Of a stretch of 38,051 bases of DNA, positions 1 to 38,051 are shown piece by piece. This DNA comes from Nitrososphaeraceae archaeon (GTDB taxonomy: Archaea > Thermoproteota > Nitrososphaeria > Nitrososphaerales > Nitrososphaeraceae): assembly GCA_021325295.1 (NCBI GenBank), contig JAJPHM010000058.1, positions 1 to 38,051 on the forward strand, written 5' to 3'. Below the pieces are notes generated by a model. That model was given only the letters and a program-made list of their open reading frames with translations, did no database searches and was not told the DNA's origin. The position numbers were made by a program, and so were the translations under genes. Position 1 is the stretch's first letter, and every line of letters begins with the position of its first letter.

Positions 1-684
1 CAGATACTGTCAGATGAGCTAAAGAGGGCAACAGGTGCCTTGGTAGTTGCAGTAGTCACGCTGCCATTTGCTGTAGAGAGGTTCAGGTACTCGATGGCAA
101 AAGAAGCGTTGCTGAATCTGCAGAGGACGTGCGATACAGTTGTCGGCATCGACAATAACCGCCTGACAAGAGTAGCAGGCAACCTGCCATTGCAGCAAGC
201 TCTGGGCGTAGCAAATGAGCTTGTGGGCCAGTTTATCAAGGGCATCACAGAGACAATTACAACAGCTTCTCTCATCAACATTGACTTTGCAGACCTGACA
301 GCTATAATGGAAGGAAGAGGTCTGGCAGCAATTGGTGTTGGACACAATGAAGGAATAGACAGGATAGAGCAGGCGACAAGAATGGCTCTAGACACCCAGC
401 TTCTCGACATCAAGGACATGTCAAAAGCGCACGGTGCACTTGTCCATGTCTCAGGTGGTGATGACATCACTTTGGAAGAAGTTACAAGAGCAGGCGAGCT
501 TGTAACAAGAAGCCTTCCGCAGGATGTCAGAATAGTCTGGGGAGCAAGAGTGGATCCGACTTTGAAGGGACATGCGCGTGTGATGGTTGTCCTGACAGGA
601 GTCGAGAGCACATTTGGCGAGGTCCAGAAAGTAGTCCAGCCAATGCCTGAGGAAAAGAAGAGAAAATTCCTTGGAATGTTCTAG
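1..684 (+). CDS. ftsZ: Cell-division GTPase FtsZ, C-terminal part (5' end outside window)
   Basis: The reading frame is open from base 1, so the N-terminal GTP-binding half lies upstream of the window. The visible part starts within the core beta strand preceding the P-F region (GALVVAVVTLPF) and runs through the T7 synergy loop, seen as LINIDFADL. That loop carries the N-x-D-x-x-D residues by which one FtsZ subunit activates GTP hydrolysis in its neighbour in the filament. It continues with the C-terminal domain (IEQATRMAL, RIVWGARVDPTLKGHARVMVVLTG) and ends in a short basic tail (EEKKRKFLGMF). FtsZ forms a cytoplasmic tubulin-like filament. In Thaumarchaeota division is thought to rely mainly on the Cdv/ESCRT system, so the role of this FtsZ is uncertain. 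The TTG at 40 is internal, not the true start. A T-rich tract follows the stop. Confidence 0.95.
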   Translation, partial: QILSDELKRATGALVVAVVTLPFAVERFRYSMAKEALLNLQRTCDTVVGIDNNRLTRVAGNLPLQQALGVANELVGQFIKGITETITTASLINIDFADLTAIMEGRGLAAIGVGHNEGIDRIEQATRMALDTQLLDIKDMSKAHGALVHVSGGDDITLEEVTRAGELVTRSLPQDVRIVWGARVDPTLKGHARVMVVLTGVESTFGEVQKVVQPMPEEKKRKFLGMF

Positions 685-712
685 CGACTAGCCACAAGAG
701 TAGAACTCCTAT

Positions 713-734
713 CTTTTTTATTTTATTTCATTTT
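713..734 (+). terminator. T-tract terminator after ftsZ
   Basis: About 30 bases after the ftsZ stop codon there is a strongly T-rich stretch with runs of six, four and four T on the + strand. Archaeal RNA polymerase terminates at such tracts without a hairpin. The remainder of the spacer to 933 holds a short perfect inverted repeat (CAGGTT-AA-AACCTG, 809-822) and no convincing gene. Confidence 0.5.
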
Positions 735-933
735 AGCTTGCCTTACCTTCTTATCATATCCCATTAAATCACAAAACCAAGGTCAGGTCAAGTTAGATTA
801 GATTAGTCCAGGTTAAAACCTGCTGAGCCAAACTGAACAAAACTACCACACAAGGTAAAGGTGTTGAACAGAATTATCTCAAGACCCAGATAGACTAGCA
901 TAAATTGAATTGGATGCACTACCATATCAATAG

Positions 934-1524
934 ATGGAACTTGTTGTCTTTATTACAGCCCTGAAATTCTTCTTTATAGAGGGAGGAGAGCAGTTTGTGG
1001 TTGGGATACAAACTGCAAAGAAAATAGGTCTGAATCCAACCATCAAGATAACCCTGGCGGGGATATCTTTTGCAATTGCTCTGTTTTTCCTGCTGTTTTA
1101 TTCACATACATTAATTCCGTCGAGATGGCTGGAATTGGCACTTGCGATAACGCTTTATTTTTTTGCTGCGAGAATGTTCAAAGAGGCATTTGAGGATACA
1201 GACGAGGAAAAAGAAGTTGAAGTAATAGCTTTCAAATATGGATACATTACGGTTGTAAGCCTAGAATCGGTAGAGAATGCAACTGCGCTGGCCGCTCTTG
1301 CCTTTATTGACATCAGTGGAGCTCTTGCCGGAGCTGCAATTTCGATAGCAGTATTTGTTGTCATAGCCCTGAGATCCGGGCGCTTTATTGCCAAGATGCC
1401 ATTGGATAAGCTAAAGTTAATCTCCGGTGCTCTGCTGGCAACAACTGCAACGCCTTTAGTCATTTATTCATCAGGCATAATTGCTCCGGGATGGCTCTAC
1501 TGGATAACTCCACCGTTAAAGTAG
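934..1524 (+). CDS. Polytopic membrane protein, two-repeat transporter-like
   Basis: The 196-residue product is almost entirely hydrophobic, with about six predicted membrane segments in two groups of three, separated by an acidic cytoplasmic-looking linker (FEDTDEEKEVEV, around residues 86-97). The first helix of each half carries acidic residues in a similar place: FFFIEGGEQ in the first half and VVSLESVENATALAAL in the second. Such a duplicated, glutamate-bearing layout resembles small cation or metal transporters of the GDT1/UPF0016 or LysE type, but no diagnostic family motif (such as E-G-D-K/R-T/S) is present, so substrate and family are not assigned. ATG at 934 is the first start. It stands alone between ftsZ and a convergent cupin gene. 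Confidence 0.75.
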   Translation: MELVVFITALKFFFIEGGEQFVVGIQTAKKIGLNPTIKITLAGISFAIALFFLLFYSHTLIPSRWLELALAITLYFFAARMFKEAFEDTDEEKEVEVIAFKYGYITVVSLESVENATALAALAFIDISGALAGAAISIAVFVVIALRSGRFIAKMPLDKLKLISGALLATTATPLVIYSSGIIAPGWLYWITPPLK

Positions 1525-1607
1525 CCAAGTTGTCGGCTCTCGGCTCAACTTATCTTCTAGGCAGTATGTGACATCTTTCTCACTCTGCTTCTCTGGATCA
1601 ACAATTA

Positions 1608-1976
1608 TCAAGATACTCTTTTGTAATCATCTTCTAGCCGGACAATATCGGATTCGTCAAAGTTGCCAAATGATATTTCCAGTACTATGCCGTCATCTTG
1701 CATGCCTTCCAGCCTGTGCTTGGCCCTTCTTGGAATAGATATAGTATCACCTGTCTGAAGCACAGACTTTTTGTCATTGACCTGCACCCTGACTGGACCC
1801 TTTACTATCTTCCAAAATTCGCTGCGGTCATTGTGAAATTGAAGGCTCAGACGCTTTCCTGCAGAGACATATATCAACTTGACAGTGCAGGGCTCATTCA
1901 GCGTAAAGCGTTCAAACTTTCCCCAGGGCCGCTCTTCTGTCAGTATCTCTGTGGTCTTGGCTGCAGCTTTGGCCAT
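1608..1976 (-). CDS. Cupin protein, type II mannose-6-phosphate isomerase-like
   Basis: The product is a single cupin barrel of about 122 residues if it starts at the ATG at 1976 (MAKAAAKTTEILTEERPWG); an in-frame upstream start at 2024 adds 16 residues without cupin character. The pattern PWGKFERF followed by AGKRLSLQFHNDRSEFWKIV and then GDTISIPRRAKHRLEG is that of the C-terminal domain of GDP-mannose pyrophosphorylase/type II phosphomannose isomerases. These interconvert mannose-6-phosphate and fructose-6-phosphate for sugar nucleotide supply. The usual H-x-H metal pair is H-x-D here, and the usual E-H-W is E-F-W, so the metal site may be altered and catalysis is not certain. It is likely cytoplasmic. 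It is convergent with the upstream membrane protein gene. Confidence 0.8.
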   Translation of the reverse strand: MAKAAAKTTEILTEERPWGKFERFTLNEPCTVKLIYVSAGKRLSLQFHNDRSEFWKIVKGPVRVQVNDKKSVLQTGDTISIPRRAKHRLEGMQDDGIVLEISFGNFDESDIVRLEDDYKRVS

Positions 1977-2057
1977 CGTATTGACAGGGTCAGCTTTACT
2001 TTTTAAATTTGCGGCTAAAACCACCGGTCAATTTGATCGATTCCCACATGCAAGGCT

Positions 2058-2466
2058 CTAGATCAACATCAACATTTCTTCAATTGACACTATTCTTATT
2101 CCTCTAAATCTCTTCAAAACAAGCAGATGCCGGTCGCCTGAGACTATGTATGTATTTAGCTTTTCCAGCCAAAGCGGTTTCAATCACAATATTGTCATCA
2201 GGATCTTCTGTTATCTGTGGTAGATGCCGGATTTCAACAAATTTGGATATCTGTATGAGTAATCGAGTAAACCTTTTGCTTGTTTGAATATCGGCATATC
2301 TGGCAATATGCGGTCTGGCAATGACTGCCAGAAACTCTTCCAACAGAGAATCAGAAAGAACAAGCTGTAAATCTCCCCCAATAGCTCTTTCCCATAGCTT
2401 CCTTGGCTTCCCTTCTCTGATCAGGCTGGACACCAACACATTCGTGTCGAAAACAACCTTGACCAT
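2058..2466 (-). pseudogene. PIN-domain toxin (VapC-like), C-terminus frameshifted by a 4-bp duplication
   Basis: The product begins VKVVFDTNVLVSSLI, the first beta strand and aspartate (D7) of a PIN ribonuclease, with E44 (LLEEFL) and the D90/D91 pair (EDPDDNIVIETAL) in the expected order. It resembles the COG1569 PIN toxin family. After AKYI the frame continues as HSLRRPASACFEEI and stops at 2104. In another frame the DNA continues with an ideal family ending: VSGDRHLLVLKRFRGI and then VSIEEMLMLI, stopping at 2058. Removing one of two tandem 4-base units (TATGTATGTA, 2145-2154 on the + strand) joins the two perfectly. As written, the fourth acidic residue (D of SGD) is lost, so the toxin is probably inactive. 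The AbrB-type antitoxin lies 10 bases upstream. Confidence 0.85.
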
Positions 2467-2476
2467 TTAATTCAAT

Positions 2477-2767
2477 TCACTTGCGTCTTTCTCTTCGATA
2501 GTGCTCTATCTCGTTCTGTATCTCTTGCTCGCTCATCTCGCCATATCTGGCAATACGCCTGTCTACCTTTTTCCATAATGCTTGCATCTCTTTTTTCATA
2601 TCAGGCACCTGTAATTTTTTCAAAATAATTGTGTCATCTATGCTATACACAAGCAATTTTGACCTAGGCTTCAGGTCAAGCTTGTTACGCACATGTGCAG
2701 GAATCACTATCTGGCCTTTATCACTCACTATTGTTATATCTGCCTGCTGGCTCGCGTATTTGACCAT
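2477..2767 (-). CDS. AbrB/SpoVT-type antitoxin (VapB-like)
   Basis: This 96-residue protein has the swapped-hairpin DNA-binding motif near its N-terminus: ITIVSDKGQIVIPAHVRNKLDL followed by KPRSKLLVYSIDDTIILKK. The C-terminal half is charged and helical (LWKKVDRRIARYGEMSEQEI), as expected for the segment that wraps around a PIN toxin. It precedes the frameshifted PIN gene by 10 bases on the same strand, the normal antitoxin-first order. Such antitoxins bind their own promoter and neutralise the partner RNase. If the toxin is dead this gene may persist as an orphan antitoxin or regulator. Confidence 0.9.
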   Translation of the reverse strand: MVKYASQQADITIVSDKGQIVIPAHVRNKLDLKPRSKLLVYSIDDTIILKKLQVPDMKKEMQALWKKVDRRIARYGEMSEQEIQNEIEHYRRERRK

Positions 2768-3213
2768 GTATAATTCTCTTACTTTCTTACCTTATATAGT
2801 TGATGGTTTTTGTTGTAATTGTATCATGAAATTGGTTGCTATCATCATCTGCTGCAACTTTATACCCGCAGGAAACCGAGGTCGGGTGCGTGAAATATGA
2901 TTTAACGTTGGATATTCTTGTTCTTACAACCAGCCATTTTTCCTTTTTCAATTTATTGCGAGTGGAGCCCAAGGAGAGTGAATGTGTAAAAGTCAGCTGC
3001 AATTAACACAATTCCATATGCTTGAGCCTGTTGTAATATTGTATGCCAATTTTGTGAATGCATGCATATGAACATTGGAAACGAAGCTAGCACTCATAGA
3101 TATGTCAGCCGTCGAGCTACTTACTTGCTCTACCAACTACTGAAATCATCATTATCAATATGATATTCCTACAGGATTGTGTAGGTGAACACTTGGCATG
3201 AATGATTGACACA
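2768..3213. other. Intergenic stretch without a supported gene
   Basis: These 446 bases separate the antitoxin promoter side from the end of the DUF6659-like gene. I see short open frames in both directions, but none has a plausible start, domain or protein-like composition. The part next to 2767 should hold the antitoxin promoter; AT-rich sequence (ATATAAGG on the minus strand, near 2795) would fit a TATA box. Confidence 0.4.
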
Positions 3214-3597
3214 TCAAGTCTTGATCTGGATCGATCTGAACTGCTTGACAATGTTATCCTTTGTGCCTCTGGGCTCCCTGTTTCCTGCACAGGATATCAC
3301 AGCGATCAGATACATCTTGTCTGGCAGCGCCATTACCACGACTTCAACAGCATCAAAGGATGCAGAGACATAGTCCAGATGACCAAGAGATTCCGACCAT
3401 ACAGACGACATGCCTACAAGGAGAGCGGCCTGGACATGGAGCATATGGAGCTTTGAAGGATGAAGGTCAAGCAGTCCTTTTTGCATGGCTACATCAAGCT
3501 TGTCGTTAACTGCTGCGATATACAGGATATCTTCATGTGCGCTGAACAGCTGTTCTATGGTCTCCTGTACATAGCTGTCAGCGCTGGCACTTTTCAT
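3214..3597 (-). CDS. DUF6659-like (thaumarchaeal roadblock-like) protein
   Basis: With the ATG at 3597 the product is about 127 residues. It contains LFSAHEDILYIAAVNDKLDV, a hydrophobic helix (LHMLHVQAALLVGM), a strand-rich stretch (LDYVSASFDAVEVVVMAL) and PDKMYLIAVIS. This alternation matches small DUF6659/roadblock-like proteins abundant in Nitrososphaera: 'I-x-F-A-G-V-I-D' strand, helix, then a 'V-V-M-S-F-P' strand. Their function is unknown. The open frame extends upstream to 3693, but that extension runs into the end of the TnpB element and has no family similarity, so the shorter start is preferred. A related N-terminal domain occurs in the gene at 22935. The mobile element immediately upstream may have separated the gene from its original promoter. 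Confidence 0.65.
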   Translation of the reverse strand: MKSASADSYVQETIEQLFSAHEDILYIAAVNDKLDVAMQKGLLDLHPSKLHMLHVQAALLVGMSSVWSESLGHLDYVSASFDAVEVVVMALPDKMYLIAVISCAGNREPRGTKDNIVKQFRSIQIKT

Positions 3598-3676
3598 CCT
3601 ACGATCGTGCAGCGCTTGGAATGAGATGTAGATTTGTAAGTAAAGCCAGTTACATACTCGGCAAACAGGTGAACTA

Positions 3677-3696
3677 CCCACGACTTTAGTCATGGG
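3677..3696 (-). ncRNA. Terminal hairpin of TnpB element, candidate end of omega RNA
   Basis: Read on the minus strand, CCCATGACT-AA-AGTCGTGGG forms a 9-bp stem (one G-U pair) whose loop holds the tnpB stop codon TAA. A hairpin overlapping or just after the tnpB stop is the usual right-end structure of IS200/IS605-family elements. In studied systems this region is transcribed as the 3' part of the guide (omega) RNA. The exact element end and guide are not visible from one copy. Confidence 0.6.
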
Positions 3697-4870
3697 CTTC
3701 TACTACTATTGATTCCTGCTTCCCAGACCTTTCAGTCTCTACAGGCGTAACTTCCCTACGTTCCATAGGTAGGCTGCTTTTTTTAGTGGCAGCAATAGAT
3801 TCCAATCCTCTCTGAAGGATATTGATTGCAGCATTGTGGTCTCTGTCCAGTACCAGACCACATTTATCACATCTATGGATACGAACAGCCAACGATTTTG
3901 GTACTTTGTTACCACAGTGAGAACAATCAACAGAAGTATTTGGCGAGTATACTTCAACAACTTTTTTGACCTTGTATTTCAGCATAGAACCAAACGTGAC
4001 CCATCCGCTATCCAGTATGGCTCTTGCCAATCTATGGTTTCTGGTCATGTTCAATACTCTCAGCTTTTCTAAGAATATCAAATCATATCTTGCAGAATAT
4101 GAGCTGGACTGCTTGTGCAGGAAATCCATTCTCTGGTTCCTTATCCTTTCATGCAGCACCTGCAGCCTTGTTTTGGCTTTCTGGTAATTTGCAGAACCTT
4201 TCTGCCTTCTTGATAGCTGTCTTGAAGCTCTCCTTAGCGGCTTTAACATCTTTTTCAGAAACAATGGATTCTCTACTTCATGGTTGTCAGAGTCATGTAC
4301 AAACTTGGTTATGCCAACATCAATACCAACTGATTTCTTTATGTCTACAAACCTGAATATTGGTTCTGCAAACTCGCAGCAGATAACAGCATACCATTTA
4401 TTCTTTCCTTCTCTCTTTACTGTCACCTGCTTGATATTCTCCGCTTTTCTATGGAGCTTGATTCTCAGCTTGCCTATCTTTGACAGCCACAGCTGGCCAT
4501 CTGAAGTGATGTCAAATCCTGATTGATTATAGGTGAAGGAATTGTAATCTCCAGAATGCAAATACTTCAACCTACCCACCTTGTGGCCATTCTTCCTTAA
4601 TGCTTTTAGTGCTTTGTTGGCAGAAGCTATCTTCTTGGCTACCATCTGAAGCATCTTGGAATGGTAATTTCTCAAGAATGGCTCCTGCTCTTTTAGCTCT
4701 GTCAGAGCATAGTTCATATCATATTCTGATTCACTAGTAAAACCATTGTCAAGAAAGTAGTTGTATACCCAGCGACAACCATCCAGCGTTTCTGCAAGCT
4801 GCTGCTCCTGCAAAGCTGAAGGATACAGGCGAAACTTGTAGTTGCGCTGGTGCAGATGGCGATTCTTCAT
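3686..4870 (-). CDS. tnpB: TnpB RNA-guided endonuclease (IS200/IS605-family OrfB)
   Basis: The 394-residue protein is full length for TnpB. It starts with the N-terminal helix-turn-helix/wedge region (YKFRLYPSALQEQQL and CRWVYNYFL). The RuvC active site is intact: D184 in SVGIDVGITKF, E268 in LIFLEKL, and D344 in LDRDHNAAINI. The zinc ribbon C316-C319...C334-C337 (CSHCG, CDKCG) sits between the last two. TnpB uses an omega RNA made from the element's own 3' end to cut matching DNA next to a short target-adjacent motif, which favours retention of the element; it is not the transposase. No tnpA (Y1 transposase) is seen, so this is a tnpB-only element. A TATA-like sequence (TTAAATA on the minus strand, near 4915) lies upstream of the ATG. 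Confidence 0.95.
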   Translation of the reverse strand: MKNRHLHQRNYKFRLYPSALQEQQLAETLDGCRWVYNYFLDNGFTSESEYDMNYALTELKEQEPFLRNYHSKMLQMVAKKIASANKALKALRKNGHKVGRLKYLHSGDYNSFTYNQSGFDITSDGQLWLSKIGKLRIKLHRKAENIKQVTVKREGKNKWYAVICCEFAEPIFRFVDIKKSVGIDVGITKFVHDSDNHEVENPLFLKKMLKPLRRASRQLSRRQKGSANYQKAKTRLQVLHERIRNQRMDFLHKQSSSYSARYDLIFLEKLRVLNMTRNHRLARAILDSGWVTFGSMLKYKVKKVVEVYSPNTSVDCSHCGNKVPKSLAVRIHRCDKCGLVLDRDHNAAINILQRGLESIAATKKSSLPMERREVTPVETERSGKQESIVVEAHD

Positions 4871-5084
4871 CTATTATCTATCTATTGTTGTCTTTTCTCG
4901 CTTTCTCAGCTATTTAAGGTCGCTTTCATCCGAGCTGAAGGAAGCATCTGGGTTTTCTCGCTCGCCGAAGGATAAAGCTATATGCTCTGGGCTTGCTTTG
5001 CGTCTGCTACTTACTTGCCAGGATTAAGAGAGGCAAGCAAACTTGCCTGCATACCTGTTTGTTTATGTATCTGCTTTATCTCGT
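4871..5084. mobile_element. Probable left-end region of the TnpB element
   Basis: The stretch upstream of tnpB contains no gene. It holds imperfect inverted sequence (CTTTCATCCGAGCTGAAGGAAG, written here as its two halves CTTTCATCCGA and GCTGAAGGAAG, near 4923-4944) and a second related piece (CTCGCCGAAGGATAAAGC near 4960). IS200/IS605 elements carry sub-terminal hairpins rather than terminal inverted repeats, and these could be that. The exact boundary cannot be fixed without a second copy or an empty site. Confidence 0.35.
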
Positions 5085-6689
5085 CTACTGGCCCGGTGAA
5101 CTGGCTTTCATGAGTATCGATGGACTCAGGTGGAACTGCTGGGTAGCGACAGTCACCACTGCCGTTATTGCAACAAGCATTATCCCGTACTTGAATCCAG
5201 TCGCAAATGATCCGCTTGATATCTTGCCCATGAGGAATCCTGTGGTCCATGCCTGGGCAGTCATGCCAATAGAGAACAGCTGGATTGATGACAGGCCCTG
5301 CGAGGCGCTTGTTGCGGCTGATGCCTGACCAGAAGGCAGCAGACCATTGCCAATATCCAGAAATGTCTGGGCCACCATGAGCGTAGTAATTGACATCAGG
5401 GCAGTCACCATGAAGGCTATCATGAAATAGGGCTTGAGCAGGCTTTTTTTCTCCCGCTCTGTAGTATATGCCGACTCACTTGACTGGGCCAGTATTTCAA
5501 GCGATGTTGTATACCCGCCACCGCTCTCTATTGCTTCTATCAATATTCTGAAATGTACAAGGGCTGCCCAGGACTTGATGGTCCTAGAAAGATTAGCGTA
5601 AATCTTTCTTAATGGGACACCCCATTCAAGCTGGTTGGAAAACGCCTTGACTATCCCCTGAAAAGTCTTGTCTCTGAGGCGCTCTGAAGCATAAATGATG
5701 CACTTCTCCGGCGACAGGCCAGCTTTCCGGGCTTCTGCAACATCTCTAAGATATCCGGCGAGCTCTGATTCCATTGCCTTCATGTTCTTTTCAGTCTTGA
5801 GCGACCGGTATGCTGGAAGGGCAGACGCTGCTATCAAGAATGCAGGAAAGGCATATGTCGGGCTTATCACCGCCTGGATAACTCCGGCAAGAGTTAGCGC
5901 CACAAATGCCCCAATTGCAGCAAGTGAATACATGATGCCTTTCACCAGCAGGTCCCTTGAGCCGACAAGGGAGGAGACAACTGTCTTGTCAAGAGCATAG
6001 AGGATAACCATTGAAATGGCAGGAAGCATAACAAATACAATCATGTAGGAAAATACCGGCGAGCTTAGCGACGCAGGTATCATGTCTGTCATTGACGAGA
6101 CCGAGGAAAGCGAAATGACCACCACATACAGGCTCAGCGCAATCACCTGCATTATCATGTACGCATCCACCAGCCCGCCAACCTTTGCCACGGACTGCTT
6201 GGCTACGGAAACCTCGTACTCAAATATTGACTTCATTTTGCTCTGCAGAAAGCTTGCTACGTCTCCACCGTTTCTGACAGTCGAGACGTACCCGAGCAGC
6301 AGGTCGCGGTACTGCTTTGAGGCAGATACATTGGCCCTCTTTTCCATCGCCACCAGCGGGTCTTCTCCCAGAATCTGGACCTGCCCGACAATATTGCGGG
6401 CCTCTTTCATTATGTGCGGCAGAATCTTGTACCGGGCAAGCTTTGTAAAGCTGCCAAAGGGCGTGATGCCGCTTGCAGCCATTATCGTAATCAGGGTGAT
6501 CACGTAGGGAAGCTCCCTGTCGAGCCTTTCTGCGAATCTTTTATCCGCGGCGTTTGTCTTTTTGACCTGGTTTTTTTTGCCGCTGGTTAGTTTTAATTTC
6601 TTCTGGTTATGATTTTCTTTTTGCTTTTGTTTCTGCTTCTGCTTTTGCTTCTGCGCTGAGGACGATGACAGAAAGCCAAAGATCGACAT
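5085..6689 (-). CDS. Type IV pilus platform membrane protein (FlaJ/TadC/GspF family)
   Basis: The 534-residue protein has two GspF-like halves. The first has the cytoplasmic helical region (ERLDRELPYVITLITIMAAS, ILGEDPLVAMEKRA, RNGGDVASFLQSK) followed by several membrane helices. The second repeats the theme (LAGYLRDVAEARKAGLSPEK, SNQLEWGVPLRKIYANLSR, IESGGGYTTSLEILAQSSE) and ends in further helices. This is the layout of archaeal pilus and archaellum platform proteins, which sit in the membrane above the assembly ATPase. Its start lies 3 bases after the ATPase stop, so the two are translationally linked. An odd feature is an N-terminal run of alternating Q and K (residues about 13-24) encoded by a hexanucleotide-type repeat; it precedes the conserved part. 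Confidence 0.92.
   Translation of the reverse strand: MSIFGFLSSSSAQKQKQKQKQKQKENHNQKKLKLTSGKKNQVKKTNAADKRFAERLDRELPYVITLITIMAASGITPFGSFTKLARYKILPHIMKEARNIVGQVQILGEDPLVAMEKRANVSASKQYRDLLLGYVSTVRNGGDVASFLQSKMKSIFEYEVSVAKQSVAKVGGLVDAYMIMQVIALSLYVVVISLSSVSSMTDMIPASLSSPVFSYMIVFVMLPAISMVILYALDKTVVSSLVGSRDLLVKGIMYSLAAIGAFVALTLAGVIQAVISPTYAFPAFLIAASALPAYRSLKTEKNMKAMESELAGYLRDVAEARKAGLSPEKCIIYASERLRDKTFQGIVKAFSNQLEWGVPLRKIYANLSRTIKSWAALVHFRILIEAIESGGGYTTSLEILAQSSESAYTTEREKKSLLKPYFMIAFMVTALMSITTLMVAQTFLDIGNGLLPSGQASAATSASQGLSSIQLFSIGMTAQAWTTGFLMGKISSGSFATGFKYGIMLVAITAVVTVATQQFHLSPSILMKASSPGQ
6620..6655 (-). repeat. Hexanucleotide-type repeat coding for (QK)n
   Basis: On the + strand the units TTTTGC and TTCTGC (with TTTTGT variants) alternate, encoding alternating glutamine and lysine at the N-terminus of the pilus platform protein. 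The unit is a multiple of three, so changes in copy number would keep the frame. Such tracts commonly vary in length between close relatives. Confidence 0.65.
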
Positions 6690-6692
6690 GGC

Positions 6693-8363
6693 TCACGAGC
6701 TCTCCACTTTTGCCATCAGCTTTGCAGGGTCCTGGTTGAACATACCTATCATCTTGCTGACAATGCGGTAGTCCCTCATCCCCCGGCTGACAAGCCATGC
6801 AAGAATTTTTTTTCTCCTTTCAAGATCTTCTGCAATGTCTGCGACATCAAGGCCCGAGCCGTCTGCTATCTTGAGTATCTGGGTGCTTGTGTCAAGCTTG
6901 TCGTAATAGCCGTCAGTGTGCGGATCCCAGGTAAAGACACTCTTTGTGCCCGACGAGGACTCTATCTCGGCTATTTCTGTTATCCTTCTTGCAGTTATGC
7001 TTTTGAGCGAGCCCCCTGACTCAGACTTGAGCTGCACCCTCTTGACTGTAACTATGCAGTTCATGAGTGGGATATAGGCAGGCGGTATGTCCATTGGCTT
7101 TTGCAAAAGCCTCTTTATTGCCGAAGCCGAGTCGTCGGCATGCATTGTCGCCATGCCTCCGTGCCCGGTGGCAAGTGCCTGGAAAAGGACGTAGGCCTCT
7201 TCGCCCCTGATTTCTCCCACCAGTATGTAATCGGGCCGGTGACGCATTCCAGACTTGAGCAGGTCAAAAAGCGTAACTTCTCCCTGGCTCTCAAGCCCAA
7301 AGCTTGCCCTGGATACCAGGCTGAACCAGTTTTCGTGGGGGATGTTGATTTCTGCAGTATCTTCAACTGAAAATATCTTGTAGTACGGGTTTATCAGGCC
7401 GGTAACTGCATTGAGGATAGTGGTCTTGCCGCCACCTGTCGATCCTATGACCATAATCGATTTTCTATTGTCTACAAGGAGCCACAGGTATGCGGCCATG
7501 TGCAGGTCAAGGGCATCATAGTTTATCAGGTCAACTATTGTTATCGGGTCTTCTCGGAACTTTCTTATTGTAAAGCTGCTGCCCATGGTAGTGACTTCTT
7601 TTTTGTAAAGCGCTGCAAGTCGGTGGTTTCCTGGCAGCGAAGCGTCTACAATTGGGTGAGCTGCGCTTACATGCTTGCCTGCCCTGTGGACCATCTTCAT
7701 TACAAAGCTGTCCAAAAGTTCGGTGTCTCTGAAAGAGATGTTTGTCCGCAGCCCGTTGTACTGCCTGTGATAAACGTAGATGGGCTTGTTTGCTCCACCG
7801 CAGGTGATATCCTCGATAAACGGGTCATGAAAGAGCGGGTCGATTATCCCAAAGCCCAGAATATCCCTCTTCAGATAATATTTTACTTTTTCAATCATTA
7901 CCGGCTCGACGCTTTTTGTAATGTGTTCTTTTAAAAGCCGGGCAACTTCTGACATAAAGCCGGCTTCGATGTCGTCCAAAAGTCTGGGAGAGTCTATCTG
8001 CTGCTCCAAAAGCTCTTTGATGCTCGAGTAAATCTGCAGCTCTTTTTCTCCAAGCTGCAGCTCATCAACGCTGTACATGATATCAGCATAATCAGAATTT
8101 TGCAAAATGGAAACATAACAGAAAGGAGCGACAAGCGGGTATCGCTGTATTACCTTGAAGCCTTCAGGGATCTTGCCTGCAGACCACTCGCCGGAAGAGG
8201 TTGACTCTAAATACTTGACGGCACGGGTCAGCTGGGCATCAAATGCCGACTCGTCAAAATTAAACTCCTTAAGGGCAGACGCAAAGTCTTCGTCTTCTTT
8301 CTTTTTTGACTCTGCCGACTGCTTTTTGATGTTAAATTTCAGGTTTAGATTGTTCAAGTTCAT
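6693..8363 (-). CDS. Type II/IV secretion-type pilus assembly ATPase (FlaI/TadA/PilT family)
   Basis: The protein of about 556 residues powers pilin polymerisation from the cytoplasmic face. It has the N-terminal domain of archaeal secretion ATPases (KYYLKRDILGFGIIDPLF, IEDITCGGANKPIYVYHR), Walker A MVIGSTGGGKTTILNAV, Asp box-like FSVEDTAEINIP, Walker B-like DYILVGEIRGEEAYVLFQAL and the His box TGHGGMATMHADD. An in-frame TTG at 8381 would overlap the Shine-Dalgarno sequence. The ATG at 8363 has GGAGGT (minus strand, 8379-8374) 10 bases upstream and is preferred. It sits between the pilin gene and the platform gene, all on the minus strand, which makes a minimal pilus operon. No archaellum-specific FlaH/FlaG/FlaF genes are adjacent, so a type IV pilus is more likely than an archaellum. 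Confidence 0.95.
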   Translation of the reverse strand: MNLNNLNLKFNIKKQSAESKKKEDEDFASALKEFNFDESAFDAQLTRAVKYLESTSSGEWSAGKIPEGFKVIQRYPLVAPFCYVSILQNSDYADIMYSVDELQLGEKELQIYSSIKELLEQQIDSPRLLDDIEAGFMSEVARLLKEHITKSVEPVMIEKVKYYLKRDILGFGIIDPLFHDPFIEDITCGGANKPIYVYHRQYNGLRTNISFRDTELLDSFVMKMVHRAGKHVSAAHPIVDASLPGNHRLAALYKKEVTTMGSSFTIRKFREDPITIVDLINYDALDLHMAAYLWLLVDNRKSIMVIGSTGGGKTTILNAVTGLINPYYKIFSVEDTAEINIPHENWFSLVSRASFGLESQGEVTLFDLLKSGMRHRPDYILVGEIRGEEAYVLFQALATGHGGMATMHADDSASAIKRLLQKPMDIPPAYIPLMNCIVTVKRVQLKSESGGSLKSITARRITEIAEIESSSGTKSVFTWDPHTDGYYDKLDTSTQILKIADGSGLDVADIAEDLERRKKILAWLVSRGMRDYRIVSKMIGMFNQDPAKLMAKVESS

Positions 8364-8373
8364 TGATTTGTTG

Positions 8374-8379
8374 ACCTCC
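8374..8379 (-). promoter_or_regulatory. Shine-Dalgarno sequence deciding the ATPase start
   Basis: GGAGGT on the minus strand lies 10 bases before the ATG at 8363. An upstream in-frame TTG at 8381 overlaps it, so the downstream ATG is the likely start. Confidence 0.75.
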
Positions 8380-8434
8380 AAAAGAAAAAAAGGGAAAGTA
8401 AGGATTTTTTGTTGTGTCCCGTTTTCGGCTTGCT

Positions 8435-9037
8435 TTAGACGCCTACGATAGATACAGTCTGTACTGCAGTTGTCTGACCATCGCCTACGTTCATTGTCAG
8501 CTGAAGTCCTGCATCAGTTGAACCAAGGCCTGAGCCGTTCAGATATATGATGGCTAGTTGACCAGGGGCCAAAGATACTGGGCCAGTTGCTGCAGTGAAT
8601 TGAGATCCAGTTGTGCTGCCTCCCAACTTGATAGACACGGTACCACTTAGAGTTTTCAAGCCACCAGCAGTCCATGTATATGGATTCAAGTTAGTCTGTG
8701 TGTTTATTGATGTCATGTCTGTTGCTGTATTGTCATAGTACCAGCTTGATGTTGGTACTGATGTTCCTCTCAGTGTTACGGAACTTATTGCTATCGCTTT
8801 GCTTCCGGTGTTCTGCACGACAAAGGCTGCCTGCGAATACGGGGTGGTTGTGTTGGCCATGCCTACCCAGACGTGGGCATTTGTCACCTGTATCGATTTC
8901 TCTTGAGAACTGGACTGGAACATACTACCTCCAAAGAACACCACACCAGCTCCCAGTACTACGGAAGCGATGAGGATAATCAATGTGGTAATGACGTTGC
9001 CAATCCCTCTCCTTTTTTGGAACTTAAAGGTCGTCAT
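8435..9037 (-). CDS. Archaeal type IV pilin/archaellin-like protein
   Basis: The 200-residue product begins with a class III signal peptide: a short basic stretch (KFQKRRG) followed by IGNVITTLIILIASVVLGAGVVFFGG. Cleavage by prepilin peptidase is expected after the glycine of RRG. The hydrophobic helix then forms the filament core, and the remaining part is threonine/serine/glycine-rich and beta-strand-like (VWVGMANTTTPYSQAAFVVQ, LAPGQLAIIYLNGSGLG). No cysteines are present. It is first in the operon with the assembly ATPase and platform protein and is therefore the likely main subunit of that pilus. Start ATG at 9037; the spacer upstream contains a palindromic CTTGCAAG element and an 11-bp inverted repeat. 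Confidence 0.9.
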   Translation of the reverse strand: MTTFKFQKRRGIGNVITTLIILIASVVLGAGVVFFGGSMFQSSSQEKSIQVTNAHVWVGMANTTTPYSQAAFVVQNTGSKAIAISSVTLRGTSVPTSSWYYDNTATDMTSINTQTNLNPYTWTAGGLKTLSGTVSIKLGGSTTGSQFTAATGPVSLAPGQLAIIYLNGSGLGSTDAGLQLTMNVGDGQTTAVQTVSIVGV

Positions 9038-9075
9038 TATCCAAGCATAGAAACAGTTTCGATAATAGAACTTCT

Positions 9076-9128
9076 ATGTCTTGCAATCATACAATCTTTA
9101 CAGCTCCAGTTTGTAGCTTGCAAGACAT
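9076..9128. promoter_or_regulatory. 11-bp inverted repeat upstream of the pilin operon
   Basis: ATGTCTTGCAA at 9076-9086 is the reverse complement of TTGCAAGACAT at 9118-9128. The pair sits in the spacer between the pilin gene (minus) and the orphan gene at 9309 (plus) and could bind a dimeric regulator or form a hairpin. The second arm belongs to a 21-base sequence repeated at 15744-15764. Confidence 0.45.
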
Positions 9129-9132
9129 ACAA
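9112..9132 (+). repeat. 21-bp direct repeat, copy 1 (other copy 15744-15764)
   Basis: The sequence TGTAGCTTGCAAGACATACA plus one further A occurs exactly here and at 15744-15764. The core CTTGCAAG is palindromic. Both copies are in intergenic DNA upstream of operons, here about 75 bases before the pilin start on the other strand. Confidence 0.7.
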
Positions 9133-9308
9133 GTATTCCCAGAAGATACAAGTACAGCGAGTACATGGTTCTCTGGGTATCCTTTCATGGCAATGCAGAA
9201 TGTGGAAGAAAAGCACATCGGTAGTTCTGCTTAACTGGACCTGACTATGTCACAAAACTTTATTATAGCTTCGAAGAATGTCTATAATTAATAGGTCAGA
9301 CTTGTACA

Positions 9309-10100
9309 GTGAGCAATTCGCAGGAACTGTGGATCAAAGACAAGTATATAGCTCCTTGGATATTGCCAAAAGAGAAATTCCATCTATGGTTAAAATACGA
9401 TACTTGCTTGGATTTCGATACCATTTCTTTGGTGCATAGTCCAGATTTTAATATCAACGGGATAGGAAATACTAACGAAGTTATCAAGCAAGCAGACGAT
9501 GGAATCATCACATGTTCTAGAAAGGAGTTGTTTTCTGACGGATTCATTTTCTTTGTATGTGAATATCAATCCATACCAGAGGAAGAAAAGGAGGAGAAGT
9601 TTATCATTGAATTCAGATCAGCCGACAAAACAGTAAAATCGTTGGAGTTGGTCACAAAGATAGTTAGGCCAATTGTAGTACAGAGATCAATAAATTATGA
9701 TTCTATTTCAATAGAAGGATACTCACCAGACATCTTGGAACCGCTCGATTTGGAATTTGAAAATATTGGTTCTGCTTTGCCCAAAAACTTTACCTTGAAT
9801 ATGGTAATCACGTCACCAACACTGAAGATAACAATTGATTCATTTGAGAATGAAGTTGTTGATGGTAGAATATTCAAGGAGAAAATCAAGACAATCAATA
9901 ACAAGATTCGAATATCTGGTAAAGGCCAAGGTATGATTACCCTCAAGATGCAATATGAAGATATGATAGGAAACAAGTATGAATCGATTGTTGGATATGT
10001 GACTATACAATCGATGGAGAGCAAGCAAACAGAACTTCCAGTATTTCGACGACAAGCAGGCCCTCAGCCCCGACTGTTAGTTGTCCCACAAGCAGTCTAG
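9309..10100 (+). CDS. Uncharacterised beta-rich protein, first gene of an orphan pair
   Basis: I do not recognise this 263-residue protein. It has no signal peptide or membrane helix. The middle and C-terminal parts look like beta-sandwich repeats (LEPLDLEFENIGSALPKNF, LNMVITSPTLKITIDSFENE, GMITLKMQYEDMIG), reminiscent of CARDB/arrestin-like folds, but this is only an impression. The start is GTG at 9309; a TATA-like TTTATTATA lies near 9259-9267, giving a short leader. It is followed after 10 bases by the gene at 10111, so the two probably form an operon. Both are richer in A+T and isoleucine/lysine codons than the neighbouring pilus genes, which suggests an accessory origin. Confidence 0.75.
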   Translation: MSNSQELWIKDKYIAPWILPKEKFHLWLKYDTCLDFDTISLVHSPDFNINGIGNTNEVIKQADDGIITCSRKELFSDGFIFFVCEYQSIPEEEKEEKFIIEFRSADKTVKSLELVTKIVRPIVVQRSINYDSISIEGYSPDILEPLDLEFENIGSALPKNFTLNMVITSPTLKITIDSFENEVVDGRIFKEKIKTINNKIRISGKGQGMITLKMQYEDMIGNKYESIVGYVTIQSMESKQTELPVFRRQAGPQPRLLVVPQAV

Positions 10101-10110
10101 TTGACTTTAT

Positions 10111-11178
10111 GTGGCATTCTCGATCATTTCGCTTCTTGGTCCTGTTTTAGGGCAATCACTTAATTTATACACCAAGCTTGCTGAGGCTGGAATTTTTGCA
10201 TCTAGAGGAGCTACGCTGAATTGGTCAGACGGTATACTTGAACAGGAATGGCACATTCAAGTTCCACTATTCAAAACAAAGATTGGAGCTATCAAAGACT
10301 TTTTCGACAGATTTCAGGTCAAGGACATTGAAATTGCAAATTGCAGAGATATCACAGGATACATCTACCCTCAAGGTAAAGATAGCCTAGAGAAATTAGT
10401 AATCATTTCAAGAAGAGAGAATGTGGGCATAATTCATGTGCGCAAAATTCTTTCAGAGGTAGGCTCTGATATTGCAGTTATTAAATTTAAAAGTACCATA
10501 CCACGTGAAATAATAAACTCAATAGTTTTCAAGCAAATAACTAGTACTCCTATGTTTCCGGATAAATGGAATGTTATGGAGTTTTCCTTTTCTTTAGTAT
10601 TAGATAGGGCAGATTTATGGCTAAGAACTTTCCAATCCTTTGGCATTAGAGATATCAGACATGGTTTCAATATTGAAATACCACATAACGTATTTGATGA
10701 CATAGTCCCGACACATATCGAAAGAAGAATTAACCGGTCTGCTAGTGCAGCTCTTTCTGGCAATCGAGACGCTCTTGAATACCACAAGGTAATGCGGGAT
10801 CATATGTTGAGATATCAAGAACCGGAAATTGCAAGCAGGTTATTCACTATGATAAAATTTGAAACTGCAGCACTAGTACAAGTTCATAATATAATTCCAA
10901 CCTTGCAAACCTATGATTTAGTAATTCCAAATTTTAGCATGATTCTTCCAACGAAGCTCAGAGTAGAGACGAGCTTTAACATTGAAGGAAATGATTTTGG
11001 CATCCATGGCAAAATATTTCTAGACTTTGAAAAATACAAGGATTTGTTTTCAGAATTGCTGAATGAAATAGAAAACACACTACCTCAAATTTTGAGGTTC
11101 TACGCATCATATCTTCTATACGCTTTACATGATCTCATCGCTAAAGCTACCAACAATCTAGTGCAGGTACGAATTTGA
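10111..11178 (+). CDS. Uncharacterised protein, second gene of an orphan pair
   Basis: I do not recognise this 355-residue protein. It starts at GTG 10111 with a moderately hydrophobic N-terminus (AFSIISLLGPVLGQSLNLY). It continues with mixed alpha/beta sequence including DLWLRTFQSFGIRDIRHGF and YHKVMRDHMLRYQEPEIA. The C-terminal 60 residues are helical and partly hydrophobic (LPQILRFYASYLLYALHDLI). No catalytic motif, zinc ligand set or nucleotide-binding loop is evident. The 10-base gap to the preceding gene suggests the two proteins act together. The low-G+C composition is shared with that partner and differs from the pilus operon upstream. Confidence 0.75.
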   Translation: MAFSIISLLGPVLGQSLNLYTKLAEAGIFASRGATLNWSDGILEQEWHIQVPLFKTKIGAIKDFFDRFQVKDIEIANCRDITGYIYPQGKDSLEKLVIISRRENVGIIHVRKILSEVGSDIAVIKFKSTIPREIINSIVFKQITSTPMFPDKWNVMEFSFSLVLDRADLWLRTFQSFGIRDIRHGFNIEIPHNVFDDIVPTHIERRINRSASAALSGNRDALEYHKVMRDHMLRYQEPEIASRLFTMIKFETAALVQVHNIIPTLQTYDLVIPNFSMILPTKLRVETSFNIEGNDFGIHGKIFLDFEKYKDLFSELLNEIENTLPQILRFYASYLLYALHDLIAKATNNLVQVRI

Positions 11179-11507
11179 CAGTGTTATGACAATTGTCTTG
11201 TAATCAGAAAATAAAAAAGTAGTCCTCAGAAACAAATGCATGAGCATATTTTGTATGCATTGAACAAACATGCATATGTGAGCTATTGAAAAGGTCACTT
11301 TGCTGTCTTATTTTATCTATGAGTTCAGCAATATCGCCCCATAAATCATCTTGATTAACAGGTAGTGCCTTTATCCTTCCGGTCAGATCTTGTATGCAGA
11401 GAGCAACCACGTTAAATATTATCGAACTTTTTATCTATTCCTGCTTGAGCTCTAAGAAGTTAGAGTTTTTATTTTTCCAGATGCTACCTTCTAGTGATAA
11501 TATACTA
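11179..11507. other. Intergenic stretch with one weak small open frame
   Basis: This 329-base spacer separates the orphan pair from a PIN toxin gene on the other strand. A 68-codon frame on the minus strand (11410-11204, start GTG) encodes ALCIQDLTGRIKALPVNQ and a His/Met/Cys-containing tail (SSHMHVCSMHTKYAH). It has a TTTAAC-like sequence before it, but no recognisable domain, so it is noted rather than called as a gene. Confidence 0.3.
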
Positions 11508-12023
11508 CTAGTGATTTAAAGAAAGCTCTAATCGTGTCATGGTGCGGTCCTCTTGGTTGCCTAAATCAACAATCTTCATACCTTCTATAGTCCCTGCTTT
11601 AAGTCTATGAATAATTTTGCTATCGTGAATTAAGAAATGACCACAATCATATAACCACCCTGTATAAATATGCAAAGCATCATCTGCAGATATGTGAAAT
11701 CCGTCTATCAATAACCTAGATTGTGCAACGATAACATGGTCTATTGGAGCAATTAGAAATGAAGAATATTCATTTGTACGCGTGATGCGTTCGACAAAAG
11801 TTGCTATGATTTGCTGCTGCTCTGATTTCGTTAAGGCATCTTTTGGTTTTCTTGCCAGTCTATCAATTACTGCAACTGCCTCATTTATTGACCAGATAGA
11901 GGTAACAATTTGTAGGTCATCTGTTCTTGCAGCGTTGGCTATGTCATCTACCAAGTCTGAGCCTATTTCAGTTACAAATTCTTTGATTAGTGCAGAAGTA
12001 TCAAAGTAGACTCGTTTCTTCAC
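11508..12023 (-). CDS. PIN-domain ribonuclease toxin (VapC-like)
   Basis: The 171-residue product has all four expected acidic positions: D8 in RVYFDTSALIKEF, E48 in SINEAV, D114/D115 in ISADDALHIY and D134 in FLIHDSKII. PIN toxins are Mg2+-dependent RNases, often cutting tRNA or rRNA when their antitoxin is degraded. At 171 residues it is longer than a typical VapC (about 130) because of an extra helical insertion around residues 56-90 and a C-terminal extension. The start ATG overlaps the stop of the upstream small gene, which is presumably its antitoxin. Confidence 0.9.
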   Translation of the reverse strand: MKKRVYFDTSALIKEFVTEIGSDLVDDIANAARTDDLQIVTSIWSINEAVAVIDRLARKPKDALTKSEQQQIIATFVERITRTNEYSSFLIAPIDHVIVAQSRLLIDGFHISADDALHIYTGWLYDCGHFLIHDSKIIHRLKAGTIEGMKIVDLGNQEDRTMTRLELSLNH

Positions 12024-12265
12024 CGATTTTCGTCACGCATCGCAGCTAATTCATCAGTGATATTACCAAAGCGTTTCAATATGCTGTGTGTCTTAGCCAA
12101 GTCAGCTTGTGATTTATTTGCACCATAATGCTTGAGTAGGTCATTCATTTCTGAATGAATCTGCTTTTGATTCACAAAATTCAATTTCAAATTCAATTTG
12201 AACTTGGATTTTTCTTCATTACTCAGTAGCACAGGCACGACTCTCACCAACCATCCCGTTAACAA
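12020..12265 (-). CDS. Small protein, presumed antitoxin of the PIN toxin at 11508
   Basis: The frame encodes up to 81 residues. The start is uncertain: TTG at 12265, GTG codons a few residues later, and ATG for MNDLLKHYGANKSQADLAKT are all possible. The C-terminal part is charged and helical (HSILKRFGNITDELAAMRD). No RHH or AbrB motif is clear. Its role is inferred from the 4-base overlap with the PIN toxin start, the classic antitoxin-toxin arrangement. Confidence 0.6.
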   Translation of the reverse strand: MLTGWLVRVVPVLLSNEEKSKFKLNLKLNFVNQKQIHSEMNDLLKHYGANKSQADLAKTHSILKRFGNITDELAAMRDENR

Positions 12266-12409
12266 TACTAATAACGGTTACATAAATCAATTGTGCATAA
12301 TGATGAGTAATTTTTTGGTTTAATCATTTTACTGTTTCTCAGTCCATTAGGCGGATCCAAAATGGAAAATAGGCTTCTTGTTCAATTCAAAGAGGCCAAT
12401 CAAACTAAC

Positions 12410-12422
12410 TATATATTTATAA
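12410..12422 (+). promoter_or_regulatory. TATA box of the 60-residue protein gene
   Basis: CTATATATTTATA is a strong archaeal TATA element centred about 40 bases before the ATG at 12455, predicting a leader of roughly 15 bases. Confidence 0.6.
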
Positions 12423-12454
12423 TGTAAGCGCTCAATTTTCTGTATTAGACTCAA

Positions 12455-12637
12455 ATGGCTACCCAGCATCGTAAAGTCATTTTCCCTTCAGAAAATGAAG
12501 AGTACAGGGGATACCAAGTGCTATTTGACAAGGGTTCCCCGATAAGCTACTTGGGGGATAGACGTTATGTCGTATCAGAAGATGACTGCAAAGTCCTACA
12601 AGACAATGGCGTAAAATACCAAGTATTAGACTGCTAA
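12455..12637 (+). CDS. Small 60-residue protein of unknown function
   Basis: The predicted protein is compact and charged, with NEEYRGYQVLFDKGSPISYL, then RRYVVSEDDCKVLQDNG and the ending VKYQVLDC. The pattern suggests a small beta-alpha-beta domain; it has two cysteines. I do not recognise a family. Support for it being real: it has a strong TATA box at the right distance, a normal ATG, and no overlapping alternative gene. It stands alone between a toxin-antitoxin pair and an ArsR regulator. Confidence 0.65.
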   Translation: MATQHRKVIFPSENEEYRGYQVLFDKGSPISYLGDRRYVVSEDDCKVLQDNGVKYQVLDC

Positions 12638-12902
12638 AGGAAGCAATATAACGAACCGTTTTTGCATTGCTTGCTAACACTGCCAAATACTATAGACCTG
12701 TCTCTTACCATAAGAAGTACAGAACTCGTACCTTATAGCAGAAAGGCATTATTGTTTAGCATCCAAAAGACTGTAATTGCTGAATATGACAATGTACTGG
12801 TTTCAGGTTCAAACAACTTGTTCGCTATATGCACAAGATAGGTTGTACATCAGTTGGCTTTTGAAGATTGTTAGATCCATAATGCAACATATTACTTAAC
12901 AG
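12638..12902. other. Intergenic stretch, nothing recognised
   Basis: No open frame of note, repeat or strong hairpin is visible on either strand in these 265 bases between the 60-residue gene and the ArsR promoter. Confidence 0.4.
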
Positions 12903-12910
12903 TTATATAA
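12903..12910 (+). promoter_or_regulatory. TATA box for a leaderless ArsR-family mRNA
   Basis: TTATATAA is centred about 25 bases before the GTG start at 12932, so transcription should begin at or next to the start codon, giving a leaderless message. This supports GTG 12932 as the start. Confidence 0.6.
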
Positions 12911-12931
12911 CCGACTTGTTATATATCTGAT

Positions 12932-13279
12932 GTGGATACTTTCTCCGCATTGGCTGACCCTACACGAAGAGCGATGCTTGATTTGCTATGCAAGCAAGAG
13001 CATTCGGTTAGCGATTTCGTAGATGCATTTCCATCTATCAGCCAGCCTGCAGTTTCCAAGCATCTGAAGGTGCTCAGGGACGCGGGTCTTGTCAGAGTGC
13101 AAACAAGAGCTCAACAAAGAGTCTACAGTCTTCAGCCAGAGGGGCTAGCTGAGCTTGATGCATGGATTGCAAAGTACAAAGTCTTGTGGTCAGAAAACCT
13201 TGATGCGCTGGAAGAGTATCTAGCCGATAGAAAGCAAAAGAAACCAAAAGAGAAAAGGAGCAAGAAAAGGAGTGAATAA
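12932..13279 (+). CDS. ArsR-family winged-helix transcriptional regulator
   Basis: The 115-residue protein begins directly with the ArsR signature FSALADPTRRAMLDLLCK, then the recognition region SISQPAVSKHLKVLRDAGLV and the wing VRVQTRAQQRVYSLQPEGL. It lacks the cysteine metal site (ELCVCDL) of arsenic/zinc sensors. It therefore belongs to the ArsR subgroup paired with SRPBCC proteins (SdpR-like). The C-terminus is a lysine-rich tail. The following SRPBCC gene starts 8 bases inside this gene, so they are co-transcribed and possibly translationally coupled. It probably represses its own operon. Confidence 0.93.
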   Translation: MDTFSALADPTRRAMLDLLCKQEHSVSDFVDAFPSISQPAVSKHLKVLRDAGLVRVQTRAQQRVYSLQPEGLAELDAWIAKYKVLWSENLDALEEYLADRKQKKPKEKRSKKRSE

Positions 13280-13787
13280 CCCGTCATTAAACGATCCAAA
13301 AGATAATGCCAGCAAGGCCGGAACGGTAAACGTGGATGATGGCTATGCAACGCTCAGATATGAACGTCGCGTACCACACTCACTTGAAGAAGTATGGAAT
13401 GCCATTACTGATCCAAAAGAGGTATCTGTCTGGTTCAGTGTCAAAGCAAGGATTGACGCGCGCCCCGGTGGTAGCGTGGAGTATATCAGTGTGCCAGCGG
13501 GTAAGCGGATAAGTGGACGTATACTGGTCTGGGACCCACCGCACGTTTTCGAGCATGAATTTCATATGGACCCACATCCTCAACACCCAGATGGCGACGC
13601 AGAATCAATAGTTCGCTGGGAACTCACAAGAGACGGCAGCGATAATAATTCCACAATTCTCACATTGATACACAGGCGACTTACAAAGGACAACAGCCTT
13701 CGCTACGGATCTGGATGGCCAATTTACCTGGACCGCCTGGTTGCTCAGCTTGGCGGCAAAAGGCTGCCCGACCTGAGAAAGTGTTAA
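13272..13787 (+). CDS. SRPBCC/AHSA1-family (activator of Hsp90 ATPase-like) protein
   Basis: After a 25-residue N-terminal leader the product shows the AHSA1 fold: LRYERRVPHSLEEVWNAITD, then VSVWFSVKARIDARPGG, RISGRILVWDPPHVFEHEF and a C-terminal long helix (GWPIYLDRLVAQLGG). These proteins form a hydrophobic cavity that can bind a small lipid-like or aromatic ligand; the ligand is unknown. The start is GTG at 13272, overlapping the ArsR gene. The ArsR-plus-SRPBCC pairing is widespread in soil organisms and suggests that the SRPBCC protein acts in the same response as the regulator. Length is normal at 171 residues. Confidence 0.88.
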   Translation: MNNPSLNDPKDNASKAGTVNVDDGYATLRYERRVPHSLEEVWNAITDPKEVSVWFSVKARIDARPGGSVEYISVPAGKRISGRILVWDPPHVFEHEFHMDPHPQHPDGDAESIVRWELTRDGSDNNSTILTLIHRRLTKDNSLRYGSGWPIYLDRLVAQLGGKRLPDLRKC

Positions 13788-13998
13788 TCCTATTGGCATA
13801 TGGGTAGTGTGCAGAAAGGTCAGGAGAAAAAATGCACCCATGAAAACTGCTAGATAAAGTACGGTGTACCTATCTTTCTTTTTTGCATAACAATACTCAG
13901 CGGAAAAATCTTGAATATACGCTACGTCCAGAGCGACAATTTACAAACTAAATTCCACTGACAGTCAGATAAAGAGCGTAAATTGACATTTGCCTACC

Positions 13999-14006
13999 TG
14001 TTTAAA
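13999..14006 (+). repeat. 8-bp target-site duplication, left copy
   Basis: TGTTTAAA directly abuts the left inverted repeat of the element at 14007-14842 and recurs directly after the right inverted repeat (14843-14850). An exact direct repeat flush with both ends of an inverted repeat is the mark of transposon insertion. Confidence 0.75.
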
Positions 14007-14087
14007 AGTTCCGTTGCAATAACGAGTGGCTAGCCATTTTTGCTCGGCTGTTGCACTCCGAGGGATAATGTTGCAGGTCGAGGGATG
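14007..14087 (+). repeat. Left terminal inverted repeat
   Basis: Inverted copy of 14764-14842; the outer 52 bases are a perfect match. Confidence 0.85.
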
Positions 14088-14101
14088 ATTGCATTTCTGC
14101 T

Positions 14102-14566
14102 TTACGGTACTACTGCAAACTGCTTTTCTGCCATAAGTGGCTCACCAAGCCTGACTCCTAAAGTATAATTGCCTACTTGTTGAATCCGAATATCCTGATA
14201 TGCTGACCAGTCATACACATCGTCAATATAGTGATAGACTGGTTGAGGTCCATTAATGTCGCAACTTACAATCGGTAAACCTGACCCCCAAACAGGCAAA
14301 GATTTTAAGAATTGATTAGTGTTCCAAATTGCAGCATTTGGACTCTGGCAATAATATCCATATCCTTCTACTCTTACATCAAATCTTATCGGTTCACCTG
14401 CATGGTACGAGTCCTTCAAACCTTCTACAACAACAGTGACATGATTTGACTGTGGAAAGATTGGATTACTATTCTCAGTTGAGCCGATATCAGAAGTCGA
14501 AAAAATGATTACCAAAGCTATTCCTGCAATTAGGCCGATTATGACGGGTATGATTAGGCTATCCAT
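14102..14566 (-). CDS. Membrane-anchored secreted protein, transposon passenger
   Basis: The 154-residue product has one N-terminal membrane segment (SLIIPVIIGLIAGIALVIIF) followed by a soluble outside-facing domain with beta-strand character: HVTVVVEGLKDSYHAGEPI, RFDVRVEGYGYYCQSPNAA and the ending NYTLGVRLGEPLMAEKQF. Two cysteines (in YYCQ and VSCD) could form a disulfide. The 'V-x-x-G-x-x-x-x-Y-x-x-G-E-P-I-x-F' phrase resembles Ig-like/DUF-type domains of archaeal surface proteins; function is unknown. It is the only gene inside the inverted-repeat element, with the stop codon 14 bases from the left arm. Its promoter should lie in the AT-rich interior 14567-14763. Confidence 0.75.
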   Translation of the reverse strand: MDSLIIPVIIGLIAGIALVIIFSTSDIGSTENSNPIFPQSNHVTVVVEGLKDSYHAGEPIRFDVRVEGYGYYCQSPNAAIWNTNQFLKSLPVWGSGLPIVSCDINGPQPVYHYIDDVYDWSAYQDIRIQQVGNYTLGVRLGEPLMAEKQFAVVP

Positions 14567-14763
14567 TGCAAGTTGAAATTTAAAGATACAGCAATTAATC
14601 CTATCTAGAAAAGATTTTGCTTGCTTTCCAGAATCCTATTTTACGTATTCCATCCAATGGCTAATAGAACGATAATAAAAACAACTCGGGCAAATGATAT
14701 TGTTTCGTCAATTGCATTTCAATAACCTTCAAACAATATTTTATAGATAATTCTAATAGGTTT

Positions 14764-14842
14764 CATCCTTCGACCTGCAACACTATCCAAGAGTGCAACA
14801 GCCGAGCAAAAATGGCTAGCCACTCGTTATTGCAACGGAACT
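14764..14842 (-). repeat. Right terminal inverted repeat
   Basis: Inverted copy of 14007-14087; 14791-14842 matches perfectly. Confidence 0.85.
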
Positions 14843-14850
14843 TGTTTAAA
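14843..14850 (+). repeat. 8-bp target-site duplication, right copy
   Basis: TGTTTAAA follows the right inverted repeat without a gap and equals 13999-14006. Confidence 0.75.
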
Positions 14851-14854
14851 GAAA

Positions 14855-14863
14855 ATTTATAAA
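14855..14863 (+). promoter_or_regulatory. TATA box for the RHH/PIN toxin-antitoxin pair
   Basis: ATTTATAAA is centred about 28 bases before the ATG at 14887 and only five bases from the transposon's right target duplication. It favours the ATG at 14887, probably leaderless, over the in-frame ATG at 14866, which lies too close to the TATA box. Confidence 0.55.
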
Positions 14864-14886
14864 CGATGTTTTGTATATATGCCGTC

Positions 14887-15174
14887 ATGACGTCAAAACT
14901 CACAGTTTATGTCGATGACTCTCTAAAGAGGCTAATCAAAGAAACCTCTGGAAACAGAAAGATAAGTGAAATTGTGAGTGAAGCGCTCGAATCTTATCTT
15001 TCGGCCAGCTCGATTAGCTACTTCAAAGTTCCAGGCGGCAGCAAGAAGCCTAACTCTGTTGCCACTGGCGAATTGCCATCACTTTCCGAGGTCAAGAAGC
15101 GAAGGCCAAAAGCGACTGGTTCCTCCGCAGAAATAATTGCCAGTCAGAGAAGAGACAGGAAAGAAAAATGCTAG
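14887..15174 (+). CDS. Ribbon-helix-helix antitoxin (VapB-like)
   Basis: From the ATG at 14887 the protein is 95 residues. Its N-terminus is a ribbon-helix-helix fold: strand KLTVYVDDSLKRLIKETS, then helix KISEIVSEALESYLS. The rest is a basic, flexible tail (VKKRRPKATG, IASQRRDRKEKC) likely to bind the toxin. An in-frame upstream ATG at 14866 adds seven residues but is less likely given the TATA box. Its 3' end overlaps the start of the PIN toxin gene by 7 bases. Antitoxins of this type repress their own operon as dimers. Confidence 0.9.
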   Translation: MTSKLTVYVDDSLKRLIKETSGNRKISEIVSEALESYLSASSISYFKVPGGSKKPNSVATGELPSLSEVKKRRPKATGSSAEIIASQRRDRKEKC

Positions 15175-15656
15175 TTTATCTTGACAGCAGTGCGATAGTA
15201 AAGAGGTACATTGAAGAGAAAGGCTCAGAGGCAATAGATACTGTGTATGCAAGCATTGAACAAGACGGCAACAATAGGGCTGCCCTTTCAATATGGAATC
15301 TTGGAGAAGTAATTGGAGCTATCGATACAAGGCGACAAAGGGGAGACATTGATGAAAAATCTATGGATGATGCCATAAGGCTCTTTGCAGGAGAGACAAA
15401 AAAGTTCGTTGCAATGAGGCGGTTAATTGTTTTACCAATAACAGGTAGGCTGCTTGAGCAGTGCAGAGAACTGGTTGTGAAACATCACATCTATCAAGCC
15501 GATGCATTGCAATTGGCCGCTGCAAGATATTCTGATTCGATGCTTCTGATAACGGCTGACAAGAGACTAGCGGATTGCGCAAAAGTGGAGGGAATTGAAG
15601 TCGCAAATCCAGAAAAAGACAGCCAAAAGATAGTAGCCGCACTTGGCGGCGCTTGA
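15168..15656 (+). CDS. PIN-domain ribonuclease toxin (VapC-like)
   Basis: This 162-residue protein has an intact PIN active site: D6 in LVYLDSSAIVKRY, E47 in LGEVIG, D112 in IYQADALQLAAAR and D131 in LITADKRLA. The order and spacing match VapC ribonucleases. The start ATG lies inside the end of the antitoxin gene. In contrast to the PIN genes near 2100 and 26743, this one reads cleanly to a normal C-terminus (VEGIEVANPEKDSQKI). Confidence 0.93.
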   Translation: MLVYLDSSAIVKRYIEEKGSEAIDTVYASIEQDGNNRAALSIWNLGEVIGAIDTRRQRGDIDEKSMDDAIRLFAGETKKFVAMRRLIVLPITGRLLEQCRELVVKHHIYQADALQLAAARYSDSMLLITADKRLADCAKVEGIEVANPEKDSQKIVAALGGA

Positions 15657-15743
15657 TATGATATCACCTGTATCCACAAGGTTCGTTTGCAGTCTGAAAA
15701 TTCCTGCTGGGACTTTGGTTTGAAATGGTTTTGTAAGGCAGTC

Positions 15744-15764
15744 TGTAGCTTGCAAGACATACAA
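15744..15764 (+). repeat. 21-bp direct repeat, copy 2 (other copy 9112-9132)
   Basis: Exact copy of the sequence at 9112-9132, about 35 bases before the ATG at 15799 that opens the MoxR/VWA cluster. It includes the palindromic core CTTGCAAG. Confidence 0.7.
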
Positions 15765-15798
15765 AGTCCAATATGAAAAGAACGCCATTTTGTTGCGG

Positions 15799-16290
15799 AT
15801 GAAAGAAGATCCGCAGGTGCTGTCTGAGGAGCATGCAGGGAACCAGCAGAACCCTGATGACATCTTGCTTTCACAGATAGATTCGCTTGTGGATCAGACC
15901 ATCCAGATATACGAGCTGACCTCCAAGGAATCAGAGATAATCGAGCAGATAAGCTCGTCAATTTCTATTCTTCTGCGAACACTAAAAGTCTCGCTTCAGA
16001 TCCCAAATACAATATTTCAGAACGACTATCCGTCTATAAAAAGTGCAATTCTCAACAATGGTGGAGACATCATAATACTGCAAGGCGATGGCAACATTGT
16101 CACCAAAAAGCTGCGTGACTTGGGAAGCCAGCAGGTATTGCAGGTTATGAACGCCATAGTTCCAAAGCTCAGTGAAAATGCAAGCACCATGAAATCAGAG
16201 ATTACAGAAAGAATGGGCATGCTGTCAAGGATCGTCAAGCAGCTAAAGCGTGTACAGACCCAGCCCATCAAAAACGAGATGCAGATTTAG
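15799..16290 (+). CDS. Uncharacterised helical protein, first gene of the MoxR/VWA cluster
   Basis: I do not recognise the family. The ATG at 15799 gives 163 residues; an in-frame TTG at 15790 is possible. The sequence is largely helical, with heptad-like regions (ILLSQIDSLVDQTIQIYELT, SEIIEQISSSISILLRTLK) and a middle segment containing GGDIIILQGDGNIVTKKL. The C-terminal helix is amphipathic (MLSRIVKQLKRVQTQ). No signal peptide or membrane segment is seen. It is followed after 17 bases by the next gene, with a GGTGAT Shine-Dalgarno-like site between, so the two are probably an operon. It may be a structural or adaptor subunit used with the downstream ATPase. Confidence 0.75.
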   Translation: MKEDPQVLSEEHAGNQQNPDDILLSQIDSLVDQTIQIYELTSKESEIIEQISSSISILLRTLKVSLQIPNTIFQNDYPSIKSAILNNGGDIIILQGDGNIVTKKLRDLGSQQVLQVMNAIVPKLSENASTMKSEITERMGMLSRIVKQLKRVQTQPIKNEMQI

Positions 16291-16307
16291 AAAGGTGATA
16301 TTCAAAG

Positions 16308-16985
16308 ATGGTCCAGCTGCAGCCTGCAATACAGATTCACTCATTTGAGAATTTTGGCACACTGCATGATCACATGCAGGCGCTAAAAAGCAAATACTCT
16401 GACCTGTTGCAAAGCTACGAGCAGGTTCTTGGAAATATACTTCGGGCACCTCCCGAAGACGGCTCTGATACACAAAGCGACAGACAAGAATGGGCTCAGG
16501 AAATCCGCATAAGCCTGGCAGGTCAAGGTAACAGTTCGATAAAAGGTAAGGGAAAAGACAAGGATAAGGAAAAGAAGAGCGACAAGGCAAAAGAAAAGCC
16601 AAAGGATAAAGATAAAGACAATGACAAAAAGCAGATCTCTCTTTTCAAGTCGTTTGGAAAGGAGAAAGGCAGACAGTCAGAGGAGGATTCAGCCAACTGG
16701 ATCCAGCTTGACCCAATATCCATCTTTGTAGGTGAGAAAAACAAAGGGCTTGCAGAACTCTATTTTGATTCGGTAAATCAGCTCAAAGAATCACTTGGCA
16801 CGATAGAGAAGGCCATATCGATATGCGATATACTCAAGGCAAGGACGACCATGGGCTCAAATGTTTCAATCATAGTCTCATTTGTCAATGATATCCCTGT
16901 CAAAGTGGTGCTAAAGCAGAAAGATAAAAGCGAGCTGAAAAAATACTCGTTTACTTCAGATTTTATGATTTCCCTTGCAAGGTAG
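16308..16985 (+). CDS. Uncharacterised protein with Lys/Asp-rich linker, second gene of the MoxR/VWA cluster
   Basis: The 225-residue protein has three parts. Residues 1-46 are helical (LHDHMQALKSKYSDLLQSYE). Residues about 75-125 form a highly charged, low-complexity linker built from K, D and E (GKGKDKDKEKKSDKAKEK). The C-terminal part is a compact alpha/beta domain (LDPISIFVGEKNKGLAELYF, IVSFVNDIPVKVVLKQKDK). Function is unknown. GGTGAT lies about 8 bases before the ATG. The last 23 bases overlap the convergent gene on the other strand. Position and orientation tie it to the gene at 15799; whether it is also co-transcribed with the MoxR gene at 17723 is unclear because a minus-strand gene lies between. 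Confidence 0.75.
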   Translation: MVQLQPAIQIHSFENFGTLHDHMQALKSKYSDLLQSYEQVLGNILRAPPEDGSDTQSDRQEWAQEIRISLAGQGNSSIKGKGKDKDKEKKSDKAKEKPKDKDKDNDKKQISLFKSFGKEKGRQSEEDSANWIQLDPISIFVGEKNKGLAELYFDSVNQLKESLGTIEKAISICDILKARTTMGSNVSIIVSFVNDIPVKVVLKQKDKSELKKYSFTSDFMISLAR

Positions 16986-17634
16986 GCTTGGTTTCTTTCG
17001 CTGCAGTCTTTGTGCCGGCAGCCGATGTTGTTGCTGTTAGGGTTGGAGTCGGCGTTGGAGTTGGAGGTGTAACATTGTTCTGACCGGTTGTAGAAGAGGC
17101 CGGGCTTGAATCTGATTTTTTGTCGCCATCGCTACTTGCGACCTTGCCAGTGCCATGCTCTGATGCCGGAGTTGCAGGCACCTGATTTTCTTGGGTAGAA
17201 TCTCGCTGTTTGAGGTCTGCCACTGTGTCGTTTAGAGCTGTAAGTCGAGGATAGGAGCCTGCAGTGATGCCAGCCAGCATAAACACAGACGGGTATAGTC
17301 TCTGGTAGATAATGTCAACTATCTTTGGAAGCTTGGAGCCGTTGTTTTTGCCTGCTGCCATCAACGCTTCAAAATCTGCAGAGCTTCCGACGATGCTGCA
17401 TGCACCGCGGAACTCGTATGTCATGAGGTTCACGCTATCGTTCATGGTAAGAAGGTAAGACATGACAAGCTGGTTGTCTCGACGGGACTCTTCATCAATC
17501 TTGGCCGAAACATGAAAGTTACCCGGCAGCATTGTTGAAGTTTCTTGCATGCCTGCCTGTTTCTTTTTTGACGCAAATATGCTATTAACCTGGAGCTCGA
17601 CCTGCGGCTCTGACGATATGGACGGAGAAGACAT
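16963..17634 (-). CDS. Protein with SecB-like N-terminal domain and Pro/Thr-rich tail (tentative)
   Basis: The 223-residue product has an N-terminal domain of about 150 residues and a disordered tail rich in S, T, P and A (TPPTPTPTPTLTATTSAAG). The domain starts with VELQVNSIFASKKK, has strands MSYLLTMNDSVNLMTYEFRG and a helix IVDIIYQRLYPSVFMLAGIT ending in SYPRLTALN. The 'strand-rich part, then helix with L-Y/F-P, then P-x-L' order resembles the chaperone SecB, which binds unfolded preproteins. The resemblance is weak and by eye only. It is transcribed toward the gene at 16308, overlapping it tail-to-tail by 23 bases, and is divergent from the MoxR gene with an 88-base shared promoter region. 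Confidence 0.6.
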   Translation of the reverse strand: MSSPSISSEPQVELQVNSIFASKKKQAGMQETSTMLPGNFHVSAKIDEESRRDNQLVMSYLLTMNDSVNLMTYEFRGACSIVGSSADFEALMAAGKNNGSKLPKIVDIIYQRLYPSVFMLAGITAGSYPRLTALNDTVADLKQRDSTQENQVPATPASEHGTGKVASSDGDKKSDSSPASSTTGQNNVTPPTPTPTPTLTATTSAAGTKTAAKETKPTLQGKS

Positions 17635-17722
17635 ATTCCAGGCTAAGCTAAACTGGTTGCACTCGAAAGCAGTATGCGTGTAACCTTTCCTTACATACTA
17701 GCGGATTAGTATCGTAGATGCA

Positions 17723-18811
17723 ATGAGATGCTCAATGGATTATGTGGCTAATTCTTCTAATGGTAGTGGAAATGGTCAGAGACATGGCCAGAAATCGAGG
17801 CAGATAACCCGCCTCCGCACTTTTAAACAGTCATCGCGAATTACACTGGAAATTGCAAGGCTCAGAAACTACGAATCGCCGCTCAAAAAAAAGTACAATG
17901 TGGCGCAGTACGAGCTTGCTCAGGGATATTCTGCTTCTGATGCATTTGCTCGCCTGATCCCGTCGCATACGCCAGAGTATGTAGACAAGGGAGAAAATTA
18001 TGTCGAGCGAATAATGCGAGCGCTGTATTATTTCAAGCAGTGTGCTCTGATAGGCCCCAGTGGGACAGGCAAGACCCACCTGGCGTATTTGATTGCTGAA
18101 ATTGCAGGCCTGCCTCTCTGGGAGATAAATTGCGGACTTCAGACATCGTCGTTTGATCTTTTTGGAAGGTACATCGGTCTTGGAAAAGAAAACTGGGTTG
18201 ATGGGCAGATTGTGGCATGGTGCAGAAACGGCGGCATACTGTACCTTGACGAGGCCAACATGATGAAGCAGGATGTTGCCACCAGGCTGAATCCGCTGCT
18301 AGATACAAGAGGACATATTGTGCTTACAGAAAAGGATAACGAGATCATACCCCGCCACCCTCAGGGCTATGTCATCATCAGCATGAACCCGTTCTCTGTT
18401 GAGTTTGCCGGCACAAAGCCCCTCAATGCGGCATTTCGAAGAAGAATGAGTGTATGGATCAACTTTGATTACCTGAGCACTGGCTCAAAGATAAGCGAAG
18501 ACGAAGCTTTGCTGATCCAGCACAAGGCAGGAGTTTCTCCAGGAGTTGCAGCAAGAATTGTCAGAGCTGCCGCTATGCTTCGAAGTGACTACAAAAAAGG
18601 CGAGATTCCATATGCTCCGTCTGTCGGGGACCTGGTAAACTGGGCCATTCTTGTCGCCGACGGGCTTGACATAATGCGCGCTGCCGAGGAGACCATAATT
18701 TCAATGACAAGCGACGACCTGTCGGTTCAGGAAATTGTCAGGCAGATAATAGCACGGTCAGCCAGGCAGGAGCAGCCCGGTTATGAATCGGTTGCAAAGG
18801 CTGCCGCGTAA
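17723..18811 (+). CDS. MoxR-family AAA+ ATPase
   Basis: This 362-residue protein has the MoxR/CbbQ/NorQ-type AAA+ core: Walker A GPSGTGKT (residues 111-118), Walker B ILYLDEAN (172-179), sensor 1 asparagine in VIISMNPF (N222) and arginine fingers in AAFRRRM (239-241). MoxR ATPases act as chaperones that remodel or insert cofactors into partner complexes, always with a VWA-domain protein. The VWA partner follows immediately with no spacer: the TAA stop is followed directly by ATG. The N-terminal 40 residues are basic and low-complexity; an internal ATG five codons in is an alternative start. Confidence 0.95.
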   Translation: MRCSMDYVANSSNGSGNGQRHGQKSRQITRLRTFKQSSRITLEIARLRNYESPLKKKYNVAQYELAQGYSASDAFARLIPSHTPEYVDKGENYVERIMRALYYFKQCALIGPSGTGKTHLAYLIAEIAGLPLWEINCGLQTSSFDLFGRYIGLGKENWVDGQIVAWCRNGGILYLDEANMMKQDVATRLNPLLDTRGHIVLTEKDNEIIPRHPQGYVIISMNPFSVEFAGTKPLNAAFRRRMSVWINFDYLSTGSKISEDEALLIQHKAGVSPGVAARIVRAAAMLRSDYKKGEIPYAPSVGDLVNWAILVADGLDIMRAAEETIISMTSDDLSVQEIVRQIIARSARQEQPGYESVAKAAA

Positions 18812-20578
18812 ATGACCAGCTCTTTTCATTCTATGCTGCATAGCATCTTTCTGGCTATGCAGCCAGACCAGCTGGGTGGCGCCAGGCTGCTGTACCCGAT
18901 AGGCGACGATTACCCCTTTGTAAAAATAGCTTCAAACGTATTTGACTGCGCTGTAGGAATACCGGCGATAAATATACAGAAAGATGGAGAAAAGGGCCTT
19001 GTCCGTTATGGCAGTTTTATTTTTGAAGATAGCGACTTTGGCGGAGCGCTTGCAGTCAGAATTGCCCTTGCAACTGCTGCACTTTTGAGCGGAAAATCGT
19101 TCCTTGGCTGGTTCTACAAAGATCCACTGAGCGCGTGGCTCGACTCAAAGCAAGATAGCCTGAGGGCCAGCTATGCTGCCAATGTCATGCTTGATTTTCT
19201 GGCCAGAAAGAGGATAGAATCGGAAATCGGTGCAAACGTCTATCAAGGCACAGTCAGGCTGGCAGATACTGTAGCGGCATTCCTGCTTGATTTCAAGTCT
19301 GCCAACATCTCCCAAGCTATGCAGTCATGCATGGCCTCTATCATGCTTCTGAACTCATGTCCAGGCCTGTCCCGCCCAATTCTTGCGCCTGCCCTGGATT
19401 TTGCCTCAAAGCTTGGCCAAGCAGAAAAGACTTGGGTAGGATTTCATGACATCTGGGCAAAGACCACAGGCCTGAAAAAGAAAATAGAGGACATCTGGCC
19501 CCAGATGGCAGAGTTTGCAGATGGTATTTACTCTGCGGCTGAAAAAATACCCGGAGTCTGGCATCAGGTGTACCTGCCGTATTCAAACACATTGTTGTCC
19601 GGCAACGAAAGATCTACATCCATATTCTGCACAAGGGCAAAGATTGTAACCCAGCAGGAGTTTGAAGACTATGCCAGCACGATCGACGGCAAAATTGATT
19701 GGCGAAATCCCATTCTAAATGGCGCAGACTCTGCCGACCCTGCAGAATTGTTCTTTCAACTGGCAAGGGAGCAGAAAAGAAAGGATGCAGTTCAACAAAA
19801 ACTGCTGCGAGCTTGTAGGGGTTTGAATTTTAATTCTGTAGGCTTTCCGGTCGGAGATTATGTCAACTATCGCAGGCTAATTGCAGAACTGATGCCGCAG
19901 ATAAAATCGCTTGTCAGCCAGGCCAGGATGCACCGGACGTATTCGTCTGATGACCAGAGTAAAGAAAGCGGCAATGTCGACCTGCCCATTGCAGTCCAGG
20001 CTGTTGCAAGCCAACAGGCCAGAGACGACATGTTCTTCAGGGACGACCTCATAGAGAAAAATGAATCTTGGACCATACTCGTGGATTCAAGCCAGAGCAT
20101 CGGCAGCTCAACCGAAAGCCTCAGGGCCCTGCTTGTATGCCTTGCAGAGGCTGCCAAAGACGTGCTTGGTGCCACCAACTGGGCGATATACTCCTTTTCC
20201 GACAGGCTTCTTTGCATCAAGGATTTCAGCGAGCCATTTGGAGATGAAGTGAGGGCAAGAATCGGCGGGCTGAGCCCGTCTGGTCTTTCCTACATACCCG
20301 ATGCAATAAGGGCAGCAGGGAACCTTTTGTCGCAAAATTCTATGGACAGAAACTATAGCATACTGGTTTCAGATGGCTTTGCAACAGGTTACCCCGGAAT
20401 AGAAAGGGAATTTTCCATCTCTGTTACAGAGTCGGCCAGGCGGGGCATGGACCTTGCGGCTGTTGGGCTTGGCAGCGCCAAGATAAAGAAAGTGGTGCGA
20501 AGGTCCACCTATGTAAACAACCCCCTTGCAGTGGTCAAGGAATTTATGAAGATATACTCAGAGCTGTCGGCTGTTTGA
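18812..20578 (+). CDS. VWA-domain protein, partner of the MoxR ATPase (CoxE/NorD-like)
   Basis: The 588-residue protein has a long helical N-terminal part and a C-terminal von Willebrand A domain (about residues 415-585). The metal-ion-dependent adhesion site is present: D-x-S-x-S in ILVDSSQSIG (D425, S427, S429) and the later aspartate in ILVSDGFATG (D521). The usual MIDAS threonine region reads SGLSYIPDAI, so serine may replace it. VWA proteins of this type bridge the MoxR ATPase to its client. The start is directly after the MoxR stop codon. The client is unknown: no oxidase, dehydrogenase, nitric-oxide reductase or gas-vesicle gene is adjacent in the window. Confidence 0.93.
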   Translation: MTSSFHSMLHSIFLAMQPDQLGGARLLYPIGDDYPFVKIASNVFDCAVGIPAINIQKDGEKGLVRYGSFIFEDSDFGGALAVRIALATAALLSGKSFLGWFYKDPLSAWLDSKQDSLRASYAANVMLDFLARKRIESEIGANVYQGTVRLADTVAAFLLDFKSANISQAMQSCMASIMLLNSCPGLSRPILAPALDFASKLGQAEKTWVGFHDIWAKTTGLKKKIEDIWPQMAEFADGIYSAAEKIPGVWHQVYLPYSNTLLSGNERSTSIFCTRAKIVTQQEFEDYASTIDGKIDWRNPILNGADSADPAELFFQLAREQKRKDAVQQKLLRACRGLNFNSVGFPVGDYVNYRRLIAELMPQIKSLVSQARMHRTYSSDDQSKESGNVDLPIAVQAVASQQARDDMFFRDDLIEKNESWTILVDSSQSIGSSTESLRALLVCLAEAAKDVLGATNWAIYSFSDRLLCIKDFSEPFGDEVRARIGGLSPSGLSYIPDAIRAAGNLLSQNSMDRNYSILVSDGFATGYPGIEREFSISVTESARRGMDLAAVGLGSAKIKKVVRRSTYVNNPLAVVKEFMKIYSELSAV

Positions 20579-20727
20579 ACATCCATGATCTGTCGATTTC
20601 ACATGACAGAATTAAACTGGTATTTTGTTGCATAGTCATGAACGGCTCAAAAAAAGTCATTAATGCTAAATGTTTGTGTGTGATCAAAGCAAAAACGAAT
20701 AATAAATTATGAGTTGACTACCTTTAT

Positions 20728-20747
20728 TAGTAAGAATATTCTTACTA
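20728..20747. promoter_or_regulatory. 20-bp perfect palindrome, likely operator of the MazEF module
   Basis: TAGTAAGAATATTCTTACTA is a perfect palindrome ending 8 bases before the antitoxin ATG at 20756. A dimeric AbrB/MazE antitoxin normally binds such a site to repress its own operon. Confidence 0.75.
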
Positions 20748-20755
20748 TAATTTAG

Positions 20756-21055
20756 ATGACTTCAGCCGTCGAAATTAGAACTATAAAAGTGTCAGACAAG
20801 GGTCAGGTGTCTATCCCCAAAGATATTCGCAAGAACATGAAAATCAAAAAAGGAGACAGCTTGGTCATGATGGTAAAAGGAAGCAAAATTGTGTTGGAAA
20901 AATCTGAAAAGATAGCACTGTTGCTAGATGGAGAATTTAGAGATATTGAGGCATTCTCTGAACATTCGCTTAAAAGTGTCTGGGATAACCCATACGATGA
21001 AGTCTGGAACAAAGATAGACCGCCGGCTAGTTTTGCCGCTAAGAAGAGAAGATAA
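20756..21055 (+). CDS. AbrB/MazE-type antitoxin
   Basis: The 99-residue product has the swapped-hairpin DNA-binding domain IRTIKVSDKGQVSIPKDIRK followed by MKIKKGDSLVMMVKGSKIVL. The C-terminal half is a toxin-binding extension (FSEHSLKSVWDNPYDEVWNK), with the acidic and aromatic residues often found in MazE-type partners. It precedes a MazF/PemK toxin by 15 bases. The perfect 20-bp palindrome at 20728-20747 overlaps the expected promoter and is the likely autoregulatory site. ATG at 20756 is the first start. Confidence 0.92.
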   Translation: MTSAVEIRTIKVSDKGQVSIPKDIRKNMKIKKGDSLVMMVKGSKIVLEKSEKIALLLDGEFRDIEAFSEHSLKSVWDNPYDEVWNKDRPPASFAAKKRR

Positions 21056-21070
21056 ACAATAGAATCAAAA

Positions 21071-21439
21071 ATGTCCAGATTGAACAATAATAATAATGAC
21101 AACCCGCCATCGCAGCGGGATATTGTCCTCGTTCCTTATCCATTTTCTGATCTACATCAAGCCAAATATAGACCTGCAATAGTCATATCTAATGACACCT
21201 ACAACAAAAAATTCAAAGATTTCGTTGCCATTCCATTAACATCAAATCCCAACGCAAGAGAATATACGGTTCCTGTGACTAGCAAGGAAATGGCAGCAGG
21301 GAACCTTTCAGTGGCAAGTGTTGCAAAAGTAGACAAGATTTTCAATCTTGAGCAAAAGATGATTGTAAGAACCTATGGTCAGCTGCGCCAGGATGCTTTT
21401 GACAAAATTAAGGCCGAGCTGATTAAATTAATCAATTGA
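21071..21439 (+). CDS. MazF/PemK-family mRNA interferase toxin
   Basis: After an Asn-rich N-terminus (SRLNNNNNDNPPSQ) the product shows the MazF signature RDIVLVPYPFSDLHQAKYRP then AIVISNDTYN, with the conserved arginine of KxRPAIV. Other conserved pieces are FVAIPLTSNP and LSVASVAKVDKIFNLEQKM, the latter holding the S/T and D residues used for RNA binding and cleavage. MazF enzymes cut single-stranded mRNA at short sequences. It is 122 residues, normal for the family, and intact. It is likely cotranscribed with the antitoxin upstream. Confidence 0.93.
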   Translation: MSRLNNNNNDNPPSQRDIVLVPYPFSDLHQAKYRPAIVISNDTYNKKFKDFVAIPLTSNPNAREYTVPVTSKEMAAGNLSVASVAKVDKIFNLEQKMIVRTYGQLRQDAFDKIKAELIKLIN

Positions 21440-21526
21440 AATATTCGTTCTTATGGTGTAATTGCCCGGCATTAGTGTCATGCAAAGTTACGCAGCGCTT
21501 TTATTGCATATCGAGAGCAAGAAAAC

Positions 21527-21549
21527 CAGTTTAACAATGAATTAAACTG
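21527..21549. terminator. Inverted repeat between convergent genes
   Basis: CAGTTTAA and TTAAACTG (8-bp arms, 7-base loop) lie between the mazF stop and the convergent small gene at 21585. It may help terminate either transcript; the evidence is only its position and symmetry. Confidence 0.3.
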
Positions 21550-21584
21550 AACCAGATTCCCATTTTGTAGACGACGGCTTCTTC

Positions 21585-21845
21585 TTATATTACAGCCGCA
21601 ATCCTTTCTGACTTTATCTTGTGGTAGGTATTTGCAGTAAGCACATGAGCACCTTTTCCGATTATCTCTTCCAGCACAGATTCTATTTTTCTTATTGATG
21701 GACACCCGACTTCGTCAAGTGATATGCCCCGCTCTGTCAAGTATGATAGCAGTATGTTCTTGGGTGTCTGTCCGAGGTCGTCTAATGAGCTCTTGAACGC
21801 CAGTTGCAGCCTTTTGCTTTCTATCTGCGCTCCTTGTTTTGGCAT
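21585..21845 (-). CDS. NitrOD5-like small protein
   Basis: This 86-residue helical protein contains LQLAFKSSLDDLGQTPKNIL, then YLTERGISLDEVGCPSIRKI and ESVLEEIIGKGAHVL. The phrase 'L-x-x-x-G-I-x-L-D-E' followed by a helix and 'I-x-G-K-G-A' resembles NitrOD5, an output domain described from Nitrososphaera and often found as a stand-alone small protein. The family assignment is by memory of pattern and is tentative. It lies alone between the convergent mazF gene and the divergent TrmB gene. Confidence 0.65.
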   Translation of the reverse strand: MPKQGAQIESKRLQLAFKSSLDDLGQTPKNILLSYLTERGISLDEVGCPSIRKIESVLEEIIGKGAHVLTANTYHKIKSERIAAVI

Positions 21846-22073
21846 TTGCTTCTCTTATTGTTAGTATCAAGTGTTTAATAAATCTATTTGTCCCTTTTTG
21901 GGTCCTAGACAAAATATGCCCCCATTATCGGAGCTCGCCCGCCAAACTTTAGGAGCTCTGCGGCCAGATTCTTTATATAGACAGCTTTATCATTTTTTGG
22001 GAACTATGTCTGTCTCTTGGCTTACAACAGCTACTTTAAATAAATCTATTACAGTAGAAAGTTCGGTAAAAAT

Positions 22074-22913
22074 ATGGCATCAAAACTAGAAGAGATCGAT
22101 GACGGACTTATAACAGGAAGGCCAGATACTGAAATTGTCGATCGTCTGGCAGACGAGCTTCAAAAGCTCGACCTGACACCCAACGAAACCAGAATACTAT
22201 TGTTCCTCATGACACATGGCCATTCCACTGCAAGCGAGGTATCGCGCCACACCGGCATACAGCGCACCGAAACCTACAACTATATTTCGAGCCTGCTTGC
22301 CAAGGGAGTAGTATTTTCCACTTTTGACAGGCCGCAGCAGTATTACACTTTAACAATGCAGGAGGTAATCGACTGCCTTGTCGAGACCAAAAGAAACACC
22401 CTCCAGCAAATGTCAGAAAAGAAAATAGAGTATCAGCAGATTATTGACAAGATAATCAGCAACATAGTCATTCCTGAAGCCGAAAAGAAAGAAAGCTACC
22501 AGATCGTGATGGGTGAAAATGCCATCAACGCAAAGGTGAAGAGAATGCTGACATCGGCAAAGGAAGATGTAACTCTTCTTGTCACCGACAGAAACCTCGT
22601 TAACTTTTACCATGCAGAGATAACAGACGACCTCATAAAGCTGACAACAAAAGGAATCCATGTCAAGCTGAGGACCCCGTGCAAAAACGCAATGGAATAC
22701 CTTGCGTTTGAAAAAACCGATGCTGAAGTTCCAATTTCAGTTAATACTCAAACATCTGCCGCAGTACCTATCAACTTTGTGATCGTTGACAACAGGGAGA
22801 TAATCCTTCTGCTTGAGAGCTATGTCGGCAAAAAGAGAGAGTCATGCGGGTTCTATACAAACAACATATCGCTTGTAAATGTCTTCAAGTATGTGTTTGA
22901 TAATGTTATATAG
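22074..22913 (+). CDS. TrmB-family transcriptional regulator
   Basis: The 279-residue protein has an N-terminal winged helix (LTPNETRILLFLMTHGHSTA, ASEVSRHTGIQRTETYNYIS, KGVVFSTFDRPQQYYTL) and a short coiled-coil linker (RNTLQQMSEKKIEYQQIID). It ends in a phospholipase D-like C-terminal domain lacking the HKD active site (KVKRMLTSAKEDVTLLVTDR, VPINFVIVDNREIILLLESY). This is the layout of archaeal TrmB regulators, which in other archaea sense sugars or metabolites. Here it precedes a DUF6659-like gene by 21 bases and two pilin-like genes, so it may control a surface-structure locus. An AT-rich TTTAAATAAAT near 22034 is a plausible TATA box. Confidence 0.92.
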   Translation: MASKLEEIDDGLITGRPDTEIVDRLADELQKLDLTPNETRILLFLMTHGHSTASEVSRHTGIQRTETYNYISSLLAKGVVFSTFDRPQQYYTLTMQEVIDCLVETKRNTLQQMSEKKIEYQQIIDKIISNIVIPEAEKKESYQIVMGENAINAKVKRMLTSAKEDVTLLVTDRNLVNFYHAEITDDLIKLTTKGIHVKLRTPCKNAMEYLAFEKTDAEVPISVNTQTSAAVPINFVIVDNREIILLLESYVGKKRESCGFYTNNISLVNVFKYVFDNVI

Positions 22914-22934
22914 AACAGTCTACCCTAGACGGTC

Positions 22935-23675
22935 ATGTCTAGTGGCCTTGCCTACGAAAAGCTGCTAGACAGGATCTTTTCTGACTTTTCTGAAAACCTT
23001 GTTTTTGCCGGCATACTGGACAACAAGGCAAAGCTGCTCAGCTACAGAAAGGGCAACGCAAGCTTTGCAATCCTGTCTGACAGGTATGACACTTTAGATG
23101 TCCAGATCTCATTGATGTTTGCACTGATCCGCCAGCTTGAAGATATAACAGGGGCTCACAGGTTCACCATCTCCCATTTCGCCAAATGCGACATCTTTAT
23201 GGTCGGAATGGCTGACCTGCGGCTGTTTGCAATCGCTACTGCAGGACATGGCGAGCGGGTCGCCAGTGGATTGCTTCAGTTGACTGACCTGTCATGGCAG
23301 GAGAAGATTATGCCCAAGGTAGAAGCGCAGGTGCAGGCGCAGGTTCCAAAAAGGCAGGACCTGACTGATGGCAAGATCCAGAATCAGAACCAAGTCGCAC
23401 TATTGAAGAAGGCAAAGCCAGAAGCCATCCTGATGCTCAAAGGCTACCTCAGGGGCCTTGACGGCAGGTATGAAGTCGAGGAGAGTGGTGATTCAGACGG
23501 CCAGTTTCTGATCAAGGCAAAGGGAAACGATCAGTTGAACTGGCCTGATCTTGAAAAACTCAATTCTCTTTTCAGGGACATAATTTCCATTCACGATATC
23601 TGTGTTGACGAGCGCGACAAAAGGGCAGCGGTTAGAATTCTGCCAAAGTTTGTCAATATAGAAGAAAGCATGTAG
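22935..23675 (+). CDS. Protein with DUF6659-like N-terminal domain
   Basis: The 246-residue product begins with a DUF6659/roadblock-like domain: AYEKLLDRIFSDFSENLVFA, then GILDNKAKLLSYRKG, a hydrophobic helix (VQISLMFALIRQLEDITG) and FTISHFAKCDIFMVGMADLR. A Gln-rich linker (VEAQVQAQVPKRQDLTDG, about residues 135-155) joins a C-terminal domain of about 90 residues with AKPEAILMLKGYLRGLDGRY and ends in VRILPKFVNIEE. Function is unknown. Because it directly follows the TrmB regulator it is probably in the same transcript. A smaller relative is the gene at 3214. Confidence 0.72.
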   Translation: MSSGLAYEKLLDRIFSDFSENLVFAGILDNKAKLLSYRKGNASFAILSDRYDTLDVQISLMFALIRQLEDITGAHRFTISHFAKCDIFMVGMADLRLFAIATAGHGERVASGLLQLTDLSWQEKIMPKVEAQVQAQVPKRQDLTDGKIQNQNQVALLKKAKPEAILMLKGYLRGLDGRYEVEESGDSDGQFLIKAKGNDQLNWPDLEKLNSLFRDIISIHDICVDERDKRAAVRILPKFVNIEESM

Positions 23676-23812
23676 TCTGATGCATAGCCTGACGGAAGTC
23701 ATAGACAGGCCAAAGTCGGCTTTAGCGCTTGCTTAAAATCAAATTGTGTAACTTTTTTTGACATACATCAGACGATAAACAAGATTGTTCTACACTCTCT
23801 CAAGTAAGCGAA

Positions 23813-24262
23813 TTGGCAAGTAGGAAAGGGCCCAGTCGCAGGAGAGCTCTCAGCACAGTAATCACGACTGTGATGCTGGTATCTGCAGTTTCCATACTGG
23901 GCTCTATGCTATTATCATGGGGAACATCTTACTTTAACAACAAACAGCTTATCATAGCCAACCAGCTGGCAAACAGGACAAACTATGTCATGGAAAACTA
24001 TGTGGTAGAGGATGCATGGTTCTATACAAAATCAGGCACCAATTATGCAAACGTGACGATACGTGATACCGGCACCACTCCTATCACGGTATCGAACATC
24101 TATGTAAACAACACGCAGCAGTGGTCCGGAGCTCAAAAGATTGCTGCCGGAAATGCTGCCACAATTACAGTTCCGGATGCTTGGAAATCAAGCAGGCCCC
24201 AGAATATCTGGGTTCACACTGCCGCAGGGACAGATGTCAAACAGGTTTGGCTACCATACTGA
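23813..24262 (+). CDS. Archaeal pilin-like protein with class III signal peptide
   Basis: The start is TTG at 23813, the only one compatible with the signal peptide. The product has a basic N-terminus (SRKGPSRRRA) followed by LSTVITTVMLVSAVSILGSM, the form recognised by archaeal prepilin peptidases. After the helix comes a soluble domain of about 100 residues with beta-strand character (YANVTIRDTGTTPITVSNIY). At 149 residues it is a typical small pilin. It precedes a much larger class III-signal protein; the pair may form the tip and shaft, or major and minor subunits, of a surface filament. The assembly machinery is not adjacent but could be the operon at 5085-9037. Confidence 0.85.
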   Translation: MASRKGPSRRRALSTVITTVMLVSAVSILGSMLLSWGTSYFNNKQLIIANQLANRTNYVMENYVVEDAWFYTKSGTNYANVTIRDTGTTPITVSNIYVNNTQQWSGAQKIAAGNAATITVPDAWKSSRPQNIWVHTAAGTDVKQVWLPY

Positions 24263-24341
24263 AAAGACAGTGATAGATGGATGGGTGAGTGGGCGGGTGA
24301 GTAATTGCAAATCGGGCTGGTCGATGACAGGAAGGATAAAG

Positions 24342-26129
24342 ATGAAAATAAAATCAAACAAGGGTAGAGATAGACGTGGACTTTCCACCATAGTTGGAGC
24401 AGTCTTTATGGTGCTTTTGATGGCCGGAGCTCTGAATGTGGTGCTCTGGGCCCTGAAGCAGCAGGACACGGTATCGCAAACCATAATCCAGGCACAGAAC
24501 AGCAGAGTCGCCAAGTTGAATGAGAAGATATCATTTGCAAACGTTCAGGTGAACAATAACAAATTCAACCTGACGGTTAGCAACTCTGGCGGATCTGTAG
24601 CGCACCTGGTGTCTTTGTATGTAGTCAATAGCACGGCATCACCCAAGCAGGAATATATTTACAACATAAACTACTATGTCAGCGGCAGAAATTCGACAAC
24701 AAACATCGGGCAGTCGCTGCCTCTGGTTGTACAGAGCAGCAACAAGTATACAGTCAAAGTTGTTACTGACGGTGGAAACTCTGCCACCACGACTGTCAGC
24801 CCGATATCTTCGCTTGTTATGAGCATGTCACTGATAGCCATTCCGCCTACGATTGCACCTGGAGCCAACGCCACTTTATTGCTGGCTGTAACAAACAATA
24901 GCACTTCTCCTCTGACACAGCTGGTCTCTGCAAGCGTCAAGCCAAGTTGCTCCGGAACATGTACATTAACGCTACAAAGTTCGCAGGGCAACAATACGCT
25001 GCTCTCAAGCGGCCAGACAATATTTTTCAAATGGAAATATAATATTGGGGGTTCAGACGGCTCTTCCGTAACCTTTACGGCTAGCATAGTGAATGGCAAC
25101 CCCGGCAATACTGCTACTGCAACTGTGCAGATAAGACTTCTCGCATCTTCCTATGCCTCATCGTCTGACTATACCAGTACCGTAGTTGACAAGTATGTGC
25201 AAAAGCCAGAGATCTATATGACAATGCCTAGCCCTTTTGGCATACCCAGTAGATCCAGCGACCAGGCACTCTGGGGAGTAACGGTAGTCAACCCGACAGA
25301 CAAGATCATGAATGTATCCAGAGTAGTCATCCAGACTTACCAGACAACTGCAACAGGTAACGCGGCAATATTTTCAAGTGGTTGTTCTTTAACTGCAGTA
25401 TCTCCTACCAATGGCACGTGGAGTTGTCCTACCGACAATACGGTAGAATGGAAAAAGACCCTGAGTCCTGCAAATCCAATGAAGATAGGAGCAAGATCGG
25501 CTTTTTCCTTCCTTGTTTTGGTCCCGCCAGGGTCTTTGAGCCAGATTAGTCAGTTACCTTCGCTGCCTATAACAGCAACGGTATTTACAAGCGTTGGAGA
25601 ATTCGCAAAGACGGGCTATTCATCAAATATGGCATCAAACTCTGCCATGCCAAACATCTATGTCTCCAACACCGCCAATTCAACTTCGTCGGCTCAGATG
25701 ATAGGAAACTACATCAATGTATCACCCGGAGCCTCGATAACGCTAAATGTTGTCCTAGCAGATATGGATACCAGTACAACTTATAGCATAAACAGTGGCA
25801 CGCTAGTCAACATAAATATTCCGCCAGATTTTACAAATATTTCTGTCAGCAACAATCATGGTGGTTTTGGTACTCCGACAATAACCCAGTTTGCAGATGG
25901 TTCCTATCTGGTAAGTGCCACCGTCACGACTACCAAGCTTGACGGAAAAAATTCGCCACCTGGCGACTTGGCGGCAATTACACTCCCTATCACAATGACA
26001 GCTCCAAGCACTTTGACGTCAAACAAGGTCTACGTGATTTATATAACGACAGATGGAGTTGTGAATAATCCTTCAAACTTTGGTATCGGAGCTATAGCAG
26101 AATTTCCAATACAGGTAAACCACTCTTAA
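24342..26129 (+). CDS. Large pilin/archaellin-like surface protein with Ig-like domains
   Basis: The long open frame begins at 24141, but the first 60 codons overlap the previous gene and look non-coding. From the ATG at 24342, which has GGAAGG upstream, the protein is 595 residues with a class III signal: KGRDRRG then LSTIVGAVFMVLLMAGALNV. In-frame ATG 24324 is an alternative. The remainder is Ser/Thr/Asn-rich and reads as repeated beta-sandwich domains (FNLTVSNSGGSVAHLVSLYV, TLLLAVTNNSTSPLTQLVSA, ASITLNVVLADMDTSTTYSI), with many N-x-S/T sites suited to glycosylation. It is unusually large for a pilin and may be an adhesive tip or minor subunit. Confidence 0.82.
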   Translation: MKIKSNKGRDRRGLSTIVGAVFMVLLMAGALNVVLWALKQQDTVSQTIIQAQNSRVAKLNEKISFANVQVNNNKFNLTVSNSGGSVAHLVSLYVVNSTASPKQEYIYNINYYVSGRNSTTNIGQSLPLVVQSSNKYTVKVVTDGGNSATTTVSPISSLVMSMSLIAIPPTIAPGANATLLLAVTNNSTSPLTQLVSASVKPSCSGTCTLTLQSSQGNNTLLSSGQTIFFKWKYNIGGSDGSSVTFTASIVNGNPGNTATATVQIRLLASSYASSSDYTSTVVDKYVQKPEIYMTMPSPFGIPSRSSDQALWGVTVVNPTDKIMNVSRVVIQTYQTTATGNAAIFSSGCSLTAVSPTNGTWSCPTDNTVEWKKTLSPANPMKIGARSAFSFLVLVPPGSLSQISQLPSLPITATVFTSVGEFAKTGYSSNMASNSAMPNIYVSNTANSTSSAQMIGNYINVSPGASITLNVVLADMDTSTTYSINSGTLVNINIPPDFTNISVSNNHGGFGTPTITQFADGSYLVSATVTTTKLDGKNSPPGDLAAITLPITMTAPSTLTSNKVYVIYITTDGVVNNPSNFGIGAIAEFPIQVNHS

Positions 26130-26453
26130 TTAACCTGATACACCAGACGCTGATATTCAGTGGATGGTAAGGCAGTCGGTTGAGAGTTTTTTCACGACTA
26201 GTTTTGCACCAAAGCTTTTCTCGATCTAATTCAAATAATTATAGGTGCGAATAACATTGCATTGATTCAACCAAGAACCGGTGGCATATTAGAGAAAGCA
26301 AGAGGAGAATCTATAAACGGTGTCGTGATAGTAACAATAGGAGTTGGGTAACTGCAGCTATGAAAGAAGGATGTGTGATGCATAAGGCTTTGCTACCAAC
26401 CCATACATAGATTTATTTGAATCATGACATATTGTATCAGAGGAAGTGGTTCG
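26130..26453. other. Intergenic stretch without a supported gene
   Basis: In about 320 bases I find only a 30-codon frame (TTG near 26262; reads ALIQPRTGGILEKARGES) without further support. A TATA-like ATTTATTT lies near 26410 and fits a start at 26454 for the next gene. Confidence 0.35.
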
Positions 26454-26750
26454 ATGGTTGCCTTAAAGGATCCTAAGTACAATGACCTGAAGAAAGAAGT
26501 CGAGAAAGAAATAAGTCACCTCAAGAACCTTTACCGAAAGATAGACAGATATGAAAAGCAACATAAGGTCATGCCCAATGAACCAGAAGCAATCAGGGTA
26601 AGACGTATCGAAACAGAGCTCAAGAGAAAGTTCCCGGGCATGGAATTTGATAGAGAGCTTTTGAAACTTGTAGGCATATTACCCAACAAGAATCCGCCAT
26701 CAAAAGATAAAGAACTCATAGCCAGAGCGATTGCTGACCATTATGAGTGA
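26454..26750 (+). CDS. Presumed antitoxin of the PIN module at 26743
   Basis: From the ATG at 26454 the product is 98 residues, mostly charged helix: KYNDLKKEVEKEISHLKNLY, RKIDRYEKQHKVMPNE and VRRIETELKRKFPGMEF. I do not see a standard DNA-binding fold. A start at 26424 would add ten residues but lies too near the TATA-like sequence. Its last codons overlap the first codons of the PIN gene (ATGAGTGA), the typical antitoxin-toxin arrangement, and this position is the main evidence for the assignment. Confidence 0.65.
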   Translation: MVALKDPKYNDLKKEVEKEISHLKNLYRKIDRYEKQHKVMPNEPEAIRVRRIETELKRKFPGMEFDRELLKLVGILPNKNPPSKDKELIARAIADHYE

Positions 26751-27193
26751 TTCTATCCAGCATGTTTCGGTATTTTTCGATGCCAACATCTTTATTGATA
26801 TACTGCAAAAGCGCCTTGGCTGGCAAAACAGCATGTTACTGGTTACTGTGGCCAAGCACAACAGGATAAAAGGGAGTCTTTCATCGCTCACAGTAGCAAT
26901 AATTCACTATATTCAAAAACGCTATGTATCAGAGAGCCGAGCTCTGGAGGATATCAAAAACATTGTAGATGGACTAGAGATACTTGATGTCACAGCTGAA
27001 CACGTTCGCTTGGCTTTGACCAACGAAGGTAACATGTTCTCTGATTTTGAAGATGCACTTCAGTTCTACTCTGCAAAGGAAACAGCCGCAATCATAGTCA
27101 CAAGGAACAAAAAGCATTACTCAAAAAATTGCAAATCGGATACAAGTACTGACTCCCGAAGAATTTCTAAAGAAATATCCTTTCAACGCCTAA
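26743..27193 (+). pseudogene. PIN-domain toxin with C-terminal frameshift in an A6 run
   Basis: The frame encodes a PIN domain: D13 in VFFDANIFIDIL, D101 and D104 in FSDFEDALQFY, and the final strand IIVTRNKKHY with asparagine at the fourth position. After HYSK the annotated frame runs on with unusual sequence (NCKSDTSTDSRRISKEI) and stops at 27279. Dropping one A from the run at 27123-27128 gives IANRIQVLTPEEFLKKYPFN and a stop at 27191-27193, a natural PIN ending. The shift lies after all catalytic residues, so the toxin might keep activity, or slippage might restore the frame. It could equally be a homopolymer sequencing error. The start overlaps the antitoxin's end. Confidence 0.8.
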
Positions 27194-27355
27194 ACCTAAA
27201 TGTCATATCTGTAATGCATTTGGCTCCATATCAATACATAGTGTGGCGATTGAAAACTAACACAGTATTTTTTCATTAAACGATATTTTGCCTTTTTTGT
27301 CTCATTTGGCTGATTGCTGGTAAATCTTACTATTTAATCTACATTCTTTTGCTTC

Positions 27356-27526
27356 CTATCCATCGTCTTTATCATTGACTGCTGGCTCCTTTCCTCTCTT
27401 TTCGTACTGCCAGTGCCCCGTCATGGCCTTGTGCTCTGCAACTGCTTCCAGCGAGAAAAATACAGTATTGCAGGTCTTACAAAAATAAGATAGGAATCTA
27501 TTGGAATTTGAGTTTGAATTTGCCAT
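27356..27526 (-). CDS. Small C2H2-like zinc-finger protein
   Basis: From the ATG at 27526 the protein is 56 residues: a Ser/Asn repeat (ANSNSNSNRF) followed by a single zinc finger, C-x2-C-x12-H-x5-H (CKTCNTVFFSLEAVAEHKAM to GH), and a charged end. Single C2H2 fingers of this type are common in archaea, where they may bind nucleic acid or partner proteins. The frame extends to 27577, but that part overlaps the upstream gene's end and lacks features. It lies directly downstream of the gene at 27555 on the same strand. Confidence 0.72.
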   Translation of the reverse strand: MANSNSNSNRFLSYFCKTCNTVFFSLEAVAEHKAMTGHWQYEKRGKEPAVNDKDDG

Positions 27527-27554
27527 AAAACCAGCCTTCCACAAACGTCTCTGA

Positions 27555-28148
27555 TTAACTGGTAAAGCATCTGTCAATTATTGACTTGTATACATTGGCC
27601 ATCGTCTTATGATGCACAGCCTTCCGTAAGTTTCCCTTCTTTTCTTCTTCAACCGCAGCTTCCAGTTCAGCTATGAATTTTGATGCAAAGTAATCATGGT
27701 TTCTGTCCTCTATCTGCTCAAGTATCTCGTCTATGTACCTTCTGTTCACCTTGGCCTTCTCTTCAATGGCCTGATTTATCAGCTTCAGAAGGTCAGGGCG
27801 GCCATTGAGCTTGCCCTTATCTCCGTTTTCTTTTCCATTTTTGTTCCCGTTCTTTACTTTCTGCTTTTCAACAATAGTTGCATCTTTTTGCAGAGTCTTT
27901 CTCAGCACATCTACAAGAAACTCGGCTGCATTTTCACCAAACACCAGATGAAAATAGTCTCGGATCTGCCTGAGAGAATAACAAGCAGACTCGTCGTCCA
28001 GATTGATGCCTGCGTTTTTCATGTCTCTGAATATTTCCTTCTTCTTTTCTTGAGAAAGATAGCCAAGCAGAATATCCAGCTTTCTTTTTATGACAAAGCT
28101 TGGCACCAATCTGGAATCAGAATTGATGCCGCCCGTTTCATCATGCAC
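27555..28148 (-). CDS. Uncharacterised helical protein, possibly with NitrOD5-like N-terminus
   Basis: The 197-residue protein starts at GTG 28148. The N-terminal part (KLDILLGYLSQEKKKEIFRD, YSLRQIRDYFHLVFGENAAE) resembles the helical NitrOD5-type pattern. A linker of repeated N-G-K/D units (KNGNKNGKENGDKGKLNG) follows, then a C-terminal helical domain (LINQAIEEKAKVNRRYIDEI, FIAELEAAVEEEKKGNLRKA). Function is unknown. A TATA-like AGTATATAA on the minus strand (28190-28182) lies about 35 bases upstream, consistent with a nearly leaderless message. The zinc-finger gene follows and may be in the same transcript. Confidence 0.7.
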   Translation of the reverse strand: MHDETGGINSDSRLVPSFVIKRKLDILLGYLSQEKKKEIFRDMKNAGINLDDESACYSLRQIRDYFHLVFGENAAEFLVDVLRKTLQKDATIVEKQKVKNGNKNGKENGDKGKLNGRPDLLKLINQAIEEKAKVNRRYIDEILEQIEDRNHDYFASKFIAELEAAVEEEKKGNLRKAVHHKTMANVYKSIIDRCFTS

Positions 28149-28370
28149 GATCAGTAATCGCCAGCTTCTAGTACAAGATTCTTATATACTATACGGTGTA
28201 GAGATATAGAAGATATTACTGATGCTTTTTTCTGTTCATTTCGTGCGCTCAAATCAACGCAGCACTTGTATCGCATTTTCAGAAACCAGAATATTTTTCT
28301 AGAGCAGGATTCTGTAGTACAGAAGCAACCTAGACAAATCTTTTTAGGTTCTGCAAAAAATGAATGGGCG

Positions 28371-29087
28371 ATGAACTCCAAAGTTAATGCAGGCACCAAG
28401 AATGCACTGGTGATGGGTTCTATTGCAGCAATGTTCGTTTTGCTGGCATCACCTTTCTCATCAGTCTCTCCTCTGGCTCTGACCTCTGCGTCAGCACAAT
28501 CCGGCGGAGACAACAACAATACAACGACAGACGATAATAACGGCAACGCTGTCGGCTATGGTACCATGATGCCGGCTGAGCACAGATACATCCTTTCGGG
28601 ACAGATTTCAAATGTCCAGCTGGATAACAATAGCCAGCCTGCGTGGGTAGAGAATGGCATCTGGTTGCTCAGGGCAGAAAACGATACCAACGGCAACATG
28701 GCAGCCAGGTTCCTAGCCAAGTTTGAAATGGTCAAGACTGACGGGACTGCAATGCACAGCCACTACATCACAAACTTCCACCTTACCAGCGCAGGAATGA
28801 AGGGCAACTCCACCTATGTGCTGAACGGAACTGCAACAGTCTCTTTGATGAACAAGCCGGTGACAGATGTCCCGATGACCATCAAGATAATGCACAGAAG
28901 CGTAATTGCTATATGGATTGGCCCGCAGGCTGTAAATGACCACTTTGGGACAGGCCCGATCTATGGCACAGTAGCCCACAGAGGAATGGACTACGGCATG
29001 ATGGGAATGCTGCCAGGAAACGGCCCGATGATGAAAGACCACGGCCAGCATGGCAACGGAACAAGCTGGAACAAGGGTGGTTACTGA
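28371..29087 (+). CDS. Secreted protein with shared C-terminal domain (family A, copy 1)
   Basis: The preferred start is ATG 28371, giving 238 residues with a signal peptide (TKNALVMGSIAAMFVLLASP, cleavage likely after SASAQ). The mature part has an Asn/Thr/Asp-rich spacer. It then has a domain containing FLAKFEMVKTDGTAMHSHYI-TNF and ending NDHFGTGPIYGTV. The same elements ('F-x-M-V-x-x-D-G-T-x-x-H-x-H-x-I-T-N-F' and 'D/N-H-F-x-G-x-P-I-Y-G') recur in the protein at 33611 and, more weakly, at 36110. The C-terminus is Met/Gly/His-rich (MDYGMMGMLPGNGPMMKDHG), which could bind copper or other soft metals. Function is unknown; the location is probably the cell surface or outside. Confidence 0.8.
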   Translation: MNSKVNAGTKNALVMGSIAAMFVLLASPFSSVSPLALTSASAQSGGDNNNTTTDDNNGNAVGYGTMMPAEHRYILSGQISNVQLDNNSQPAWVENGIWLLRAENDTNGNMAARFLAKFEMVKTDGTAMHSHYITNFHLTSAGMKGNSTYVLNGTATVSLMNKPVTDVPMTIKIMHRSVIAIWIGPQAVNDHFGTGPIYGTVAHRGMDYGMMGMLPGNGPMMKDHGQHGNGTSWNKGGY

Positions 29088-29133
29088 ACATAGCGAAAAG
29101 CCAGCCACGCAATGGCCCTTTCTGTCCGGTTCC

Positions 29134-29160
29134 ATTACTTTTTTTCTCTTTTTTGATTTT
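29134..29160 (+). terminator. T-tract terminator after the secreted protein gene
   Basis: Runs of seven and six T on the + strand begin about 50 bases after the stop at 29087, a typical archaeal terminator. Confidence 0.5.
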
Positions 29161-29548
29161 GCATCAAAGCTACTGGTTTTGCCGACATTTCTAGCAGATT
29201 GAAAGCTAAATCAACAGTACATAGTCAGGATAATTTTACACCCCGGTCTTTAACGCAATGTGCTGATTTTGGTTCATAGGCGCATAAACGCCATGTTCAT
29301 TGCGGGCCTGAAAGCCCAAGGTAAAGCTGGGCAAGTAGGGCCTGTTTATTTCCGGTGCTCGATCTTGGTTGACAAGAGAGATCAAGATGCTTGCTTGGCA
29401 GCAACTGCAATGCTAATAGTCGAGAGATTCTGATAGTTACTACCATAGAAGTTACAAAAAATATTGATGCTTTTCTGGGGAATTGTTAGATGCTGGCAAT
29501 GTCTGCTTGCATAAATGATATATCAAAAGATATCCTTTTCTGGCATAT
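29161..29548. other. Gene-free stretch with several short hairpins
   Basis: No open frame is supported. Several short inverted repeats lie close together: GGCGCATAAACGCC (29279), GGGCCTGAAAGCCC (29305), GCCCA-AGGTAAAGC-TGGGC (29314) and ATCTTG...CAAGAT (29363-29389). The clustering may indicate a structured RNA on the + strand, but no known RNA family is recognised. Confidence 0.3.
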
Positions 29549-29564
29549 TATGATACATATCATA
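29549..29564. promoter_or_regulatory. Inverted repeat upstream of a decayed AbiEi-like gene
   Basis: TATGAT-ACAT-ATCATA (6-bp arms) lies about 33 bases before the ATG at 29597. It may be a former operator. Confidence 0.4.
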
Positions 29565-29596
29565 AAAGCCCATTTCTTGGTAGGTTGTGATATAGA

Positions 29597-29905
29597 ATGA
29601 GAACAAGCATATTGCTGGAGAAGCTGTGGATCGAGAAAAGGGAATTCATTAACTCTGCGGAACTGAAGAATTACTGCTTAAGTTGAAGCTGGATTATTCA
29701 TCAGTTATCCACTATCTGATAAAAAGAAAATACCTGGTACGGGTTTTCAAAGGAATATTGTCCTGACTGAACTTGATGATGAGGAATTCAGCAGGTTCAT
29801 TCTTGAGCTAGAAAAGTATCTCAATGAGATTGTTTGTTGCAAAGCTGAATTGAACGGACAGAGTTACTTTCTGCTTCCTTTTACCCTGCGTTTCTCGAGC
29901 TCCAA
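29597..29905 (+). pseudogene. Decayed AbiEi-like winged-helix antitoxin gene
   Basis: Three consecutive pieces in three frames make one protein. The first, from the ATG at 29597, reads TSILLEKLWIEKREFINSAE then LKNYC. The second, from about 29677, reads LKLDYSSVIHYLIKRKYLVR then VFKGI. The third, from about 29760, reads LTELDDEEFSRFILELEKYL then NEIV. The combined sequence resembles the N-terminal winged helix of AbiEi-type antitoxins ('...L-x-x-x-L-x-x-x-Y/V-R-V-F-K/R-G-I-F/Y'). Each piece stops or loses sense quickly in its own frame, so at least two frameshifts separate them. No partner toxin (AbiEii) follows; the next gene is on the opposite strand. The family assignment is tentative, the decay is clear. 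Confidence 0.55.
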
Positions 29906-30090
29906 TCTTGTTCATTCAGACGACCCCATTACATCCTCAATTGTCAGGACTTCTATAAGCTTTGACAGAATACGGTTAAATCACGTTAGTTCAGCTCTGC
30001 TTCAATTGTCATATGCAAAAAAGGCAGAAGTATGCTCTTCCGCTTGGAAAACAAATGCTAGCCAAGCCCTTGCTTGGCTTGACGCTACGG

Positions 30091-30492
30091 TTAGCGGGCT
30101 TCCTTTACCAGAATTCCTCTCAGCTCTTCATTGTCAAGAAGGGTATCTATGAGCTTGTTTCTCTCTTCTACTGGCAGTTCGCCTGTCACGTTCAGTGAGT
30201 CTATAGCTTTGAGCTTCCAATAGTCCTTTAGTGCACCTTCTATAGTCAGCTCTGTACCGTAAACCACCTTGCCGAATGCAGTAAGGAAATACTTGCCACT
30301 CTTTCTCTTTACCAAACCTGACCTTACCATTCTAGATAGCCTAGAATAGTATTGCTTGCGTGTAAACTTCATCCTAGTTCTAAGAGTTTCGCTATCCACC
30401 GCAGCTTCAGATGCAATTGTTCTGAATAATTCCAGAGACTTTTCATCTGAAATTGCTCTCAATATGGATGCTGCTGTCTCTGATTTGGCCAT
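30091..30492 (-). CDS. Winged-helix regulator, short paralogue
   Basis: The 133-residue product is a DNA-binding winged helix with ILRAISDEKSLELFRTIASE, then MKFTRKQYYSRLSRMVRSGL, and the wing VKRKSGKYFLTAFGKVVYG. The following segment EGALKDYWKLKAIDSL matches 'EEVLGNYWKLKAIDVL' in the regulator at 31847, which shows that they are paralogues. This one lacks the C-terminal ligand-like domain of the larger protein. The family is common in Thaumarchaeota as single-gene regulators. It lies downstream of, and in the same orientation as, the UbiA gene, with a 145-base gap. Confidence 0.85.
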   Translation of the reverse strand: MAKSETAASILRAISDEKSLELFRTIASEAAVDSETLRTRMKFTRKQYYSRLSRMVRSGLVKRKSGKYFLTAFGKVVYGTELTIEGALKDYWKLKAIDSLNVTGELPVEERNKLIDTLLDNEELRGILVKEAR

Positions 30493-30637
30493 TCTCTGAG
30501 GATTTTAGTTTTGACGTGCTTTTTATATATTTATTGCCTGCTAGCCCTGACTTTCGCCAGATAATCCCCATTTATGGGAACTATCTCTTTCCGGTATAGG
30601 AAAATCCCCGTACAATAACAGAGACGATTTTCCTATA

Positions 30638-31618
30638 CTATATCATAATGGTTCCGCTGCTGATTATGGACTGGAGTACAAGGTGCATCGGGAACAATTT
30701 CTTGTGCTGGCTGCGCATAAATTCCATATTTCCAAGCCCGTTCTTTATCTTGACCAGCCTCGTCGCCACAAACAGTCCAAACAAGCTTGCTGATATTGGC
30801 ATCATTATGCCAGAGTAGCTGAGGGCGAAGAAAATCCAGGGCATCACTGCAATGCCAGCAGATAGCACTATTGCCATCTTTACCGTATTTGCCTCACCGA
30901 TAACTATTGGTATTGTTCGCCTAGCAGCGGCTCTATCTCCCTCGACGTCTCCAAGGTCGTTTAATGTCGATGATATGAATATCATGGTACCTAGCAGTGC
31001 CACAGTTCTCAGTGCAGCAAGTGGGTTTGCCATCACAATATTCATACCAAAGCCAGAAGTCATGCCAAGCAAAGCGCAGAGCATGTAGAACAGTGCAATA
31101 GACAGGGTCTTGATCACAAAGCGGTTCTCAAGGGCTACCCGGCGCGCCGAGTAAAGAATGCCTATAGTCAGCATCACCGCCACAATTGCAATACTGACTG
31201 GGTTGAAGGTAATCAAAGATAGACCTGCTGCAGTACCGTTCAGGATTATCACAAAAGCCCATGCCTGCCTTTTTGATACTATGCCTGACGGTATTGGTCT
31301 TTTCTTGCCGTTGGCCCTGTCAAGATCAGAGTCAATCAGGTCATTCAAGATATACATTCCAGTGGATATCAGCAGCGTAATTATAGGCAGAACTAGCGTT
31401 TGGATGGCTGAGAATACTGCTGTCTGGTGGCTCATGGCATCTAGCACCCCTGGAAGGCAGAGTATGCCTGTAACTGTTGCAAGCGAGTACATTATTCCCC
31501 ATTTTTTGCGCGACTGGAAAAGAATCAGCTGAGAGCGAAGAAACGATGCCTGCAAAGTTTCCTCCGCCTTTCCCTTCTGTGCATTTCTTTCCATTCCTGA
31601 GGATTGAAGTATAGACAT
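30638..31618 (-). CDS. UbiA-family membrane prenyltransferase
   Basis: The 326-residue protein has about eight to nine membrane helices and both aspartate-rich motifs: NDLIDSDLDRANGKKRPIPS (N92, D93, D96, D100) and NDLGDVEGDRAAARRTIPIV (N220, D221, D224, D228). They bind Mg2+ and the prenyl diphosphate. UbiA enzymes attach prenyl chains to aromatic or other acceptors. In archaea the candidates are geranylgeranylglyceryl phosphate (DGGGP synthase, ether-lipid synthesis), quinone precursors and haem; the acceptor here cannot be told from sequence alone. An initial ATG at 31618 is followed by another at 31594. It is flanked by two paralogous regulators on the same strand, which could control it. 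Confidence 0.93.
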   Translation of the reverse strand: MSILQSSGMERNAQKGKAEETLQASFLRSQLILFQSRKKWGIMYSLATVTGILCLPGVLDAMSHQTAVFSAIQTLVLPIITLLISTGMYILNDLIDSDLDRANGKKRPIPSGIVSKRQAWAFVIILNGTAAGLSLITFNPVSIAIVAVMLTIGILYSARRVALENRFVIKTLSIALFYMLCALLGMTSGFGMNIVMANPLAALRTVALLGTMIFISSTLNDLGDVEGDRAAARRTIPIVIGEANTVKMAIVLSAGIAVMPWIFFALSYSGIMMPISASLFGLFVATRLVKIKNGLGNMEFMRSQHKKLFPMHLVLQSIISSGTIMI

Positions 31619-31846
31619 TTGGAACCATTTGCTTGGTCCTATTGTTTAATTCTAGGTTCCCAAACCAAAGTAACTTCAGTAGATTTTCTCCAGTTATCCA
31701 CACTAGAACCAAGATCTATTGATTGAAGATGCAGTCAAGTCACTGCTTGCCCTTAAAAAGGCCAAGCCTTGCATCCGCTAGCAACCAGATAGATAACAAA
31801 CATCAAAAATAAGGAGAAAAAGGTAGAGGAAGTCAGTCCAGTCGGG
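31619..31846. other. Spacer between regulator and UbiA gene
   Basis: This 228-base spacer should contain the UbiA promoter. It includes the short inverted repeat CTTGCCCTTAAAAAGGCCAAG (halves CTTGCCC and GGCCAAG, about 31746-31766). No gene is supported. Confidence 0.3.
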
Positions 31847-32734
31847 TTATTTGTTTCTTATAGTCTGCAAAAGCTTTGGAACGGTTGCATCTTTAGCTAT
31901 GAGGTTGAAGTACGAGATGAACCTCTGTGCCAGGTACGGGTCGTCATAGTGGGATATTGACATGCCAAACTGCTCAGGGTTGGTGTTGTTTGTGGTTTCA
32001 TAGCAGACGCTGACTCCATCGACTATCATAAAGCTTGCACTTATCTGCGCCCGCCTCAGGTCAAACCTTGGAGATTTTACCAAGTTATTTACAAGATCAA
32101 AAGTTTCCTTATCCGGTGGAACTCTCAGGACCGCGTTGAGCCTGTTTTCTACACTGATCTGCTCCGGCAGGCTGTCAATCATATGAAGTGTTACCCCGTC
32201 GGCTACCTTCTTGTAGAGCAACTTGGCAAAATGCGGGTCATGGTATCTTGTTGCAAGATGTACTTCCTTCTGGGCAATCTCTAAAAGCTTGGTTACTTCG
32301 ATGACAAGATGGTTATAGTCCTTGATCACCGAAAATCCTGACAGGTGGGTCGAATTGACAATGCTCCTGAGGCCGCTGCTATCAATAATTTCGTTGATAA
32401 CAGATTCTTTTTGCGAGAGTGGGAAATCCTGCCTGCTCTTCAACACGTCAATTGCCTTGAGCTTCCAGTAATTTCCGAGAACTTCCTCGACCGTCTTGAT
32501 GTGGCCGTTGAAGACAATCGAGCCGAGTGTTGTTGTGCGATAAAATCCATCACGCTTTTCAATCAGCCCTGCATCCCTGAGCCTTGCGAGCCGGACATAG
32601 AACTGCTTTTTGCTCAGCTTTGTACCATAGTTGGCAGAAGGCTTCAGGCCGCTATATGCCAGCTTCATGATACTCAATGAGTGCCTGTCTGCGAGAATGG
32701 AGAATAGACGCTCTGGAGTTACTGCCTCTTGCAT
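31847..32734 (-). CDS. Winged-helix regulator with C-terminal PLD-like domain
   Basis: The 295-residue protein has an N-terminal winged helix: PERLFSILADRHSLSIMKLA, KLSKKQFYVRLARLRDAGLI and EKRDGFYRTTTLGSIVFNG. The linker helix EVLGNYWKLKAIDVLKSR is shared with the gene at 30091. The C-terminal half (VTKLLEIAQKEVHLATRYHD, VADGVTLHMIDSLPEQISVE, ISASFMIVDGVSVCYETTNN) resembles the catalytically dead PLD-like sensor domain of TrmB and related archaeal regulators. It may sense a ligand, or act at the membrane-lipid/stress level; that is inference. It stands upstream of UbiA on the same strand. Confidence 0.88.
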   Translation of the reverse strand: MQEAVTPERLFSILADRHSLSIMKLAYSGLKPSANYGTKLSKKQFYVRLARLRDAGLIEKRDGFYRTTTLGSIVFNGHIKTVEEVLGNYWKLKAIDVLKSRQDFPLSQKESVINEIIDSSGLRSIVNSTHLSGFSVIKDYNHLVIEVTKLLEIAQKEVHLATRYHDPHFAKLLYKKVADGVTLHMIDSLPEQISVENRLNAVLRVPPDKETFDLVNNLVKSPRFDLRRAQISASFMIVDGVSVCYETTNNTNPEQFGMSISHYDDPYLAQRFISYFNLIAKDATVPKLLQTIRNK

Positions 32735-32891
32735 TAAGGATTGTAAATACCGTAGACATATTTAAAGTTTAGAAAAATCTCCCATTTTGGGTACAAAGCT
32801 TTTGACTGGGTATCAAACAAAGCTAATTTTCTTGTAGTAAAACATTCTAGCCCAGATGTATGGCTGGATGTCATTAATTTTTGTTACAGAC

Positions 32892-33060
32892 ATGAAGCTA
32901 AAAGTATCCACATCCAGTAACAACTGGGTCGTAGGATACGGGAGTTCACGACAAGGGCTCAGAAGCTAGGGTAATCCAGATAAGTAAAGAGGAATGGCTT
33001 TCAGAATTGCTGCTTGCATTATGGAGTCAGGTGGGAATACAGGACATTGAGACAGACTAG
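32892..33060 (+). pseudogene. Small gene with a single-base frameshift
   Basis: From the ATG at 32892 the frame reads KLKVSTSSNNWVVGYG and soon stops. Reading GG instead of GGG at 32940-32942 continues smoothly as VHDKGSEARVIQISKEEW, then LSELLLALWSQVGIQDIETD, with a stop at 33058-33060. The joined product of about 55 residues is protein-like (a strand followed by an amphipathic helix). I do not recognise it. It may be a true small gene with a sequencing error, or a recent pseudogene. Confidence 0.4.
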
Positions 33061-33203
33061 TAGCAGTATCGAGTCTCCCCTATATTTTTCTGCCAATAAG
33101 AATACAACGTCTAGCGTATCATATTTTCCTGCGATGAACGTTTCTGCCTATCTTACCTATCTCGCCAGTCTTAAAGTAATCTGGAACTAGAGGACGGCAA
33201 AAC

Positions 33204-33350
33204 ATGGAACCAAAGCTTTTGCTCTGCAAATGCAAGTGTTGCAATCACAGCTCAAGAGAAAATTGCATTATGGAAAGATGCGATTGTTGCTACTACGAGG
33301 ATATGTTTTCTATGCTGACCCATGTTGAAATAGATACGGCAGCCAGTTGA
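33204..33350 (+). CDS. Cysteine-rich 48-residue microprotein
   Basis: The ATG at 33204 opens a 48-codon frame ending in TGA at 33348-33350. The product has eight cysteines in two clusters: LLCKCKCCNHSS (C8, C10, C12, C13) and NCIMERCDCCYYED (C21, C26, C28, C29), with H15 between. Eight cysteines in 22 residues, arranged as C-x-C-x-CC then C-x4-C-x-CC, are very unlikely by chance and suggest a metal-binding protein (zinc, iron-sulfur or copper), or a small knotted domain. No family is recognised. No signal peptide is present, so it is probably cytoplasmic. It lies in a long gap between a regulator and a secreted-protein gene. Confidence 0.65.
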   Translation: MEPKLLLCKCKCCNHSSRENCIMERCDCCYYEDMFSMLTHVEIDTAAS

Positions 33351-33610
33351 CGGCAGCTGAAAAAGTGTCATCCATGTCTGTAACTGAAACTGCAAGTAAT
33401 CTATGTTTGTAACTAGAACAAGCAATCACAAAGGCCAGATCCTGAATAGGCAGCAAAAAAAAGAAAAGGCACGTGGACATCCGGCAGTCTGCCGAATATT
33501 TTTTATTGTGGCTTGTTCAGGTCGTCGTTCTATTTGCTTACTTGCATGGCAATTGACATTCTATCGATGCTTGCCAGCTTTTTTTCACGATCACTACTTC
33601 TGCTCCTGCC
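33351..33610. other. Intergenic stretch, no supported gene
   Basis: A short imperfect direct repeat (ATGTCTGTAACTGAAA at 33373 and ATGTTTGTAACTAGAA at 33403) and an A-rich run near 33457 are the only features noticed. Confidence 0.35.
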
Positions 33611-34531
33611 TCAATGTGTTGAGTCTATGACACCATAGATTGGTTGGCCTTTGAAGTGGTTATCTGTGGCTTTATCACTTAGAACAATATTCATTGCATT
33701 TCCCTTCTCCAGCGATATTATGGTATTTACCCCGGTCCATTTTGTGGTGCCGTTTAGCATGACATCTGTTGTTCCTGATATCATTGTCATACCACTGGTG
33801 TTGAGTGTTATCGGCGCTGAAGCGCTGCCTGGCTTGAAGTTAGTAATAGTGTGCGTGTGGCGCTCTGTTCCGTCAACATGGACCATTGTAAAGTTGGCGA
33901 CAAAATTTGACACTTTGCCACCTGACACAGTAAGATTCCATGTGCCAGCGAGAATGTATGGCATTTGAGATGCAGCTGAAGTAGAAGTAGTTGTAGCCTG
34001 TGAAGCACTTGTTGCAGAAGAAGAGTTTGTTGCAGCTGAAGTCGTGGCATTGGCACCTGCACTAGACGTTGCGTTAGCTGCAGATGTACCGTTCAGATTC
34101 GATACTGTTGGAGTGGGGCTGGTCGCATTTGTCGGAGTTGAAGGCACAGCAGGTTTGCCGTTGGTTAAGCCCAAGTTAGTGGAATTGGATGCTCCTGATG
34201 CATTTGCTGAGGAAGTTGTTGTAGTACTGGTTGCTGGTCCTGTACCAAATGTAATGGAGGCTATTCTGCCACTGGCTGTGAACGAGCTGGATGAATTCGT
34301 TGCTGCACTGGTAGCCGTTGTATTCGACGAAGATGTACCTGTGGAATTAGCTGATGTAGAATTGCTTTTTGCAAGAGTTGCATTCTGGGCAACTGCTGCT
34401 GAAGGGTTGTTTGTTGTGGTGTTGTAATCCGGGCCGCTCGGACCTGATTGTGCGTTTGCTATTTCAAGGCCTATGACAGCAGTGCTAACCGCTAGTAGTA
34501 AACCTAGCGCGATACCGTACAGTTTCTTCAT
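33611..34531 (-). CDS. Secreted protein with shared C-terminal domain (family A, copy 2)
   Basis: The 306-residue product has a clear signal peptide (KKLYGIALGLLLAVSTAVIG, cleavage likely after IANAQ). It is followed by about 165 residues of Ser/Thr/Ala/Asn-rich low-complexity sequence with many N-x-S/T sites, suited to heavy glycosylation. The C-terminal domain of about 110 residues contains FVANFTMVHVDGTERHTHTI then TNF, GTTDVMLNGTTKWTGVNTII, and DNHFKGQPIYGVID. These elements match the protein at 28371 and more distantly 36110. The His-x-His pair and the conserved D/N-H-F could be metal or ligand sites. The protein probably sits on or outside the cell surface. Confidence 0.85.
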   Translation of the reverse strand: MKKLYGIALGLLLAVSTAVIGLEIANAQSGPSGPDYNTTTNNPSAAVAQNATLAKSNSTSANSTGTSSSNTTATSAATNSSSSFTASGRIASITFGTGPATSTTTTSSANASGASNSTNLGLTNGKPAVPSTPTNATSPTPTVSNLNGTSAANATSSAGANATTSAATNSSSATSASQATTTSTSAASQMPYILAGTWNLTVSGGKVSNFVANFTMVHVDGTERHTHTITNFKPGSASAPITLNTSGMTMISGTTDVMLNGTTKWTGVNTIISLEKGNAMNIVLSDKATDNHFKGQPIYGVIDSTH

Positions 34532-34795
34532 TGTCCAAAAGATAGCAGAATGAACTATAACGGTAGGCCATAAATTTTAGAGTACAGCAATCTGCAACAA
34601 GATATTGAGCCAGAAAAGTGGCCTGTAATACTGACTGAAAGCTCTGGCGTCTTGCAGTTGTGTGCCAATATCTGTAATCTCCCGTCGTAAGATAAGCATC
34701 AATTATCTTGCTGAATTTTCTATTATAAGATGCAGACCAATCATATTGTATAATTTTTTGCAATTGATATAGCAAGAATTGCGCCGGTTCTGTCG
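34532..34795. promoter_or_regulatory. Divergent promoter region of two secreted-protein genes
   Basis: The 264-base spacer serves the gene at 34531 (minus) and the one at 34796 (plus). An AT-rich TTCTATTATAAG (near 34719) and GTATAATTTTTTG (near 34748) are candidate TATA elements for the plus gene. No gene is supported. Confidence 0.4.
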
Positions 34796-35755
34796 ATGAA
34801 TAAACACTTTTCGCAAAAAAAAGTGGCTTCAATCATCATTGCTGGAATTGCGGCTGTGCTGGTACTGGGTTCAACAGCACATATCTTCTCATTTAACCTA
34901 GCCCAGGCCAGCAATGATGGCAATGGAGGCAACAACAATAGCAATAGCAACGGCCCCAGCAGCACCAATATCCCGGGCAACAAGGCTAACCCGCAAGGAT
35001 CTGATGCAGGCTGCACAGGCAACCCGCATGACTTTAGCCAGCCTACAGGAAACCCACACGATTCTGGCAGTCCCACAGGCAATCCACACGAGTGTCCTAC
35101 AACAACTGAAAGCAATGGTGGAGCCTCTTCAGGCACTTCAAGTAGCAGCAGTAGTGGCGGCAGCAGTGAAAATAGCAACAACGGCAACCAAAGCTCTACA
35201 GGCTCGACTACTATCACAAGCAGCACTGGCGGAACATCTGTAAACGCAACATCGAACCTGAATGTCGCCAGCACCAGCAGCGTCAGCACCAACAATGCAA
35301 CAAGAATTGCAAATGCCAATGTTACCGGCTCGATGGCAGGCTCAGGATGCGCAGGCGTCTGTCCTCAATTAGAAACTGTTGAATTGCGCGGTGCATCTCT
35401 GGCACAAAGTAGTGTAATGCCCCTGGTGAGCGAAGGAACAACCAGCATATCTCAGGCTCACGTATTGCTGAACGCTCCAACCAGCACAGGACTTCAACTT
35501 GTGGTGGCACAGATTGGTTCAAGTGGCGTACTCCATGCCGTGACAGTGAACTTTGTAAAGGTGATTGGAGTAGGAAGCAATGAATCGCTATATCAAGCAA
35601 ACGTTGCAGGCTCTGTATCTGGGACAAATCCTTTCACAGGACAGGCTGATACGGTAAGCAACATAACTGATCTGATGCTTCGGAATAGCGCTGCACAAAC
35701 AATAATGTTCGCCAACGACGATACCGCAGCCATAAGCGTAATGTGTCAGCATTAG
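34796..35755 (+). CDS. Secreted protein with TGNPH tandem repeats
   Basis: The 319-residue protein begins with a signal peptide (KKVASIIIAGIAAVLVLGST, cleavage after LAQA). Low-complexity Asn/Ser/Gly sequence follows, with a tandem repeat of about 10-11 residues: TGNPHDFSQP, TGNPHDSGSP and TGNPHECP (residues about 79-106), each with a His-Asp/Glu pair. Next is a Ser/Gly/Thr-rich stretch. The C-terminal half is a folded-looking domain (CAGVCPQLETVELRGASLAQ, LQLVVAQIGSSGVLHAVTVN, VSNITDLMLRNSAAQTIMFA) with three cysteines. It does not contain the family A motifs of its neighbours, although the setting and composition are similar. Function is unknown. It is divergent from the gene at 33611. Confidence 0.82.
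   Translation: MNKHFSQKKVASIIIAGIAAVLVLGSTAHIFSFNLAQASNDGNGGNNNSNSNGPSSTNIPGNKANPQGSDAGCTGNPHDFSQPTGNPHDSGSPTGNPHECPTTTESNGGASSGTSSSSSSGGSSENSNNGNQSSTGSTTITSSTGGTSVNATSNLNVASTSSVSTNNATRIANANVTGSMAGSGCAGVCPQLETVELRGASLAQSSVMPLVSEGTTSISQAHVLLNAPTSTGLQLVVAQIGSSGVLHAVTVNFVKVIGVGSNESLYQANVAGSVSGTNPFTGQADTVSNITDLMLRNSAAQTIMFANDDTAAISVMCQH
35020..35098 (+). repeat. Three tandem coding repeats (TGNPHD unit)
   Basis: Three units of about 30 bases encode T-G-N-P-H-D/E. The codons differ between units (GGCAACCCGCATGAC, GGAAACCCACACGAT, GGCAATCCACACGAG), so the repeat is old and kept at protein level. Confidence 0.7.
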
Positions 35756-35807
35756 ACAAAGATGAGAGAAGAGGAGTAAATAGTCATAACAAAGCCTCCT
35801 GTCCTCC

Positions 35808-35813
35808 TTTTTT
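35808..35813 (+). terminator. T-tract terminator after the TGNPH-repeat gene
   Basis: Pyrimidine-rich sequence ending in six T lies about 50 bases past the stop at 35755. Confidence 0.4.
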
Positions 35814-36109
35814 CTTGTAACGTTTGTCCAAAAATCTGATACCAAAGAGTGAACTTATTTACCCTTCACTGCCAAGCAAGCAAGCAATCAACAAACTCGT
35901 TCTCGTACGTTTTAGCAATTGCAAATCGTCAGCAGTTGACGTCCAACGTTATGTTTCACGATATATCTTGACTGATTCTGCATAGATTTGGGAATTGAGT
36001 GTAACAGTGTGGGATAGTGGCACCTGATTCAGGCAGAGTTCCCGCATCAGGGAACTCCTGCAGTTAGGCAGTGGCAGGCAATTGCACTGGCGGCTATGGG
36101 TCAGGTTAG
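35814..36109. other. Intergenic stretch with a strong hairpin
   Basis: No gene is supported. GAGTTCCC (36036-36043) and GGGAACTC (36050-36057) form a perfect 8-bp stem with a 6-base loop; with one bulge the stem extends by three more pairs (GCA/TGC). It lies about 50 bases from the stop of the minus-strand gene at 36110 and may mark the end of its transcript. Confidence 0.45.
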
Positions 36110-36841
36110 CTAGTGGATGTCATTGTTACCTTTATCTTCCAAAGTGGTGATAGCACCGTAAATCAGATTGCCTGCAAAGTGGCCCTCTGTTTTGTGAGTA
36201 TCAAATGAGATATTGATCAGCTTGCCATTTAGGACTGTAACCGACGTCAGTACGTTATTCCACGCTGGCTTTCCGTCAAAATAAATGGTTGCAAGACCAC
36301 TAAAAGCTGTTTCGTTGCCAGTCAGGACGATCTTGTTACTCTGGCTTGAATTTTGGTTTGTTCCGGTAGCTGACGACGTTGTATTGTTTGGCGATGTAAC
36401 ATTCCTTGTCCCAATGCCGGTAACGTTCGTCAATCCATTAACAGAGTATGTATGCTCTGCCTTTCCTGCCAGTGAGACATTCTGGAGGTTCATTGTAAAG
36501 TTTTGCAGGTTGCCGCTAACAATATCAAATGACCAGTTTCCTACAAGCAGGTATTGAACATTCACTTTAAAGTGAGTTGAATTTGCTGGAGGTGCAAAGC
36601 TTCCCAGAAACCCTTTTGCATGGAATGTAGTCAGAAATGTGGTATTTGTTGCGGAGCCACCGGCAGATTGAGCCAGTGTAGTAGAATTTGTAGAAGGCAA
36701 TACATGAGGCGGTGAAGGTAACGTAGTATTACCAGAAGCTGCATTTGTTGTTTGGGTAAATGCGATGCCAGATATACCAAGTGTGGAAAGCAGCATGGCG
36801 CCAGCTGCAACAGTTAGATGGACTGTCGTTTTGTTATTCAT
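36110..36841 (-). CDS. Secreted protein with shared C-terminal domain (family A, divergent copy 3)
   Basis: The 243-residue product has a signal peptide (VHLTVAAGAMLLSTLGISGI, cleavage likely after TTNAA). After an Asn/Thr/Ser spacer the domain begins with FHAKGFLGSFAPPANSTHFK and VQYLLVGNWSFDIVSGNLQN. The latter aligns with the 'I-L-A-G-T-W-N-L-x-V-x-x-G-K/N-V/L-x-N-F' part of the protein at 33611. It ends with EGHFAGNLIYGAI, corresponding to 'DNHFKGQPIYGVI'. The His-x-His pair is reduced to H-T-Y, so a putative metal site may differ. Many N-x-S/T sites are present. It is probably extracytoplasmic; function is unknown. Confidence 0.8.
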   Translation of the reverse strand: MNNKTTVHLTVAAGAMLLSTLGISGIAFTQTTNAASGNTTLPSPPHVLPSTNSTTLAQSAGGSATNTTFLTTFHAKGFLGSFAPPANSTHFKVNVQYLLVGNWSFDIVSGNLQNFTMNLQNVSLAGKAEHTYSVNGLTNVTGIGTRNVTSPNNTTSSATGTNQNSSQSNKIVLTGNETAFSGLATIYFDGKPAWNNVLTSVTVLNGKLINISFDTHKTEGHFAGNLIYGAITTLEDKGNNDIH

Positions 36842-36926
36842 ACAATAAGTTAAAAAGAATCCAAATCGGATTTAATGATTATAGCAAACCGTAGTGCAAG
36901 AAGAGAACAGGCAGAGTAGCTTTGTG

Positions 36927-36943
36927 GTGTAACTCTGTTACAC
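36927..36943. promoter_or_regulatory. Perfect inverted repeat upstream of the secreted protein gene
   Basis: GTGTAAC-TCT-GTTACAC (7-bp arms, 3-base centre) lies 86 bases upstream of the start at 36841. Its size and symmetry suit a dimeric repressor site. Confidence 0.4.
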
Positions 36944-36977
36944 GTAGCTTAATACAGGTAATTGCCAAGAAAGAGCA

Positions 36978-37075
36978 GGCGCCAGGTGGATTTGATCCGC
37001 CTGAGTCGCCTTGTTCATAGAGCAAAGCTAGCATGGCAAAGATAAGGTCTGCCATGCTAACTGGCTCTTTTTACT
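36978..37075 (+). ncRNA. Two-hairpin structured region ending in a T-run (candidate small RNA or terminator)
   Basis: The first hairpin is AGGTGGAT-TTG-ATCCGCCT with an outer GGCG/CGCC clamp (36978-37010). The second has a 10-bp stem TAGCATGGCA/TGCCATGCTA (37029-37038, 37050-37059), an outer GAGC/GCTC clamp (37020-37023, 37064-37067), and is followed by TTTTT (37068-37072). No protein frame covers it. It lies between the secreted protein gene (minus) and the response regulator (plus) and could be a small RNA with its own terminator or a leader of the regulator gene. Confidence 0.45.
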
Positions 37076-37248
37076 GTGAAGGCGTTATTGCTCCTGCTCA
37101 GAATGGTCTGGAATACAATAACAATACACAAACAAGCTTTACTTTATGCCCTTAAAATGACTAAAGTCAAACAATCGAGGCAGATGCAGGCCTTCTGTAG
37201 TTCACAGGTATTCTTTTATCTTTGCCCTCTCGAAGATACTCTGTCATT

Positions 37249-37650
37249 TTGCCTTCAGTTCCAGCTCCAGCGGATATCCAAGCTATACTAGTAGTAGACG
37301 ACGAGCCGGATATCCTGACTGTACTTTGCACCCATCTTAGCACAAGAAGGAAATTATCAGTTACACCCTTTAGTAATCCAAAACAAGCGCTTGAGCATTT
37401 TAAAGAAAAACAAGATTACGCCCTCGTTGTATCAGATATCAGGATGCCTGAAATGAATGGAATTGAGCTGGCCAAGCAGATAAAGATCATCAACCCACAG
37501 ACCAAGGTTTTGCTCATGTCAGCATTTGATGTAGTTTCCCTTGATCTCGGTCTGGGCGATACAAAAATTGACGGATTTCTAAGAAAGCCATTTGGCATAA
37601 GAGAATTTACTGACATGATAGATAGATTGCTGCAAGGCAAGAAGCAATAG
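37249..37650 (+). CDS. Stand-alone response-regulator receiver domain protein
   Basis: The product is a single CheY-like receiver of about 133 residues from the TTG at 37249 (an upstream TTG at 37222 would add nine residues). All key residues are present: acidic pair D17/D18 in AILVVDDEPD, phospho-acceptor D63 in LVVSDIRMPEMNG, S91 in LLMSAFD in place of the more common T/S, and K113 in FLRKPFG. There is no output domain, so it must signal by binding another protein. No histidine kinase is adjacent. The structured region upstream may affect its expression. Confidence 0.9.
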   Translation: MPSVPAPADIQAILVVDDEPDILTVLCTHLSTRRKLSVTPFSNPKQALEHFKEKQDYALVVSDIRMPEMNGIELAKQIKIINPQTKVLLMSAFDVVSLDLGLGDTKIDGFLRKPFGIREFTDMIDRLLQGKKQ

Positions 37651-37730
37651 TAGTAGTATTGCCTCCTCAATTTCCTTCTTGAATCCAAATCAGGTTAACT
37701 TGGTCGCTGGCTTGGCGTGAAGGGTTAGGC

Positions 37731-37794
37731 CCCAGCCTTCTTCCTTGGTTGAATGTTCGGAAAGAGCTAGCCAGCCAGAAGCAGAGAGGCTGGG
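37731..37794. repeat. Inverted repeat downstream of the second tnpB
   Basis: CCCAGCCT (37731-37738) and AGGCTGGG (37787-37794) are 8-bp inverted arms about 48 bases apart in the spacer between the response regulator and the tnpB remnant. They may belong to a structured RNA or to transcript ends. Confidence 0.35.
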
Positions 37795-37860
37795 ACCATG
37801 GTACCGTAAAATAATACAAAGTAAATAATGGTATCTTGCCTGGCAACTGACATCCTCTCC

Positions 37861-37913
37861 ATCCTAAAGGATTGGAAGTTCCTCCGTGATCACTTCTCTC
37901 CTGTCTGAGATCA
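37861..37913 (-). ncRNA. Right-end hairpins of the second TnpB element, candidate omega RNA
   Basis: On the minus strand, CCGGTGATC and GATCACGG are inverted arms (37915-37883 region), followed by the small hairpin ATCCTTTAGGAT around the tnpB stop and then GGAGAGGATGTCA. This set of hairpins followed by a purine-rich end is usual at the right end of IS200/IS605 tnpB elements. Confidence 0.45.
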
Positions 37914-38051
37914 CCGGAGGTTCGGGGCATGTCAGAAGTCCCCCTGCTTTAGACAGTACGCCTAAAGCTCGCTGCAGAATGTTCCTTGCTCCATTCTCGT
38001 CAGCATTCATTTCTCTATTGCAATTGTTGCACCTATACAGCCCCTGAGTTA
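37864..38051 (-). CDS. tnpB: TnpB (IS200/IS605 OrfB), C-terminal end, cut by window edge
   Basis: The minus-strand frame is open to the window's right edge and ends at 37864. It encodes the second half of the zinc ribbon (LYRCNNCNREM), the RuvC III motif NADENGARNILQRAL with its catalytic aspartate, and a tail (VISDRREVITEELPIL). It differs clearly from the first TnpB (DRDHNAAINILQRG and a different tail), so it is a separate element type, not a copy. The coding end overlaps inverted sequence (GTGATC...GATCAC) and the hairpin ATCCTTTAGGAT just at the stop (37861-37872), the typical 3' structure that gives rise to the omega RNA. Whether the rest of the gene is intact lies outside the window. 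Confidence 0.85.
   Translation of the reverse strand, partial: TQGLYRCNNCNREMNADENGARNILQRALGVLSKAGGLLTCPEPPVISDRREVITEELPIL

Follow-up and report, generated by a model that had tools for sequence, protein, structure and literature searches.

A very probable mobile insertion cassette derived from an IS6-like transposon in a Nitrososphaeraceae genome

The stretch of DNA that was analysed (the window) comprises 38,051 nucleotides and lies on contig C39 of a 79-contig draft assembly of 2.69 Mb that is 99.7% complete. At positions 13999 to 14850 it carries a unit that is very probably a mobile insertion cassette (MIC), which arose by internal deletion from a passenger-bearing IS6-like transposon of the Nitrososphaeraceae, could be mobilised in trans, and was inserted upstream of a VapBC-like gene pair. 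This reading was based on the ends of the unit, its target duplication, the homology of its ends to those of transposase-bearing elements, the homology and the position of its passenger gene, and purifying selection on that gene. The features of the region are as follows.

13999 to 14006, plus strand: left copy of the 8-bp target duplication TGTTTAAA, read directly.
14007 to 14088, plus strand: left terminal inverted repeat, matched by profile R1; it corresponds to the right end of the parent and adjoins the stop codon of the passenger.
14013 to 14018, plus strand: subterminal repeat 1, GTTGCA, from alignment A1, in the same columns as in relatives.
14050 to 14055, plus strand: subterminal repeat 2, GTTGCA, followed by a CGAGGGA block, from alignment A1.
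14070 to 14075, plus strand: subterminal repeat 3, GTTGCA, followed by CGAGGGA, from alignment A1.
14102 to 14566, minus strand: passenger gene of 154 aa, with an N-terminal membrane anchor and an extracytoplasmic part, from its reading frame and hydrophobicity.
14567 to 14762, no strand: non-coding stretch upstream of the passenger, where the parents carry the transposase and other cargo; presumed region of the deletion.
14763 to 14842, minus strand: right terminal inverted repeat, from the inverted-repeat reading and an R1 match at 14842-14766.
14843 to 14850, plus strand: right copy of the 8-bp target duplication TGTTTAAA, read directly.
14856 to 14863, plus strand: TATA-like box TTTATAAA of the downstream antitoxin gene, outside the element and intact; its promoter role is presumed.
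14887 to 15656, plus strand: VapB-like antitoxin (ATG at 14887 or 14866) and PIN-domain VapC (15168-15656; PF01850, 1.5e-8), both outside the element.

By direct reading, the region consists of TGTTTAAA, an 836-bp unit and TGTTTAAA again; the duplication was exact and lay flush against both tips. The chance of two random 8-mers of the window being identical is 3e-5. The arms 14006-14058 and 14791-14843 were 100% complementary over 53 nt, a stretch that includes one base of the duplication, and the next 26 nt inward matched at 92%. Since the outermost base of the 53-nt match belongs to the duplication, the element itself spans 14007-14842. A preliminary description of this DNA had reported a non-autonomous transposon with an exact 8-bp duplication, a conclusion that was confirmed by the flush repeats and by profile matches on both tips. 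Its arms of about 80 bp with a perfect outer part also held, with the correction that the inner limits lie at about 14088 and at 14763-14766 and that the inner third contains mismatches and a 2-nt gap.

Only one plausible gene was found within the element (154 aa, minus strand, 14566-14102), and it occupies most of the interior. Its product had a single strongly hydrophobic segment, which was N-terminal (KD 3.15), and tblastn detected no transposase similarity inside the element, in keeping with the earlier claim of a single membrane-anchored passenger and no transposase. The structural features of a MIC were thus all present: ends of a transposon group, the lack of a transposase, a passenger and the 8-bp duplication typical of the group. 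Two other classes of element were considered and rejected. A MITE, which is short and non-coding, was ruled out by the intact 154-codon gene under selection; a compound transposon, with two complete IS copies around its cargo, was ruled out since the arms are ends of about 80 bp only.

The relationship of the ends to known transposase-bearing elements was examined with R1, a profile built from nine ends of such elements or their direct neighbours, with the window excluded. Over the window R1 gave exactly two matches, both starting from model position 1 on the tips of the element: the left arm at 14007-14087 (positions 1-81 of 82, E 1.8e-6) and the right arm at 14842-14766 (E 2.8e-3). In the genome-wide search the corresponding values were 1.3e-4 and 0.2. 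The closer relatives of the window element had ends that share a slightly variable tip, AGTYCYGT, and that carry, at constant positions, three subterminal repeats with the pattern TGTYGMnnnnCGGGnG. The window ends kept the tip, as AGTTC(C/T)GT, together with the three repeats, whose layout aligned column for column with that of the relatives (alignment A1). Judged by this sequence comparison, homology between the window ends and those of IS6-like transposons extends over the full length, from tip to tip. The possibility that a host gene is merely framed by a palindrome of chance or regulatory origin, with no transposon involved, could draw on the fact that the genome has the whole unit only once; it is contradicted by the flush 8-bp duplication and by this tip-to-tip homology, and its probability is close to nil. 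In a separate observation from alignment A1 (window, L009, L036 and L070), the spacing between subterminal repeats 1 and 2 fell into two classes, of about 37 and about 27 nt, which differ by about 10 nt or roughly one helical turn.

The preliminary description had proposed a search for further copies of the arms and for a full-length element with the same ends and a transposase. Transposase-bearing elements with homologous ends were found in the same genome, but none had near-identical ends. No near-identical second copy of the arms was present in the 79 contigs of the own assembly, and neither a second cassette nor an autonomous element with near-identical ends was found there or in 69 other family genomes, although such searches may miss other cassettes with diverged ends. 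Among all 70 family genomes the whole element was present in its own genome only. Conservation of the gene with its flanking DNA in relatives that lack the inverted repeats, which the same description had named, jointly with the absence of other arm copies, as grounds for giving up its reading, was not observed. The most similar other end was a solo end on contig C12 (C12:1481; L096, 1481-1559), which was 76% identical to the arm of the window; it may be left over from the same subfamily. A second solo end, on C35 (L097, 8992-9072), also had no partner.

One relative was a full element on contig C76 of the same genome (2430-20496), which has its own ends and CCAATGCA on both flanks. Its order is end, a gene of 183 aa, KwaB, KwaA, transposase, passenger and end; that of the window element is end, 197 bp, passenger and end. 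The transposase of 520 aa is IS6-like and its frame (C76:4888-6450) is uninterrupted. The relative of the window passenger starts 138 bp behind it and ends 11 bp before the right end of the element. A provirus-like insertion interrupts this gene, whose two pieces lie 13.35 kb from each other. The insertion (C76 6878-20233; L009/L010; 13.35 kb) has a direct repeat of 6-7 bp (TTCAGGA) and ATACCTCTAAAGTATCTT near both ends, and two of its ORFs resemble a head protein (PHROG 37140, E 1.6e-4) and a packaging ATPase (phrog_2666, 2.9e-18), respectively. This provirus-like element was inserted into the transposon later, outside the Kiwa genes.

In a sister element from another family genome (G019:C20:74926-75874, 949 bp, 8-bp duplication ACAGTGCA), the left end is followed by the decayed C-terminus of a transposase and then by an intact gene for an anchored protein of 160 aa. 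In the window, no transposase vestige scored above shuffles in the 197-bp stretch at 14567-14762; the deletion is therefore inferred from the G019 sister and the C76 element. The ancestor would have consisted of a left end, cargo (defence genes or others), the transposase, a membrane-anchored passenger and a right end, in this order, and in the simplest history all DNA from the left end up to the passenger would have been lost by an internal deletion. The three subterminal repeats are presumed transposase binding sites, through which a related transposase could act in trans and move the cassette by a staggered cut, with 8 bp of the target being duplicated. The cassette would in this way have entered the spacer upstream of the VapBC pair, with a passenger that probably acts outside the cell.

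The closest relative of the passenger was the C76 copy (82% nucleotide and 74% amino acid identity). The differences between the two fell at codon positions 1, 2 and 3 in the numbers 28, 16 and 41, and three methods gave dN/dS values of 0.19-0.35. By these measures the passenger is under purifying selection, averaged over both branches. The stop codon lay 13 bp from the end of the element in the window, as against 11 bp in C76. More distant relatives (21-32% identity) were scattered in family genomes with no R1 ends or transposase nearby, which indicates that the gene family extends beyond the transposon. These relatives, together with the solo ends on C12 and C35, would fit a history in which a host gene for a surface protein, already in place, became enclosed by two separate solo ends and the resulting new cassette then moved once. 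Such a capture is improbable for the window, since a 74%-identical relative already occupies the same slot of a transposase-bearing element, with a stop-to-end spacing of 11-13 bp in the two; any capture most likely predates the split of the two lineages.

The passenger had no match in Pfam, NCBIfam, PHROGs or PADLOC and no relative in the PDB, a genome-wide scan with the single protein returned nothing, and its single-sequence fold model was poor (pLDDT 49.6). It is most likely a cell-surface protein with a strand-rich ectodomain. The window passenger and the protein encoded at C76:1731-2333 have only the anchor in common (54% over 24 aa). One N-terminal membrane segment is found in each of these two and in the 160-aa protein of the G019 sister, the sequences being otherwise (almost) unrelated. 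The site behind the transposase thus appears to accommodate membrane-anchored proteins, although three cases are too few for certainty, and in C10 and G025 it is filled by other proteins.

It is a separate matter, compatible with the cassette reading, whether the element is still active, with the C10 or C76 transposase acting in trans and the perfect arms reflecting recent movement. The uninterrupted frames of both transposases (C10:10904-12574 and that of C76) and the perfect arms and duplication are consistent with this, but we consider it doubtful: the element is present as a single copy, perfect arms of 54-61 nt are usual in the group, and the arm repeats of the window (GTTGCA/CGAGGGA) are unlike those of the C76 element (GTCGAG/CGGGG). 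The latter difference suggests, from sequence, a different binding specificity of the transposase. Relatives of quite different sequence also have perfect arms of 54-61 nt. The earlier proposal of recent movement was consequently not upheld, given that no near-identical second copy was found, that long perfect arms are normal in the group and that about 18-20% of bases differ between the passenger and its closest relative.

The element sits between a putative SRPBCC-type gene and the VapBC-like pair. The preliminary description had suggested that the insertion might alter the toxin-antitoxin promoter. The duplication ends at 14850 and the intact TATA-like box lies at 14856-14863, before the ATG at 14887, so the insertion stops short of the core promoter, which probably survived. 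The suggested alteration was not supported. The predicted empty site, CCTACC-TGTTTAAA-GAAAATT, was not found; a search via the VapBC flank yielded no empty allele and only a weak VapB relative on C47 (52% amino acid identity, with no VapC). Two further features of the window were noted. A 26-bp direct repeat, 96% identical and with a CTGTAGCTTGCAAGACATACAA core, is present at 9107-9132 and 15739-15764, and a further PIN-domain-like toxin gene (11508-12265, minus strand, 171 aa), with a short partner ORF of 81 aa upstream, was identified by eye within a few kb of the VapBC pair (14866-15656).

Of wider interest are the parent transposons, which often carry antiviral genes. The C76 transposase matched the Pfam model DDE_Tnp_IS240 (PF13610) above its cut-off and had weak zinc-ribbon and SWIM similarity. 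For five transposases of the group the best NCBIfam model was IS6, at 87-116 bits; as these scores are below the cut-off of 125, IS6-like is a nearest-family label. Transposase matches were found in 47 of the 70 family genomes, and named relatives came from Nitrososphaerales, Thaumarchaeota, Euryarchaeota, Methanocellaceae and Hadesarchaea MAGs. Full elements had inverted ends of 53-84 bp, and in eight of them exact, flush 8-bp duplications were present; duplications of this length are typical of the IS6 family. No 8-bp duplication was detected at the G025 element or at L126, and L124 and L129 gave off-register end matches only. The duplications and the cargo, the latter identified by PADLOC/Pfam similarity, were as follows.

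C76, full element: CCAATGCA; complete Kiwa pair, KwaA (4148-4744, E 2.5e-27) and KwaB (3119-4111, E 1.1e-20).
C10 (L036), full element: TGCATTGG; TIR-domain protein and OLD/AriA-like ATPase.
C53, full element: CGCAGGGG; no match in the tested cargo.
G011 (L072), 6.9 kb: ATCGCTCT; Eco57I/type IIG-like methylase.
G002, 3.3 kb: ACTTGTAT; no match in the tested cargo.
L121, 2.8 kb: ATTCATCG.
L122, 6.2 kb: GATCCTGA; no match in the tested cargo.
L130, 2.8 kb: TGTTTGAC.
G025 (L070), 4.3 kb: NucC/PD-DExK-like DUF6602 nuclease.
L126 (Methanocellaceae): type IIG restriction-modification.
L129 (Cenarchaeum): PDC-M41-type pair and methylase.

At C76 2414-2437 and 20489-20512 and at C10 8815-8840 the ends of neighbouring elements lay head to head with exactly 8 bp between them (TGCATTGG/CCAATGCA), and the same 8-mer recurred on two contigs. 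This arrangement may be due either to insertion beside an existing end or to a preferred target.

As a lead, the sequence similarities of the cargo raise the possibility that the IS6-like parents form a defence-carrying transposon group across archaea. A more far-reaching proposal, which we put forward tentatively and regard as rather less probable than not, is that uncharacterised archaeal IS6-like transposons with a SWIM domain and three-repeat ends are standard carriers of antiviral cargo (Kiwa, TIR-domain protein, NucC-like nuclease, type IIG restriction-modification) plus a membrane-anchored surface protein behind the transposase; the window cassette would then be the surface module moving alone, with a protein that might work on the cell surface, for instance by hindering viruses from entering. 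Should the parents prove to be vehicles for antiviral genes, profile R1 would allow such elements and their cargo to be delimited across archaea.

Mobile insertion cassettes, which consist of IS ends and a passenger without a transposase, are a recognised kind of element, and some can be activated by a cognate transposase (PMC3129680); MIC231 is cited in PMC2266710. The window element resembles MIC231 and its relatives from the Bacillus cereus group, which are related to IS231/IS4, in that it combines complete IS ends with a passenger and lacks a transposase. It differs in being IS6-like rather than IS4, in being archaeal, in its three-repeat ends of about 80 bp and in its membrane-anchored-protein passenger. 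The preliminary description had called such units seldom described; this seems right for Thaumarchaeota, but the kind itself is established as MICs (PMC3129680, PMC2266710). With MITEs the element has in common its non-autonomy, inverted arms and target duplication, and it differs from them by a gene under purifying selection. No report of IS6-like cassettes in archaea was found in the open-access literature, and absence from it is not proof. The window element very probably shows that transposase-less cassettes, known mainly from bacilli, arise in ammonia-oxidising archaea as well (the host being of soil type), here out of IS6-like transposons, and the G019 sister, with its dying transposase tail, suggests a route by which they do so.

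The Krupovic et al. 2019 catalogue (PMC6563490) concerns the same host group, Thaumarchaeota; IS-like transposons are listed there as elements of 1-2 genes, and in the passages covered neither a transposase-less cassette nor multigene IS6-like elements are described. On the Pfam match (PF13610), the parents would share an IS240/IS6-type catalytic domain with the IS6 family, including ISDsp3, and they have 8-bp duplications as that family does. They differ in their size of 2.8-6.9 kb, in the multigene cargo of many, in their repeat-bearing ends of about 53-84 bp, and in transposases of about 390-560 aa that have a SWIM-like CxCx(n)CxH motif and a zinc ribbon and fall below the NCBIfam cut-off. 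Whereas the 2021 review of the IS6 family named one passenger-bearing member, ISDsp3 (PMC7986276), the archaeal parents appear to be compact carriers of antiviral genes.
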